DNA from: Candidatus Schneewindia gallinarum
Lineage (GTDB): Bacteria > Bacillota > Clostridia > Oscillospirales > Ruminococcaceae
Assembly (NCBI GenBank): GCA_904420175.1
Contig: CAJFUF010000009.1
Span: 18,385 to 82,384, forward strand
Direction: 5' to 3'
Length of the DNA stretch: 64,000 nucleotides
Position 1 is the stretch's first letter, and the number at the start of each line of letters is the position of its first letter. Shown piece after piece: positions 1-64,000 of this stretch. The notes under the pieces were generated by a model, which was not told where the DNA came from, ran no database searches, and saw only the letters and a program-made list of their open reading frames with translations. A program made the position numbers and the translations under genes.

Positions 1-2
1 AG

Positions 3-449
3 CTGTACAAGGACGTGCGTCTGGGCAGCGTTGTGGTGGAACCGGCGGCGCTTCCCACCAGCAAGGCGCACCTGCTGGGCACTGCGGCAGGCGTAAAATG
101 CTGGCGCTTTTCCCGCCTGTGGCTGACAGACGGCAGGCCCTTTGCTTACGGCGTGGCCTACCTGCGGAAGGATCTGCTTCCGGATTTCCGGCAGGAAAAG
201 CTGCACCTGTCCCTGTTAGAGACCCTGCGGCAGGAATATGGACAGAAAATTGTCAGCATCAGCAACCACATCACGGCCAGGATGCCGGATTTGGCCTTGC
301 AGCAAAAACTGGGCATTGCACAGGGGCAGCCGGTCCTCATCTGTGAGGCGGTGGAGGAAAACGACAGGGGGGAAAAGCTGTTTGTGGACACACGTTACCA
401 CAACGCCGCAAACTATGTGTACAGCGTCCGGCAGGTAACGGGGAAATAG
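3..449 (+). CDS. GntR-family transcriptional regulator, C-terminal UTRA ligand-binding domain (5' truncated by window edge)
   Basis: Open frame from window start; UTRA-like sequence (LLETLRQEYGQKI...RMPDLALQQKLGIAQGQPVLICE...FVDTRYHNAANYVYSV). Confidence 0.75.
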   Translation: MYKDVRLGSVVVEPAALPTSKAHLLGTAAGVKCWRFSRLWLTDGRPFAYGVAYLRKDLLPDFRQEKLHLSLLETLRQEYGQKIVSISNHITARMPDLALQQKLGIAQGQPVLICEAVEENDRGEKLFVDTRYHNAANYVYSVRQVTGK

Positions 450-504
450 GGGGCCTGATACCGGGCCGGGTTTTCCCCCGGATAAAATGGAGGGTGATTT
501 TACA

Positions 505-1428
505 ATGGATGAAGGCAGATATGTCATTTTTATCGGCAGCCCGGTTCTGGACAACTACTTCCTACTGGATCGGTGGCCGGCGCAGGGAGATAAAATGCGG
601 GTGGACTATATGGGAAAGCTGTGCGGCGGGATGATTGGAAACGCGGCGCGCAACTGCGCCTCCCTCGGGGTACGGTCCTGCTGCTTCGACGTGGTGGACA
701 CCGACGGGGATGGGGAGCTGATTATGCAGGCGATGCAGCAGGACCATGTGGACACCTCGCACATCATCCGCCGCCACCATCAGGACAAGCTTCTCAGCAT
801 CGTTATGGTCTCCGGTGGGGAAAGGAACGTCTTTCTCTCCGGAAGCCGGCCCCGGCATGAACTGACGCTTACCCCGGAGCAGAAAAGCTTCTTTTACCAT
901 GCGGACTATGTATATGGCGAGCTGCTTTTTCCGTGGCTTATTGCAGACGACCTGGCATTTTTGCAGGACTTAAAGGCCCATGGCGTCAAGCTGGTGTTTG
1001 ATCTGGAAGTAACGATGTTCGCGGACGACTGGTATGAGCGTGCAGCGTGTGCCGACATCATCTTTACCAATGAGTTTGGGGCCGACAAATTCCGGGGGGA
1101 CGGGCCGCTGGAGGCGTTCGCGCACCGGCTGTTTGGCGAGGGGGTCAGAAAGCTTGTCGTCACCCTCGGCGGCAAGGGCTGCCGGGTTCTTACCCCGCAG
1201 GAGGATTTCACCTGCCCCGGCTACAAGGTGGAGGTGCAGGACACCACCGGCGCGGGGGACACGTTTAATTCCACCTTCCTTGCCTGCATTATCCAGGGGA
1301 CGGACGACCGCACCGCGGCCGCCTTCGCCAATGCGGCCGCAGCCATGGCGGTTATGCAGTACGGCCCGGCTACAGGAATTACAACGATGGAGAAAATCAG
1401 GCATTTTATGAAAACACACCGCTGTTGA
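505..1428 (+). CDS. PfkB-family carbohydrate kinase (ribokinase-like)
   Basis: C-terminal PfkB signature DTTGAGDTFNSTFLA; N-terminal GGMIGNAARNCASLG; RBS ggagggtg before ATG at 505. Confidence 0.88.
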   Translation: MDEGRYVIFIGSPVLDNYFLLDRWPAQGDKMRVDYMGKLCGGMIGNAARNCASLGVRSCCFDVVDTDGDGELIMQAMQQDHVDTSHIIRRHHQDKLLSIVMVSGGERNVFLSGSRPRHELTLTPEQKSFFYHADYVYGELLFPWLIADDLAFLQDLKAHGVKLVFDLEVTMFADDWYERAACADIIFTNEFGADKFRGDGPLEAFAHRLFGEGVRKLVVTLGGKGCRVLTPQEDFTCPGYKVEVQDTTGAGDTFNSTFLACIIQGTDDRTAAAFANAAAAMAVMQYGPATGITTMEKIRHFMKTHRC

Positions 1429-1437
1429 CGGACCGTA

Positions 1438-1471
1438 AAGCGGCCGGATGGGACTTCCCATCCGGCCGCTT
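1438..1471. terminator. Strong inverted repeat, likely terminator or transcript-end hairpin
   Basis: AAGCGGCCGGATGGGA-CT-TCCCATCCGGCCGCTT, perfect 16-bp arms; no clear T-tract. Confidence 0.6.
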
Positions 1472-1583
1472 CGCCTGGAAAGGCTCTGCCGCCGCTTCCG
1501 CCGCCCTCGGGGTCTTTTGTCCCGGCTCCCGCCCCCTCCGGGAAGGGCTTCTTCCGACTATAAATTGATAAAATACAACCTAA

Positions 1584-1590
1584 TTCGACA
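1584..1590 (-). promoter_or_regulatory. Candidate 0A box upstream of spo0A
   Basis: TTCGACA = reverse complement of TGTCGAA consensus; second near-match TGTCGAC at 1719-1725. Confidence 0.4.
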
Positions 1591-1766
1591 GTTTTCAGAG
1601 ATTTTATGTAAGAATAATACAAAAATCATCTTATATTTTATTCGAATTTGCCATAACAGAATCTCTTGCAACCTGCGGAAACACATGGTACTATAAAAAC
1701 ACAGCAAATTTCTCCAAATGTCGACAGGAAAGAGGATTTTTGTAACATGGACGGGGATGATAAATA

Positions 1767-2549
1767 ATGGAAGTAAAGAGGATCAAAGTTCTTGTTGCGG
1801 ACCGGGACAGCAACGTTGTCAGGGAGTGTAAAACCAACCTGGAGCCGTACGGGTTTGAAGTCATTGAGGGGAAAGAGGATGCGCATCAGCTTCCGGGACA
1901 AATCCGTTTGGAGCTGCCGGACGTTGTTCTGCTCAGCGTGATTTTACAGGGCTCGGACGCATTGGAGGTGATGGACAAGCTGCAGCTTAATCCGCCCGGC
2001 AAACGTCCGCTGTTTTTAATACTGTCTCCTTACGACAGCGGCTTCTTCGCAAGGGAGGCAGTGGAAAAGGGGGCCTGCGGATGGTTTGAGTTCCCGCTGG
2101 ATTTCGAGATGATGGCCTACCGTATCAAACAGCTGTACGAACGGACGTTCGGCCCGCTTGATCTGCATGTTGTCCAGCCGGAAACCACCCGGGAGATGTA
2201 TGTGACGGATGTGCTGCTTTCCATGGGAGTACCGGCGCAGAACAAAGGCTTCGGCTGTCTGCGGGTCGGCATTGAAATGGCCATTGATGACCCGAAGGTG
2301 ATGGATCAGGTTACGACGGAGCTGTATCCTGCAATTGGAAGGTACTTTGGCTCTACCCCTGCACAGGTGGAAAAGGCCATCCGCCATGCGATTGACACTG
2401 TCTGGGACATCGGCAATGCAAAAATGCTAGCGAAGTACTTTAACTACTCCTCGAAAAATCCGCGGCGCAGGCCGGTCAACAGTGAATTTATTGCCGTGAT
2501 GGCAACAAGAATCCGTATGGAGATGAAGCGGAAGAAAGTGGGTTCCTGA
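1767..2549 (+). CDS. spo0A: Spo0A-family sporulation response regulator with degenerate receiver domain
   Basis: C-terminal Spo0A DNA-binding domain (GVPAQNKGFGCLRVGIEM...VEKAIRHAIDTVWDIGN...RRPVNSEFIAVMATRIRME); N-terminal receiver fold lacking phospho-acceptor Asp. Confidence 0.92.
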   Translation: MEVKRIKVLVADRDSNVVRECKTNLEPYGFEVIEGKEDAHQLPGQIRLELPDVVLLSVILQGSDALEVMDKLQLNPPGKRPLFLILSPYDSGFFAREAVEKGACGWFEFPLDFEMMAYRIKQLYERTFGPLDLHVVQPETTREMYVTDVLLSMGVPAQNKGFGCLRVGIEMAIDDPKVMDQVTTELYPAIGRYFGSTPAQVEKAIRHAIDTVWDIGNAKMLAKYFNYSSKNPRRRPVNSEFIAVMATRIRMEMKRKKVGS

Positions 2550-2560
2550 CCACCTGTGAC

Positions 2561-2608
2561 AGGAAAGCCTGCACAAAAGCTGTGCAGGCTTTCCTGTTTT
2601 TTCTCTCG
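2561..2608 (+). terminator. Rho-independent terminator after spo0A
   Basis: AGGAAAGCCTGCACA-AAAGC-TGTGCAGGCTTTCCT followed by GTTTTTT. Confidence 0.85.
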
Positions 2609-2754
2609 CCGTACCGCTATGGTAAACAGCTGTCGGTGTGCCGCATCCTTTCAAGCGGCACACAGTCCGTGCCCGTGGAATACAATGCAGCAGCGGCATC
2701 TGTGCAAAACCGGACGCCGCTGTCCGGACAAAGTCCTGGAAAGGGGAGACAAGC

Positions 2755-3024
2755 ATGGAATCCATGGGAATCATGGGTGTGGCGGGTATCACCGTCATCT
2801 GTTATTTTATCGCGGCCGCCCTCAAGCTGACGCCGCTTGCAAACAAGTGGCTGCCCAGCATCTGCGGCCTATGCGGGGCGCTTCTCGGCATTGTCGGCCT
2901 GTTTTTTATGCCGGGGTTTCCAGCGGAGGACATCATCACCGCGCTTGCAGTGGGAATTGTCAGCGGGCTTGCAGCCACCGGAGGGCACGAGGCAGTCACG
3001 CAGCTGACAAAAAAAGAGGAGTGA
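2755..3024 (+). CDS. Phage holin-like small membrane protein (Phage_holin_5_2-like)
   Basis: 89 aa from ATG 2755 with RBS ggggag; ITVICYFIAAALK...NKWLPSICGLCGALLGIVG...ALAVGIVSGLAATGG. Confidence 0.65.
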   Translation: MESMGIMGVAGITVICYFIAAALKLTPLANKWLPSICGLCGALLGIVGLFFMPGFPAEDIITALAVGIVSGLAATGGHEAVTQLTKKEE

Positions 3025-3027
3025 ACC

Positions 3028-3061
3028 AAAGGTCCGAAGGCGTAACACCTTCGGGCCTTTT
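3028..3061. terminator. Bidirectional terminator between convergent holin-like gene and dinB
   Basis: AAAGGTCCGAAGG-CGTAACA-CCTTCGGGCCTTT. Confidence 0.8.
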
Positions 3062-4316
3062 ACTGTTTTCGGAACGGTTCCGGGTGCGCCGCATGGTCTT
3101 TACGCGGGTCCAATTTTGCCAGCTGCGGGTCCGCCAGCATAACCGCGCGCTGCACGGTAAAATGGCCGTACCGGCGGCGGATACCGTCCACCGCCTCCTC
3201 CAGCCTGTCCCGCTTTTCCCTTGCCACCTGCTCCGGCAGCAGGGACAGCTGGACGGAATCCTGAATGGACAGATTACACGCCCTGACATGCAGGCTGCGG
3301 ATGGGGACGCCTGCCCGGTGGTGACGCCTGCACAGCCCGTACGCCGTCTGGAACAGCTCCTGCGCACTGGCGGTGCGGTAGGGAAGCGGCGCCTGCCGGA
3401 CACAGGAGAAAAGTGAACTGTCCCGGATCCCCAGTTGAAGGGTGCCCGCGACAAAATGGTTTTCCCTCAGCCTTTCCGCCACACTTTCGCACAGGATGTA
3501 CAGGGTGATACGGATGTCCTGATCGCTGATAAGGTCCCGGGGCGCAGTGGTGCCGTTGCCAACGCTTTTGATAAGCAGCCGTCCGCCCTGCCTGCTGACG
3601 GGGGAGGTGTCGTGGCCGTTGGCAAAGCTCCACAGCATCAGCCCGTTTTTGCCGAGGATGGACTTCAGCGTGTTCTGGCTGGTCTGGGCCAGCTGGCCGA
3701 TGGTGTGCACACCCAGCCGGGCAAGACGGGCGGCGGTGGCGCGGCCCACAAACAGCAGGTCGCTGGCCGGAAGCGGCCACACCACCTGTTTAAAGTGCTC
3801 CCTGTCGATGACAGTGGTGGCGTCCGGCTTTTTCATGTCGCTGCCCAGTTTGGCAAACACCTTGTTGAAGGAAACACCGATGCTGGCTGTAATCCCAAGC
3901 TCGCTTTTTATCCGGCCGCGGATTTCATCCGCAATCTGCCTGCCGCCGCCAAACAGGCGGGTACTGCCGGTTACGTCCATCCAGCACTCGTCCAGGCCGT
4001 AGCTCTCCACCTGGTCGGTGTACTGCGCATAAATATCCCGCGCAGTTTTGGCACAGCGCAGGTACCGGTCGAAGTGGGGTGGGGTAAAAACAATTTCAGG
4101 GCATTTCTGGCGGGCAAGCCAAAGCGGATCGCCCGTGCTGACGCCATGTTGCTTGGCAAGGTCGTTTTTTGCAAGGACAATGCCGTGCCGTTCCTGCACG
4201 TCCCCGGCAACCGCGACGGGTTTGCCGCGGAGGATAGGATTGAACAGGCACTCCACCGAGGCATAAAAGTTATTGAAATCGCTGTGCAGAATGATCCTGT
4301 CGCCCATTGCGCCCAC
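3060..4316 (-). CDS. dinB: Y-family DNA polymerase (DinB/Pol IV type), copy 1
   Basis: DFNNFYASVE, YGLDECWMDVTGSTRLFG, GVSFNKVFAKLGSDMKKPDA motifs. Confidence 0.9.
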   Translation of the reverse strand: MGAMGDRIILHSDFNNFYASVECLFNPILRGKPVAVAGDVQERHGIVLAKNDLAKQHGVSTGDPLWLARQKCPEIVFTPPHFDRYLRCAKTARDIYAQYTDQVESYGLDECWMDVTGSTRLFGGGRQIADEIRGRIKSELGITASIGVSFNKVFAKLGSDMKKPDATTVIDREHFKQVVWPLPASDLLFVGRATAARLARLGVHTIGQLAQTSQNTLKSILGKNGLMLWSFANGHDTSPVSRQGGRLLIKSVGNGTTAPRDLISDQDIRITLYILCESVAERLRENHFVAGTLQLGIRDSSLFSCVRQAPLPYRTASAQELFQTAYGLCRRHHRAGVPIRSLHVRACNLSIQDSVQLSLLPEQVAREKRDRLEEAVDGIRRRYGHFTVQRAVMLADPQLAKLDPRKDHAAHPEPFRKQ

Positions 4317-4477
4317 CCCTCATCCTTTCATTATAGGGTGGGGCAGGGCGGCTTATCCACAGGGAAATGTTCCCACAGAACCGCCGTGCAGCGGCGGCAA
4401 AGCCGCCGGCATATAATGAGACGGGCCCGGCGCCTGCAATGGCGCCGGGCCCCAATCCATCATGGAGGAGCTGAATC

Positions 4478-4768
4478 ATGGAACTGTCAATTTCAATCAT
4501 TATCAGTGCCGTGTCCTGCCTGTGCGCAGTCCTGTCCGCATGGTCCGCATACAAAGCGCGCACGTCGAACGCCAGCGTGGACGACGGAAAGGCCGCAGGA
4601 ACGCTGCAGACGCAGATGGGGTGTTTCAAATCCGGCATTGACGACTTGAAACACCAGCAGGAAAAGAATGAGGAGCGGTATCTGGAACTGAGCGAGAGGC
4701 TGGCAATGGCGGAGGCCTCCGTCAGGCAGGCGCACAGCCGCCTTGACGGCGTTTTGAAAGGGGAATAA
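4478..4768 (+). CDS. Small TM plus coiled-coil protein, XhlA/phage-lysis-like
   Basis: N-terminal TM then IDDLKHQQEKNEERYLELSERLAMAEASVRQAHSRLDGV; RBS ggagg. Confidence 0.5.
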   Translation: MELSISIIISAVSCLCAVLSAWSAYKARTSNASVDDGKAAGTLQTQMGCFKSGIDDLKHQQEKNEERYLELSERLAMAEASVRQAHSRLDGVLKGE

Positions 4769-4934
4769 AAATTAAAACGGCGCTGCGGCCCGTCCGTACG
4801 GCTTGAAGGATAGAGAAATTTTCTGCCGCCGGGGTACGGCTCCGTGAAAGCGGGCCGTGCCGGAACCGTACGCAAGGCGAAACAGCCGGACAGGGCCCCG
4901 CATTATCTTTTGAAGTGAGGGCGAATAAAAGAAA

Positions 4935-4967
4935 AAACGGAACGGGTAAAACCCGTTCCGTTTTGTA
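4935..4967. terminator. Intergenic hairpin terminator
   Basis: AAAAACGGAACGGGT-AAA-ACCCGTTCCGTTTT. Confidence 0.75.
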
Positions 4968-5141
4968 AAGACGCCTGCAAAAAGTTTTGAAATAGACGTG
5001 AACCTGAAGAAGATTGGCAGCGACAAGGGCTGCCGCGAGGGCGTTTGCAACCGAGCAGGTGGGCCGGGCGTGACCTTTTGCGGAAAGAGGGGTGGGGAAG
5101 TGGGCGGACGGCTTGTTTTGAAGCCATAGGCAAAAAAATAA

Positions 5142-5170
5142 GCCGGAGCAAAGCGGACTTTGCTCCGGCG
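5142..5170 (-). terminator. Terminator of tRNA-Lys transcript
   Basis: On minus strand GCCGGAGCAAAG-TCCG-CTTTGCTCCGGC followed by TTATTTTTTT. Confidence 0.85.
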
Positions 5171-5246
5171 TGGTGAGACATCGGGGGTTCGAACCCCGGA
5201 CCCTTTGATTAAAAGTCAAATGCTCTGCCAACTGAGCTAATGTCTC
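5171..5246 (-). tRNA. tRNA-Lys (anticodon TTT)
   Basis: GAGACATTAGCTCAGTTGGCAGAGCATTTGACTTTTAATCAAAGGGTCCGGGGTTCGAACCCCCGATGTCTCACCA; paired acceptor stem, T-loop GGTTCGAACC, encoded CCA. Confidence 0.97.
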
Positions 5247-5362
5247 GAATTCCGTGCTTATCGATTATAGCAAATTGAAAAGGGGATGTCAAGAGAAAAG
5301 TGGCTGGAAGCCCGACCTGTTTTATGATACAATTTTGATAGCCGCAGAAAGGGGGCATCCTG

Positions 5363-5920
5363 ATGGATATTCCGGTAAACAGCGCGCAGCAGATTGTGGA
5401 CGAGCTGGGCAATGTTCTGCTTGAAAAAGTCAGCGTCATGGACGGCAGCGGCCAGATTATTGCCAGCACCGACCCGGAGCGGGTGGGGGAGCTGCACATG
5501 GGCGCCCTGCGCATTATCAAAAACGACCTTCCCATTTTGGTGGAAAAGGAAAGCATACCGGAAAAGGGGATTCATGCGGGAATTAACCTGCCTGTCCTGT
5601 TTGAGGGGAAAATTGCAGGCGTTGTGGGCGTCACCGGGGACCCGGAAAAGCTGAGCAAGTACGCCGTTGTCATCCAGAAGATGACGGAAATTCTGCTGGC
5701 GAACACCTACCAGGACCGTCTGCTTGAAAAGGACAAGCGGCGGCAGCCTCCGCTTTTTAACATTTCCGGGGAAATTTCAGGCAGAGCCTGTTTTCCTCCG
5801 GGAAAAGTGCGCAAAAAACGGGGAAACGGCTTTAACCGTTTCCCCGTTTTCGTGTGTGTCCGGCAGGGCGTGCCTACAGGATGCCGGCGCGTTCGGACAG
5901 AACTTCAATCTGGCGGCTGA
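5363..5920 (+). pseudogene. CdaR-type sugar-diacid regulator, N-terminal Diacid_rec domain only (truncated)
   Basis: SAQQIVDELGNVLLEKVSVMDGSGQIIASTDPERVGE...GINLPVLFEGKIAGVVGVTGDPEKLSKYA matches Diacid_rec; no PucR-type HTH follows and the ORF runs through a terminator hairpin at 5817-5852. Confidence 0.7.
5817..5852. terminator. Terminator hairpin
   Basis: AAAACGGGGAAACGG-CTTTAA-CCGTTTCCCCGTTTT. Confidence 0.85.
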
Positions 5921-7037
5921 CATCGGCATAGATGCGGTTGCGGGTGCTCTCCCCCCAGATACCCTGTGTAATACCGCGGAAGGTGACCTCCCCCAGCCGG
6001 GTCTGCATGTAGCCGCACAGCAGTGTCATGGGCATGAACTGCATCAGCGGTGCCACCCAGCTGCGGCCCGCTGCGGGCAGCTGCACCACACAGGCGCCGG
6101 GAACAAGCGGCTGCGCTGCAAAATCGGTGCAGAGGACGGTGGGGCACCCCGCCTCGACGCTGCGGCGGGCGGCGGCAAGGCAGCTTTCCTTTTCCGCACT
6201 GTTTTCGGACAGGAAAAGAACCACCCCGGTCTCGCCCGCCTCCTTCAGCGGCGCCATGGTGTCCATCCAGTCCGCCGGGGAGTAGAGGGCCGCCGGGCGT
6301 CCGATGGACTCAATGACTTTTGCGCGTGCGAACCACGCCGTGGCGTAATCCGGCCCACAGCCGACCGTGACAAACCGGCTGCGGGTTGCGAAGGCCTCGC
6401 TTGCCTGCTCCATCTGTTCGGTCATGGAGGGGATCAGGGGGCGGTAACTTTCGCAGAAACCGACGATATCCGCGCACAGCGACTCCGCCTGTGCGGCCGT
6501 GCAGCGGCCGGCCTGCTGGGAGAAGCGGATGGCAAGCAGCATCAGCGCCATGGTGCTGGTAAAATAGGTGGAGACGCCGGGCGCCAAATCCCGTTCCGGC
6601 ATGTTGTGCTTGAGGATGTAGTCCACATGCTGTGCAATGGGGGAGGTGGGATTCTCCGTCAGGCCGATGGTGAAAATCCCGTGGCGGCGCGCCGTCTCCA
6701 TGGCGGCAACGGTGCAGGCCACCCGCCCGGAAATGCTGATTCCGATGCACAGGGTGTGCGCGGTGTCAAGTGCGGAGAAATCGTAGCCGTAGCACAGGTC
6801 CTCCGCGGGCAGCACCTCCACCGTGATGTCTGTCAGGGTGTGGAAAGCGGGCGTCGCCGCCACTCCCGCGATGTAGGAGTCGCCGCAGCCGGTGCAGAGG
6901 ACGTGGGTGAAGCGCTCCATGGATTCGCTTGCGAACAGCCCGTCCAGCTTGTCGCGCAGCTCCTTCATCAGCGGGTCCGCCAGCTCTGCCAGGCTGAGGG
7001 ACTGTTTGACGGCGGAAGAAACAGCTTTTTCACTCAT
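5874..7037 (-). CDS. SIS-domain (GlmS/AgaS-like) phosphosugar-binding protein
   Basis: Two SIS halves (VLCTGCGDSYIAGVAATPAF...CIGISISGRVACTVAAMETARRHG...TVGCGPDYATAWFARAKVIESIG). Confidence 0.85.
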   Translation of the reverse strand: MSEKAVSSAVKQSLSLAELADPLMKELRDKLDGLFASESMERFTHVLCTGCGDSYIAGVAATPAFHTLTDITVEVLPAEDLCYGYDFSALDTAHTLCIGISISGRVACTVAAMETARRHGIFTIGLTENPTSPIAQHVDYILKHNMPERDLAPGVSTYFTSTMALMLLAIRFSQQAGRCTAAQAESLCADIVGFCESYRPLIPSMTEQMEQASEAFATRSRFVTVGCGPDYATAWFARAKVIESIGRPAALYSPADWMDTMAPLKEAGETGVVLFLSENSAEKESCLAAARRSVEAGCPTVLCTDFAAQPLVPGACVVQLPAAGRSWVAPLMQFMPMTLLCGYMQTRLGEVTFRGITQGIWGESTRNRIYADVSRQIEVLSERAGIL

Positions 7038-7040
7038 TGC

Positions 7041-7985
7041 TTATACCTCCTTCTGCCGAAGCTCGTGAACGAGCGCTCCGGCTGTCAAAATCTGCCCCAG
7101 CGGGGCCATCCAGTGCTCCGGGGCACTGGGGTGGTGAAGCACCTGCGTGCCCATGGGGAAAATTTCTGCGGGCGCGTCGGTGCAGACAACCAGCGGCCGC
7201 TCCATCCGCCGCATGACGGTGACAGCCTCCACAATGCGGTTCATGCCGGGGTTCACGCCGGAGGCAAACAGCAGCACGGCCGTGTCGTGGTGCTTGCGCA
7301 GGAAGAAGTTGAGATGGCACCATTCCTCCGCATTTTCACAGTTGGAGAAGCGGTGGGTGGCGCTGATAAGCAGGCGGTTAAAAAATCCCGCAGTGCCAAG
7401 CTCGGGACCGAGACCTACTGTCTCAAAATCCCGCGCGCCGTCAAGCAGCTGCGCCGCCTGCACAAGCTGGGGCTGAATCGCCCCGCAGGAAAGGGCGGCG
7501 GCATCGGCGTAAGCGTCCATACACGCCCGGCAGGTGTCCACCGCGCTGCTTTCGGCGCCAAGGGCCGCCGCAGTGCGCAGGGCCAGCACAAGCAGGCCGT
7601 ATACGGCACTGAAATAATCCGGAAGCAGCTGCTCCTCCCGGATGGAGAGGGGCAGGTGGAAAAGGCGGACGTCCGACGGGACCGAAGGCATTTCTTGACC
7701 GGAGGGGCCGAGCACCAGCACAACCGTTTTCGAAGAAAGGCGGACGGTTCCGCAGCGGATTTCCTCCATGGTGCAGGCACTGGCTTTCAGGCCGCACAGG
7801 CTTTCAAAAGCGGGGCAGACAGAAAGGGCCGCATCGTGATACTGTCGGTTCCCTGCAAAGACCAGCCTGTCTGCGCCGGAAAAAAACGCGGCATCCGGAC
7901 CGGAAAGCTCCGGCCGAAGGCGGCAGTCCTGCAGCATTTGCCGGGCCGCACTGTGCGGCCGGGCGGACATGATGTGCGTTGACAT
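7041..7985 (-). CDS. Divergent SIS-domain-like protein, probable partner of the downstream SIS protein
   Basis: Two-lobed SIS-like architecture (LVFAGNRQYHDAALSV...ETVGLGPELGTAGFFNRLLISATHRFSNCENAEEW); coupled operon position. Confidence 0.6.
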   Translation of the reverse strand: MSTHIMSARPHSAARQMLQDCRLRPELSGPDAAFFSGADRLVFAGNRQYHDAALSVCPAFESLCGLKASACTMEEIRCGTVRLSSKTVVLVLGPSGQEMPSVPSDVRLFHLPLSIREEQLLPDYFSAVYGLLVLALRTAAALGAESSAVDTCRACMDAYADAAALSCGAIQPQLVQAAQLLDGARDFETVGLGPELGTAGFFNRLLISATHRFSNCENAEEWCHLNFFLRKHHDTAVLLFASGVNPGMNRIVEAVTVMRRMERPLVVCTDAPAEIFPMGTQVLHHPSAPEHWMAPLGQILTAGALVHELRQKEV

Positions 7986-8000
7986 GGGTTGAACACTCCT

Positions 8001-8963
8001 TTACATGAGATGGTCCAGCTCCGCCCGCGGCGGAACGGACATGGGCTGCGTGTGGCTGATGGTGTGGGCGGCGCAGCGGTTTCCCCAGCGCACAGCGCGC
8101 TCGGCGCTTCCGCCGGCGCGCATGCAGGCGATAAACCCTGCGTTGAAGGAGTCGCCCGCCCCCACCTTGTGAAGCTGCTGCACCGGAAACAGCGGGAATT
8201 CCTGCACCGTGCCGTCCTGGATAAGCAAAACCGGATGCGCACCGTCCCGGGCAACCACAGCGGCGCCGCTTTCCTTTGCCAGCTGTACGGCGGCCTGCCG
8301 GATGGAAAAAACGCCGGTCATGGTGCCGAGTTCATCCGTACCCGAACCGAAGATGTAGTCGCTCATGGCGGCCACTTCGTAAAACAGTTCTTTTCGCCCC
8401 GGCGTAAAACCAAGGGACTCCGGACGGATGTTTAAATCGAAGGAGAGGACAGCCCCGTTCTGCTTGCAGCGCCGCAGGAAACGGATAAGCTCCTGTTCAT
8501 GCTCGCCCTCCCCCTTCAGGGCAAGGCCGCTGGTGTGGATCCAGCCGCAGCTTTCTGCGTCAAACCGGTCCGTCTCTCCGGCGGTGAAACAACCGTCACA
8601 GGCGCCGGCCGGCATCCAGGGGAACATAATCCGTTCCCCCTGTTCGTCAAGCACCACAATGACGATAAACGTGGCCCCTCCGCCCTGAAGGACCCTGCCG
8701 GTGCGCACCCCCTGGCCTTCCAGCTGTTTTAGCAGCGCCTCTCCATTCCCGTCCGAGCCGACCTTTCCCAAAAGCTCCGGCTGCTCGCCCAGCTTCGCCA
8801 GCGCAAGGCAGGTGTTGGTAACGCTGCCCCCTGGCTGGAAGTCAACATGGGGCGCCTGCGGCGAGCCGCCCGCCTCACACTGTCGGATGGCGGACAGCAT
8901 CTGGCCGTAGGGAACGACAAGGTCCCCGTTGATATCCCCAATACAAAGTAGGCTTTTTTTCAT
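8001..8963 (-). CDS. PfkB-family carbohydrate kinase
   Basis: CIGDINGDLVVPYG...VGAGDSFNAGFIACMRAGGSAERAVRWGNRCAA. Confidence 0.88.
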   Translation of the reverse strand: MKKSLLCIGDINGDLVVPYGQMLSAIRQCEAGGSPQAPHVDFQPGGSVTNTCLALAKLGEQPELLGKVGSDGNGEALLKQLEGQGVRTGRVLQGGGATFIVIVVLDEQGERIMFPWMPAGACDGCFTAGETDRFDAESCGWIHTSGLALKGEGEHEQELIRFLRRCKQNGAVLSFDLNIRPESLGFTPGRKELFYEVAAMSDYIFGSGTDELGTMTGVFSIRQAAVQLAKESGAAVVARDGAHPVLLIQDGTVQEFPLFPVQQLHKVGAGDSFNAGFIACMRAGGSAERAVRWGNRCAAHTISHTQPMSVPPRAELDHLM

Positions 8964-9020
8964 TGTGCACCTCCAATCCTGCACGTGATAGAAAAAGTAT
9001 AGCCGGTTTTTCTTGCGGAG

Positions 9021-9042
9021 TATTATGACTTATGTCATAATA
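9021..9042. promoter_or_regulatory. Perfect 22-bp palindrome in divergent promoter region, candidate operator
   Basis: TATTATGAC-TTAT-GTCATAATA between PfkB/SIS operon and Crp/Fnr regulator. Confidence 0.6.
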
Positions 9043-9062
9043 GAAAAGAAGGGGATGAGTGG

Positions 9063-9734
9063 ATGATATCGGTCACAAAGCCGGAGGAAATCCGGCGGGG
9101 GATTGAGGAACTGAACAGGGCGTGCCCTTTTGCGCCGGAGTTGGACGGCTACGCGCCGCGGCTCTGCCTGTTCGAGGCGGGGGAGACGGTGCTTTCCTTT
9201 GAAAGCCCGGTGCGTTATCTATATCTCGTCGTTACGGGCACCTTGTTTGCCGCCATCCCTAATGCAAACGGGGATTTGCTGCTGCACGTTTTCTGCGGTC
9301 CGGGCGACAGCCTGGGGGAGCTGGAACTGTTCCGGGGCTGCGGCAGCATCTCACAGGTAAAAAGCTACTCCCAGTCGCGGTGCCTGCAAATTGATATCGG
9401 GCGGTATCGCCGGAAAATGATGGAGGATCCCGCATTTCTTCTCTATCTTGCGGAAAACCTTGCCGTGAAGCTGGAGGGGACGGCGGTCAACAGCGCGCAG
9501 AACCTTCTGCTTCCGGTGGAAAGCAGGCTGGCGCGGCGGATTCTTCTGCAGGAGCATGGCGGCATTTACAGGGAGAACCTGAGTGTGATTACAAAGTTCC
9601 TCGGAACCAGCTATCGGCATCTTCAGCGCTGCCTGGAGGGTATGATAAACAAGGGCTGTCTTGTACGCAGCGCAAGGGGCGTCTACCGGATACAGGACCG
9701 TGCGGCGCTGGAACAGCTGGCAAAAAAGGACTGA
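9063..9734 (+). CDS. Crp/Fnr-family transcriptional regulator (YeiL-like)
   Basis: cNMP-binding-like fold followed by HTH (NLSVITKFLGTSYRHLQRCLEGMINKGCLVRSARGVYRI). Confidence 0.8.
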   Translation: MISVTKPEEIRRGIEELNRACPFAPELDGYAPRLCLFEAGETVLSFESPVRYLYLVVTGTLFAAIPNANGDLLLHVFCGPGDSLGELELFRGCGSISQVKSYSQSRCLQIDIGRYRRKMMEDPAFLLYLAENLAVKLEGTAVNSAQNLLLPVESRLARRILLQEHGGIYRENLSVITKFLGTSYRHLQRCLEGMINKGCLVRSARGVYRIQDRAALEQLAKKD

Positions 9735-9779
9735 AATTAAAAGGGGCCGCGGCGTTCGCCGCGGCCCCTCCCGTCTTTG

Positions 9780-11717
9780 TCAGTTGATGGCTCTTGTCTC
9801 AATTTCCTCTTTAATCTTGGCAATGAAGTCCTGCGCGCTCATGCTGCCGAGGTCGCCGTCCTTTCTGCTTCTGACGGAAACCGTCCGGTTCTCCAGCTCC
9901 TTGTCGCCGAGAATAAGCATATAGGGCACCTTTTCCAGCTGCGCCTCGCGGATGCGGTAGCCGATCTTCTCGTTTCTCGCATCCACCTCTGCGCGGATTC
10001 CCGCCTTTTTCAGCACTGCGCACAGCTCGTACGCAGGGTCGGACAGCCGCTCGCTGATGGGCAGCACCGTAACCTGTGTGGGGGATAACCAGGTGGGCAG
10101 GGCGCCGGCATATTTCTCAAGCAGCATGGCCAGTGTGCGCTCGTAGCAGCCGACGGAGGTACGGTGGATGATGTAGGGATATTTTTTCTCCCCATCCGCA
10201 TCGGTGTAGGTCATGCCGAAACGCTCCGCCAGGAAGGGGTCGATCTGCACGGTGATCAGGGTGTCCTCCTTGCCGTGCACGTTTTTGGCCTGAATGTCCA
10301 GCTTCGGGCCGTAGAAGGCGGCCTCGCCCTTCTCCTCCGTGTAATCGATGTTCAGGTCGTCCAGAATCTTCCGCATGATGTCCTGCGTGCGCTCCCAAGT
10401 CTCCGGGTCATCGATGTATTTCGCCTTGTCATCCGGATCCCACTTGGAGAAGCGGTAGGTCAAATCCTCATCAAGGCCAAGGGTGCGCATGCAGTAGTGG
10501 ATGAGGTTGACAACACCGGCAAACTCCTCCTCCAGCTGGTCGGGCCGCAGGATTAAGTGGCCCTCGCTGATGGTGAACTGGCGCAGACGGATAAGCCCGT
10601 GCATCTCACCGCTGGCCTCATTACGGAACAGGGTGGACGTCTCGCCGTAGCGGATGGGCAGATCCCGGTAGGAGTGCATGTCGTTGAGGTAGATCATGTA
10701 CTGGAAGGGGCAGGTCATGGGCCGCAGGGCGTAGACCTCGTCGTCCTTCTCCTCGTCCCCGATGACAAACATGCCTTCCTTATAATGCTCCCAGTGGCCG
10801 GACAGCTTGTATAAATCGCTTTTTGCCATGAAGGGGGTCTTGGTCAGCACGTAGCCGCGCCGCTGCTCCTCATCCTCCACAAAGCGCTGCAGCAGCTGCA
10901 CCACCCGTGCGCCCTTGGGCATTAACAGCGCCAGGCCCTGACCGATGCAGTCCACGGTGGTGAAGTATTTTAACTGCCGGCCAATAATGTTGTGGTCGCG
11001 CTTCTTCATCTCCTCCTGCTGCTTCAGGTACTGCTCCATCTCGTCCGCCTTTGTAAAGGCCGTGCCGTATACCCGGCACAGCTGCTCGCGGTTCGCATCC
11101 CCGCGCCAGTAGGCGCCGGTGCACTGGGTCAGCTTGAAGGCCTTGACCTGGGAGGCGTTCATCAGATGGGGGCCGCGGCACAGGTCGGTGAAGCCCGCCA
11201 GCCGGTAGAAGGACAGGGGCTGTCCGTCGTCATTTAGCTCCTCAATCAGCTCCAGCTTGAAGGGTTCGTCCTTCATCAGCTCCTTTGCTTCCTCCACGGA
11301 CAGCTCAAACCGCTCGACGGGGGCGCCCGCCTTGACAATGCGCTTCATCTCATTTTCAATTTTTGTTAAATCCTCCATGGTAAAGGGCTTCTCCACCTGG
11401 AAGTCGTAGTAGAAGCCGGTTGCCGTGGCCGGGCCGATGGCAATTTTCGCCTCCGGGTACAGCTTTTTAACGGCTGCGGCCATCAGGTGGGAGGCGGTGT
11501 GACGGAACGCCCGCTTGCCCTCCTCATTTTCAAAGGTGAGAATCTGCAGATGGCAGTCGTGGTCGATAACCGTGCGCAGATCCACGACCTGGCCGTCCAC
11601 CACGGCGGCCACGGCGGCCTTTTTCAGCCCCTGGGACAGCCCCCCGGCGATGTCGATAATGCTTTTTGGCGCGTCCAGTGACAGGACGCTGCCGTCTTTC
11701 AGTGTGACTTGAATCAT
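9780..11717 (-). CDS. thrS: Threonyl-tRNA synthetase
   Basis: 645 aa with TGS, editing and class II catalytic motifs (RPMTCPFQYMIYLNDMHSYRDLPIRYGE; GCYERTLAMLLEKYAGALPTWLSPTQV). Confidence 0.98.
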   Translation of the reverse strand: MIQVTLKDGSVLSLDAPKSIIDIAGGLSQGLKKAAVAAVVDGQVVDLRTVIDHDCHLQILTFENEEGKRAFRHTASHLMAAAVKKLYPEAKIAIGPATATGFYYDFQVEKPFTMEDLTKIENEMKRIVKAGAPVERFELSVEEAKELMKDEPFKLELIEELNDDGQPLSFYRLAGFTDLCRGPHLMNASQVKAFKLTQCTGAYWRGDANREQLCRVYGTAFTKADEMEQYLKQQEEMKKRDHNIIGRQLKYFTTVDCIGQGLALLMPKGARVVQLLQRFVEDEEQRRGYVLTKTPFMAKSDLYKLSGHWEHYKEGMFVIGDEEKDDEVYALRPMTCPFQYMIYLNDMHSYRDLPIRYGETSTLFRNEASGEMHGLIRLRQFTISEGHLILRPDQLEEEFAGVVNLIHYCMRTLGLDEDLTYRFSKWDPDDKAKYIDDPETWERTQDIMRKILDDLNIDYTEEKGEAAFYGPKLDIQAKNVHGKEDTLITVQIDPFLAERFGMTYTDADGEKKYPYIIHRTSVGCYERTLAMLLEKYAGALPTWLSPTQVTVLPISERLSDPAYELCAVLKKAGIRAEVDARNEKIGYRIREAQLEKVPYMLILGDKELENRTVSVRSRKDGDLGSMSAQDFIAKIKEEIETRAIN

Positions 11718-11754
11718 TGTGTGGTTCCTCCTTTAAACTCTGCGGGAGAAGAAT

Positions 11755-11990
11755 AAAAAAGCCGCTTCACCCCGCTGTGCTTACGGGGTGAAGCGGCTGC
11801 TCCACGGTTCCACCCGAATTGCCGGTAAAAAACCGGCCACTCAAGAAACGGGGATAACGGCCCGACGCCGGCGCAGTTCTCTGCGCGCTCCAAGGTGGTA
11901 TCCGGCCTCCGCCGCGCAGGGCCGGTCCCAGCCTGATTGCCGTCCCCTCTCTGTGCGCGGTGATGGATGCGGACATGTCCTTTTCATCAC
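11755..11990 (-). promoter_or_regulatory. T-box leader controlling thrS
   Basis: Minus strand: AGAGAGG near 5' end, GGATACCACC (candidate Thr ACC specifier), T-box GGGTGGAACCGTGGA at 11801-11815, terminator AGCCGCTTCACCCCG...CGGGGTGAAGCGGCTTTTTT. Confidence 0.92.
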
Positions 11991-12239
11991 TTTATCGTGC
12001 TTAGTGTACACCGGAAGGCCGCATCTGTCAAGTATCTCCCCATGATTATGGTGTGAAGAAAAAGCGTCTGCGCCCGCATTTTTATGCAAAAGGTAGAAAG
12101 AGACTTGGAAAAATCTTGACAGTGTGGTGAAAATCCTATAAAATGAGATTGATTGTTTAATGTATATCCGGAGAAGATCTTTCCGGCCGATATATTTGAC
12201 AAACACCCATTTCAAACCCCAGAAGGAGGTTTCATATAC

Positions 12240-13799
12240 ATGCCGTTTGGTCCAATTATAACACCCATTGTCTTCGGTGTGGGGGCAGTGGTTCTTGCCG
12301 TTGTGGCTTTTTTCCTTGGCGGCATCTACAGAAAGAAAGTGGCGGAAGCCGAACTTGGCAGTGCGGAGCAGGAGGCCCGCAGAATTGTTTCCGAGGCGAT
12401 TAAAACCGCGGAGGTGAAAAAGAAGGAGTCCATGGTGGAGGCGAAGGAGGAAATCTACCGCCTTCGCAATGAATTTGAAAAGGACTCCAAGGAGCGGCGC
12501 AACGAGATCCAGCGCCAGGAAAAGCGGATTCAGCAGAAGGAGGAGTCCATCGACCGCAAAAACGAGAACCTCGAAAAAAAGGAAGAAGCGCTCTCGGGAA
12601 AGCTGCGTGAGGCGGACAGGAAGCTGGACGAGATCGAGTCCCTGAAAAAAGGGCAGATGGAAATGCTGGAGCGGATTTCCGGCTTCTCTATCGAGCAGGC
12701 GAAGGAACACCTTCTCGGCATGCTGGACAGCGAGCTTGTCCATGAAAAGGCGGTAAAAATCGCCAGCTTTGAAGATCAGCTTAAGGAGGAGGCGGAGGAG
12801 AGGGCCCGGAACATCATTTCCCTCGCCATTACGCGCTGTGCGGCGGATCACGTCAGTGAGGCCACCGTGTCTGTCGTCCAGCTCCCCTCTGATGAGATGA
12901 AGGGCCGCATCATCGGCCGCGAGGGACGCAACATCCGCGCGATTGAGACGCTGACGGGTGTGGACCTTATTATTGACGACACGCCGGAGGCCATTACGCT
13001 GTCCTCCTTCGATCCGGTCCGCCGTGAGGTGGCCCGGGTGGCGCTGGAGAAGCTGATTGTGGACGGACGGATCCATCCCGCCCGCATTGAGGAGACGGTG
13101 GAGAAGGCCCGCCGCGAGGTGGATGCCGTCATTAAAAAAGAGGGCGAGCGTGCTGTCATGTCCACCGGGCTGCGGGGCATCCATCCGGAACTGAGCAAGA
13201 TTCTCGGCCGGCTGCGCTTCCGCACCAGCTACGGGCAGAACGTGCTGGATCACTCGCTGGAGGTCTCCAACCTGGCGGGTATCATGGCAAGCGAACTGGG
13301 CCTCAACCCCACGCTGGCCAAGCGCGCGGGCCTGCTGCATGATTTGGGCAAGGCGCTGGATCATGAAATTGAGGGCTCCCACGTGGATATCGGTGTGGAG
13401 TACGCAAAGAAATATAAGGAAAGCGAAGAGGTGCTGCACGCCATCAAGGCGCATCACGGCGACGTGGAGCCGCAGACGGTGGAGGCGTGCCTTGTTATGG
13501 CCGCCGACGCCATTTCCGCCGCACGCCCCGGTGCACGGCGCGAAAACCTGGAAAACTACATCAAGCGCCTGCAAAAGCTGGAGGAGATTGCCGACAGCTT
13601 CCCCGGCGTGGAAAGCTGTTACGCCATTCAGGCGGGCCGCGAAATCCGCGTCATGGTCAAGCCCGAGGTGCTGGGCGACGATCAGATGGTGCTGACGGCA
13701 AGGGAGATTGCCAAGCGCATCGAGGAGGAGATGGACTACCCCGGACAAATCAAGGTCAATCTCGTCCGCGAAAGCAGGGCAGTGGACTACGCAAAATAA
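12240..13799 (+). CDS. rny: Ribonuclease Y
   Basis: N-terminal TM, long coiled coil, KH ([17 protein letters not shown]), HD ([12 protein letters not shown]); RBS agaaggagg. Confidence 0.97.
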
Positions 13800-13873
13800 A
13801 GCAGGAAATGCACAGCCGGGACGGTATGAAACATGCCGCCCCGGCTTTTTGTTTTGAAAGGAGGGGGACGGCG

Positions 13874-14125
13874 TTGGAACGCCTGACCAGAAAGACACAG
13901 CAGGGGTATGAGGTGCAGGACACGGCAGCCGCAGTCCTGCGCCTGGCGCAGTTTGAGAATTTTTATGACGGCCTGACGGACGAGCAGCGCACGCTGGCGG
14001 AAAAGCTTGCGGCACTGAAAGCGCAGGGGAAAAAGAACTCTGTGCAGTTCCGCCAGCTACTGAGCCGGAAGATGGAACTGAGCAGCATGTTGATACTGTT
14101 AAAAACGTATGGTATTGGGGAGTAA
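13874..14125 (+). CDS. Small conserved-type hypothetical protein downstream of rny
   Basis: 83 aa from TTG at 13874 with RBS aaaggaggggg; LERLTRKTQQGYEV...LLSRKMELSSMLILLKTYGIGE. Confidence 0.55.
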   Translation: MERLTRKTQQGYEVQDTAAAVLRLAQFENFYDGLTDEQRTLAEKLAALKAQGKKNSVQFRQLLSRKMELSSMLILLKTYGIGE

Positions 14126-14259
14126 GGGGCAAAGAAATTTTCTGATGCGGAGTATTGGAATACCGTTGTAATTTAGGGGAAAGTAGGCTACAATAAAGAA
14201 CAGTCACGCCCTGCACGGCGCGGCAGAAAAGCAAGCACCAGGAAAAGAGGAAATCGGTC

Positions 14260-15153
14260 ATGGCAAACAGCAGCAAAAACATGAAAATCATCAGGGACAG
14301 CCGCAGAAAAAAGCAGCAGCTTTACCGGCGCAGGAAAATCGTCGCAGGCGTGCTGGTGGCCTGCCTGTTTGTGGTTATTTGCCTGCTTGTATACAGCCTG
14401 TTCTTTAAGGATAAGGGACGGCCGCAAAGCAGCAGTTCCTCCAGTTCTTCCAGCAGCTCCAGCTCCTCCGAGAGTAGCTCCTCCAGCTCTTCCAGCAGCT
14501 CGTCCTTGTCGTCCTCGTCGTCCTCCAGCTCCTCTCAGACCAGCTCCTCCAGTTCCAGCACGGTTACCACAGGGGTCAATACGGAGTTTTTCGATAACAC
14601 CGCTTTTATCGGTGATTCCCGGGTAGAGGGCCTGTCCTATTACTGCGGCTCCGACATCCCGGGCGCCAGCTTCTTCACCTCCCGGGGTATCATGCTGGAT
14701 GGCGTAACCAGCAAAAAGGTCATTACCACCACCGGTGGCCAGCAGCTGACCATGATTGAGGCGCTGCAGCAGAAGCAGTACAGAAAGGTGTACATGATGT
14801 TCGGCGTCAACGAGCTGGGCTGGCCGTATGAGAATGTGTTCCAGCAGCACTATGAGACGGTGATAAACGCGGTGAAGCAGGCCCAGCCGAACGCGGAAAT
14901 TTATGTGATGGGGATTTTCCCGGTCACGGCGGCAAAGTCGGCCTCCGGCAGTATATACACCAATGAAAAAATCGACCGCTTCGATGCGCGGGTCAAGGCG
15001 GCAGCCTCCGCCTGCGGTGTGAACTATATCAGCGTGCGCCCCGCACTGGTGGATGCCTCCGGCGTGCTTCCGGCGGCGGCCAGCAGCGACGGCGTGCATT
15101 TGAATGCACAGTACTGCTACAAGTGGTTAAATTACCTCAGTAATCATTCGTAA
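14260..15153 (+). CDS. Membrane-anchored SGNH/GDSL-type hydrolase with poly-serine linker
   Basis: TM; Ser-rich linker (about residues 50-105); SGNH blocks FIGDSRVEG, MMFGVNELGW, SSDGVHLNAQ. Confidence 0.85.
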   Translation: MANSSKNMKIIRDSRRKKQQLYRRRKIVAGVLVACLFVVICLLVYSLFFKDKGRPQSSSSSSSSSSSSSSESSSSSSSSSSSLSSSSSSSSSQTSSSSSSTVTTGVNTEFFDNTAFIGDSRVEGLSYYCGSDIPGASFFTSRGIMLDGVTSKKVITTTGGQQLTMIEALQQKQYRKVYMMFGVNELGWPYENVFQQHYETVINAVKQAQPNAEIYVMGIFPVTAAKSASGSIYTNEKIDRFDARVKAAASACGVNYISVRPALVDASGVLPAAASSDGVHLNAQYCYKWLNYLSNHS

Positions 15154-15155
15154 AG

Positions 15156-15195
15156 AAAAACCTGCGGCGGAGGGGCCTCTGCCGCAGGTTTTTGT
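15156..15195 (+). terminator. Terminator
   Basis: AAAAACCTGCGGCGGAGGGGCCTCTGCCGCAGGTTTTT. Confidence 0.85.
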
Positions 15196-15246
15196 TGAAA
15201 ATGGACGGACGCTCTAGTATAATAAAAAGATGGAATAACAAGCCGG

Positions 15247-16278
15247 GTGGTGGAAAGTGTGGAGCAGCAAAAACCCATTATCGAACTGAAAAATATGAGC
15301 AAGACCTTCTACGGGAAAAACGGAGAGGTCCACGCGCTGGACGGCATTGACCTGACCATCTATGAAGGGGAAATTTTCGGAATCATCGGGATGAGCGGCG
15401 CAGGCAAAAGTACGCTGGTGCGCTGCATCAACTTCCTCGAAAAGCCCACCGGGGGCGAGGTGGTCGTGGCTGGACAAACCATGGGAAGCCTCAGCGAAAA
15501 GCAGCTGAACGAGGCGCGCAGGAAAATGGGCATGATTTTCCAGCAGTTCAACCTGCTAATGCAGCGCACAGCGCTGAAAAACGTCTGCTTCCCGATGGAG
15601 ATTGCCGGCGTGCCGAAGGCGCAGGCCGAAAGCCGCGCGAAGGAGCTGCTGGAGCTGGTGGGCCTTTCCGAACGGGCGGACGCCTATCCGGCGCAGCTGT
15701 CGGGCGGGCAGAAACAGCGCGTGGCCATTGCCCGGGCGCTTGCCACCAACCCGCAGGTGCTGCTGTGCGATGAGGCGACCTCCGCCCTTGACCCGGACAC
15801 CACCAGGGGCGTGCTGGCACTTTTGAAGGAAATCAACAAAAAGCTGGGCATCACCATTGTCATCATCACCCATGAGATGAGCGTGATTGAGGAAATCTGC
15901 ACCCGCGTGGCCATCATCGACGAAAGCCGCATTGCGGAGGTGGGCCTGACGGAGGACGTGTTTACCAGCCCCCAGTCGGCCATCGGCCGCAGGCTTGTAT
16001 ATCCTGAGGATCACACGGTACAGCACTTCGGCGGCAGCCGCTGCTGCCGGATCGTGTTTGACGGTCGTTCCTCCTTTGAGCCGGTCATTGCCAACATGGT
16101 GCTGGAGTGCCGCGCCCCGGTGAACATCCTGTTTGCGGACACCAAAAACATCGACGGGCAGGCCTTCGGCCAGATTATCGTCCAGCTTCCGGAGGATGAA
16201 CTGACGGCAAAGCGAATGCTTGTCTACCTGAAAGAGCATGGCATCAAAGCGGAGGAGGTGGCGGAACATGCTGTTTAG
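15247..16278 (+). CDS. metN: Methionine ABC transporter ATP-binding protein
   Basis: Walker A GMSGAGKST, signature [16 protein letters not shown]-terminal NIL domain; followed by MetI and MetQ homologues. Confidence 0.92.
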   Translation: MVESVEQQKPIIELKNMSKTFYGKNGEVHALDGIDLTIYEGEIFGIIGMSGAGKSTLVRCINFLEKPTGGEVVVAGQTMGSLSEKQLNEARRKMGMIFQQFNLLMQRTALKNVCFPMEIAGVPKAQAESRAKELLELVGLSERADAYPAQLSGGQKQRVAIARALATNPQVLLCDEATSALDPDTTRGVLALLKEINKKLGITIVIITHEMSVIEEICTRVAIIDESRIAEVGLTEDVFTSPQSAIGRRLVYPEDHTVQHFGGSRCCRIVFDGRSSFEPVIANMVLECRAPVNILFADTKNIDGQAFGQIIVQLPEDELTAKRMLVYLKEHGIKAEEVAEHAV

Positions 16279-16933
16279 CGCACAAAATTTAACAATGTTC
16301 GGCGTCGGCATTTTGGAGACGTTGTACATGACCCTTGTCAGTACGCTGATGGCCTATGTCATCGGCCTGCCGCTGGGCCTTGCGCTGGTGCTGACGGATA
16401 AGGACGGCATCCGTCCGAAAACCGCCGTGAATAAGATTCTCGGCGCGGTGGTCAACATCCTGCGCTCCATCCCGTTCTTAATTTTGCTCGTTATGGTCAT
16501 GCCGCTGACCCGCGCCATTGTAGGCACCACCCTTGGGTCCACGGCGGTCATCGTGCCGCTGGTCATTGCGGCGGGGCCCTTTATCGCCCGCATGGTGGAG
16601 TCCTCCATTAAGGAGGTGGACCGCGGCGTGATTGAGGCGGCCCAGTCCATGGGCGCTTCCACCATGCAGATTGTGTGGAAGGTCATGCTGCCGGAGGCCA
16701 TGCCCTCCCTCGTGGTGGGGGCGGCCATCTCGGTCACCACCATCCTCGGCTACTCCGCCATGTCCGGCATTGTGGGCGGCGGCGGACTCGGCAACATCGC
16801 CATTACCTACGGCTACAACCGGAATGAGCAGGACATCATGCTGGTGGCGGTTATCCTGCTGGTGCTGATTGTACAGGTGCTGCAGGAGGTCGGCATGCGG
16901 CTGAGCAAGCGGAAAGATAAACGGATTTCCTGA
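16268..16933 (+). CDS. metI: Methionine ABC transporter permease
   Basis: MetI-type permease (LVIAAGPFIARMVESSIKEVDRGVIEAAQSMGAS); overlaps metN. Confidence 0.92.
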   Translation: MLFSAQNLTMFGVGILETLYMTLVSTLMAYVIGLPLGLALVLTDKDGIRPKTAVNKILGAVVNILRSIPFLILLVMVMPLTRAIVGTTLGSTAVIVPLVIAAGPFIARMVESSIKEVDRGVIEAAQSMGASTMQIVWKVMLPEAMPSLVVGAAISVTTILGYSAMSGIVGGGGLGNIAITYGYNRNEQDIMLVAVILLVLIVQVLQEVGMRLSKRKDKRIS

Positions 16934-16957
16934 CATTCGATAAAAAGGAGAAAAAAC

Positions 16958-17776
16958 ATGAAAAAAAGTATTGCACTGTTGTTAAGCATCGTCCTTTGCG
17001 TGGGTCTGCTTGCAGGCTGCGGCGGGGACAGCGGAAAAGGGCAGGAGACGGTGATCCTCGTGGGCGCCAGCGCCACGCCTCACGCCGAAATTCTCGAGCA
17101 GGTGAAGGACGACCTGAAGGCCCAAGGGTACGATTTACAGATTAAGGTTTACGACGACTACATCCAGCCCAACCTTGCCCTCGACACCGGGGAGCTGACG
17201 GCAAACTACTTCCAGCATATGCATTACCTTGAAAATTTCAATGCGGAGCGGGGAACCAAGCTTGTCAGCGCGGCGGAGATCCATTACGAGCCTTTCGCCA
17301 TCTACCCCGGCAGAACCAAAAGCATTGAGGAGCTGGCGGACGGGGCCACCATTGCCGTGCCCAACGACGCGACGAATGAAGCGCGCGCTCTGCTGCTGTT
17401 GGAGGCACAGGGACTTATCACGCTGGCGGACGGCGCGGGCATCAACGCCACGGTACGCGACATCACGGAGAACCCCAAAAACCTGCAGATTAAGGAAATC
17501 GCGGCGGAGCAGCTGGTGCGCTCCCTGCCGGATGTGGATTTAGCGGTCATCAACGGCAACTATGCCCTGTCCGGCGGCCTGCGCGTCGATAAGGACGCCC
17601 TTGCCGCAGAGGATGCGGACTCCGTGGCAAAAACCACCTACGTCAATGTGCTGGCCGTGCGGGAAGGCGATGAGAACAAGCCGGAGGTGCAGGCGCTTGT
17701 CAAGGCGCTGCAAAGCGATAAGGTCAAGCAGTATATTGAGGAGAAATACGCGGGCGCAGTGGTGCCCACATTCTAA
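16958..17776 (+). CDS. metQ: MetQ/NlpA-family substrate-binding lipoprotein
   Basis: Lipobox GLLAGC; VGASATPHAEILEQVKDDLKAQGYDLQIKVYDDYIQPNLALDTGELTANYFQH. Confidence 0.95.
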   Translation: MKKSIALLLSIVLCVGLLAGCGGDSGKGQETVILVGASATPHAEILEQVKDDLKAQGYDLQIKVYDDYIQPNLALDTGELTANYFQHMHYLENFNAERGTKLVSAAEIHYEPFAIYPGRTKSIEELADGATIAVPNDATNEARALLLLEAQGLITLADGAGINATVRDITENPKNLQIKEIAAEQLVRSLPDVDLAVINGNYALSGGLRVDKDALAAEDADSVAKTTYVNVLAVREGDENKPEVQALVKALQSDKVKQYIEEKYAGAVVPTF

Positions 17777-17847
17777 AGAAAACACGTTGCAGGTGCCCGG
17801 GGGAAACTTCCTCCGGGCACCTGTCAAAGAAAGGCAAAGGAAAGCAG

Positions 17848-18558
17848 ATGAAAACGGTTTTGGTCACGGGCGGCACGGGGGGCATCGGCTCTGCCGTGTG
17901 CCGTGCCCTGTATGCGGACGGCTTCAGCGTGCTGTTCACCTACCACAGGGGGGAAAGCAGGGCACGTGCGCTTGAAACGGAACTTCCGGGAAGCAGGGCG
18001 CTTCCCTGCGATTTAACAAAGGAGAAGGGGCTGCAGCCGCTGCTGGACACGCTGGCGGACGTGCCGCTGTACGGGCTTGTCCACTGTGCCGGTGTCAGCC
18101 AGTGGGGCCTGTGCCAGGACGGCGGCTTTGCACAGGTGTGCAGCACCATCGCCTGCAACCTCACCGGCCCCGTCTACCTGACGGGACGGCTGCTGCCGGG
18201 CATGATCCGCGCCGGACAGGGCCGGATTGTCCTGCTGGGATCCGTGTGGGGCAGCATGGGCGCCTCGTGTGAGACGGTCTACTCCGCCGCCAAGGGCGGG
18301 GTGGAGGCGTTTTGCAAGGCGTTGGCGAAGGAGGTGGGCCCCAGCGGCATCACCGTCAACTGCGTGGCGCCGGGCCTGATTGACACGGCCATGAACAGCC
18401 GCTTTTCCAGGGCGGAACTGGATGCGTTTGTGCAGGATGTGCCTGTCGGCAGGCAGGGCCGTCCGGAGGAGGTCGCCGCCCTGTGCAGCTTCCTTATGTC
18501 GGAAAAGGCGGGATACATCACCGGCCAGGTGATTGGAATCAACGGCGGAATCATCTAA
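17848..18558 (+). CDS. SDR-family oxidoreductase (FabG-like; resembles YmfI-type EF-P 5-aminopentanone reductase)
   Basis: TGGTGGIG NAD(P) motif, YSAAKGG, SVWGSMGASCE before the YxxxK motif. Confidence 0.85.
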   Translation: MKTVLVTGGTGGIGSAVCRALYADGFSVLFTYHRGESRARALETELPGSRALPCDLTKEKGLQPLLDTLADVPLYGLVHCAGVSQWGLCQDGGFAQVCSTIACNLTGPVYLTGRLLPGMIRAGQGRIVLLGSVWGSMGASCETVYSAAKGGVEAFCKALAKEVGPSGITVNCVAPGLIDTAMNSRFSRAELDAFVQDVPVGRQGRPEEVAALCSFLMSEKAGYITGQVIGINGGII

Positions 18559-18562
18559 AAAA

Positions 18563-18597
18563 CTCACCCGGAGGGGCTAGCCCCTCCGGGTGAGTTC
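18563..18597. terminator. Bidirectional terminator
   Basis: ACTCACCCGGAGGGGCTAGCCCCTCCGGGTGAGT. Confidence 0.8.
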
Positions 18598-19167
18598 ATG
18601 CAGTTCCTTTTCTGCCTGTGCCGCGTCTGTGAACACGATGCCCTTTATGCCAAGGGCGCACGCTGCATCCACGTTTTCCTGCCGGTCGTCGAAAAACACA
18701 CAGTCTGCAGCCGTCAGCCCGTACCGGTTCAGCAGCAGCCGGTAGATGCGGGGGTCCGGCTTCATCAGCCGCTCAGTGGAGGAGACCACACCACCGGAAA
18801 ACAAATGAAAAATGCCCTTGCGGCGCGCGATGTCCTCAAACCCCTTCTGAAAATTGGTCAGGTAAAAAAGCCGCCGGCCCTGCCCCTTCAGGCGCTGGGC
18901 GAACCGGATGGTGTCCTCCATGGGGACAAGGATATCCTCCCACCGGGCATAGGTGTCGTCCACAGCGGGACGGAGGGGGTGGTCCGCCGGGCAGAAGGCG
19001 TCGGGCGCGTTTTCCGGCAGCAGATCCCCTGCGTCAAGCCGGTCCCACACGGGGCCGAACATCATGCCGTACACCGCCTGCGCCGTCTCTTCGTCGTAGC
19101 GCCGCCTTAAAAATTCCAGCGGCTCAAAGTCCAGAAACACCTTGCCGATATCAAAAATGTAATTCAA
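18577..19167 (-). CDS. HAD-superfamily (HAD-IA) hydrolase
   Basis: YIFDIGKVFLDF, FYLTNFQKGFEDIA, CVFFDDRQENVDAACALGIKG; TTG start overlapping upstream TGA stop. Confidence 0.85.
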   Translation of the reverse strand: MNYIFDIGKVFLDFEPLEFLRRRYDEETAQAVYGMMFGPVWDRLDAGDLLPENAPDAFCPADHPLRPAVDDTYARWEDILVPMEDTIRFAQRLKGQGRRLFYLTNFQKGFEDIARRKGIFHLFSGGVVSSTERLMKPDPRIYRLLLNRYGLTAADCVFFDDRQENVDAACALGIKGIVFTDAAQAEKELHELTRRG

Positions 19168-19658
19168 GTATCTTCCTCCGTTTCCCGTCCGGCCAGATTG
19201 ATCACGGGCAGGCCCTGCTTTTTTGCATACTGCACCGTGTAGTAGGTACCGCCGCCCTTTTTTACAAGGTAGCACAGGCACAGCCCGCTGTTGTCCACAA
19301 GGTAGCGGTTCCTCTCATGCATGCAGCCCTTCACATAGTGCTCGTTTAAAACGGTGACCTCGTCCGCCAGGCTGAGGATCCGCTCGTACCGGGCGCGCTG
19401 ATCCGCCCGCCAGCGTGTCTGCTGTCCTTCACAGGGCAGGGCCAGCATAAGGCTGATGGAGGGGAAGCGATCCCGCAGTTCCAGCACGGCCGCGGCAGCC
19501 AGCGTGTCGAAGCCCAGCGCCCCGCCGGCCAGAAAGCGGCGGTATCCCTTTTGCACCAGCCCCTCCAGCGTTTCGGCCAGGCTGCTTTTAACAAAGACAA
19601 TGTCATGATAAAAAATCCGGTGGCCGGTAAAGCACACCGTCTGTTCCCTTACATCCAT
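19164..19658 (-). CDS. SLOG-family DUF1273-like (YpsA-type) protein
   Basis: CFTGHRIF, RRFLAGGALGFDTLAAAAVLEL, LVDNSGLCLCYLVKKGGGTYYTVQYAKKQGLPVINL. Confidence 0.8.
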   Translation of the reverse strand: MDVREQTVCFTGHRIFYHDIVFVKSSLAETLEGLVQKGYRRFLAGGALGFDTLAAAAVLELRDRFPSISLMLALPCEGQQTRWRADQRARYERILSLADEVTVLNEHYVKGCMHERNRYLVDNSGLCLCYLVKKGGGTYYTVQYAKKQGLPVINLAGRETEEDT

Positions 19659-19719
19659 ACCTATCCCCCGTTTGCTTTATTGTACCGGAAACCACGGCAA
19701 AAAACAAGCGCAGGGGGCA

Positions 19720-19748
19720 TTGACGGAAACGGTGAAACGCGCTATACT
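19720..19748 (+). promoter_or_regulatory. Consensus-like sigma-A promoter for microprotein
   Basis: TTGACG - 17 bp - TATACT. Confidence 0.75.
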
Positions 19749-19781
19749 CATCACAACAACCTGTGAACGGGAGGAATGTCG

Positions 19782-19868
19782 GTGAAACAGACGGCCGTAC
19801 GTGTCATTGCATTTACAATCTGCGCGGTAATGGTCCTGTCCCTGCTGGCAGGCATCTTTCTGCGATAA
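19782..19868 (+). CDS. 28-aa single-TM microprotein
   Basis: RBS ggaggaatgtcg-GTG; translation MKQTAVRVIAFTICAVMVLSLLAGIFLR; own promoter and downstream terminator. Confidence 0.65.
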   Translation: MKQTAVRVIAFTICAVMVLSLLAGIFLR

Positions 19869-19873
19869 CGCAA

Positions 19874-19916
19874 AAATGGGCGGCGCCCTCGGAAGGAGGG
19901 CGCCGCCTTTTTTTAT
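19874..19916. terminator. Terminator
   Basis: GGCGGCGCCCTC-GGAAG-GAGGGCGCCGCC followed by TTTTTTT. Confidence 0.85.
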
Positions 19917-21139
19917 TCGTCATCCGGCTGAAGGTACCCGGGGGCAATCTCCTCCGGATGAAGGGTGTTGCCCCTGCGGACGGCGCCTGCGCCGTACCGC
20001 TCCCGTAAAAGGTCGATGGAACGCTCCAGCTGTTCTTTTTTCTTCCGCCGTGCCGGGTCGTCCTGTGCAAACAGGCTCAGCTGCTGTGCGGCATCCTCCG
20101 GCGACAGGCCCGACGCGGTGATGGTCAGCATCCGGATGGGCACGCCGATTTTCCAGTTTTTCATCAGCAGATCCAGTGCGGCCGCCATAATTTCATCCTC
20201 AAGGAAGGTGGGGGTGACCGGCTTCTGCCGGACAATCACCTTCAGGTTGGTGTCCTTGATGGCCAGCTGCACCGTGCCGCATTTCAAGCCGTGCCGCCGC
20301 AGCCTGGCAGCTACCGAGTCGGCCAGCACCGTCAGCCCGAGGGTGCAGTCCTCCTTGGTAACAAGGTTGCGCTTAAAGGTCAGCCCGTTTCCGATGGATT
20401 TGGGCGGCGGCTTGTCGTCGATATGGCGGACAGGACTGTTTTCCGCCCCGGTGGCGTAGCGGTGCAGCGTTTCGCCCAGGGCGTTTCCCAGCACGCTTTT
20501 CAGCACCGCCGGGTCGCTTTGGGCCAGCTGGCCAATGGTGGTGATGCCGATTCTTTTCAGCTTGTCCTGTGCGCCGCCGCCAACGGACATCAGCGCCGAG
20601 ACGGGAAGGGGCCACACAATGCGGGTAACGTCCTGCTCTTCAATCACGGTCACCGCGTCCGGCTTCCGGTAGTCGCTGCCCAGCTTTGCAAAAATCTTGT
20701 TGTAGGAGACGCCCACCGAGATGGTGATGTCCAGCTCCTTCTTCACCTGCTCCCTGATGGTGTGGGCAATCTGTACGCCGGTGCCGAACAGCCGCTGGCT
20801 GCCCGTCACGTCAAGCCACGACTCGTCAATGCTGAACGGCTCCACCAAATCGGTGTAGCGGGCGTAAATGGCGTTTACATCCCGGCTGTACTGCAGGTAT
20901 TTTTTGCGGTGGGGGGCAACCAGCGTCAGCTCCGGGCATTTGTGCAGCGCTTCGCCCACCGTCTCGGCCGTGCGAACGCCCCGGGCCTTCGCCAGCTCAT
21001 TCTTTGCAAGGATGACACCGTGCCGGTTTTCCGGGCTGCCGCACACTGCCATGGGCACTGTTCGCAGCTCCGGCCGGTCCACACATTCTACCGAGGCGTA
21101 AAAGCTGTTGCAGTCGCAGTGCAGAATAACCGGTTTCAT
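19913..21139 (-). CDS. dinB: Y-family DNA polymerase (DinB/Pol IV type), copy 2
   Basis: DCNSFYASVE, FSIDESWLDVTGSQRLFG, GVSYNKIFAKLGSDYRKPDA; ATGA overlap with upstream glycosyltransferase. Confidence 0.9.
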   Translation of the reverse strand: MKPVILHCDCNSFYASVECVDRPELRTVPMAVCGSPENRHGVILAKNELAKARGVRTAETVGEALHKCPELTLVAPHRKKYLQYSRDVNAIYARYTDLVEPFSIDESWLDVTGSQRLFGTGVQIAHTIREQVKKELDITISVGVSYNKIFAKLGSDYRKPDAVTVIEEQDVTRIVWPLPVSALMSVGGGAQDKLKRIGITTIGQLAQSDPAVLKSVLGNALGETLHRYATGAENSPVRHIDDKPPPKSIGNGLTFKRNLVTKEDCTLGLTVLADSVAARLRRHGLKCGTVQLAIKDTNLKVIVRQKPVTPTFLEDEIMAAALDLLMKNWKIGVPIRMLTITASGLSPEDAAQQLSLFAQDDPARRKKKEQLERSIDLLRERYGAGAVRRGNTLHPEEIAPGYLQPDDE

Positions 21140-22254
21140 TGCGCCGCCGCATCCATCATGAAGCGGCACAGGTCCTCCGCCGCGTGGGGCTTGCTCAGGC
21201 GGGCCGCATTCTCGCTCAGCCTTGCGCGCAGGGCCCCGTCGTTCATCAAATCGGCGATGGCGTCCGTCAGGGTGTAGGTTTTTGTGACGTACAGCCCCGC
21301 CCCCTCTTTCGTGATAAACTCAGCGTTATGCTCCTCCATGCCCGGAATGGGATTGATAAAGATAATGGGCTTGCGCTTGCACAGCGCCTCCGAAATGGAC
21401 AGGCCGCCGGGTTTGGTAATCACGTAATCAGCCGCGTCCATCAGCACGTTGACCTGCTCGGAGAAGCCGAACAGCTTAAACCGTACGCCAAGGTTCATGG
21501 CGTACAAATACTCGTACAGCCGCTCGTTTTTCCCGCAGACAATAATGGTCTGAAAGTGGAAGGGCATATCCAGCATGGCCTTGATGTGCGCCTTAATCCC
21601 ATATCCCATGCTGCCGCCCATGATGAAGAATGTGGGCAGCATGGGGTCAAGCCCCAGCAGCTCCCGCGCGTCCTGCTGGGACAGCCCGTGCAGGAATTTC
21701 TCGTGCACCGGGATGCCGCAGGCCAGTACCCTGCTTTCCGGGATCCCCAGCGCTTCAAGCTCCCGGTACAGCCCGGCGGAGGGGATGGTGATGGTATCAA
21801 GGTGCTGGGTGTCGCGCCAGTAGGACTGCACGTTGTAGTCGGTAACGACCCCGGCGGCCGGGCAGCGAAGCACGCCTTTTTCCTTTAAAATGCTGACTGC
21901 CTGCGCCGCATTGACCTGTGTACAAAGGATAAAATCCGGATTAAAGTCGGTGATGGTCTTTTTCAGCGCTTTGGCCGTCATCCGGCTGTTGCTCTGCGGG
22001 GCGGAATGCTTGGCCTTGACCCTGCTTTGCTGTACGCTGTTGTATACCCGTGAACACAATCCGGGCGTCAGGGAAAACAGGTTCATGCTGGTGACATAGG
22101 AACGGAATACCAGCTTTTTGTACATGGGGTGCTTGTTTCCATGAACATCAACTACTTTTGCGGTAACCCCCATTTTTTCCAGCTGAACTGCCAGCGCACG
22201 GGCCACTGCATTATGCCCTCCCCCAAGGGACGCAGTTAGAATCATGGCTTTCAA
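21136..22254 (-). CDS. MGDG synthase/UgtP-like glycosyltransferase
   Basis: N-terminal ASLGGGHNAVARAL; C-terminal DYVITKPGGLSISEALCKRKPIIFINPIPGMEEHNAEF. Confidence 0.9.
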   Translation of the reverse strand: MKAMILTASLGGGHNAVARALAVQLEKMGVTAKVVDVHGNKHPMYKKLVFRSYVTSMNLFSLTPGLCSRVYNSVQQSRVKAKHSAPQSNSRMTAKALKKTITDFNPDFILCTQVNAAQAVSILKEKGVLRCPAAGVVTDYNVQSYWRDTQHLDTITIPSAGLYRELEALGIPESRVLACGIPVHEKFLHGLSQQDARELLGLDPMLPTFFIMGGSMGYGIKAHIKAMLDMPFHFQTIIVCGKNERLYEYLYAMNLGVRFKLFGFSEQVNVLMDAADYVITKPGGLSISEALCKRKPIIFINPIPGMEEHNAEFITKEGAGLYVTKTYTLTDAIADLMNDGALRARLSENAARLSKPHAAEDLCRFMMDAAAQ

Positions 22255-22378
22255 CGTCAGTCTACCTCCTAAAGTTTCAACTGTGTCTGCTTATAATAGT
22301 AACCTGTAAGGTCCGTAAATTCAAGGATGGATTTTGTGGAAACGAATTTTTTCTTTTCGCCGCCTGAAAAAGTGTTTT

Positions 22379-23023
22379 TTACCACTGGTAAATGCTTTCC
22401 GTCAGGCCGCTTTCCGAAATGTGCCCCGACTCCAGCCAGGCCCTGTATTCCTCCAGCTGGCTGCGTTCTTCCTCCAGCTGAGCGCGCTCCTCTTCCAGCA
22501 GGTTCCATTCTTCTTCCAGCAGGCGCTGTTCCTGCTGTGCCGCCAGTTCCTCCCTGTTGGCAAACTGCACGCCGTAGTCGTCCCAGACGGCGTCGCCCGG
22601 CTCCAGCCGCATATCTGTCGGGATGTAAAGAATAACGGCCGGAATCCCCTGCAGGGAGAAAGCAAGGTTGCGCTCCAGCTGGTTGAAGTGGAAGCCGGTC
22701 AGTTCCGCGGCAACCGTCAGCTGCGCCGTCTCCCCGTCATAGCTGAGGTGGACGCTGCACGGGTTGGTGGTGCCCTTGTCGTACACCTCCACGTAGGCCT
22801 CCTCTGTTGGGGACTGGCGGATGGCCAGCGTCTTGCCGTAGGTGTTGAACCGGATGGTTTTCGTACCCTCGCGGATGGAGAGATGTTCCGGAGAAAACTC
22901 TTCGTTTGTCAGGCGCTGAAACCATTGGATGCCGTCCTTAACAGCCAGCGGCAGGCAGACAAGCAGGCCGAGAAAACAGGCCGCCAGCGCAACCGCGATC
23001 CACTTTGTGACCTTGTTAAGCAT
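22379..23023 (-). CDS. DUF4097-like protein with C-terminal Glu-rich coiled coil
   Basis: N-terminal TM, beta-rich domain, LLEEEWNLLEEERAQLEEERSQLEEYRAWLE; operon with DUF1700 and PadR. Confidence 0.65.
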   Translation of the reverse strand: MLNKVTKWIAVALAACFLGLLVCLPLAVKDGIQWFQRLTNEEFSPEHLSIREGTKTIRFNTYGKTLAIRQSPTEEAYVEVYDKGTTNPCSVHLSYDGETAQLTVAAELTGFHFNQLERNLAFSLQGIPAVILYIPTDMRLEPGDAVWDDYGVQFANREELAAQQEQRLLEEEWNLLEEERAQLEEERSQLEEYRAWLESGHISESGLTESIYQW

Positions 23024-23660
23024 GGGTGGAAGCCTCCTCCTTGATAAAGTAGGCGCGTTCAGCCGTCCTCCATCCGCGCCGTGCCATACGAAAGACAAGA
23101 ATGCCGGTCAGCGCACTCAGGCACAGGGCGAACAGCCCGCCGAACACACCGCACAGGCTGACCGCCGGAGAGGTGAGGCTGAGCGTGGCGGCAGACACCA
23201 CCAGCAGCAGAAGGCCGAATACCACAAACAGAATGGCGGCAAACGCACTGAAGCCAAGCGCAAACAAAAACACTATCCAAAGGGCGGCCCTGCCCGCTGC
23301 ATGCACAACCCGGCCCGCCAGTTTCCACAGCCACCGGCCAAAGCGCTGCAGCCCGGACCCGGCGCTGTGCAGGCCGCGGCCAAGCAGGCTGGCAGTTTTT
23401 TCAAACGCCTCCGCAGGGCGAGGGGTCGCCGGCCCCGCCGCGTTATCCGGGTGCCCCTGTCCGTCGGCTTCCTCGGTGAACTGCTCGGCAATCAGCTCGG
23501 GTGAGCCAAGCTTTGCTGCAATCTCCTCATCAGGCTTGCCCTGTTTGCGGCCGTCCTCAAAAAATTCGTTGTAGTCCCTGAGGATGTCCGCGACCTCCGC
23601 ACCGGACAGATGGCCTTTCAGCAGCGCTTCCAGCTGCTTTAAATAGGTTTCCTTATTCAT
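23016..23660 (-). CDS. DUF1700/HAAS-domain membrane protein
   Basis: MNKETYLKQLEALLKGHLSGAEVADILRDYNEFFEDGRKQGKPDEEIAAKLGSPELIAEQF plus TM segments. Confidence 0.88.
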   Translation of the reverse strand: MNKETYLKQLEALLKGHLSGAEVADILRDYNEFFEDGRKQGKPDEEIAAKLGSPELIAEQFTEEADGQGHPDNAAGPATPRPAEAFEKTASLLGRGLHSAGSGLQRFGRWLWKLAGRVVHAAGRAALWIVFLFALGFSAFAAILFVVFGLLLLVVSAATLSLTSPAVSLCGVFGGLFALCLSALTGILVFRMARRGWRTAERAYFIKEEASTHA

Positions 23661-23988
23661 TCTTCTTTCCCTCCTGTTCGCTGACGGCGATGATTTCGTC
23701 CACCATTAGGGAAAATTCCTTCCAATCCTGCTTAAGTGCCGCAAGATAGGCGCGCCCCTTTTCGGTGATGTGGTAGTATTTGCGCGCCGGGCCAATGGTG
23801 CTTTCCTTTAAGTAGGTGACGAAGTGCTCCTCCATGGTCAGCCGCCGCAAGATGGGGTAGACGGTGCCCTCGTTGATGTCGGTGTAGGCGGCAATGCTTT
23901 GCACAATTTCGTAGCCGTAGCGGTCCTTTGCGGCAATCAGCGCCAGCACACACATCTCAATGGCTCCCTTTCGGAATTGTGTGTTCAT
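23653..23988 (-). CDS. PadR-family transcriptional regulator
   Basis: MNTQFRKGAIEMCVLALIAAKDRYGYEIVQSI...INEGTVYPILRRLTMEEHFVTYLKESTIGPARKYYHITEKGRAYL. Confidence 0.93.
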   Translation of the reverse strand: MNTQFRKGAIEMCVLALIAAKDRYGYEIVQSIAAYTDINEGTVYPILRRLTMEEHFVTYLKESTIGPARKYYHITEKGRAYLAALKQDWKEFSLMVDEIIAVSEQEGKKNE

Positions 23989-24146
23989 CCCATCCCTCCT
24001 TTTGAGCCTAGTATAGCACACTACTTTGCAATACACAATACATGATTTTAAAAAATACTAAATTTTTTAAAATGGGCCGGCGATTGCGAAATTAGGGGGA
24101 TTTTGGTATACTGAAAGCCGAAAGAACCACCGGGGAGGGAAGCGGT

Positions 24147-25997
24147 ATGAAACGGCGCGGGAAAAGGGTTATGGCTGTGTTGGCGGCAGTGCTTGTGCTG
24201 GCGGTCGCCGCGGCCGTGGCATGGTTTTTGTGGCTTCGCCCCGTTTCGCAAAACAAACTGGAAACCATTTTGTATGAGGAGGACGGCGCGCTGTACTGCC
24301 TGCTTGTACCGTCCGGGGACAGCGTGCGCCTTGCGGACCGTGCGGAGGGAACGCTGACCGCCTTTGGGGGCGAGGGAGCGCTGGCCTATACCGTGCAGGA
24401 CGGCGTGCTGAGTGTGACGGATCTGCGCGATGCCGACGGGGGATATCCTGCCGTGCAGCTGGACACCGGCGTGGAGGAACTGCACAGTGTGTGCGGCGGC
24501 GCCCTGCTGCTGTACCGGACCGGGACGGGGGAGCTGTACCTGCACGACCGGAATGAAAAGGCCCTTTTGGGGCGTGACGTCAGCTCCCTGCTGCTTGCGC
24601 CAAAGGGGGATGCGGTGCTGTACCAGGATGGGACGGACCTGGTCTGGTATGCGCCCCTGTCCATGGACGTGCAGGCGCAGCCCCTGTCCGAGGCGGACAA
24701 TTTTTCCGCCTCCATAACCTCCGCGGCCCGCTTTGGAACCATCTGGTTCATGTGGGACGGGCAGGCCTATACGCAAAAACCGGGGGAGGAAAAGCAACCC
24801 CTGGCAGTGCCTGCGGGGGAGCCGGCGGATGTGTTTGTGGCGGCGGATACCGTCTACCTTGTGGGCAGGGAGACCACGTCCGTCAGCGCCGACCAGCTGG
24901 TGACGGACGACATGGCCGAGGCGGACGCCGCGCTGGAGGAACCGGTATACCCGCAGGAGCGGGAGGAGGATAAGCCGAAATACCCGTCCATCCGGGACTA
25001 CTGGGACAGTGAACTGAATCTGGACATTGACCGCTACTACGCCGATGTGGAGGCCTACGAGCAGAAGCTGGCGGAGTATGAAGCGCAGCGCAAACAACTG
25101 CTGGAGCAGTACCAGAAGGACCTGACCGCCTGGAATGAAAAGGTTGCACGGGACCGGCTCCGCGCCGCGCTGGAGCAGACGCAGATCCCGTGGACGGTGG
25201 ACAGCCTGTACTGTCTGGAGGGGGATTCGGCGGAGCTTGTCAGCAAGAATTACCTTGCCTGCTGCAATTTTTCCCAGGATCGGAACGGCACGCAGCAGCT
25301 GTCTGCCACCTCGCCTGCGGTGCTGTACACCGTGTTTCTGGATGAACAGACACAGAAACTGCAACTGTCGGAGGTGGTTTCCGCCGCCTCAGTGCAGAAC
25401 CAGATTATGTCGAAGCTTACGGCGGGCGCCTACCGGATTGCGGTCGGAAAGGACAGCTTTGAAGTCTGCCGCACGCCGGACTCCGCCGGATTTGAAAACT
25501 TTTTCCTGTCCCCGGCGGACAATCTGCTGTACTACCAGCTGGACGGCGCACTGTACCGGCTTGATTTCACCTCGTCAGGCGGCACGCCGGTCAAGGTGGC
25601 GGACAGCGCTGCGGACTACTTTGTGGGGACAGAGGAAACGGCCTGCTACTACACCGTGGAGGAGGAAACGGGATACGCCCTGTACCGCGGAGGGGAGCGG
25701 CTGCTTGGCAATGTGCAGCCGGACAGCATCCGTTTTACGGCAGATGGGACGACACTGCTGTGCCTGACGGACGGAAATGAGGCCAGCGGTCTCGGCAGCC
25801 TAGCTGCCGTCCCGCCGCAGGGCGCGCCGGTTTCCATCAGCACGCAGACGGCTTCGGCCGGCGGGCTGAATGGTGCGTGCATCGCCTATCTGTATGATTA
25901 CAGCGCGGTGGCGGGCTATGGGGAGCTGAGGCTGTACACCGGTGAGGAAAGCGCGCCGCTTACCGTCAGCAGGCGGGTCTCCCAAATTTTGATTTAA
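24147..25997 (+). CDS. Large membrane-anchored hypothetical protein (repeat/propeller-like) with internal coiled coil
   Basis: N-terminal TM, repetitive beta-rich segments, YADVEAYEQKLAEYEAQRKQLLEQYQKDLTAWNEK insertion. Confidence 0.6.
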   Translation: MKRRGKRVMAVLAAVLVLAVAAAVAWFLWLRPVSQNKLETILYEEDGALYCLLVPSGDSVRLADRAEGTLTAFGGEGALAYTVQDGVLSVTDLRDADGGYPAVQLDTGVEELHSVCGGALLLYRTGTGELYLHDRNEKALLGRDVSSLLLAPKGDAVLYQDGTDLVWYAPLSMDVQAQPLSEADNFSASITSAARFGTIWFMWDGQAYTQKPGEEKQPLAVPAGEPADVFVAADTVYLVGRETTSVSADQLVTDDMAEADAALEEPVYPQEREEDKPKYPSIRDYWDSELNLDIDRYYADVEAYEQKLAEYEAQRKQLLEQYQKDLTAWNEKVARDRLRAALEQTQIPWTVDSLYCLEGDSAELVSKNYLACCNFSQDRNGTQQLSATSPAVLYTVFLDEQTQKLQLSEVVSAASVQNQIMSKLTAGAYRIAVGKDSFEVCRTPDSAGFENFFLSPADNLLYYQLDGALYRLDFTSSGGTPVKVADSAADYFVGTEETACYYTVEEETGYALYRGGERLLGNVQPDSIRFTADGTTLLCLTDGNEASGLGSLAAVPPQGAPVSISTQTASAGGLNGACIAYLYDYSAVAGYGELRLYTGEESAPLTVSRRVSQILI

Positions 25998-26092
25998 AGA
26001 AAGTACCGGCGGGCGCCCGATTGCAAACGGGTACCCGCCAGTGTATAATAAGGGTTGGATTTGAATTCATGTTTTAAGAGGTGGAACCGGAC

Positions 26093-26719
26093 ATGGAGAA
26101 AGCTGCACTGACAAGGGAGCTGGCCCTGCGCCTGCCGCGGTACTTCCGGGTGCTTCGGCAGTACGTGATACAGGGCCGGCAGAAGGTTTCCTCCGGGGAA
26201 CTGAGCGGGCAGCTGGGCATTACCGCCTCCCAGGTCCGGCGGGATCTCGGCTGCCTCGGCCTGTCGGGGCAAAACGGCTACGGCTACAGCGTGAAGGAAC
26301 TGCACGACGCGCTGGGGGAGGAGCTTGGCGTGTTTGGCGGCCGGACTGCTGTCATCATCGGCGCGGGCCATCTCGGCCATGCGCTGGCCGCCCACCGCAT
26401 GTTTGTGGGCCGGGGCTTTACGCTTATCGGCGTGTTTGACAGGGACCCGGCGGCGGTGGGCAGGAAAATTGCGGATTTAAGTGTGCTGCCCATGGACCGG
26501 CTTGCGGAATTTTGCCGGACGCACCACCCGCACATCGCCCTGCTTGCCGTGGACGCAAAAAACGCGCAGGAGGCCGCACAGGCGGTATGCGCCTGCGGGA
26601 TTAAAGGCCTGCTGAATTTTACCGAGACGGAACTGGACGTTCCGAAGCAGATTCCGGTGGAGTCCGTCCATGTGGGCGACATGCTGTATGTGCTGTCCCA
26701 GCGCATTTCCGATGAATAA
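26093..26719 (+). CDS. rex: Redox-sensing transcriptional repressor Rex
   Basis: RLPRYFRVLRQYVIQG..KVSSGELSGQLGITASQVRRDLGCLG...GQNGYGYSV; Rossmann VIIGAGHLGHAL; GIKGLLNFTETELDVP. Confidence 0.93.
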   Translation: MEKAALTRELALRLPRYFRVLRQYVIQGRQKVSSGELSGQLGITASQVRRDLGCLGLSGQNGYGYSVKELHDALGEELGVFGGRTAVIIGAGHLGHALAAHRMFVGRGFTLIGVFDRDPAAVGRKIADLSVLPMDRLAEFCRTHHPHIALLAVDAKNAQEAAQAVCACGIKGLLNFTETELDVPKQIPVESVHVGDMLYVLSQRISDE

Positions 26720-26775
26720 AACGAAAGGCTGAGCGCGGCTGCGGCTCGGCTTTTTTGAAAGGAGGGGGGCCGGAA

Positions 26776-27648
26776 TTGGCACACGAAAAACGCAGAATAA
26801 AAAAGGGTTGGAAGGTGCTGGGCATTGTCCTGTTGTGCCTTGCCCTGTGTGCGGCGGCCCTGCTTATCTGGAAACAGGCGTATGAATATCTTGCCTACCT
26901 TGCCCCGCCTGACGCGCGTGCAGACATGGAACCTGTGGTGGACAAGGCGCAGTGGACCCAGGCGGATTATGAACTGATCTACAGGCAGACCGGCGTGGCC
27001 GAAGCCGGCGCGGACGCACTGCGGGCCGCAGGCAGGCAGCGCGAACTGCTGACCCTGCAGGAAAATTTCTACACAGCGCCCAATTATACCTGCGCACCCA
27101 ACAGCATCATCTCTTTTGAGGAGCATGTGACGGATGAGGACGGGAAATGGACGTCCGCCACCTCCCTTGTGCCGCTGGAGGATGGGGATATCCTGATTAC
27201 CAAATCCTCCCATGTGTACGGTTGGCGCAACGGGCATGCCGCCCTTGTGGTGGACGCGGAAAACGGCATCACACTGGAATCGGTGGTGCTTGGCACCAAC
27301 TCCTGCACCCAGAATTTGAACAAGTGGACGACCTTCCCGAACTTTATGGTGCTTCGCGTGAAGGATATGGATAAGCAGACACGGGCGGAGGTGGCCGCCT
27401 GGGCCATGGAGCACCTGAACGGTGTGGCCTACGACTTTTCCATGGGCGTGCTTCGCCCGAAGGAGCAGGAGGACGGCAACTATATAGGGACCCAGTGCTC
27501 CCATCTGGTGTGGGCGGCATATAAGGCATTCGGGTACGACCTTGATGCGGACGGGGGGATGATTGTCACCCCGAAGGACCTTGCGAACAGCCCGCTTTTA
27601 GAAGTCGTCCAGGTATACGGTGTGGATCCGTCGGCAATATGGCCGTGA
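26776..27648 (+). CDS. YiiX/YebB-like permuted papain-fold amidase, membrane anchored
   Basis: N-terminal TM; NGHAALVVDAENG and YIGTQCSHLVWAAYKAFG; TTG start after RBS aaaggagg. Confidence 0.65.
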   Translation: MAHEKRRIKKGWKVLGIVLLCLALCAAALLIWKQAYEYLAYLAPPDARADMEPVVDKAQWTQADYELIYRQTGVAEAGADALRAAGRQRELLTLQENFYTAPNYTCAPNSIISFEEHVTDEDGKWTSATSLVPLEDGDILITKSSHVYGWRNGHAALVVDAENGITLESVVLGTNSCTQNLNKWTTFPNFMVLRVKDMDKQTRAEVAAWAMEHLNGVAYDFSMGVLRPKEQEDGNYIGTQCSHLVWAAYKAFGYDLDADGGMIVTPKDLANSPLLEVVQVYGVDPSAIWP

Positions 27649-27681
27649 CGGGAAAGGATGCAATGAAAAGGAGACAAGCGC

Positions 27682-28482
27682 ATGATTAAACTGATTGCAA
27701 CGGACATGGATGGTACGCTGCTTGACAGCAACAAGCGCCTGCCGGAGGAAATTTTTGAAATTATCGGTGCGTTGTCGGCGCAGCAGGTCCACTTTGTGGT
27801 TTCCAGCGGCCGGCAGTACTACACCCTGGCGGAGCAGTTCGCCCCGGTGGCGGACAAGCTGACCTTCATCGCGGAAAACGGCGCCATGGTGGTGGACTGC
27901 GGGCAGACGGTGTTTCTGGACAGCATGGACCCGAAGGTGGTAAAAACGCTGATTGACGCGGGCCGCCGCATTCAGGGCGGCCACGTGGTGGTGTGCGGCG
28001 CACGCGCCGCGTATGTGGAAAGCACCGTCCCTGTTTTTCTCGACAATGTCCAACCCTACTACGCCCGGTTTGAAATTGTCCCGGATGTGCAGTCCGTGGC
28101 GGAGACCGACCGCATCTGCAAGGTGGCCGTCTTTTCCGAGGGGCCTGCCGAGACGGACGCCTACCCCTTCCTTACGCCCTACGGGGACACGCTTGCGGTG
28201 TGCCTAAGCGGCCCCCATTGGGTGGACGTTATGAACAAGACGGTCAACAAGGGCGCCGCTATCCGCTTTTTGCAGCAGCGCTTCGGCATCACAAGGCAGG
28301 AGTGCATGGCCTTTGGCGACTATTTGAACGACACGGAAATGATGAAGGAGTGCGCATTCAGCTACGCCATGGAAAATGCCCACCCGGATTTGAAGGCGAT
28401 CAGCCGGTATCAGTGCCCCTCCAATGACGAGCGGGGGGTTATTACCACCATTGAAAAAACGGTACTGAAGGGGGAAAGCTGA
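27682..28482 (+). CDS. Cof-type HAD-IIB hydrolase
   Basis: ATDMDGTLLDSNK; FGDYLNDTEMMKECAFSYAMENAHPDLKAIS. Confidence 0.92.
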   Translation: MIKLIATDMDGTLLDSNKRLPEEIFEIIGALSAQQVHFVVSSGRQYYTLAEQFAPVADKLTFIAENGAMVVDCGQTVFLDSMDPKVVKTLIDAGRRIQGGHVVVCGARAAYVESTVPVFLDNVQPYYARFEIVPDVQSVAETDRICKVAVFSEGPAETDAYPFLTPYGDTLAVCLSGPHWVDVMNKTVNKGAAIRFLQQRFGITRQECMAFGDYLNDTEMMKECAFSYAMENAHPDLKAISRYQCPSNDERGVITTIEKTVLKGES

Positions 28483-28483
28483 A

Positions 28484-29002
28484 ATGGATTTTCTTCTGCG
28501 CCCGTGGCGGCGGGAGGATGCTGCGGACATCGCGCCGCTGGCAAACAACAGGGCAGTTGCGGACAACCTGCGGGACATTTTCCCTTATCCCTACACCCTG
28601 CAAAACGCGCAGGATTTTGTGGCAATGTGCATGCAGGCGGACGAAACAGCGTGTCTGTTCCGCACCATTGAAGTGGACGGCCACGCAGTGGGAAGCATTA
28701 CGGTGTCGCTGGGGACCGATGTGTACCGCAAAAGCGCAGAGCTGGGCTACTGGCTGGGGGAACCCTACTGGAGAAAGGGGATTATGAGCCGCGCAGTGCG
28801 GCAGATCTGCCGGCAGGCCTTTGAGACGTTTGACATTGTCCGCATTTATGCGGAACCGTATGCCTATAACAAGGGCTCCCGCGGGGTGCTGGAAAAGGCG
28901 GGCTTCCGGCTGGAGGGAGTAATGCGGGACAGCGTTTATAAAAACGGGAAAGTAATCGATTCCTGCCTGTATGCGCTGCTGAAAGGGGAGCAGCTCCCGT
29001 GA
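28484..29002 (+). CDS. GNAT N-acetyltransferase (RimJ/RimL-like)
   Basis: LRPWRREDAADIAPLANN...LGYWLGEPYWRKGIMSRAVRQIC...NKGSRGVLEKAGFRLEGVMRD. Confidence 0.9.
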   Translation: MDFLLRPWRREDAADIAPLANNRAVADNLRDIFPYPYTLQNAQDFVAMCMQADETACLFRTIEVDGHAVGSITVSLGTDVYRKSAELGYWLGEPYWRKGIMSRAVRQICRQAFETFDIVRIYAEPYAYNKGSRGVLEKAGFRLEGVMRDSVYKNGKVIDSCLYALLKGEQLP

Positions 29003-29427
29003 GACGGCGGATGTTGACGCTGTTTTTCCCCGTGTGTCTTGCACTGCTGCTGTGTTCCTGCGGCGGCGAACTGCCGGAGGAGCAGGCCCCCACGGGCGGC
29101 TTTGCGGACCGGATTGTCTCCGTCTGTTATTTTGGCGTTGATTTTGGGGGCTGGACCTCAGCGGAAAATATGGTGGAGTGTAACCATTCCCAGCTTGCCA
29201 AACAGGCCTACAGCGCACTGCGCCTGTCCGAGTGGCAACAGATAGACGGCCCGCTGGACGGGGTCACGGAGAACACCGTCATTTTTATCCCGTATATCGG
29301 CAGCAGCGTCCATATTACCCTTGGGGCGGATACCGCCCGGATGGACGGGCAGGTTTATAAGCTGCCGGACGGCACGGTGGAGGAGGTGCTCCAACTTTTA
29401 AAGGAGCATGCGGAGGAACACAAATAA
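28999..29427 (+). CDS. Hypothetical lipoprotein
   Basis: GTG start coupled to GNAT stop; lipobox-like LALLLCSC. Confidence 0.6.
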   Translation: MRRRMLTLFFPVCLALLLCSCGGELPEEQAPTGGFADRIVSVCYFGVDFGGWTSAENMVECNHSQLAKQAYSALRLSEWQQIDGPLDGVTENTVIFIPYIGSSVHITLGADTARMDGQVYKLPDGTVEEVLQLLKEHAEEHK

Positions 29428-29466
29428 AACAGCAAAAAGGGGAGCGGATGTTTCCGCTCCCCTTTT

Positions 29467-29964
29467 TTAGGATATGTTCACCGTGAGCAGCCGGTTGCCG
29501 TGCCGCTCAATCACTGCCTTTAAGTCCTCATAGGATAGAAAGACGGACGCGGTGTTGTCGCACGGGTGCACGCCAAGGCAGGGCGCCCCGACAAGATCGC
29601 GGTCGAATGCCACCGTCACGGCGAAGGCATCATCATTCAGAATGCCAAGCGGGGTAACGGCCCCTTTTGTGAGGCCGAGGCAGTTCATCAGCCGTTCCTC
29701 CGAGGCAAAGCTCAGCGCCGTACTGCCAAGTTCGCTTCTCAGGGCTTTCAGGTCGGCGCGCTTGTCCTCCCTGAGGACTACCAGAAAGTGCTGCTTTCCG
29801 TTGGCATTTCTCAAAAACAGGTTTTTGCACACGCAGCGCATCTGCTCCTCCGGCCAGCCGAGGGCCTGCATCTCCTCAATGGTGTATACCGCCGGATGCT
29901 CCACAAGGCGGTAGGAGATGTGCTGCGCGTCAAGTGCGGCAAGGGCCTTTTCCCGGTTTGTCAT
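29467..29964 (-). CDS. YbaK/ProX-type prolyl-tRNA deacylase domain protein
   Basis: HPAVYTIEEMQAL...KNLFLRNANGKQHFLVVLREDKRADLKALRSELGS...LGVHPCDNTASVFLSYEDL. Confidence 0.88.
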   Translation of the reverse strand: MTNREKALAALDAQHISYRLVEHPAVYTIEEMQALGWPEEQMRCVCKNLFLRNANGKQHFLVVLREDKRADLKALRSELGSTALSFASEERLMNCLGLTKGAVTPLGILNDDAFAVTVAFDRDLVGAPCLGVHPCDNTASVFLSYEDLKAVIERHGNRLLTVNIS

Positions 29965-31847
29965 TTCAGCACCTCGCACACCTCGTTGCAGTACGCCACC
30001 GGGTCTTCCACCGGCAGCCCCTCAATCAGCAGGGCCTGGTTGTAAAGGATGTCGGCGTAGATTTTCAGCTTGCCCTCATCTGCGGCCTTCAGTTTTTCAA
30101 ACATCGGGTGCTTGGGATTCAGCTCCAGAATCCGCTCGGCTTTTACCTTCTCGGAGATGGGCATGGCGTTCAGCACCTTCTCCATCTCAAGGCTCAGCCC
30201 GCCGTCGGTGGACAGGCAGACCGGATGGCTCAGCAGGCGCCCGGTCAGGCGGACCGCCTTTACCTTGCCGTCCAGTGCCGCCTTCATTTTTTCAAGCAGT
30301 TCCTTGTTGTCCTCGTTCTGCTTTTCAACGGCCTTCTTCTCCTCCTCGCTGAGGGCGTCCAAATCCCCGTCCGCCGCATTCTGGAAGTCCTTTCCTTCAT
30401 ACTCCCTTAAGGACTTCAGGGCAAACTCGTCAATGTCGGCCGTCAGGTACAGCACCTCGTATCCCTTGCTTTTCAGCAGCTCCACCTGCGGCAGCAGGTC
30501 GGCTGCGGCAACGGTGTCCGCCGTGGCGTAATAGATGTGGGGCTGCCCCTCCGGCATACGCTCCACATACTCCTTCAGGGTGACCAGCTTCTGTTCCTTA
30601 GAGGAGTGGAACAACACAAGATCCTGCAGCACGTCCTTGTGCGTGCCGTAATCACTGTACAGGCCGTATTTGAGGTTCAGACCAAAGGCGTTCCAGAACT
30701 GCTCGTAGTTCTCCCGCTCGTTCTTTAGCATGGCCATCAGTTCATTTTTGATTTTCTTTTCAAGGCTTGTGGCAATCAGCCGCAGCTGCCGGTCATGCTG
30801 CAGCATTTCACGGCTGATGTTCAGGCTTAAATCCTGCGAGTCCACAAGCCCCTTCACAAAGCTGAAGTAGTCGGGCAGCAGGTCGGCGCATTTGTCCATA
30901 ATCAGCACGCCGCGGCTGTACAGCTGCAGCCCCTTCTCGTACTCCTTCGTGTAATAGTTAAAGGGGGCGTTTTTCGGGATGAACAGCAGCGCCGTGTAGG
31001 TGGCCGCCCCTTCCGTGCTGGAGCGGATGACCCGCAGCGGGTCGTCGTAGTCCATGAATTTCTCCTTGTAGAAATTCGCGTACTCCTCGTCGGTAACCTC
31101 TTTTTTCGCCTTTTTCCAAATGGGTACCATGCTGTTCAGGGTCTTTATCTCCGTAACCTGCTCGTACTCTGCGGGCTTGTCGTCCGTCCCGGTTCCCTCT
31201 TTCAGGTGGTTTTCCGTCATCTCCATGCGGATGGGGTAGCGGATGTAGTCGGAGTATTTTTTAACAAGCCCGGCCAGCCGCCACTGGTCAAGGTACTGGC
31301 CGTACTTCTCGTCCTCTGTGTCGTCCTTCAGCCACAACGTCACAACGGTGCCGCGCTCCGGCTTGTCCGCCTGCGTCACGGTGTAGCCGTCCACGCCTTC
31401 GGACACCCACAGCCATGCTTCCTCCGCGCCGTCCGCACGGCTGAGCACCGTCACCTTTTTGCTGACCATAAATGCGGCGTAAAAACCCACGCCGAACTGG
31501 CCGATGATGTCCATCGCGTCCTTACCCTCATGCTCCGCCTTAAACTGCAGGGAACCGCTTTTTGCAATGGTGCCGAGGTTGTTTTCCAGATCCTCCTTAC
31601 TCATACCGCAGCCCCTGTCCGTAACGGTCAGGGTGCGGGCTGCCTTATCCGCCGCAAGGGTGATGGCAAGGTCCTCTCTTGTAAAGCCGGATTTTCCCTC
31701 GCTTAGCGCGTTGTAGTAGAATTTGTCGGACGCATCGCTGGCGTTGCTGATAAGCTCTCTTAAAAAGATTTCCTTATGGGTGTAAATGGAGTTTATCATC
31801 AAATCCAGCAGCCGTTTGCTTTCCGCCTTAAACTGTTTTTTCGCCAT
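29961..31847 (-). CDS. htpG: Molecular chaperone HtpG (Hsp90)
   Basis: ELISNASDASDKFYY, DRGCGMSKEDLENNLGTIAKSG, GQFGVGFYAAFMV. Confidence 0.97.
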   Translation of the reverse strand: MAKKQFKAESKRLLDLMINSIYTHKEIFLRELISNASDASDKFYYNALSEGKSGFTREDLAITLAADKAARTLTVTDRGCGMSKEDLENNLGTIAKSGSLQFKAEHEGKDAMDIIGQFGVGFYAAFMVSKKVTVLSRADGAEEAWLWVSEGVDGYTVTQADKPERGTVVTLWLKDDTEDEKYGQYLDQWRLAGLVKKYSDYIRYPIRMEMTENHLKEGTGTDDKPAEYEQVTEIKTLNSMVPIWKKAKKEVTDEEYANFYKEKFMDYDDPLRVIRSSTEGAATYTALLFIPKNAPFNYYTKEYEKGLQLYSRGVLIMDKCADLLPDYFSFVKGLVDSQDLSLNISREMLQHDRQLRLIATSLEKKIKNELMAMLKNERENYEQFWNAFGLNLKYGLYSDYGTHKDVLQDLVLFHSSKEQKLVTLKEYVERMPEGQPHIYYATADTVAAADLLPQVELLKSKGYEVLYLTADIDEFALKSLREYEGKDFQNAADGDLDALSEEEKKAVEKQNEDNKELLEKMKAALDGKVKAVRLTGRLLSHPVCLSTDGGLSLEMEKVLNAMPISEKVKAERILELNPKHPMFEKLKAADEGKLKIYADILYNQALLIEGLPVEDPVAYCNEVCEVLK

Positions 31848-31877
31848 AGTACAGCACCTCTGTCTGTTGAAATGAAG

Positions 31878-31904
31878 TTAGCACTCTATATATATGAGTG
31901 CTAA
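31878..31904 (-). promoter_or_regulatory. CIRCE operator (HrcA-binding) upstream of htpG
   Basis: Perfect TTAGCACTC-N9-GAGTGCTAA 31 bp upstream of htpG start. Confidence 0.95.
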
Positions 31905-32083
31905 AACTATCATAATCCAATCTGTTTGGAAAATCAAGGGGTGGGCGGGAAACTTTACCGTTTGTTCAAAAATTACCTGCGCCGCTTATGCAAAACGCTG
32001 AAAAAATGCCGGGGCATTGCCATGGCGGTCGAATTTTGGTAAACCGGTCATAACACCACTATTTCAGTGAGGGGGAATAAAGG

Positions 32084-32629
32084 ATGAAAAATTGTTTGCA
32101 CTGCGGGAAACCGCTGGAGGATTGGGAGACGGTCTGCAGCGGATGCGGAACGCCGGTAATCGTCCCGGAACAGACGAAGGTGTGTCCCAGCTGCGGCAAG
32201 GTGGTAAAGGCCGGCGCAGCGTTCTGTATGCAGTGCGGCCACCGGTTCGAGCAGGCGCCTCCCAAAGAGCGCATCTGCGAGGCATGCGGCGACGTGTTGG
32301 CCAATCAGACGGGCCCCTGCCCCTACTGCGGGCACACGGTGGGCACACAGTATGTCAGACCGGCACCATCCAGGCCGGTTGCCGTTCAGCCCGAGCCGGA
32401 TCCCGGCTGCATGCGGTTGTCCCGGGTGTGGAAAGTCCTCGCCTATCTTACCTGGATTGTTGGTTTTATCGGCACAATCATCCTTACGGCAGAGGCGAAT
32501 ACTTACTGGGGCGGAGAAAGCCCCACCTATGTCTTTTTTTACTACCTTGCGGCGACGGGCTTTGGCGGCCTGTTCATGCTTTCGGTCGGCGTCTTCTTCC
32601 GCGTGTTGGGGGAAAAGAACAAAAAATGA
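32084..32629 (+). CDS. Multi zinc-ribbon membrane protein
   Basis: Repeated CxxCG..CxxCG ribbons followed by two TM segments. Confidence 0.8.
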   Translation: MKNCLHCGKPLEDWETVCSGCGTPVIVPEQTKVCPSCGKVVKAGAAFCMQCGHRFEQAPPKERICEACGDVLANQTGPCPYCGHTVGTQYVRPAPSRPVAVQPEPDPGCMRLSRVWKVLAYLTWIVGFIGTIILTAEANTYWGGESPTYVFFYYLAATGFGGLFMLSVGVFFRVLGEKNKK

Positions 32630-32679
32630 AGCGGCACATCCGGCTGAAACATGGTTTCATCAGGCAAACTTTTTAAAAA

Positions 32680-32722
32680 GGGAAAAGCGGGGCGCGGCGA
32701 AAGCCGCGCCCCGCTTTGTTCG
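32680..32722. terminator. Bidirectional terminator
   Basis: AAAGCGGGGCGCGGC-GAAA-GCCGCGCCCCGCTTT. Confidence 0.85.
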
Positions 32723-32728
32723 CTGCAA

Positions 32729-33658
32729 TCAGCGGTACAGGTCGGTGGACAGATACCGTTCCCCTGTGTCGGGCAGGATAACCACAATGCGCTTCCCCGC
32801 ATTCTCCGGGCGTTTTGCAAGCAGGGTTGCCGCATGCAGCGCCGCACCGGAGGAGATACCGCACAGCAGCCCCTCCGTGGTGGCAAGGGCGCGCGCTGCA
32901 CCGTAGGCCTGTTCTGTGGTGGCGGTGAGGATCTCATTTATCAGCGAGGTGTCCAGGTTCTTCGGCACAAAGTTGGAGCCGATCCCCTGGATTTTGTGCG
33001 GCCCTGCATGGCCCTCGCTTAACAGGGGGGAGTCGGCGGGCTCCACACAGACGATGTTCACGTCGGGTATTTTGGCGCGCAGGCCCCGGCCGATCCCCGT
33101 CAGAGTGCCGCCGGTTCCCGCGGCGGAAACAAAGAAGTCAATGCGGCCGTCCGTGGCGTCCAGCAACTCCTTTGCAGCGGTCTGCTCCATAAAATCAGGG
33201 TAGGCAGGGTTATCAAACTGGCCGGCGATAATACTGTCCGGATGCTCCCGGTGAATCCGCTCTGCCTCGTCCACCGCCGCCTGCATGCCGCCTGCGCCGG
33301 GCGTCAGCACCAGTTCTGCGCCAAAGGCGCGCATCAAAAGCTTGCGCTCCTCGCTTGCGGTCTCCGGCATGACCAGCACCATGCGGTATCCTTTGGACGC
33401 GCACACGGCGGCAAGGCCCACGCCTGTGTTGCCGGAGGTGGGCTCGATAATCAGGGTGTCCGGGCTGATAAGGCCCCGCTTCTCCCCATCCGCAATCAGC
33501 GCCACCGCAGCCCGGTCCTTCACACTGGAGGTGGGGTTGAAAAATTCAATCTTGGCGAGGATTTCTCCCACGCAGCCCATTTTGCGGCCGTATTTTTTCA
33601 GGTGCATCAGCGGCGTGCCGCCCACCAGCTGCTCAAAATCCGTTAAAATTGTAGACAT
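32729..33658 (-). CDS. cysK: Cysteine synthase (O-acetylserine sulfhydrylase)
   Basis: NPTSSVKDRAAVALI, EPTSGNTGVGLAAV, GTGGTLTGIGR. Confidence 0.95.
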   Translation of the reverse strand: MSTILTDFEQLVGGTPLMHLKKYGRKMGCVGEILAKIEFFNPTSSVKDRAAVALIADGEKRGLISPDTLIIEPTSGNTGVGLAAVCASKGYRMVLVMPETASEERKLLMRAFGAELVLTPGAGGMQAAVDEAERIHREHPDSIIAGQFDNPAYPDFMEQTAAKELLDATDGRIDFFVSAAGTGGTLTGIGRGLRAKIPDVNIVCVEPADSPLLSEGHAGPHKIQGIGSNFVPKNLDTSLINEILTATTEQAYGAARALATTEGLLCGISSGAALHAATLLAKRPENAGKRIVVILPDTGERYLSTDLYR

Positions 33659-33793
33659 CAAAGGTCCCTCCTGATATGTTCTGCTTTTATTATACGCCTG
33701 TGTGAAGGGAAAAGAAAGAATTTTTACCCGTCGCTCTCTTTTCTGAACGTGCGGAATATGGTATCATAAGGACAGAGAAATGGAGGACGTGCA

Positions 33794-34477
33794 ATGCCGT
33801 TTTCAGGAAAAACGCTGGATTTTTTAATGGAAAACCGCCTGATGGATTCCAAGGCGTGGTTTCATGAACATAAGGACGTGTTCGAGCGGGAGGTGAAGGC
33901 CCCGCTGGTGGAGCTGTCGGAGGCGTTGGCCCCCACCATGCTGCGCATCGACCCGGAGATGGAAATTGCCCCGCGGGTGGGCGGAACGCTGTGCCGTGTG
34001 TGGCGGGACACCCGCTTTACGAAGGATAAGTCGCTGTTCCGCGACCACATGTGGCTGAACTTCAGCAAAAATAAAGGGGTGTTCCCGGGCTATCCCGGCT
34101 TTTTCGCAGACATCTCGCCGGACGGCTTCTCCTACGGCTGCGGCTGGTGGAGCGCGGCCCCCGCCACGATGGAGTCCATCCGCCGCCTGATTCTGGACGG
34201 GCACCCGCTGTTTTTAAAGGCACAGGAGACGTTTTTAAAACAGAAGGTGTACCGCATGGAAGGGGACAGTTACAAGCGCCCGCGGTATGTAGAGCGCCCG
34301 CCGGAGGAGATGATCTGGCTTAACCGGAAAAATCTTTCTTTTACAGCAGAAATCAAGGATTTTGACCTGATTTTTTCCGATGGCCTTGCCCGGAAACTGA
34401 AAAAGGATCTGCCGAAACTGGCGGACATCTACCGGTTCCTGTGCTTTGCAAAACAGAACGAAAAAAGCGGGCGGTAG
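33794..34477 (+). CDS. DUF2461-family protein
   Basis: FSGKTLDFLMENRLMDSKAWFHEHKD...RVWRDTRFTKDKSLFRDHMWLNF...GFFADISPDGFSYGCGWW. Confidence 0.88.
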   Translation: MPFSGKTLDFLMENRLMDSKAWFHEHKDVFEREVKAPLVELSEALAPTMLRIDPEMEIAPRVGGTLCRVWRDTRFTKDKSLFRDHMWLNFSKNKGVFPGYPGFFADISPDGFSYGCGWWSAAPATMESIRRLILDGHPLFLKAQETFLKQKVYRMEGDSYKRPRYVERPPEEMIWLNRKNLSFTAEIKDFDLIFSDGLARKLKKDLPKLADIYRFLCFAKQNEKSGR

Positions 34478-34491
34478 ACCGGAAATTTACA

Positions 34492-34509
34492 TTGTTAATT
34501 CGTTGACAA
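34492..34509. promoter_or_regulatory. Rex-binding site (ROP) overlapping -35
   Basis: TTGTTAA-TTCG-TTGACAA versus TTGTTAANNNNTTAACAA, one mismatch; right arm is the -35 TTGACA, with 17 bp to TACAAT (34526-34531). Confidence 0.8.
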
Positions 34510-34588
34510 TGAAGGTTGTATCCGGTACAATAAAGATTGTGAATGAATGGCTAATCGCCATGGATAAGAAGGAAGGATGGGTAGGTAT

Positions 34589-34834
34589 ATGGACATCACG
34601 ATTTGCATCGGCAGCTCCTGTCACTTAAAGGGTTCCCGGGACATCGTACGCAGCTTTGAAAGGCTGGTGGCTGCGAACGGACTGGAGAACAAGGTGACGC
34701 TGAAGGGGTCCTTCTGCCAGGGCCTGTGTGCCAAGCACGGCGTCTGTGTCGCAGTGGGGGATCAGAAGTACTCGGTTATTCCGGCGGAGGCGGAGCAGTT
34801 CTTTCTGGACACCGTCCTTCCGCAGGTCAAATAG
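34589..34834 (+). CDS. Thioredoxin-like [2Fe-2S] ferredoxin-type small protein
   Basis: CIGSSCHLKGS...GSFCQGLCAKHGVCVAV; directly upstream of the hydrogenase. Confidence 0.85.
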   Translation: MDITICIGSSCHLKGSRDIVRSFERLVAANGLENKVTLKGSFCQGLCAKHGVCVAVGDQKYSVIPAEAEQFFLDTVLPQVK

Positions 34835-34846
34835 GAGGATAGAGCA

Positions 34847-36559
34847 ATGAGTGTTATCGGTTTAAAGAAGGCGGACTGCAAAAACTGCTACCGCTGTTTA
34901 AAGGTGTGCCCTGTCAAATCCATCACGTTTGAAAACGACCGCGCGGAGATCATGCCGTACGAGTGTATCCAGTGCGGCCACTGCCTGGAGGCTTGCCCCC
35001 AGAACGCCAAAAAGCTGCACAGCGATAAGACAAAGGTGCTGGAGCTGCTTGCAGGGGACAAGAAGGTGTATGTCTCGCTGGCCCCGTCCTTCCATGCCGG
35101 CTTTGACTTTGAGGAGGAAGGGCAGGTTGTCACCGGCCTGTTAAAGCTGGGCTTTGCCGGCGTGGACGAGACGGTGACCGGCGCCGCGCTGGTGTCCAAG
35201 GCCTATGCCGACATCTTGAAAGAGCACAGCATGGACAATGCCCTGACCACCTGCTGCCCCGCCATCAACAACCTGGTGGAGCGGCACTATCCGGAACTGA
35301 CCAAATACCTCCTGCCCGTCATCACCCCCATGGTGGCGGATGCGCGTTACATAAAGGAGCAGCACGGCCGCCAGAACTGCAAGGTTGTGTTCATCGGCCC
35401 GTGCATTGCCAAAATCGGGGAGAAGGACGACCCCATGTACTCCGGCGATGTGGACGCCGTGCTCACCTTTGAGGAGGTGAGCGAGTGGTTCGACAGCAAA
35501 GGCATTGTACTGAGGGATCTGGAGCCCACCCCGTTTATGGGCGACGCCAACGGCATCCACCGCAGCTACCCCATTACGGACGGCATTGTCGGTTCCGTGA
35601 ACCACTTCGGCGGCTACGGCGATTACGATGCGCTGAAAATCAGCGGTGTGGACGAGTGTATCGACGTGCTGAAAGCCATCCGCGACGGGCAGCTTCACAA
35701 CGCGTTTATTGAAATTAACGCCTGTAAGGGCGGCTGTGTGTACGGCCCGGTGGTGGGGGAAAACAAGCGCAAGCGTTTCCAGGCCACCATCGCCATTGAG
35801 AAATACGCAAAGAAGGAAGATGCTTCGCCCCTGCCGGAGATTGGCTTCTCCATGAAGAAGCAGTACATTGACAAGAAGCACAAGGAGGAGATGCCCACGG
35901 AGGAGCAGATCCGCGAAATCCTCAGAAAGACGGGCAAAAATACCCCGGAGGATGAGCGCAACTGCGGCTTCTGCGGCTATCCCACCTGCCGCGATAAGGC
36001 CATCGCCGTGTTCCAGAACAAGGCGAAGCTGGCCATGTGCCTGCCGTATATGAGCGAGCTGTCCAACTCCATGAGTAACGTGATTCTGGAGGAGACGCCC
36101 AACATGATCATCGCTGTGGACAGCGAGCTGAAAATTGTGGAGTTCAACCAGGCGGCGCAGGACGCGTTCGGCCTGACCCGGCCGGAGGCCCTGCAGAAAT
36201 ACATCTACGAGGTGATGGACAGCTCCGCATTTGAGGCGGTGCTGGAGACGGGCGAAAACATCACGGACCGCAAAGTCAGCTACCAGCATCTCGGCATTGT
36301 CACCCTGCAGAACATCACCTATGTGCCGGAGCACAATCTGGTCATCGGCGTGTTTAAGGACATCACCTCGGACGAGCAGCAGCAGGAGCACATGTACAAG
36401 CTGCGCAGCGATACCATGGACATGGCACAGAAGGTGATTGACAAGCAGATGATGGTCGCACAGGAGATTGCAAGCCTTCTGGGTGAGACCACGGCGGAGA
36501 CGAAGGTGACCCTGACCAAGCTGAAGGACATGATTGTCTATGACGAACAGGGGGAGTAG
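34847..36559 (+). CDS. hydS: Sensory-type [FeFe]-hydrogenase with C-terminal Fe-S domain, PAS domain and helical output (HydS/group C-like)
   Basis: 2x[4Fe-4S] CxxCxxCxxxCP; H-cluster TTCCPAI, GPCIAK, INACKGGC; CGFCGYPTCRDKA Fe-S domain; PAS ETPNMIIAVDSELKIVEFNQAAQDAFG. Confidence 0.9.
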   Translation: MSVIGLKKADCKNCYRCLKVCPVKSITFENDRAEIMPYECIQCGHCLEACPQNAKKLHSDKTKVLELLAGDKKVYVSLAPSFHAGFDFEEEGQVVTGLLKLGFAGVDETVTGAALVSKAYADILKEHSMDNALTTCCPAINNLVERHYPELTKYLLPVITPMVADARYIKEQHGRQNCKVVFIGPCIAKIGEKDDPMYSGDVDAVLTFEEVSEWFDSKGIVLRDLEPTPFMGDANGIHRSYPITDGIVGSVNHFGGYGDYDALKISGVDECIDVLKAIRDGQLHNAFIEINACKGGCVYGPVVGENKRKRFQATIAIEKYAKKEDASPLPEIGFSMKKQYIDKKHKEEMPTEEQIREILRKTGKNTPEDERNCGFCGYPTCRDKAIAVFQNKAKLAMCLPYMSELSNSMSNVILEETPNMIIAVDSELKIVEFNQAAQDAFGLTRPEALQKYIYEVMDSSAFEAVLETGENITDRKVSYQHLGIVTLQNITYVPEHNLVIGVFKDITSDEQQQEHMYKLRSDTMDMAQKVIDKQMMVAQEIASLLGETTAETKVTLTKLKDMIVYDEQGE

Positions 36560-36562
36560 CGC

Positions 36563-37735
36563 GTGGGAATTTATGTTGACGTAGGCTACAAAAGCTTCAA
36601 TAAATTCGGCGAGGAGCTGTGCGGCGACAATGTGGAGATTGTCCGCACCGACCACTCGGTTATCATGGTGCTGGCGGACGGCCTCGGCAGCGGGGTCAAG
36701 GCTAACATCCTGTCCACCCTGACAAGTAAAATCATTGCCACCATGCTGAAGGAAGGGGCCCGTGTGGAGGACGCGGCGGAAACCGTGGCCGCCACCCTGC
36801 CCATCTGCAAGGTGCGCCATCTGGCCTACTCCACCTTCTCCATTCTGGAGATATTCGACACTGGGGATGTGTATCTCGTGGAGTTTGACAGCCCGTCCTG
36901 CGTGTTTGTGCGCGACGGCAAAATTATGGAAATCCCCTTCGAGCCGCGCACCATGGGCGGGAAGTCCGTCAAGGAGGCGCGTTTCCAGACCACCAAGGAC
37001 GACGTGTTCGCCATCTTCAGCGACGGCGTGGTGTTCGCCGGTGTGGGCGGCGTGATGAACTTTGGCTTCCAGTGGGAGAATGCGGCGGAGCATATCCGCA
37101 GCAGCGTCGCGACAGAGCGGACGGCAGCCCGGATTGCCCACAGCCTGTCCCTTGTGTGTGAAAGCCTGTTTGCAGGCCATCCGGGGGACGACACCACGGT
37201 CATGGTGGCCAAAATCTGTGCGGAAAAAACCGTCAACCTGTTCTCCGGCCCGCCGGAGGACAAGGAGAAGGACCCGGAACTGGTTCACGACTTCATGATG
37301 GGCCGCGGCAAGCGGGTGGTATGCGGCGGCAGCAGCGCCAACATCATCAGCCGGGTACTGAACCGGCCGATTACCACCAGCCTTGACTACACCGATCCGG
37401 ACGTGCCGCCCATGGCGCACATCGACGGGATGGATCTGGTGACGGAGGGTGTGTTGACGCTTAGCAAAACGGTGGATATTTTAAAACAGTTCCAGCAGAA
37501 CCAGACCACCTACACGGATTTCAAAACCCTTGACAACGGCGGCCCGGCGGAGACGCTGGCAAAGCTGCTGCTGGAGGACTGCACCAACCTGAACCTGTTT
37601 GTGGGCCGTGCCATCAACCCCGCCCATCAAAATCCCGGCCTGCCCATGGATTTAAGCATTAAACTGCGCATCATCGAAAACCTGATGGAAGTGATGAGGG
37701 CTCTCGGCAAGACAGTTTCTATCAAGTATTATTAA
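36563..37735 (+). CDS. SpoIIE/PP2C-type serine phosphatase
   Basis: VIMVLADGLGSGVKANILST..., FAIFSDGVVFAG, GHPGDDTTVMVAKI. Confidence 0.9.
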   Translation: MGIYVDVGYKSFNKFGEELCGDNVEIVRTDHSVIMVLADGLGSGVKANILSTLTSKIIATMLKEGARVEDAAETVAATLPICKVRHLAYSTFSILEIFDTGDVYLVEFDSPSCVFVRDGKIMEIPFEPRTMGGKSVKEARFQTTKDDVFAIFSDGVVFAGVGGVMNFGFQWENAAEHIRSSVATERTAARIAHSLSLVCESLFAGHPGDDTTVMVAKICAEKTVNLFSGPPEDKEKDPELVHDFMMGRGKRVVCGGSSANIISRVLNRPITTSLDYTDPDVPPMAHIDGMDLVTEGVLTLSKTVDILKQFQQNQTTYTDFKTLDNGGPAETLAKLLLEDCTNLNLFVGRAINPAHQNPGLPMDLSIKLRIIENLMEVMRALGKTVSIKYY

Positions 37736-37749
37736 GAAAGGGGTAAACG

Positions 37750-39186
37750 ATGTCTACCTTAGTTAGCTTTACAAGCGACGCCCGGTACCTGAAGCAGAAG
37801 GTGCTGAAAAAGGTGGCGGAGCTTGCCTTTGCGGGAAAGCTTGAGCAGAAGAAGGACAAAATTCCTTATGAGATTATCCCGGGGATGACGCCCCACTTCC
37901 GCTGCTGTGTCTATAAGGAGAGGGAGATCATCCGCGAGCGGGTCATTCTCGCCAGCGGCGGCCCCAAGGATGCACAGGATAACCAGCTGGTCTCCGTCAT
38001 CCAGTCCGCCTGTGAGGGGTGCCCCATCAACCGCTTCCGCGTGACGGAGAACTGCCAGAAGTGCATGGCCAAGCACTGCATTGCGGCCTGCCCCTTCGGC
38101 GCCATTTCCATCACCGGCGCAGGCGCCTATATCGACCAGAGCAAATGTAAGGAATGCGGCCGCTGTGCGGCGGCCTGCCCCTACAGCGCCATAACGGATA
38201 CCATCCGCCCCTGTAAGCGCAGCTGCCCGGCAGACGCCATCACCATGGATGAAAACAAGCTGTGCGTCATTAAGGAGGATAAGTGCATCGGCTGCGGCGC
38301 GTGTGTGGCGGCCTGCCCCTTCGGCGCCCTGTCCGATACCTCCAAAATGGTGGACGTCATTGAGGCCATTAAGTCCGGGGAGGAGCTTTGGGCTGTATTT
38401 GCCCCTTCCATTGAAGGGCAGTTCGGCCCCCAGATTACCATTCCCATGATTAAGGATGCGCTGCTGCGCGCGGGCTTTGCCCATGTGCAGGAGGTGGCCG
38501 TGGGCGCCGACGCCGTGGCTCAGCATGAGGCGGAGGAGCTGCTGGAAAACAAGAAGCTTGGCCGCAAGATGACCACTTCCTGCTGCCCGGCCTTCGTCAA
38601 CCTGATTGAAAAGCATTACCCGACCCTTGCGCCGCTTATCTCCCATACGGTCTCGCCCATGCAGGCAATTGGCCGGTACATCAAAAGCCAGGACAGGGAC
38701 GCCAAGGTGGTGTTCCTCGGCCCCTGTATTGCCAAAAAAGGGGAGGCGGCCCGCTACCCGGAGGATGTCGACTATGTGCTGACCTTTGAGGAAATCGCGG
38801 CGCTGCTTGGTGCAAAGGATATTGAGTTTGACAAGACCATCACCGGCGATTCCGACGCCAGCGTATTCGGCCGCGGCTTCATGGCGGGCGGCGGCGTCGG
38901 CAAGGCCGTCGTCACCGCCTATGAGGACCTGCCCGGCAGTGAGGGACTGCCGGTGTCCTGTGCAAGCTGCGCAGGCGGCGCGGAGTGTAAAAAGGCATTG
39001 ACCCTTTTGAAGGCAGGTAAAATGATGGAGGATATTTTGGAAGGCATGGCCTGCCCCAGCGGCTGCGTCAGCGGTCCCGCGGCCATTCTGCCGCCGCAGC
39101 GCAGAAAGCCTGCCGCCCCGGATTCGCCCCATCCTAACGCCACGCTTGAGAAGTTCGACTTCTCCAAGGTGGATATGACGAAATAA
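37750..39186 (+). CDS. Monomeric [FeFe]-hydrogenase, group B-like
   Basis: Multiple 4Fe-4S motifs; H-cluster TTSCCPAFVNLIEK, FLGPCIAKKGE, EGMACPSGCVSGP. Confidence 0.92.
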   Translation: MSTLVSFTSDARYLKQKVLKKVAELAFAGKLEQKKDKIPYEIIPGMTPHFRCCVYKEREIIRERVILASGGPKDAQDNQLVSVIQSACEGCPINRFRVTENCQKCMAKHCIAACPFGAISITGAGAYIDQSKCKECGRCAAACPYSAITDTIRPCKRSCPADAITMDENKLCVIKEDKCIGCGACVAACPFGALSDTSKMVDVIEAIKSGEELWAVFAPSIEGQFGPQITIPMIKDALLRAGFAHVQEVAVGADAVAQHEAEELLENKKLGRKMTTSCCPAFVNLIEKHYPTLAPLISHTVSPMQAIGRYIKSQDRDAKVVFLGPCIAKKGEAARYPEDVDYVLTFEEIAALLGAKDIEFDKTITGDSDASVFGRGFMAGGGVGKAVVTAYEDLPGSEGLPVSCASCAGGAECKKALTLLKAGKMMEDILEGMACPSGCVSGPAAILPPQRRKPAAPDSPHPNATLEKFDFSKVDMTK

Positions 39187-39346
39187 ATTCCTGTACGCTG
39201 TACTGCGCCGTCCTGCTGGAACCGGCAGGTGTGCCATGGGGCCATCCGCCCTGTGTACAGGCGGCCGGGCTGAAGCCCCCTGTGGAAACTGAAAACAGGA
39301 TAAAAGAGAGGCGCCCACCGTTTCACCCTATACGGAAATCCGCAGG

Positions 39347-39898
39347 GTGAGGGAGCAGACGGAGCGCCTGATTGTCCTTGCCCCCTATATGGACACCCTG
39401 CGGCCCGGAAGGGGCATGGCGGACGTCCTGCCGGAGGCGCTGAAGGCGGCCGGCGCGCAGGGGGTTGTCATCAACCACTGCGAGAAACCGATGACGCTGA
39501 CGGCAATCAGACAGACCATTGAGCGCGCAAGGGAGCTGGATCTTATCAGCTTTGTCTGTGCGGACACCCTGGCGGAAGCGCAGGCGGTGGCACACTTTTC
39601 ACCGGACATCATCAATCCGGAGCCGACCGACTTAATCGGAAGCAGCAACGAGCGGGACATGGACTACGTGTTTGAGTCCATCCGCCTGATTAAGGAAATC
39701 AACCCCAACATCCTGGTGGAGCAGGCCGCCGGCATCTCCAGCGGTCAGCAGGTGTACGAGCTGATCTCTGCAGGGGCGGAGGCGACGGGCGCCGCATCCG
39801 GGATTGTCACGGCGGAGGATCCGCTGAAAATGGTGGACGAGATGGTCCGAATGGTAATGCAGGCACGTGAAGACAGGAAAATGAGGAAGATAGTATGA
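39347..39898 (+). CDS. Archaeal-type triosephosphate isomerase-like protein lacking N-terminal strand 1
   Basis: VVINHCEKPMTL (NHSE-like catalytic His), FSPDIINPEPTDLIGSSNERD, QAAGISSGQQVYELISAGAEATGAASGIVTAEDP; no N-terminal NxK motif in any + frame of 39187-39346. Confidence 0.7.
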   Translation: MREQTERLIVLAPYMDTLRPGRGMADVLPEALKAAGAQGVVINHCEKPMTLTAIRQTIERARELDLISFVCADTLAEAQAVAHFSPDIINPEPTDLIGSSNERDMDYVFESIRLIKEINPNILVEQAAGISSGQQVYELISAGAEATGAASGIVTAEDPLKMVDEMVRMVMQAREDRKMRKIV

Positions 39899-40392
39899 AA
39901 TTACACAGAGAAACGCTTCATGTACAGTCAACCGGAACGCGTCCAACGTTCCACATGATCACCGACGAGGTGAAACAGGCGGTCAAAAACTCGGGGATTC
40001 TCAACGGCATCTGCGTTGTCTATTCCCATCACACAACCTGCTCCGTCATGATTCAGGAATGCTCGTTTGACAAGACCTACACCGGGCTGGAATACCTGCA
40101 GCAGGACCTTGTGGATGTGTTCGAGTCCATCATTCCAACCTGCCGGAAGGAGGGCCAGTACATGCATCCGGGCCCCGAGCTGACGGAATTTTCCGCCCGG
40201 CACGGGGAGGACAAGCCGCAGACCCTGAATACGGACGGGCACCTGCGCTCGGTGTTCCTCGGCAGAAGCGAAACCGTCGTCATTGCCGACGGGCAGCTGG
40301 ATCTCGGCCAGTTCGGCCATATCTATTTTGTCGATCTGGATCAGACCTGCGCACGGCAGCGGGAAATTCAGGTTCAAATCATCGGGGAATAA
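39895..40392 (+). CDS. YjbQ-family (UPF0047) protein
   Basis: VVYSHHTTCSVMIQE...YLQQDLVDVFESIIP...HLRSVFLGRSETVVIADGQLDLGQFGHIYFVDLD; ATGA overlap with TIM-like gene. Confidence 0.93.
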   Translation: MKLHRETLHVQSTGTRPTFHMITDEVKQAVKNSGILNGICVVYSHHTTCSVMIQECSFDKTYTGLEYLQQDLVDVFESIIPTCRKEGQYMHPGPELTEFSARHGEDKPQTLNTDGHLRSVFLGRSETVVIADGQLDLGQFGHIYFVDLDQTCARQREIQVQIIGE

Positions 40393-40525
40393 CCTTTCTG
40401 CGCGCCTCCCCGCACCTGCCGGCCCGTACACCCATCCGGCCCTGGGGGAGATGGCTTTGCCTTTTGCGGAATTTGTGCTATAATGGCTAACAACGTCATG
40501 AAAGTATAAAGGGGAACCAGAGCGT

Positions 40526-40948
40526 ATGTCAACCAGTTTTAAATCGGTTCTGATTATTTTACTGTGTCTTGTTGCCATTGCAGGAATTTTCAGCTTGGTG
40601 GCCAATTTCAACTTCAGCGGCCAGGTGGACGACCTGAACAACCGGCTGAACGCGGCGGAGTCGTGGAAAGGCGAAAATGAACAGCTGCGCGAGGAAAATG
40701 ATGCGCTAACCGCTCAGATAGACGAGCTGAAGCAGCAGCTGGAAGAGCTGAAAAACAAACGGTACCTTGAGGATAACCAGATTGTGCTGACAAAGCACGT
40801 GGTGGCGCAGGGGGAGACCCTGACCGGCATCTGCCAGCAGTACGGCATTGAATATGCCTACAGCGTGGACTTTATCCTGCGGCTGAACAACCTCAGCAAT
40901 CCGAACAGCATCCCGGTGGGAACAGAACTGTTACTGCCGACAAACTGA
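40526..40948 (+). CDS. LysM-domain membrane protein with coiled coil
   Basis: TM; LNNRLNAAESWKGENEQLREENDALTAQIDELKQQLEELKNK; LysM HVVAQGETLTGICQQYGI...LNNLSNPNSIPVGTELLLP. Confidence 0.88.
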   Translation: MSTSFKSVLIILLCLVAIAGIFSLVANFNFSGQVDDLNNRLNAAESWKGENEQLREENDALTAQIDELKQQLEELKNKRYLEDNQIVLTKHVVAQGETLTGICQQYGIEYAYSVDFILRLNNLSNPNSIPVGTELLLPTN

Positions 40949-40956
40949 AGCAAATG

Positions 40957-40998
40957 AAAAAAGCGCCGCCCCCTTTAAACGGGGGCGGCGCTTTTTCG
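40957..40998. terminator. Terminator
   Basis: AAAAAAGCGCCGCCCCC-TTTAAAC-GGGGGCGGCGCTTTTT. Confidence 0.9.
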
Positions 40999-41080
40999 CG
41001 GTTTATTCGTGCTGCTTACAGCTTAATTCCTGCACATCCAGCCGGAAAACAGCCACCCGGTCCACCCCGGCGCTTTCAAA

Positions 41081-41473
41081 CTACCAGGTTCCCTTGCCGG
41101 TGTAGTGCTGCATAATCAGCTGCAGCGCCAGCACTTTTTCCGCCGGCTCCTCCACCATGGACACGGCGCCGGTGCCGATGACGCTTTGAAAGCGGAAGGA
41201 GTGGCCGCAGGCCGTCTCATGGGGGTTGAGGCGGAAATTGGTGTCCAGCTCAAACCCGGCGCAGCCGTTCCTATGAATCAAATCCAGCTTGCGGCCCTGC
41301 GACGCGCTGTGGAAGTAGAACACCGGGCGGCCGCCGCACCGCCGGAAGCCGAAGTTCAGCGGGACAATATACGGACGCATCCCGTCCGCCAGCGCCAGCC
41401 TGCAGCAGTCGCACCGGGCGATGATGTCATCAATCACCGCCGGATCCGTAATCTCTCTGTCACTGCGTCTCAT
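41081..41473 (-). CDS. Pyridoxamine 5'-phosphate oxidase-related (NimA-like) flavoprotein
   Basis: MRRSDREITDPAVIDDIIARCDCCRLALADGMRPYIVPLNFGF...GRKLDLIHRNGCAGFELD. Confidence 0.85.
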   Translation of the reverse strand: MRRSDREITDPAVIDDIIARCDCCRLALADGMRPYIVPLNFGFRRCGGRPVFYFHSASQGRKLDLIHRNGCAGFELDTNFRLNPHETACGHSFRFQSVIGTGAVSMVEEPAEKVLALQLIMQHYTGKGTW

Positions 41474-41543
41474 ATAAAAATCCTTTCAATAGAAATAGTA
41501 AGCGCCTGCGGCCGATGCCGCAGGCGCTTCTTTTTCTTTCCGG

Positions 41544-42731
41544 TTATGCCTGCGGCTGCTCCGGAGGCGGGGTCTGCTCCCCGGCAGACGACAGATCCGC
41601 GGCAGCAGCCTGTGCAGCCATGGCCGCGCTGATGGCGGCCTCCTCCTTGAAGCCGCGGTTAATCAGCTTGACAATGAACACCCAGGCCGCCACAATCAGC
41701 AGGCCCAGCAGGACATACTGTAAGCTTTCGTTCCAAACCTCGAAGCAGAAGAAATCCCACAGCGCGTGCAGCAGGACGGGAACGGCATACAGCATAAAGA
41801 AGCGGGAGTTGCCAATGTCCCCAAGCCGCAGAGGGTGGCCCGGCCGGCGCATCGCCATCAGCGCCGCCCCGGCAATGGCGGTCCACACCACATGCCCGCC
41901 GACACTGAGCCCGCCGCGGACAAACAGAATCTGAATGGCCTGCTCCATACTTGACATCCGCATGGCGTAGCCCGCCGTTTCAAATACGGCGAAGCCTGCG
42001 CCCACCGCTGCACCAATCAGCAGTCCATTTAAAATATAGCCGGAGCGCAGCTGCCGCAGGAATAAGCCGGCAGTCAGGGCCTTGGCGGTTTCCTCTGAAA
42101 TGCCGATTACCAGCGCCAGCACAATGCTGCCGCCAACACCCCATGACAGGATCCCGTCAAACAGCGGCTGTAACACAAACGTCAGCAGCAGGGACAGGGC
42201 GCCGCCCACAAAGAACACCTTTGCCACATCGAAAAGGCTGATGTTGCGGGGCTTGTTGGTCTCCCAGAAGAACAGCATCAGGGAAAAGGGGATGGCCATC
42301 GAGCCGATAAAGATGAGTCCCGGGATGATGTTCCCCGCCGTCTGCTGGAACAGGGTCCAGCAGAGATAAAGGATGAAGAAGCAGGCACCCAGCACCAGCA
42401 GCACACGGGAGAACAGCCACGGCTTGCGCCACTCCCGGTACTGGGGCAGGCCTGCCGCCCCGGTCCCGCTGACCATCAGCGCGTCCTGATCCTCCTTAGA
42501 GTGCTTTTTGAAAATTTCACTGAACAGCTCCCGGAAGGTGATGACATTTTTCGTGTTGTCACCGGTGATGGTGTTAAAGACCTTCTGCACGTTTTCCTTC
42601 ACATCGTCAAAGTTGATGGAAGAGCCCTGCGGCGCAGCCGCACTCTGCATGGGAGCGTTCTGATCCCCTCCGCAGCGGGAGCAGAAATTGGCCCCCTCGG
42701 GCAGCTCGTTTCCACAATATTTACAAAACAT
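41544..42731 (-). CDS. PrsW-family membrane protease-like protein with N-terminal zinc ribbon
   Basis: MFCKYCGNELPEGANFCSRCG; PrsW motif ISEETAKALTAG, AAVGAGFAVFETAGYA, GHVVWTAIAGAALMA. Confidence 0.8.
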   Translation of the reverse strand: MFCKYCGNELPEGANFCSRCGGDQNAPMQSAAAPQGSSINFDDVKENVQKVFNTITGDNTKNVITFRELFSEIFKKHSKEDQDALMVSGTGAAGLPQYREWRKPWLFSRVLLVLGACFFILYLCWTLFQQTAGNIIPGLIFIGSMAIPFSLMLFFWETNKPRNISLFDVAKVFFVGGALSLLLTFVLQPLFDGILSWGVGGSIVLALVIGISEETAKALTAGLFLRQLRSGYILNGLLIGAAVGAGFAVFETAGYAMRMSSMEQAIQILFVRGGLSVGGHVVWTAIAGAALMAMRRPGHPLRLGDIGNSRFFMLYAVPVLLHALWDFFCFEVWNESLQYVLLGLLIVAAWVFIVKLINRGFKEEAAISAAMAAQAAAADLSSAGEQTPPPEQPQA

Positions 42732-42733
42732 AA

Positions 42734-43744
42734 TCAATTCCCCCTTGCCAGCACTTCCGCCAGCATTTTCAAATATTTGTCCTTGTCCCCGCGCATGGCG
42801 ACGTAGGTGGGAAGGGTCGGCTTCTCACCCGGTCGCATGTCGCACAGCAGCTGCCCGTCGGCCCGGCCGCCGCCGAGGTCAATGTCGCACGCACAGTGCC
42901 ACAGGTCGGTGATAACGGTGGGATCCAAAAGGAAGCACACGGTCAGCGGGTCGTGCAGGGCGTTTTTCCCGTTGTCGCTGAAACCAAGCAACTCCTCCGC
43001 CTCAATCCGGTGCAGGACAAGGTCCGCTGCAAATTTTGCGGCTTTCGTGCCGGAAGCCGCCATGAATGCAGCATCTTCCCTCGACAGGGAGACGCTTTTG
43101 GTTGCATCCAGCGGGATGACTACCACCGGGGCGCCGCATTCCAGCACAATTTTGGCTGCCTCCGGGTCGTTGAAGAAGTTGGATTCTGCCGCCATGGACT
43201 TGTTGGCCTCGTGTACGCCGCCACCCATGACCACAATGCCCTCGATGTTTTGTGCAATGGACGGATCCATGCGCAGCGCCATGCCGATGTTGGTCACCGG
43301 GCCCAGCGGGACAAGGGTAATTTTCTCCTTCGTCTCCCGCAGGGTGCGCAGCAGGAAGGAGCAGGCGTGCTCTGTCTGCGGTTTTGTCACGGCTTCAGGC
43401 AAATCCAGATACCGGTCGTGGATGGCCACCTCTTTGCCGTCAATCACCTTGCTAATCGCCTTGATTTTCGGGTTAATCATGCGTCCGGGGGTCAGCAGCT
43501 TCACCATGCCCTCGTTGCAGCCGGGGTAAACGGGGATGTCCTGCCGCCCCAGCAGTTCCAGCACGCGCAGGGTGTTCTCCGTCGTGTACTTCACCGGCAG
43601 GTTGCCGTGGGTGGTGGTGATGGCAAGAATGTCGAACTGGTCCGAAAGCACCGCCGTCATCAGGGCGACCGCATCGTCCGATCCGGTGTCGCAGTCGATA
43701 ATAAGCCTCCTCTTTTTCTCCAAAATAGAAAACCTCCTTTTCAA
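42734..43744 (-). CDS. Inosine-uridine-preferring nucleoside hydrolase, copy A
   Basis: IIDCDTGSDDAVALM, GPVTNIGMALRMDP, VVMGGGVHEANKSMAAESNFFNDPEAA. Confidence 0.93.
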   Translation of the reverse strand: MKRRFSILEKKRRLIIDCDTGSDDAVALMTAVLSDQFDILAITTTHGNLPVKYTTENTLRVLELLGRQDIPVYPGCNEGMVKLLTPGRMINPKIKAISKVIDGKEVAIHDRYLDLPEAVTKPQTEHACSFLLRTLRETKEKITLVPLGPVTNIGMALRMDPSIAQNIEGIVVMGGGVHEANKSMAAESNFFNDPEAAKIVLECGAPVVVIPLDATKSVSLSREDAAFMAASGTKAAKFAADLVLHRIEAEELLGFSDNGKNALHDPLTVCFLLDPTVITDLWHCACDIDLGGGRADGQLLCDMRPGEKPTLPTYVAMRGDKDKYLKMLAEVLARGN

Positions 43745-43781
43745 TAATTATACATCAGCGGAAGGAATGATGAAAGGGGTT

Positions 43782-44771
43782 TCATCTTCCTTTTGCAAGC
43801 GTGTGGGTAAGCAGGGACAGGTATTTGTCCTTGTCCCCGCGCATGGCGACGTAGGTGGGAAGGGTCGGCTTCTCACCCGGCCGCATGTCGCACAGCAGCT
43901 GCCCGTCGGCCCGGCCGCCGCCGAGGTCGATGTCGCACGCACAGTGCCGCAGGTCGGTAATAACGGTGGGCTCCAGAAGAAAACAGATGGTCAGCGGGTC
44001 GTGCAGCCCGTTTTTCCCGTTGTCGCTGAAACCAAGCAGCTCGGCCGCTTCAAGGGCGTGCAAAACCAGCCCGGCGGCAAAGGTCGCCGCCGTCGTGCCG
44101 GACGAAGCAATTTTTGCAATGTCCTCGCGGGACAGGGCCACATCATTGGTTGCATCCAGCGGGATAACCACCACCGGGGCACCGCATTCCAGCACAATTT
44201 TGGCCGCCTCCGGGTCGTTGAAGAAGTTGGATTCCGCCGCCATGGACTTGTTGGCCTCGTGTACGCCGCCGCCCATGACCACAATGCCTTCGATGTTTTG
44301 CGCAATGGACGGATCCATACGCAGTGCCATGCCGATGTTGGTCATCGGGCCGAACGCCGCCAGGATGATTTTCTCCTTCGTCTCCCGCAGGGTGCGCAGC
44401 AGGAAGGAGCAGGCGTGCTCCGCCTGCGGCTTTGTCACGGCTTCAGGCAAGTCCAGATACCGGTCGTGAAAGGCCACCTCTTTGCCGTCAATCACCTTGC
44501 TGATTGCCTTGATTTTCGGGTTAACCATACGGCCGGGGGTCAGCAGCTTCACCATGCCCTCGTTGCAGCCGGGGTAAACGGGAATGTCCTGCCGCCCCAG
44601 CAGTTCCAGCACACGCAGGGTGTTCTCCGTTGTGTACTTCACCGGCAGGTTGCCGTGGGTGGTGGTAACGGCAAGAATGTCGAACCGGTCCGAAAGCACC
44701 GCCGTCATCAGGGCGACTGCATCGTCCGACCCGGTGTCGCAGTCGATGATAAGCTTCTGTTTTCTGCTCAA
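43782..44771 (-). CDS. Inosine-uridine-preferring nucleoside hydrolase, copy B (tandem paralogue)
   Basis: Same motifs; long near-identical nucleotide blocks shared with copy A. Confidence 0.93.
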   Translation of the reverse strand: MSRKQKLIIDCDTGSDDAVALMTAVLSDRFDILAVTTTHGNLPVKYTTENTLRVLELLGRQDIPVYPGCNEGMVKLLTPGRMVNPKIKAISKVIDGKEVAFHDRYLDLPEAVTKPQAEHACSFLLRTLRETKEKIILAAFGPMTNIGMALRMDPSIAQNIEGIVVMGGGVHEANKSMAAESNFFNDPEAAKIVLECGAPVVVIPLDATNDVALSREDIAKIASSGTTAATFAAGLVLHALEAAELLGFSDNGKNGLHDPLTICFLLEPTVITDLRHCACDIDLGGGRADGQLLCDMRPGEKPTLPTYVAMRGDKDKYLSLLTHTLAKGR

Positions 44772-44950
44772 TTAATAACCCCCTTTATGATAATTTCTAC
44801 CAATTCTAATAGTACATGGATTTTGACGCCTTCACAAGTCGCAGAATACACAAAAAAACACGGCCTTTTTTGGAACACGACCTCTTGTGAAGCAGGGGGG
44901 ATTCGAGTATAATGAATTTTATCGAAGCAAAAAGGGGAGAAGCCGTGGGC

Positions 44951-45601
44951 ATGGACGTAATCGACCTGCTGATTTTTATTTTTGAACTGCTTGGCACCGT
45001 GGCATTCGCCGTGTCCGGCGGTATGGCTGCCATCCAGCGCAGGATGGATCTGTTTGGGGTGCTGGTTCTTGGCTGCACCACTGCCTGTGGCGGCGGCATG
45101 ATACGGGACATTCTTCTCGGGCGGACGCCGCCTGCCGTGTTCCAAAACCCGGTTTACATCATCACGGCAGCCCTGTCCCTGTGTGTGCTGGCGCTGGTGC
45201 TGCATTTCGACAGGGGAACGGTGGCGCTTCAAAAGCTTATCAGCGTGTTTGACACCGTGGGCCTCGGGATTTTTTGCGTCGTGGGTGCGGATACTGCAAT
45301 CCGGGCCGGTTTTGGGGATAATATGTTTTTGGTGGTGTTTGTCGGTGTATGCACCGGCATTGGCGGCGGTATGCTCAGGGACATCCTGGCGGACCGCGCA
45401 CCCACCGTGCTGCGAAGGGAACTGTACGCCCTGCCCGGCATCTGCGGCAGCGTGGCGTATTTCCTGCTGTTGGGCGTCCTGCCGCGCACAGTGTGTATGC
45501 TGTGCGGTGCGGCAGTGACGATTGCGTTTCGTTTTGCCGCCGTGTATTTCGGCTGGCATCTGCCGGTGCTGGGGGATAAAGCGGGAAGGAGCAAGCCGTG
45601 A
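44951..45601 (+). CDS. TRIC/UPF0126-family (YicG-like) membrane protein
   Basis: FELLGTVAFAVSGGMAAIQRRMDLFGVLVLGCTTACGGGMIRDILLG, repeated half GIGGGMLRDILADR. Confidence 0.9.
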   Translation: MDVIDLLIFIFELLGTVAFAVSGGMAAIQRRMDLFGVLVLGCTTACGGGMIRDILLGRTPPAVFQNPVYIITAALSLCVLALVLHFDRGTVALQKLISVFDTVGLGIFCVVGADTAIRAGFGDNMFLVVFVGVCTGIGGGMLRDILADRAPTVLRRELYALPGICGSVAYFLLLGVLPRTVCMLCGAAVTIAFRFAAVYFGWHLPVLGDKAGRSKP

Positions 45602-46728
45602 AGGAAAAGGTCAAACAGTTTTTCATAGAAGAGAAGGAGGATGTCCTTTACATCCTCAGTTTTAAACGCAGCTGGTTTCTGCTGCTGATTCCGTTTTGCG
45701 CCGTCCTGATGCAGACGGCGTCTTTTGTGCCGCAGCTGGTGGAGCAGTGGTACAGCCGGGGCTTCTACAATGCCGTGGGCGGGGCGCTGTCCCGTCTTAT
45801 GTCCGTTTTCCCGTTCTCCGTGCTGGAGGTGCTGGTGGTTCTGCTGCTTGTGGGTATTTTGGCTCTGATTGTGTTTCTCATCGTCAAGGCCGTCCGGGAC
45901 AAGGATTACGACTCCACCAGGCTGATGGCCACAATTTTGTGCGTGGTCAGCTTCATTTACGGCACCGCCACGCTTCTGGGGGGGCTGAATACCTACCGCG
46001 TCCCCTTTCAGGTTACGCTGGGCCTTGTGGACACGGATTTTACAAGGCAGGAATTGCTGACCCTGACGGAGAGCCTGATTGAGGATGCCAACCGGGAGAA
46101 ACAACTGGTGGAGGCCGACGAGAACGGTGCCATGGTTCTGAGCCGCTCTTTTGCGGAGACGGCGCAGGCCGCGGCAGAAATCATGGCGCAGGCGGGGGAG
46201 ATTTATCCGACGCTTGCAGGGGACTTCGGCGTACCGAAACCCGTGTTTTTTTCCGGCGCCATGCTCAGCATGAATATGGCGGGCCTGTACACCAACCTGA
46301 CGTTTGAGGCGAACATCAACCAGGACATCTGTGATTTTATGAAGCCGTACACCATGTGCCATGAACTGACGCACATGCGCGGCTATCAGCGGGAGGATGA
46401 TGCGAATCTGGCGGCATACCTTGCCTGTATGGTGAGCGACGACCCGGAATTCCGCTACAGTGCCTCTCTGGAGGCCCTTTTGTATGCCATCAGGGAGCTG
46501 GAGGAGGACGAGTGGGAAAAACTGGCCCCGTCCCTGTCGGAAGGGGTCAGGGCGGACATCCTGGCCTACAACCGGATGGTGGACTCCATGGGAGGGCCCA
46601 TTACAGATTTCTTCACATTTTTGAATGACATTGCCATCCGTTCCCGCGGGCAGTCGGGCGGCGCCGCCACCTACGGCAGGATGGTCATGCTGCTGATGGA
46701 CCTGCAGCGCAAGGGCCTGATGCAATAG
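45598..46728 (+). CDS. DUF3810-family membrane protein with zinc-protease-like motif
   Basis: 3 TM; MCHELTHMRGYQREDDANLAAYLAC. Confidence 0.85.
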   Translation: MKEKVKQFFIEEKEDVLYILSFKRSWFLLLIPFCAVLMQTASFVPQLVEQWYSRGFYNAVGGALSRLMSVFPFSVLEVLVVLLLVGILALIVFLIVKAVRDKDYDSTRLMATILCVVSFIYGTATLLGGLNTYRVPFQVTLGLVDTDFTRQELLTLTESLIEDANREKQLVEADENGAMVLSRSFAETAQAAAEIMAQAGEIYPTLAGDFGVPKPVFFSGAMLSMNMAGLYTNLTFEANINQDICDFMKPYTMCHELTHMRGYQREDDANLAAYLACMVSDDPEFRYSASLEALLYAIRELEEDEWEKLAPSLSEGVRADILAYNRMVDSMGGPITDFFTFLNDIAIRSRGQSGGAATYGRMVMLLMDLQRKGLMQ

Positions 46729-46748
46729 AACGAGGGAGGGAACAGCAG

Positions 46749-47120
46749 ATGAAGGTGTTTTACCAGTTTGCGATTCTGTGTGCGCTTTGCATCGCGGGGG
46801 ACGTAATCAGCGCGGTACTGCCCTTTGCGTTTCCCGGCACGGTCATCAGCATGATTTTGTGCTTTCTTCTGTTGACCGTACACGTAATAAGGGAGCGGCA
46901 CATCAAAGAAACCGCAGATTTCCTGATGAAAAATATGATTTTTCTTTTCGTCCCCTACGGCGCGCAGCTGATTGAAAGCTTCCCCGTTTTTCAGGATACG
47001 CTGGTGCAGCTGGTGGTCATCTGCGTGGTGTCCACCGTCGTTACGTTTGCCGCCACGGCCTATACCGTGCAGCTGGTTATGCATCTTCAGAAAAAATACC
47101 GGGAAAGGAGGTCGCACTGA
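46749..47120 (+). CDS. lrgA: CidA/LrgA-family holin-like protein
   Basis: ALCIAGDVISAVLPFAFPGTVISMILCFLLL...LMKNMIFLFVPYG; followed by LrgB. Confidence 0.88.
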   Translation: MKVFYQFAILCALCIAGDVISAVLPFAFPGTVISMILCFLLLTVHVIRERHIKETADFLMKNMIFLFVPYGAQLIESFPVFQDTLVQLVVICVVSTVVTFAATAYTVQLVMHLQKKYRERRSH

Positions 47121-47827
47121 TGGAAGTGTTTCAGGCCATTTTGGACATCTGGGAGGCAGTTTTCTCCACGCCGCTGTCCGGCATCGCCCTGTGTGCGGCG
47201 GTGTACTGGCTTGGCACGGTGATTAACCGCCGGTTTCCCAGCGTGCTGACCACACCGTTTTTGCTGTCCATAATTTTTTTGATTTTGTTCCTTGTCCTGT
47301 TTCAAATCCCGGTGGAAAATTTCCGGCAGGGAGGGGATCTGCTTCAGCTGCTGATTGGCCCGGCAACAACGGCGCTCGGCCTGTCCATCTACCGCCAGCG
47401 GGAAGTAATTATGAAGAACCTGCTGCCGGTGCTGGCCGGCGTTGTGGTGGGAAGCGCCGCATCGGTGCTGACCGTGCTGCTGCTGTGCCATGTCATGCAG
47501 GTCCCTGATGTGCTGACAAACTCCATTGTGGGCAAGTCCACCACCACCCCCTTTGCCGTTGCCATTGCGGAAAGCAGGGGCGGTATCGGCGCGGTGGCGG
47601 CGGTGGCCGTGCTGTTTACAGGCCTGACCGGAACGGCCTTTGCCCCGCTGATGGTGAAGCTGTTCCGCATCAAAAACCCCGTGGCGCAGGGCCTTGGCAT
47701 CGGGGCATGCAGCCACGGATCCGGAACCTCCCGCGCCATCCAGATGGGGGAGATACAGGGCGCCATGAGCGGCGTGGCCATCGGTCTGTGCGGCATCAGC
47801 ACGTCCATCATCGCCCTGTTTTTATAA
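47120..47827 (+). CDS. lrgB: LrgB-family protein
   Basis: LLIGPATTALGLSIYRQREVI...VGKSTTTPFAVAIAESRGGIGAVAAVAVLFTGLTG...GIGACSHGSGTSRAIQMGE. Confidence 0.93.
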   Translation: MEVFQAILDIWEAVFSTPLSGIALCAAVYWLGTVINRRFPSVLTTPFLLSIIFLILFLVLFQIPVENFRQGGDLLQLLIGPATTALGLSIYRQREVIMKNLLPVLAGVVVGSAASVLTVLLLCHVMQVPDVLTNSIVGKSTTTPFAVAIAESRGGIGAVAAVAVLFTGLTGTAFAPLMVKLFRIKNPVAQGLGIGACSHGSGTSRAIQMGEIQGAMSGVAIGLCGISTSIIALFL

Positions 47828-47852
47828 ATCTGATTGAAAGAAGGATGAAGGT

Positions 47853-48971
47853 ATGAGCAAATCCAAGGTCTATTTCACCAACATGCGCACCACGCTGGAC
47901 ATCAACCTGCTTGGCAAGCTGAGCCGCCTGATGGATGAGGCAGGATTCGGTAACATTGACTTTGACGGGAAGTTTGCTGCCATTAAGGTCCATTTCGGCG
48001 AGCCGGGCAATTTAAGCTTCCTGCGGCCCAACTATGCCAAAACGGTGGCGGATAAAGTCAAGGAGCTGGGCGGAAAACCCTTCCTGACCGACTGCAACAC
48101 CCTGTATGTGGGCGGACGCAAGAATGCGCTGGATCATCTGGAAAGCGCGTATTTAAACGGCTTCACCCCCTTTTCCACCGGATGCCACATCATCATTGCG
48201 GACGGGCTGAAGGGCACGGATGAGGTGGAGGTGCCGATAGACGGCGAGCTTGTCAAAAACGCCAAAATCGGCCGCGCCGTGATGGATGCGGACGTGTTCA
48301 TTTCTTTAACCCACTTTAAGGGGCATGAGCTGACCGGCTTCGGCGGCACCATAAAAAACATCGGCATGGGCTGCGGATCCCGTGCGGGCAAAATGGAGAT
48401 GCATTGTGACGGTAAACCGCAGGTGGATCCGGAACAGTGCCGGGGCTGCGGGGTGTGTGCAAAGCAGTGCGCGCACAGTGCCATCACCCTGTCGGGCAAG
48501 CCGCGCAGGGCCTCCATTGACCATAACCGGTGTGTAGGCTGCGGCCGGTGCATCGGCGCATGTGCCTTTGACGCCATTGCAAACGACATGAACAGCGCCG
48601 GTGAACGCCTGGCCATTAAAATGGCGGAGTATACCTATGCCGTGTTGAAGGACCGTCCCCAGTTCCACATCAGCGTGGTGGCGGACGTGTCTCCCAACTG
48701 CGACTGCCGTGCGGAAAACGATGTGCCCATCATCCAGAATGTGGGCCTGTTCGCCAGCTTTGATCCGGTGGCGCTGGACATGGCCTGCGTGGACGCCTGC
48801 AACAGCCAGCCGGCGCTGCACGGCTCTGTCATGGACGAGCGGGAGGATAAGCACGACCACTTCACCACCGTACACCCCACCACCAACTGGCGTGAGACGC
48901 TGCAACATGCGGAAAAACTGGGCCTTGGCAGCATGGATTACGAGCTTGTCACGCTGGACATCCGGCGGTAG
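47853..48971 (+). CDS. DUF362-domain protein with 2x[4Fe-4S] ferredoxin motifs
   Basis: KVHFGEPGNLSFLRPNYAKTVADKVKELGGKPFLTDCNTLYVG; CRGCGVCAKQC; CVGCGRCIGAC. Confidence 0.93.
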   Translation: MSKSKVYFTNMRTTLDINLLGKLSRLMDEAGFGNIDFDGKFAAIKVHFGEPGNLSFLRPNYAKTVADKVKELGGKPFLTDCNTLYVGGRKNALDHLESAYLNGFTPFSTGCHIIIADGLKGTDEVEVPIDGELVKNAKIGRAVMDADVFISLTHFKGHELTGFGGTIKNIGMGCGSRAGKMEMHCDGKPQVDPEQCRGCGVCAKQCAHSAITLSGKPRRASIDHNRCVGCGRCIGACAFDAIANDMNSAGERLAIKMAEYTYAVLKDRPQFHISVVADVSPNCDCRAENDVPIIQNVGLFASFDPVALDMACVDACNSQPALHGSVMDEREDKHDHFTTVHPTTNWRETLQHAEKLGLGSMDYELVTLDIRR

Positions 48972-48975
48972 GCGG

Positions 48976-49809
48976 GTGGGCTGTGTTTATGCGGCGTTGG
49001 CCCTGCTTGCAGCGGCGGGCCTGTGGGCGTTTCTCTATTATCAGAACAACCATCTGACGGTCAGCCGGTATGTCCTGCCGGAGCTGAAAGAACTGCGGAT
49101 TGTGCACCTGTCCGACCTGCACGGCAAGCGCTTCGGAAAGCATGACGAGAAGCTGCTGAGCCGTATCAGGCAGCTGCGCCCCGACCTTATCCTGTTTACG
49201 GGGGACGTGGTGTATAAGCGGAAGCCGGATATCCGCCGCTCCCTGCCGTTTATCCGTGCGGCGGCGGAGATTGCCCCGTTTTATTTTGTATCCGGCAATC
49301 ATGAGCATTGGGGCAATGATTATGAGGGCATCGTCCGGCAGCTGTGCGAAGCGGGTGCCATCTCCCTTGAGGACAGGGCGGTAACCCTGCCCTGCGGAAT
49401 CACGCTGGCCGGAAGTATCGACGGGGGAATTCTGCCTGAAATAGAAGGGGAGAAGCGGGCGGCCCGCCGGGCCAGGGTGCGCAGCCGCATGCTGCCGCTG
49501 AAGAAGCTGAAGGGGAAGGGATGCAGCATCCTGCTTTCCCACCGTCCGGAACTGACGGATATCTATGACGAGCTGGGCTTTGATCTTGTGCTGTGCGGTC
49601 ACGCCCACGGCGGCCAGTTCCGCCTGCCCTTTGTGGGGGCGGTGTTCGCGCCGGGGCAGGGCCTGTTCCCCAAATATACCGCGGGGGTGCACCGCTTCCC
49701 GCACACTACCATGGTGGTCAGCCGGGGCCTCGGAAAAAGCCTGTTTCCTTTCCGGCTCTTCAACTGTCCGGAGATTGTTTTTCTGACTGGGGAGGCAGAG
49801 CAGCACTGA
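48976..49809 (+). CDS. Membrane-anchored metallophosphoesterase
   Basis: IVHLSDLHGKRFG, LILFTGDVV, FVSGNHEHW, LVLCGHAHGGQFRLP. Confidence 0.92.
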   Translation: MGCVYAALALLAAAGLWAFLYYQNNHLTVSRYVLPELKELRIVHLSDLHGKRFGKHDEKLLSRIRQLRPDLILFTGDVVYKRKPDIRRSLPFIRAAAEIAPFYFVSGNHEHWGNDYEGIVRQLCEAGAISLEDRAVTLPCGITLAGSIDGGILPEIEGEKRAARRARVRSRMLPLKKLKGKGCSILLSHRPELTDIYDELGFDLVLCGHAHGGQFRLPFVGAVFAPGQGLFPKYTAGVHRFPHTTMVVSRGLGKSLFPFRLFNCPEIVFLTGEAEQH

Positions 49810-49946
49810 AACAGCCGGTATCTTTTCCGTGGTTTGTGAGTTTTTCACCAAAAAGCGGCTTCTAAAACAGTTTTTTATGTAATATAGCAAAAAAAACGGC
49901 TGCAACTTTGGTACATTTGCGAATGGAAACCTGTGCCGCCCTGTGT

Positions 49947-50040
49947 TATGATATAGACACAACAGAGACAGTTACTGATTTCTTCATAAAATTCCTTTCC
50001 GACAAAGCAAAAACCACCTTCGAAAGAAGGTGGTTTTTGC
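49947..50040 (+). ncRNA. Candidate short transcript (about 80 nt) from extended -10 promoter to hairpin terminator
   Basis: TGTGTTATGAT (extended -10, 49947-49952); terminator AAAACCACCTTC-GAAA-GAAGGTGGTTTTT (50010-50037). Confidence 0.3.
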
Positions 50041-50247
50041 TTTGTATCGGCTCCTTTGGCTGCACGCGGCGAAAGAAGATGGGGAACAGGGCGCCCGTCC
50101 CCGCCTGCTGCAAAGCGAGAGAACCCTATCCCATATACAACAATAAGAAAAACAGAGTAAAACGAAGAAAAATTAAGAAAACACCAGAAAAACAAAAAGT
50201 AAATCGGGGCAGTTCGCCAAAAATCCAAATAATCATGAAAATTGCTT

Positions 50248-50430
50248 GACAAACCGCGTTAAAGCTTATATAGTATGTGTTGTATTTTTGCATCTGTGCC
50301 AGCAGATCCGTGCGGTTCACAGCCTGTCGAACCAACACCCGGGGGAAGGGCCTTTTGTGGCGGCCTGTGGGGGCCGGACCTGCGGCACGCGGAAAAATCT
50401 GTGCGGTGAACTGCAAAGGGGGATGCATTG
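50248..50430 (+). promoter_or_regulatory. potABCD promoter and about 150-nt structured 5' leader
   Basis: TTGACA-17-TATAGT; leader closing pairing GCGGTTCAC (50312-50320) with GTGAACTGC (50406-50414) abutting the SD. Confidence 0.5.
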
Positions 50431-51480
50431 ATGGATAATGTCATTGTAGAGTTGAAGGACATCTGCGTCGACTTCGATGGGCAGAGGGTGGTGAATAAGC
50501 TGAACCTGACCATCCACGACAATGAGTTTGTCACCCTTCTGGGGCCGAGCGGATGCGGGAAAACCACCACACTTCGCGTGATAGGTGGTTTTGTTTCGCC
50601 TGATGAAGGGGACGTGTTTTTTGAGGGGAAGCGCATTAACGACGTACCGCCGCACAAGCGGATGGTCAACACGGTGTTTCAGCGCTATGCGCTGTTCCCG
50701 CACCTCAACGTCTATGACAACGTGGCTTTCGGCTTAAAGGTGCAGAAGCTGGACAAGCGGGAGATTAAATCCCGGGTGAGTGAAATGTTGGAGCTGGTGG
50801 GCTTAAAGGGGTTTGAACAGCGCGGCATCGGCCAGTTGTCCGGCGGGCAGCAGCAGCGCGTCGCCATTGCGCGGGCACTGGTCAACCGGCCCAAGGTGCT
50901 TCTGCTGGACGAGCCGCTGGGCGCACTGGACCTCAAACTGCGCAAGGATATGCAGATTGAGCTGAAACGCATCCAGCAGTCCACCGGGATCACCTTCATC
51001 TATGTCACCCACGACCAGGAGGAGGCGCTGACCATGTCGGACACCGTCGTTGTGATGCGCGACGGTGTGATCCAGCAGGTGGGCACCCCGCAGGATATTT
51101 ATAACGAGCCGCAGAACGCTTTTGTGGCCGACTTTATCGGTGAAAGCAACATCCTTGAGGGGATGATGTATAAGGACTTCCTTGTCCAGTTTGCCGGTGC
51201 GGATTTCGAGTGCGTGGACAAGGGCTTTGGCCGTATGGAACGGGTCCAGGTGGTGATCCGGCCGGAGGACATCAAAATTGTCCCGCAGATTCAGGGCCAG
51301 CTGACCGGCGTAATCGAGTCGGTCATCTTCAAGGGCGTCCACTATGAAATGGTGGCGGACGGCTGCGGTTACAAGTGGCTGATCCACTCCACCACAGCGG
51401 CGGAGGTGGGCTCTGTCATCGGCATGCGCCTCGACCCGGAGGATATCCATATTATGAAGCGGGAGGAGGACGCAAAATGA
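50431..51480 (+). CDS. potA: Spermidine/putrescine ABC transporter ATP-binding protein
   Basis: [36 protein letters not shown]-type C-terminus; followed by potBCD. Confidence 0.93.
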
Positions 51481-52283
51481 AAGCAAAATCTCCTGCCTAT
51501 CCCTATCTTGCATGGATGATAATTTTCATTGTGGCCCCGCTGCTGATTGTGGCCTATTTCGCATTTACGGATAAGACGGGGGCCTTTACGCTGGCGAACA
51601 TCTCCCAGGCGGGCCAGTTTTCCCCCGTGCTGCTCAAGTCGGTGTACCTTGCGGCCATCGCCACCGTCATCTGCCTTATCATCGCCTATCCGCTGGCATA
51701 CATCCTGTCCCGCACAAAGGTGCGCACCCAGCGTATGCTGGTCATGCTGGTGATGCTGCCCATGTGGATGAACTTTCTGCTGCGGACCTACGCTTGGATG
51801 ACCATCCTTGAAAACAACGGGATTTTAAACCGGTTTTTCGGCCTGTTCGGCCTCGGCCCGTTTGAGATGATTAACACGCAAGGGGCTGTGGTGCTGGGCA
51901 TGGTGTACAACTATCTGCCGTTTATGATTCTGCCACTGTATTCCATTATGGAGAAAATTGACGGCAGCGTTATTGAGGCGGCGCAGGACCTGGGCTGCAG
52001 CAGCATGGGCGTGATGCGCAAGGTGGTGCTGCCCCTGTCCGTGCCGGGTATTACTTCCGGCATCACCATGGTGTTTGTGCCTGCCGTGTCCACCTTCATC
52101 ATCTCCAAAATGCTGGGTGGCGGCGGAAACCTGCTGATTGGCGATATTATCGATCTGCAGTTTTTGGGGCTTGACTACAACCCGCACCTCGGCAGCGCCA
52201 TCTCCCTGGTGCTGATGGTGCTTATCCTGCTGTGCATGAGCATCTTTAACCAGTTCGACAATGAGGAGGCGGTGCTGCTATGA
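51477..52283 (+). CDS. potB: Spermidine/putrescine ABC permease PotB
   Basis: PotB-like [12 protein letters not shown]...[50 protein letters not shown] overlap. Confidence 0.92.
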
Positions 52284-53077
52284 AAAAACTGTCCAAGCTT
52301 TACCTCGGCATCGTCTTTTTCTTCCTGTATGCGCCGATCCTCGTGCTGATTGTCTTTTCCTTCAACCAGTCGAAAAGCCGATCTGTCTGGACCGGCTTCA
52401 CCCTCGACTGGTATGTGAAGCTGTTTCACAATGAAGTCATTTTAAACTCTCTGTGGACGACGCTTTCCATTGCACTGATTGCGGGCGTGGTGTCCACCAT
52501 TCTCGGCACGGCCGCCGCGGTGGGGATCTCCTCCATGCGCAGGGGCCCGCGCCGTCTGGTGATAAACACCACCTACCTGCCCATTATGAACCCGGAAATC
52601 CTCACCGGCGTGTCCTTAATGCTGCTGTTCAGCTTTTTGGCCATTCCGCGTGGGTATCTGACGCTGGTTATCGCCCACATCACATTCTGTGTGCCGTACG
52701 TCATCCTGTCCGTCCTGCCGAAACTGCGGCAGATGGACCGCTTTGTGTATGAGGCGGCGCTGGATCTTGGCTGCAGCCCGAGAAAGGCGTTTTTCAAAGC
52801 GGTTGTCCCGCAGATTATGCCGGGCATTATGACCGGCTTTCTGATGGCGCTGACCTACTCCATTGACGATTTTGTCATCAGCTACTTTGTATCCGGGTCC
52901 AGTGCGCAGACGCTGCCCATCACCATCTACTCCATGACACGCCGCCGTGTCAGCCCGGAGATCAACGCGCTGTCCACTATCCTGTTTCTGGCAGTGCTGA
53001 CCGTGCTGCTTCTCATCAATGTGAAGGACGCGAAAATTTGGAAGGAGAGAAGGAAGAAGGAGGCGGCGCGGCTGTGA
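52280..53077 (+). CDS. potC: Spermidine/putrescine ABC permease PotC
   Basis: PotC-like VLIVFSFNQSKSRSVWTGFTLDWYVKLFHN...DRFVYEAALDLGCSPRKAFFKAVVPQIMPGI; overlaps potB. Confidence 0.92.
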   Translation: MKKLSKLYLGIVFFFLYAPILVLIVFSFNQSKSRSVWTGFTLDWYVKLFHNEVILNSLWTTLSIALIAGVVSTILGTAAAVGISSMRRGPRRLVINTTYLPIMNPEILTGVSLMLLFSFLAIPRGYLTLVIAHITFCVPYVILSVLPKLRQMDRFVYEAALDLGCSPRKAFFKAVVPQIMPGIMTGFLMALTYSIDDFVISYFVSGSSAQTLPITIYSMTRRRVSPEINALSTILFLAVLTVLLLINVKDAKIWKERRKKEAARL

Positions 53078-54294
53078 AAAAGTTTGTGTGCATCCTGCTT
53101 GCCCTGTTCCTGCTGGCCGCCCTGCCCCTGTCCTGTCGGGCGGAGGAGATAAACGGGGTCGACGTCAGCGGCTTCACCGGGGATTACGATAAATTCAAGG
53201 GACAGAACATCACAATCAACGTGTACAACTGGGGCGAGTACATCTCGGAGGGCAGCGACGGAGAGAGCCTTGACGTAAACCAGCTGTTTGAAGAGCTGAC
53301 GGGCATCCACGTCAACTACCTGAACTTTGCCACCAATGAGGAGCTGTATGCCAAACTGAAGGCGGGCGGCGCGGACTACGACGTGATTTTCCCCTCGGAT
53401 TATATGATTAGCCGCATGATTGAGGAGGATATGCTGGAGAAGCTGGACTTCTCCAACATCCCCAACTACGCGAACATCAGCGATAACTTCAAAAACATGG
53501 AGCATGACCCCAATAACGAGTATTGCGTGCCCTATATGTGGGGCACGGTGGGGATTGTGTACAACACCACCATGGTGGAGGAGGTCCCGGACAGCTGGGA
53601 CGCCCTGTGGGACGAGCAGTACGCCGGGCAGATCCTCATGTTTTCCAACCCGCGTGACGCCTTCGGCATTGCCCAGTTCAAGCTGGGCTACTCCGTCAAC
53701 ACCACCGATCCGGTGGAAATTGAGGAGGCCGCAGCTGAACTGCGCAACCAAAAACCGCTGGTGGCCGCCTATGTCATGGATGAAATTTTTGACAAGATGG
53801 GGGGCGGGGAAGCGGCCCTGGCCCCGTATTACGCAGGTGACGCCATCACCATGATGGAGGAAAACCCCGACTTGGCCTTTGTTGTGCCGAAGGAGGGGAC
53901 AAACCTGTTTTCCGACGCCATGTGCATCCCCAAGGGCGCAAAAAACAAGGAGGCGGCGGAACTGTACATCAATTTTATGTGCGAAGGTCCGGTGGCCCTT
54001 GCCAATAGCGAATACATCGGCTACTCCTCCCCAAACGAGGCGGCGCTGGCATTGATGGACGAGGAGATGCGGAACAATAAGATTGCCTACCCGGATGAAG
54101 GGGTGCTGGACAATACCGAGCCGTTCCTCAACCTGGATGAGGAGTCCAATGTGCTGATGAGCAATCTGTGGACCTACATCATCAGCAGCAATGACAATTA
54201 CAACCAGCTGGTGATGCCGGCCTTTGTGCTGGGCGCCGTGGCACTGTCCATCGGCATCAATGTGGCCCGCTCACGCAGGCGAAAACCGAAATAA
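53074..54294 (+). CDS. potD: Spermidine/putrescine-binding protein PotD with C-terminal TM helix
   Basis: INVYNWGEYIS, YDVIFPSDYMISRM, Y..PYMWGTVGIVYN; C-terminal LVMPAFVLGAVALSIGINVARSRRRKPK. Confidence 0.92.
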   Translation: MKKFVCILLALFLLAALPLSCRAEEINGVDVSGFTGDYDKFKGQNITINVYNWGEYISEGSDGESLDVNQLFEELTGIHVNYLNFATNEELYAKLKAGGADYDVIFPSDYMISRMIEEDMLEKLDFSNIPNYANISDNFKNMEHDPNNEYCVPYMWGTVGIVYNTTMVEEVPDSWDALWDEQYAGQILMFSNPRDAFGIAQFKLGYSVNTTDPVEIEEAAAELRNQKPLVAAYVMDEIFDKMGGGEAALAPYYAGDAITMMEENPDLAFVVPKEGTNLFSDAMCIPKGAKNKEAAELYINFMCEGPVALANSEYIGYSSPNEAALALMDEEMRNNKIAYPDEGVLDNTEPFLNLDEESNVLMSNLWTYIISSNDNYNQLVMPAFVLGAVALSIGINVARSRRRKPK

Positions 54295-54325
54295 AAAAAT
54301 ACCGGCCGTGCGGCCGGTATTTTTT
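54294..54325. terminator. Terminator after potD
   Basis: AAAAAATACCGGCCG-TG-CGGCCGGTATTTTTT. Confidence 0.85.
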
Positions 54326-54333
54326 GCTGCTTT

Positions 54334-55386
54334 TCAGGGCTGCTGCTCCCTGTAAAATTCTAAATCCAATATGGACAGGGTGTTCTCCCCTGTGGGGACC
54401 AGAAGCGACCGCCCGTCTGCGGACAGCTTGCAGTCGGAGGAGGGGAACAGTTCCGGAATCGAAAGCAGCGCGCCGTCCGACAGGCGGGACAGCTGCAGCG
54501 GCTGGCCGTTCCGGAAGGTGGCAAGCAGTTCGCCTGCCGGCTGAAAGTGCCAGCCCACCTCCTCCAGCAGCACCCTGGTGTTTTCTCCCCCGCGGCTGAA
54601 ACATACCACGCTGCCCTGCGTCAAATCCTCCTTGTCGGGATAGGCGTAGGCATAGACCATGCCGGAGTCGATGGCAATGTTCTCAATCCGCGCAAAAGCG
54701 GTGGGGAAGGACACGGTTTCTTCTGTTTCAAGGGAAAAGCATTTTATCTTCGCCTTGCCGGAAGAGAAGTCGCACCAGTAGACGGCCTCGTCCGTCATGC
54801 CGTGGTAGGCGCTGCCGGAGGCTGCGGGAAATGTCGCGGCGATACGGCTTCTCCCGGTGCCGAACTGGTAAAGGTACAGGGCAATGTCGCCCACATTGTT
54901 GTCCAGTTGTAAAAAACTGACGTATCCTCCGCCGGTATGCGGAAGGCCGATGAACATGGACTCGTCCGTGTGGGAAAACAAAATTTCGCTTTGCCCGATG
55001 GCCAGGTCGATGTGGATGAGGTCCTGAGAGGGCCCCAGCGCATCGGAATCGTAAAAGACCAGCTGCCCATCCTCCAACTGTAGCCCGTAAATGGAAGAGG
55101 AAGAGAAACGGCTGCGGTACAGCTCGGTATAGGTGCCGGTGGAAAGCTGGTATTCATACAGCACAGCGCCCATACTGGCGCTTCCGGTGCCGACATACAG
55201 TGTCCCGCCGTCCAGCACGGCATCCGTCATGCCGGTAAACTCAAACTGCAGCTCCCACACGCCGTCCTGGGCGGACAGCGCCACGTCGCCGCCTGTCTGA
55301 ACCGGAATCTCGGCCGCAGGCGTGACGCCGCATCCGCACAAAAAGACAAAAAGGAAGCACAGCAGAACCGCCACGACCCGTCTCAT
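54334..55386 (-). CDS. Hypothetical lipoprotein, DUF5050/propeller-like
   Basis: Lipobox-like VFLCGC; repeated beta-strand blocks. Confidence 0.65.
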   Translation of the reverse strand: MRRVVAVLLCFLFVFLCGCGVTPAAEIPVQTGGDVALSAQDGVWELQFEFTGMTDAVLDGGTLYVGTGSASMGAVLYEYQLSTGTYTELYRSRFSSSSIYGLQLEDGQLVFYDSDALGPSQDLIHIDLAIGQSEILFSHTDESMFIGLPHTGGGYVSFLQLDNNVGDIALYLYQFGTGRSRIAATFPAASGSAYHGMTDEAVYWCDFSSGKAKIKCFSLETEETVSFPTAFARIENIAIDSGMVYAYAYPDKEDLTQGSVVCFSRGGENTRVLLEEVGWHFQPAGELLATFRNGQPLQLSRLSDGALLSIPELFPSSDCKLSADGRSLLVPTGENTLSILDLEFYREQQP

Positions 55387-55632
55387 GCTGCACTCCCCCT
55401 TTTTACAATTATTCCCTGTTAAAATTGTATCATTTCCCGGCACAAGCGTCAATTCTTTTCGTCCGTTTCTGAAAAAATATTACAGAAAACAGGACTGCGG
55501 CCGCGAAAAAGGAAAAACCTGTCCCCCATTCGGCAGTTTTCGACAGTTTTCATACTTTGTTCATTGATTTGGCGGACCTGTAGGGCTATAATAGAACGGT
55601 AACGGTAAATTTGAATGGAATGGAGTCTTGCT

Positions 55633-56646
55633 GTGAACGTGTTTAAAAAACTGGCACCCAAATCCACCGGCGGACGGATTGCGCTCATCAGCGTTACTGC
55701 GGTCATTTTGATATTGGCAATCCTTACAGGACTGTTTTTTTATTACTTTGGCGGCTTGCAGTCCAGCGGCGAGATGAATACGGAAAATTTAAGCATCAAT
55801 TCAAGCCTGCCGACGGAGACGGGCATCGTCAATGTGGCACTGTTCGGCATTGACTCGGCGGCAAAGAATTCCGATGTGATTATGATTTTATCATTAAACT
55901 ATGATAAAAATGAAATCAAGCTGATTTCCATTGCCCGTGATACACGGGCCAGCATTCCCGGCTACGGGGAAAGGAAAATCAACACGGCATATACCTTTGG
56001 CGGGCCGGAACTTGCTATCCAGACCCTCAACAACAACTTCCACCTGAACATCAAGGACTATGTCACGGTGGACTTTAACCAGTTTAAGGACGTCATTGAC
56101 GCGCTGGGCGGCGTCACCGTGGAAATTACCGAGGCGGAGCGCCGTGCGGCAAACGGCCTTATCTACTCCACCTTTGGCGCAGTCCCGCAGATTCAGTCCA
56201 GCGGCGAGGTGCATTTAAACGGCACCCAGGCGCTGTGCTACTCCCGTATCCGGAACCTGGACAGCGACAACGTCCGTACCCAGCGGCAGAAGAAAGTGCT
56301 GCTGGCTGTGCTGGAGGAGCTGCGCACCAAAAGCGCATTGGAGTACCCGGGCATTATCCGGTCCATCCTGCCCATGGTCACCACCTCGTTCGACTACTTT
56401 GACATTATGGGAATGGCCCAGTTTATCAATGTCACCGATATTCAGGAAACATTCTTCCCCCATGAAAAGAACGATGCCTTTGCGGGTATGGCGTACGGCT
56501 ATTGGTACTATATCTACGACCTGGACGTGGCTGCAGACATGATTCATGCCTTTATTTATGAGGATATCCATCCGGATGACTATGGCGAGTCCTCGTCCTC
56601 CTCTTCCGGAAGCCTGTCCGGCAGCGGCACTTCCGAAACCACATAA
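55633..56646 (+). CDS. LytR-CpsA-Psr (LCP) family protein
   Basis: NVALFGIDS...DVIMILSLNYDKNEIKLISIARDTRASIPGYGERKINTAYTFGG...SGEVHLNGTQALCYSRIRNLDSDNVRTQRQ. Confidence 0.95.
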   Translation: MNVFKKLAPKSTGGRIALISVTAVILILAILTGLFFYYFGGLQSSGEMNTENLSINSSLPTETGIVNVALFGIDSAAKNSDVIMILSLNYDKNEIKLISIARDTRASIPGYGERKINTAYTFGGPELAIQTLNNNFHLNIKDYVTVDFNQFKDVIDALGGVTVEITEAERRAANGLIYSTFGAVPQIQSSGEVHLNGTQALCYSRIRNLDSDNVRTQRQKKVLLAVLEELRTKSALEYPGIIRSILPMVTTSFDYFDIMGMAQFINVTDIQETFFPHEKNDAFAGMAYGYWYYIYDLDVAADMIHAFIYEDIHPDDYGESSSSSSGSLSGSGTSETT

Positions 56647-56681
56647 AAAAGGTGCGAAGAAACTTTCTTCGCACCTTTTTT
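56645..56681. terminator. Bidirectional terminator
   Basis: AAAAAAGGTGCGAAGAAA-CT-TTCTTCGCACCTTTTTT. Confidence 0.9.
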
Positions 56682-56683
56682 CT

Positions 56684-57628
56684 TTACTCCTGCCCGAACA
56701 CCGTCTCCACCAGCCGCGGGCAGCATGCAGGGGAGTAGCGCCAGCGGTCGATATGCCCGCTGTCCTCGTAGTACTGCATGGGCTGGGCGGAAAGCTCGGA
56801 AAAAAAGCTGTCGACCACCGTCAGCTTAATCTTCATTTTTTCCGGAATAAGGCTTTTGATGTACACACTGGCCGTCTGTCCGACTTGTACGCCCTCCTTG
56901 GGCTCCGCCAGCCCCGCCAAATTGGGTGTCAGCTCCACAAAAATACCGTAGTGCTCGACAGAGCGCACGATGCCGGTGACCGTCTCGTCCCGGTGAAACA
57001 GCCTGGCATTTTCCTCCCAGGTGCCGAGCAGCTCCTTGTGGGTCAGAAAGACCCGTCCGCCCTCCAACGCCTTAATGACCGCGCGGATGTTCTGCCCCAC
57101 CTGAAACCGGTCGGACGGGTGGGAGATGCGGGAGACGGAGATAGAGTCGATGGGGATGAGGGAGGAAATGCCGCAGCCGATGTCCACAAAGCAGCCGAAG
57201 GGTTCCAGATGGGTCACCTCGGCAGGGATGACATCGCCCGGCTTTAATTGATCGATGTAATGTTCCCGGCAGGCCAGCTGGGCCGCCTTGCGCGACAGGG
57301 AAAACAGCAGCCGCCCGTCCGGGTCGGTGGTCAGCCCCAGGATTTTAAAGCAGACGGGCTTACCCACCCTGGACAGGATGGCAATATCTTTGACGGTGCC
57401 GTCACTGATGCCGATGGCCCCTTCCTCCCTGGGGATGAAGCCGCGCCACGGCCCGAATTCCACATATAAATTATGACCGCTGTCGCACACCGTGGCGCGG
57501 CCCTCCACAATGTCGCCTGCGGCAATGGTTTCTTTTACGGCGCCCATGGTCCGTATGCGCACCGCGTTTTCCGCAGTGCCAAGCAGCCAGCCCTCCGGCA
57601 GGAAGCAACCAGTATTCATCGTTTTCAA
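56684..57628 (-). CDS. S1 RNA-binding domain protein (RpsA-like)
   Basis: Tandem S1 repeats, e.g. LKPGDVIPAEVTHLEPFGCFVDIGCGISSLIP and VTGIVRSVEHYGIFVELTPNLAGLAE. Confidence 0.85.
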   Translation of the reverse strand: MKTMNTGCFLPEGWLLGTAENAVRIRTMGAVKETIAAGDIVEGRATVCDSGHNLYVEFGPWRGFIPREEGAIGISDGTVKDIAILSRVGKPVCFKILGLTTDPDGRLLFSLSRKAAQLACREHYIDQLKPGDVIPAEVTHLEPFGCFVDIGCGISSLIPIDSISVSRISHPSDRFQVGQNIRAVIKALEGGRVFLTHKELLGTWEENARLFHRDETVTGIVRSVEHYGIFVELTPNLAGLAEPKEGVQVGQTASVYIKSLIPEKMKIKLTVVDSFFSELSAQPMQYYEDSGHIDRWRYSPACCPRLVETVFGQE

Positions 57629-57793
57629 CCCCCAGTTTTTTTGTTTCCTATCAATCTATATGCACGGGCCCAAGGGGGATATCTCCAAAATTATGTTTCG
57701 GAGGGAAAAACGTCTTTTAAAACGGGAAAGAGAATGGTATAATATAGTGCGTTAATATGGGGCAGAAGGCCCAAGGGAAAGGATGAGTCAGGT

Positions 57794-57979
57794 TTGAATA
57801 TCGCGGTTGGCGATGTCATTCGCATGAAAAAACCACACCCCTGCGGCGCGTACGAGTTTTTGGTGCTGCGCGTGGGGATGGATTTTAAAATCCGTTGTCT
57901 CGGCTGCGGACATGAGGTGATGGCTCCGCGCAAAAAAATCGAGAGAAACATCAAAAAACATATCCCGAAGGAACCATAG
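57794..57979 (+). CDS. DUF951-family protein
   Basis: GDVIRMKKPHPCGAYEFLVLRVGMDFKIRCLGCGHEVMAPRKKIERNIK. Confidence 0.95.
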   Translation: MNIAVGDVIRMKKPHPCGAYEFLVLRVGMDFKIRCLGCGHEVMAPRKKIERNIKKHIPKEP

Positions 57980-58024
57980 CGCGAAGGGGAACGACGGCCC
58001 TATTTTTCATACAGGAGGAAACGT

Positions 58025-59101
58025 ATGTTTGATAAATTAACGGAGGTTAAGGCGCGCTATGACGCCATCAATGAAAAGCTGATGGATCCGGCGGTGGTGT
58101 CCGATCAGGAGCAGTACAAGAACCTGATGAAGGAGTACAAAAACCTGACCCCGCTGGTGGAGAAGTTCGGCGAGTATACGAAGGCCAAAAATGCCTTTGA
58201 CGAGGCGAAGCAGATGCTGGACGAAGGCGGACTGGAAAAGGACTTCAAAGAGATGGTGGAGGAGCAGTACACCGACAGCAGGCAGCAGATGGAGCGCATT
58301 GCGGAGGAGCTGAAAATCCTGCTGCTGCCCCGCGATGAAAACGACGACAAAAACGTCATTGTGGAAATCCGCGGCGGAGCCGGCGGGGAGGAGGCCGCCC
58401 TGTTTGCCAACAGCCTGTACCGCATGTACACCATGTATGCAGAGCGCAAGGGCTTCAAGTGGGAAGTGCTGAACGAAAACCCCACAGAGCTGGGCGGCTA
58501 TAAGGAGGTCAGCTTCAGCATCATGGGGGAGGGAGCCTTCTCCCGCTTAAAGTTTGAAAGCGGCGTGCATCGTGTGCAGCGTGTGCCGGAGACGGAGACG
58601 CAGGGCCGCATCCATACCAGCACCGTCACGGTGGCCGTGCTGCCTGAAATGGAGGAGGTCGAGGTGGAAATCAACCCCGCCGACCTGCAAATTGACACCT
58701 ACCGTTCCGGCGGCGCAGGCGGCCAGCACGTTAACAAGACGGAGTCGGCCATCCGTATCACCCACCTGCCCACCGGCATTGTGGTGGAGTGCCAGGATGA
58801 GCGCAGCCAGTATAAAAATAAGGATAAAGCCATGAAAATCCTGCGTTCGCGTATCTATGAAAAAATGCAGCAGGAGCAGAACGAGCAGATCGCAAGCGAG
58901 CGCCGCAGCCAGGTGGGCAGCGGCGACCGGTCGGAGCGGATCCGCACCTATAACTATCCGCAGGGCCGCGTGACGGATCACCGCATCGGCCTGACCCTGT
59001 ACCGGATCGAGCAGATTCTGGACGGCGACCTGGACGAGATTATCGACGCGCTGATTACCGCCGACCAGGCAGAAAAGCTGAAAGCTTCGGGTGAGCAATA
59101 A
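58025..59101 (+). CDS. prfA: Peptide chain release factor 1
   Basis: [48 protein letters not shown]. Confidence 0.98.
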
Positions 59102-60134
59102 CATGCAGACCCGTGTGACTGTTTTGGATGAAAGCCGCCCGCTGGAGCCGCAGCTGCGCCACGCGGCGGATACCCTGCGCCGGGGCGGCCTGGTGGCCTT
59201 CCCGACAGAGACGGTCTACGGCCTTGGCGCCAACGCCCTGGACCGGCAGGCGGTTTTGAACATTTTTGCTGCCAAGGGGCGCCCGGCCGACAATCCGTTG
59301 ATTGCCCACATCGCCTCTTTTGAAGGGCTTCACCGCCTGACAGACGAAGTGGACGCACGTGCACAAAAGCTGGCGGAGGCTTTCTGGCCCGGACCGCTGA
59401 CCATGATTTTTACGCGGCGTGCCCAGGTCCCGGCGGAACTTTCCGCCGGGATGGACACCGTGGCGGTGCGCATGCCGTCCCACCCGGCAGCGCGTGCGCT
59501 GATTTCCCTCGCCGGGGTGCCGGTGGCAGCCCCGTCCGCAAACCTGTCCGGGCGGCCCAGCCCCACCTGCGGCCGCTATGTGCAGGAGGATCTGATGGGC
59601 AGGGTGGACGAAATTGTCATAGACGGCGACTGTGCAGTGGGAATCGAATCCACCGTACTGTCCTTCTCCGGGCCGGAGCCCATCATCCTGCGCCCGGGCG
59701 CGGTAACAAAGGAAATGCTGGAACAGGTCATCGGGCCGGTCCGGCTGCACCATGCCGCCACGGAGAACCTGAAGGAAGGGGAGAAAGCCGCCTCCCCCGG
59801 TATGAAGTATAAGCACTATGCGCCGGAGGCCCACGTCATCCTGGTGGAGGGGCCCGGCTTTGCCCCGTTTGTAAGGGACAAGCTGAATGAAACCACCGCC
59901 GCCATGTGTTTTTTGGAAACGGCGAACGAGCTGCCGGAGGGCGCCCCGGTGTTTCCGTATGCGAGCCGCTCGGATGAGCGGAGTCAGGGTGCGAGAATTT
60001 TCACCCTGCTAAGGGACATGGATAAACGGGGCTTTACCAAGGTGTACTGTGAGGCCCCCGAAAAATCCGGTGTGGGGCTTGCCGTTTACAACCGGCTGGT
60101 CCGGGCCGCAGGCTTCGAGGTGATTCGGCTTTGA
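59091..60134 (+). CDS. Threonylcarbamoyl-AMP synthase (Sua5/YwlC)
   Basis: [45 protein letters not shown]-terminal Sua5 domain. Confidence 0.95.
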
Positions 60135-60742
60135 AAACCTATATATTGGGCCTGACGGGCCCCAGCGGCAGCGGCAAGGGAGCGGCCGCAGAAATCCTGA
60201 AGGAAAAGGGCTTTTCCGTTGTGGACGCCGACGCAGTGTACCATCAGCTGCTGGCAAAGGGGAAAAGCTGCTGTGAAGCGGTGCGTATGCTTTTCGGCGA
60301 CGGGGTGCTTGATGAAAACGGCGCGGTGGATACAAAGAAGCTGCGCAGCCTTATTGGGCACGACAAAATGCGTATGGAGCTGTTAAACCATACCGTGCAC
60401 CCCATCATTGTGGACGACATTGCCGCCCGCATCCGGCGTGCCGGCCGAAGGGGGCAGAAGCTGTTTGTCATTGACGGGCCCCTGCTGTTTGAAAGCGGCG
60501 GCAACCGCACCTGCAACGCGGTGCTGTGTGTGCTGGCGGACAGGCAAACGCGTATAAAACGGATCATGCTCAGGGATAATTTAACCGAGGAGCAGGCACA
60601 CACGCGCCTGTCCTTCCAGCAGAAGGACGAGTATTACATGAAACGCAGCAACTTTGTCGTCTACAACAACGGCGACAGGGCGGCGCTGAGACAACAGATT
60701 GAAGAACTGGGCGCCTTCTGGCTGCCCGGCGGAAAGGAGTAA
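60131..60742 (+). CDS. coaE: Dephospho-CoA kinase
   Basis: GLTGPSGSGKGAAAEILKEKGFSVVDADAVYHQL; KKLRSLIGHDKMRMELLNHTVHPII. Confidence 0.9.
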   Translation: MKTYILGLTGPSGSGKGAAAEILKEKGFSVVDADAVYHQLLAKGKSCCEAVRMLFGDGVLDENGAVDTKKLRSLIGHDKMRMELLNHTVHPIIVDDIAARIRRAGRRGQKLFVIDGPLLFESGGNRTCNAVLCVLADRQTRIKRIMLRDNLTEEQAHTRLSFQQKDEYYMKRSNFVVYNNGDRAALRQQIEELGAFWLPGGKE

Positions 60743-60745
60743 AGC

Positions 60746-62134
60746 ATGTCAGAGCACAAGGAGTTAAGGGAAAAGCTGTTTATCCACTACGACAACGGCG
60801 GCAATACGCTGGATCTCGGCACCATTGAGAAGGCCATGAGCTTTTGTGAGGACTACAAGGACTTTTTGAATGCGGCCAAGACGGAGCGGGAATGCGTGAA
60901 GGAAAGCGTAAAGCGTGCGGAGCAAAAGGGCTTTGTCCCCTTTGACCCGCAGCAGGCCTACCGCCCCGGTGACAAGGTGTATCTCAACTATAAAAACAAG
61001 TCGCTTCTGCTGGCGGTTGTTGGTACCGAACCGCTCAGCGAGGGCGTCCATATCGCCGCTGCCCATCTCGACTGCCCACGGCTTGACTTCAAGCCGAAGC
61101 CGCTGTACGAGGAAGGGCATCTGGGCCTGTTTAAGACCCATTACTACGGCGGACTGAAAAAATACCAGTGGACCACCATCCCCCTTGCCATCCACGGCGT
61201 GGTGATCAAGGCGGACGGGGAAAAGCTGGAACTGAATATCGGCGAGAAGGAGTCCGACCCGGTGTTTGTCATCGGGGATCTTCTGCCGCACCTCGCCGCC
61301 GAGCAGATGAAAAAAACACTGGCGGAGGGCGTCACCGGCGAGCAGCTGAACGTCATCGGCGGAAGCCTGCCCTATCAGGGCGAAGGGGATGACAAAATCC
61401 GCCTGAACGTGCTGAACTACCTGTATGAGGAGTACGGCATGGTGGAGGAGGACTTTATCTCCGCAGACATTGAAGTGGTGCCCGCATTCAAGGCGCGGGA
61501 CATCGGCTTTGACCGCAGCCTCATCGGCGCCTACGGCCATGACGACCGGGTGTGCGCCTACACCGCCCTGATGGCAACGCTGGAGGCGGAAAAACCGGCC
61601 CACACCGTCCTGACCGTGCTGGCCGACCGGGAGGAGATCGGCAGCTGTGGCGTCACCGGCATGAAGTCCGACTTTTTCATGAACTTTTTGGAGGATTTGT
61701 GCGACGGGTTTGGGATCAGCGTCCGCCGTGTGCTGGATAAATCCCGCTGCCTGTCGGCAGATGTGTCTGTGGCATATGACCCCTCCTTCCCCGAGGTGTA
61801 CGAGCGGCGCAATTCCGCGCACATCAACCACGGCACTGTGCTGTGCAAGTATACCGGAGCACGCGGGAAGTCCTCCACCAGCGAGGCCTCTGCGGAGCTG
61901 ATGGGTGAATTCCGCCGCATGTTTAACGCAGGCGGCGTGCTGTGGCAGACGGCAGAACTTGGCAAGGTGGATGCAGGCGGCGGCGGTACCGTGGCGTCCT
62001 ACATTGCCGAGCGGGGCATTGAGACGGTGGATCTCGGCGTGGCGGTGCTAAGCATGCACGCCCCGTATGAATGCGTGTCCAAAATTGACACCTACATGAC
62101 GTTCCGTGCGTTTCAGGTGTTTTATGAAAGCTGA
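60746..62134 (+). CDS. M18-family aminopeptidase
   Basis: HIAAAHLDCPRLDFKPKPLYE; GYGHDDRVCAYTALMA; LADREEIGSCGVTGMKSDF; VAVLSMHAPYECVSKIDTY. Confidence 0.95.
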   Translation: MSEHKELREKLFIHYDNGGNTLDLGTIEKAMSFCEDYKDFLNAAKTERECVKESVKRAEQKGFVPFDPQQAYRPGDKVYLNYKNKSLLLAVVGTEPLSEGVHIAAAHLDCPRLDFKPKPLYEEGHLGLFKTHYYGGLKKYQWTTIPLAIHGVVIKADGEKLELNIGEKESDPVFVIGDLLPHLAAEQMKKTLAEGVTGEQLNVIGGSLPYQGEGDDKIRLNVLNYLYEEYGMVEEDFISADIEVVPAFKARDIGFDRSLIGAYGHDDRVCAYTALMATLEAEKPAHTVLTVLADREEIGSCGVTGMKSDFFMNFLEDLCDGFGISVRRVLDKSRCLSADVSVAYDPSFPEVYERRNSAHINHGTVLCKYTGARGKSSTSEASAELMGEFRRMFNAGGVLWQTAELGKVDAGGGGTVASYIAERGIETVDLGVAVLSMHAPYECVSKIDTYMTFRAFQVFYES

Positions 62135-62137
62135 GTG

Positions 62138-62290
62138 TTGACAGCCCCCTTGCGCACATGGTATACTTTTCCCACAAACGAATGAGGATTTCTCGCGAAC
62201 GGGCCGCCGGGCCCCTCGCTGCGCGAAAGGGAAGAAACAGAAAACGAATCGTTAGGCCTGTGGATTCACACAGGCCTATTTTTTTGCTGA
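62138..62290 (+). promoter_or_regulatory. Promoter plus attenuator-type 5' leader upstream of MATE exporter
   Basis: TTGACA-18-TATACT (62138-62167); nested GC-rich hairpin 62193-62226; terminator TAGGCCTGTG-GATTCA-CACAGGCCTA-TTTTTTT (62253-62285) before the CDS. Confidence 0.75.
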
Positions 62291-62344
62291 CCGGCCCGCT
62301 GCAGGGGGAAATCCATGCCGGAAAACAGAACTGGAGGAAAACAG

Positions 62345-63700
62345 ATGATGCAGCAGACTCTCGCCGCACCGGGCGGCCTTTTTCGAACTTTTATCCGCTA
62401 TGTGTCGCGCAATGTGCTCAGTATGCTGGGCCTGTCGCTGTATATTTTTGCGGACACCTACTTCATTTCGGGCGGCGTGGGCACAAACGGGATTGTGGCG
62501 CTGAACCTGGTGCTGCCGATGTTCAATTTTATGAACGGCGTGGGCCTCATGCTGGGCGTGGGCGGCGGCGTACGCTTTGCGATTGAGCGGGCCAAGTCCG
62601 GCGGAAAAGACTGCTCCCACATCTTCATGCAGGCGGTGTACGCCGGCAGTGCCATTGGCCTGCTGATTACCCTGGCGGTGCTCATTTTCCCTCGGGAGAT
62701 TGTGCAGCTGCTGGGCGGCAGCGGGGATACCATTGTGGGCCTCGGTGCGACCTACCTTTCCACCATCCTTGCTTTCTCCATCCCGTTTATCCTCAACAAT
62801 ATCCTGACCGCCTTTGTGCGCAACGACGGCGCACCGAGCCTTGCAATGGCGGCCATGCTGGCCTCATCGCTGAGTAATATCGTACTGGACTATGTCTTTA
62901 TTTTTCCCTGCGGCCTTGGGATGTTCGGTGCGGCGTTCGCCTCCGGCCTGTCCCCGGTTATCAGCATGTGCATCCTGTCCAGCCACTTCATCCGTGGGAA
63001 GGCCACCTTCGGCCTGCGGCGCGTACGGCTGCATTTCAGGGAACTGCGGATGATCTTCGCCTCCGGCCTGAGCACTTTTATCGGCGAGTTTGCCACCGGC
63101 TTTGTTATGATGCAGTTCAATTTCGTCATTCTTGCTTCGCTTGGGGAAATCGGCGTCGGTGCCTATGGAATCATTGCCAATGTGGCGGTGGTGTGCATCG
63201 CCGTGTTTAACGGCGTGGCACAGGGTATGCAGCCGCTTGCAAGCACGTTTTACGGGAAAGGGGACCTGCAAAGAAGCAAAAAACTGTATGCTTATGGCGC
63301 AGGCACAGCGTTGCTTATCGGCACCGTGTTTTATGTGGCAGGCGCCCTGTTCAGCCACAGCATTGTCAACCTGTTCAACAGTGACGGCGGCGTTCAGCTG
63401 TTTCAGATTGCGGAACAAGGCATCCGGCTGTACTTCCTTGCTTTCTTCCCCATGAGCGTCAATGTGGTCACTATCTCCTTCTTTGCTTCACAGGGCGCCG
63501 CAAAGGAATCTTTCCTCCTGTCCATTCTGAAGGGTATTGTGTTTGTGCTGCCGCTGCTGTATCTGCTGCCGTCCGTCATGGGAACGGCGGGCATCTGGCT
63601 GACTGTCCCGCTGGCAGAGCTTATTACGATTTTATTGTGTGGGCTGCTGCTTGTGGTTCATTTCAAGAAAAAGGAAGCGGAATTCTCCCTGAGACAGTAA
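62345..63700 (+). CDS. MATE-family efflux transporter
   Basis: 12-TM MATE pattern (ISGGVGTNGIVALNLVLPMFNFMNGVGLMLGVGGGVRFAIERAK); RBS ggagg before ATG 62345. Confidence 0.92.
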   Translation: MMQQTLAAPGGLFRTFIRYVSRNVLSMLGLSLYIFADTYFISGGVGTNGIVALNLVLPMFNFMNGVGLMLGVGGGVRFAIERAKSGGKDCSHIFMQAVYAGSAIGLLITLAVLIFPREIVQLLGGSGDTIVGLGATYLSTILAFSIPFILNNILTAFVRNDGAPSLAMAAMLASSLSNIVLDYVFIFPCGLGMFGAAFASGLSPVISMCILSSHFIRGKATFGLRRVRLHFRELRMIFASGLSTFIGEFATGFVMMQFNFVILASLGEIGVGAYGIIANVAVVCIAVFNGVAQGMQPLASTFYGKGDLQRSKKLYAYGAGTALLIGTVFYVAGALFSHSIVNLFNSDGGVQLFQIAEQGIRLYFLAFFPMSVNVVTISFFASQGAAKESFLLSILKGIVFVLPLLYLLPSVMGTAGIWLTVPLAELITILLCGLLLVVHFKKKEAEFSLRQ

Positions 63701-63754
63701 GGCGGAACAATAATTTCCGCACCGAATGCCCATACTATCCCTGAGGTGATGGGT

Positions 63755-63922
63755 ATGAGCAGAGATGTTGAAATGCTTGACTTTATTAGCAAAAATGCGG
63801 AGATGGGCAGGGACAACCTGCGCCTTGTGCTGAAACATGTGGATGATCCGGTTTTGCACAGGGCGCTGAAGGAACAGGTGCAGGAATATCAAAAGACCTG
63901 TGCAGCCGCCGGACGGATGTAG
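63755..63922 (+). CDS. Small DUF2383/spore-coat-like protein, possibly truncated
   Basis: 55 aa MSRDVEMLDFISKNAEMGRDNLRLVLKHVDDPVLHRALKEQVQEYQKTCAAAGRM; absent from the supplied ORF track. Confidence 0.55.
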   Translation: MSRDVEMLDFISKNAEMGRDNLRLVLKHVDDPVLHRALKEQVQEYQKTCAAAGRM

Positions 63923-63973
63923 GACGGATTTTGCGGACATTCAAAATAAAAAAGAATGTGGAGGTAACAGACA

Positions 63974-64000
63974 ATGGCAAAATCATTATTTGAGGAACTG
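63974..64000 (+). CDS. Start of a gene running off the window; MAKSLFEEL resembles the TnpV N-terminus
   Basis: RBS gtggaggt then ATGGCAAAATCATTATTTGAGGAACTG. Confidence 0.3.

Follow-up and report, generated by a model that had tools for sequence, protein, structure and literature searches.

Spo0A is the master switch for spore formation, and textbook sporulation depends on its phosphate-receiving site. Phosphorylation of Spo0A is regarded as a universal gate that leads to endospore formation, and the presence of spo0A often serves to predict spore formers. In C. thermocellum, a second, diverged full-length Spo0A (Clo1313_0637 / Cthe_3087) of unknown role occurs beside the sporulation Spo0A and is 56% identical to this partner and 49% identical to B. 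subtilis Spo0A (PMC4890492, PMC3804516). Aspartate-less and pseudo-receiver regulators (ALR and PsR) have been reviewed (PMC4395418, PMC12632262), an example being Streptomyces WhiI, an atypical regulator with a degenerate pocket that redirects BldM by heterodimer formation (PMC4125116). A Spo0A-type aspartate-less receiver was not described in the ALR/PsR papers found, and a Spo0A without the acceptor Asp was not described in the open-access literature searched, subscription papers being outside the reach of that search. The gene analysed here encodes such a protein and lies in a 64,000-nucleotide stretch of DNA from a gut-type bacterium, referred to as the window. The features discussed are collected in Table 1.

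Table 1. Features of the spo0A paralogue, numbered from the first letter of the window; the last line lists loci in other genomes.
Feature	Location	Strand	Remarks
Exact 0A box TGTCGAA (TTCGACA on +)	1584..1590	-	82 bp upstream of -35
Sigma-A-type promoter TTGCAA-N17-TACTAT	1666..1694	+	Occurs twice in 101 kb, both strands searched
Palindrome TGTCGACA in predicted 5' untranslated leader	1719..1726	.	One mismatch to 0A box per strand
spo0A paralogue with pseudo-receiver	1767..2549	+	260 aa; profile matches, alignment, tree, model
Pseudo-receiver domain, residues 1-124	1767..2138	+	(beta-alpha)5 fold predicted, pLDDT ~97
Acidic pair position GAC CGG = Asp12-Arg13 (B. subtilis D10, D11)	1800..1805	+	Alignment
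Acceptor codon agc = Ser57 (B. subtilis D56)	1935..1937	+	Alignment
Phe109 where conserved Lys108 sits	2091..2093	+	Alignment
Spo0A_C DNA-binding domain, residues 146-249	2202..2513	+	Complete but accelerated; recognition helix R211Q, R214K
Intrinsic terminator, 18-pair stem then T run	2558..2598	+	Paralogue ends own transcript
Asp-less principal Spo0A examples	G080, G104, G050, G099, G117, G118, others		L012, L005, L062, L008, L017, L140

Receiver pocket and DNA-binding domain of the paralogue

The reading frame starts with ATG, has no internal stops and joins a receiver to Spo0A_C, giving the complete two-domain architecture of Spo0A. The Pfam Response_reg model scored 25.1 bits, below its cut-off of 30.2, and Spo0A_C scored 111.7 bits across the full model, compared with 60.9 and 148.7 bits, respectively, for the canonical copy of the same genome described below. 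The TIGR02875 equivalog cut-off of 200 bits was passed by the canonical copy (260.8 bits) and failed by the paralogue (153.6 bits).

The pocket was aligned with a B. subtilis Spo0A sequence whose numbering agrees with the published D56. In this numbering, D10 is retained as Asp, D11 is Arg, D56 is Ser, T86 is Ser, F105 is Trp, and K108 is Phe. The preliminary description had read three of these changes from the letters, namely Ser for the acceptor, ADR for the ADD motif, and Phe for the conserved Lys, and the alignment confirmed each of them. The change of Thr to Ser that it had listed as further damage is present as well but was found to be the usual clostridial state, as 78 of 80 Spo0As from other clostridial orders have Ser or Thr there, nearly all of them Ser; Ser86 is therefore no loss. 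A single sequencing error at the agc codon was ruled out since D11, D56, F105, and K108 are altered jointly. It is well supported that the paralogue would be unable to accept phosphate through the usual aspartyl chemistry because the acceptor Asp and the Lys are absent and Arg replaces the second Mg-binding acid; the earlier exclusion of classical phosphorylation thus stands for this protein.

The fold itself appears to be preserved. The AlphaFold2 model had a mean pLDDT of 92, with both domains confident and the linker (residues 132-139) disordered. It matched the Spo0A-DNA complex 1LQ1 with a TM of 0.90-0.92 and, in Foldseek, Spo0A receivers including 1QMP with a TM of ~0.9. Two marks of an aspartate-less receiver, a retained receiver fold and a missing acceptor Asp, were thus found.

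The DNA-binding domain had been described as intact. This holds for its extent, since the full Spo0A_C model is covered, but not for its conserved positions, of which the paralogue keeps 33 of 52 and the canonical copy keeps 51. Across 191 Spo0As, 57 positions showed a conservation of at least 90%; 55 of these are kept in the canonical copy and 37 in the paralogue (20 lost), a better retention than its overall identity. The paralogue and the canonical copy are 39% identical in the receiver and 45% identical in the DNA-binding domain. The median identity to Spo0As of the order was 40.2% for the DNA-binding domain of the paralogue, compared with 65% for that of the canonical copy, and 25.8% for its receiver, compared with 28.0%. 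The most accelerated part of the paralogue is the DNA-binding domain, and the receiver has diverged no further than usual. In the recognition helix, E213, R217, and H218 are kept beside the two changes in Table 1. Further losses include H169Q, K195T, R226I, G237N, and T239S; the last three fall in the stretch corresponding to B. subtilis residues 225-245, which is required for sigma-A promoter activation. Given the fast evolution of this domain and the two recognition-helix changes, DNA binding may have been lost altogether.

Canonical copy, promoter, and origin of the paralogue

The host genome (1.77 Mb in 39 contigs, 86.7% complete) was searched for a second canonical Spo0A, which had been named in advance as a finding that would count against the preliminary reading. 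A second full-length spo0A was found on another contig (C8; L001:1459-2268, minus strand), directly 3' of the spoIVB peptidase gene, where spo0A classically lies, and retains the acceptor Asp and the Lys. The paralogue was therefore rejected as the sole Spo0A of the genome and is an accessory copy. The second Mg-binding acid of the canonical copy is replaced by Gly (ADG), and throughout the order this position is degenerate. A third Spo0A_C match (C29; L003:1456-1692, minus strand) was a weak partial one of 27.5 bits to a frame of 78 amino acids and, with its short length, low score, and two TGA codons within the match, was rejected as a full Spo0A. This frame adjoins small helix-turn-helix regulators.

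SpoIIR, SpoIVB, and nine HisKA kinases are also present in the host genome. Ordinary Spo0A activation may persist beside the paralogue, as the canonical spo0A, the nine kinases, and SpoIIR make this possible. The suggestion that the lineage had rewired or lost sporulation was not borne out for the host, given these genes and the separate canonical spo0A that follows spoIVB with its Asp and Lys kept. In profile searches of this 86.7% complete genome, no match to SpoIVA was obtained and none to sigma-F above its cut-off of 321 bits; the best match to the sigma-F model, at 219 bits, is perhaps another sporulation sigma factor. These absences may reflect assembly gaps or a partial loss of sporulation.

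The 338-bp intergenic region 5' of the paralogue contains an exact 0A box, where ~0.03 would be expected. The canonical spo0A is preceded by identical promoter hexamers, likewise 17 bp apart, and its exact 0A box lies 71 bp upstream of -35; within 101 kb of the host genome this promoter occurs only before the two spo0A copies. Among relatives, 77 of 216 spo0A-like loci have an exact 0A box in the 300 bp before the gene, compared with 6.8 expected from shuffling. The simplest reading of a promoter shared by both copies is that spo0A was duplicated together with it and that the 0A box has since been retained, and the paralogue probably remains under Spo0A control. The palindrome in the predicted leader is a candidate second 0A-type site and is suggestive only. 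The gene is probably transcribed on its own, given the strong terminator behind it.

On one side the paralogue is flanked by a PfkB kinase and a UTRA-domain regulator, and on the other by a holin-like protein and a Y-family polymerase. The latter two lie just 3' of it, with the small holin-like protein (Phage_holin_5_2) at 2755-3024 and the DNA polymerase at 3060-4316. Upstream, at L066:15902-18027, there are two similar tandem genes of ~350 amino acids that look ADP-ribosylglycohydrolase-like by eye, and these are followed by a GntR-type regulator and a PfkB kinase. SpoIVB was absent from the window and from the 18 kb upstream of it, so the paralogue lacks the spoIVB synteny of its canonical partner.

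When the paralogue was compared with 299 genomes of the family, its best match was the canonical copy of its own genome (41% identity, 198 bits), followed by a Spo0A of another genus (37%). In a tree of 125 Spo0As, the two copies were paired (SH-aLRT 97) with branches of 2.56 for the paralogue and 0.71 for the canonical copy; because the tree was built rapidly and contains long branches, the pairing should be taken as likely rather than certain. Neither the 299 family genomes nor a scan of the named species collection yielded an orthologue. From the best match, the pairing, and the missing orthologue, the paralogue was deduced to be most likely a lineage-specific duplicate of spo0A. A mobile origin was unsupported, since matches in phage and plasmid records were at most 35% identical and the tree pairs the gene with the copy of its own genome.

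Loss of the acceptor Asp across the order

The principal Spo0A was surveyed across the order of the host, one per genome and with a readable acceptor residue. The acceptor Asp was missing in 34 of 109 genomes, compared with 1 of 80 from the remaining orders of the class (Fisher p = 1.7e-8, a value that ignores relatedness and for which the control sample leans to high-scoring Spo0As). The residues in its place were Glu (18), Asn (12), and Gly, Ser, Ala, and His (1 each). On a tree, the best count of acceptor changes was 20, and at least 7 were forced by well-supported branches. In one small family, the three members with an identified Spo0A all have Asn at the acceptor and Met for the Lys, and in another small family Asn was present in every Spo0A with a readable receiver (one copy being partial). 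The sequences suggest that loss of the acceptor from the principal Spo0A has been recurrent in this order.

In G080, G104, G050, and G099 the Asp-less gene lies directly 3' of spoIVB, and from this position it was deduced to be the orthologous spo0A. The DNA-binding domains of the Asp-less Spo0As were canonical among those inspected. Named examples are strain HV4-5-B5C (Asn) and CCNA10 (Glu). SpoIVA was present in 30 of the 34 Asp-less genomes and in 71 of the 75 with Asp, and SpoIIR in 29 of 34 and 66 of 75, respectively. In 21 of the 34, the Asp-less Spo0A was the sole Spo0A_C match, and 16 of these 21 have both SpoIVA and SpoIIR. One genome (G001) has two full-length Spo0As that are both Asp-less, with Asn and Ala (L069 and L070). 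The Spo0A of Clostridium sporosphaeroides DSM 1294 (L186) keeps the Asp, while Ile takes the place of the Lys and Asn that of the first acidic residue; this species is a known spore former.

Tentatively, and at well below an even chance, sporulation entry in this large order of gut and anaerobe-type Clostridia may repeatedly have been freed from aspartyl phosphorylation. The sole Spo0A of many of its genomes, with Asn, Glu, Ser, Gly, or His at the acceptor, a fully canonical DNA-binding domain, and other sporulation genes retained alongside, would then work through its own level or some other input, and the paralogue would be an extreme form of this relaxation that arose in a duplicate. Since retained sporulation genes are no proof of sporulation, Asp-less Spo0As may point either to lost sporulation or to a different route into it. 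With the acceptor lost from 34 of 109 principal Spo0As, rewiring as suspected in the preliminary description may apply elsewhere in the order. If Asp-less Spo0As truly start sporulation in this order, the gate would work differently in many gut bacteria; if their bearers do not sporulate, the acceptor residue would be a simple sequence marker of lost sporulation.

Proposed role of the paralogue and comparison with known systems

The absent phospho-acceptor chemistry, the full architecture, the 0A-box promoter, the terminator, and the canonical partner are direct observations on the paralogue. We hypothesized that the paralogue is induced by Spo0A and modulates the Spo0A regulon independently of phosphorylation, a proposal that we judge about equally likely to be right or wrong. 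Duplication of spo0A with its promoter would have given rise to a lineage-specific second Spo0A, whose synthesis Spo0A would switch on through the 0A-box promoter and which would then act without phosphorylation. It could bind Spo0A-type sites or pair with Spo0A there, with an altered DNA preference and activation surface, and the Spo0A regulon would be tuned by it, most likely damped or redirected. How much of it is made, and not a kinase, would determine its activity. Variants of the proposal are an antagonist, a heterodimer, and a regulator with its own targets. Should the paralogue be both Spo0A-induced and phosphate-blind, it would represent an unreported kind of feedback on the sporulation gate.

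The main alternative to such a modulator is a redundant duplicate on its way to a pseudogene, in which the receiver chemistry was lost first and the DNA-binding domain is now drifting. This would fit the restriction of the paralogue to one genus among the genomes searched, its very long branch in the tree, and the loss of 20 of the 57 conserved positions. The reading frame argues against it. When the canonical gene was subjected to neutral change in simulation, with point changes only and indels ignored, stop-free runs made up 5.5% at 70% identity and 0.5-1.5% at 42-60% identity, so an intact frame at ~40% identity is rare under such drift. The GC content by codon position is also maintained as in a working gene (0.58/0.36/0.65 against 0.58/0.37/0.69), the 0A-box promoter and the terminator are still there, and the receiver is only as diverged as those of ordinary Spo0As. 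The rarity of stop-free neutral runs and the codon-position GC favour selection for the protein; with no orthologue in the genomes searched they fall short of proof, and the paralogue may be a young decaying duplicate. On balance, decay was considered unlikely.

In B. subtilis Spo0A, the receiver normally restrains the DNA-binding domain, and a dead receiver may be fixed in the restraining or in the released state. If the pseudo-receiver no longer inhibited the DNA-binding domain, the paralogue would be a constitutive Spo0A that turns on sporulation genes whenever it is made, and the Spo0A-type promoter before it would suit this. We regard this as quite improbable, as the acceptor is Ser and not the phosphomimetic Glu, and the altered Arg residues of the recognition helix and the altered region matching B. 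subtilis 225-245 argue against a faithful mimic of Spo0A. It is likewise improbable that the receiver has been repurposed as a sensor of a ligand, of Ser/Thr phosphorylation, or of a partner protein that would activate the paralogue. The fold is preserved around a remodelled pocket (Arg, Ser, Trp, Phe), and other families include pseudo-receivers controlled by a ligand or a partner (PMC12632262), but no partner gene adjoins the paralogue.

Compared with Spo0A as defined by TIGR02875 and B. subtilis, the paralogue has the same receiver and Spo0A_C domains, a 0A box with sigma-A-type hexamers, and the fold of 1LQ1 and 1QMP. It differs in lacking the acceptor Asp, the Lys, and the second acid, in scoring below the equivalog cut-off, in lying outside the spoIVB synteny, and in its altered recognition helix. 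The protein of C. thermocellum is likewise a second full-length Spo0A, and at 56% it is much closer to its partner than the paralogue is (~40%). With the ALR and PsR regulators the paralogue shares a receiver fold that is devoid of the phosphotransfer residues and fused to a DNA-binding domain, which in the known cases is of the OmpR or NarL type and here is of the Spo0A type. By analogy, the action of WhiI on BldM would be the nearest worked example for the mechanism of the paralogue.
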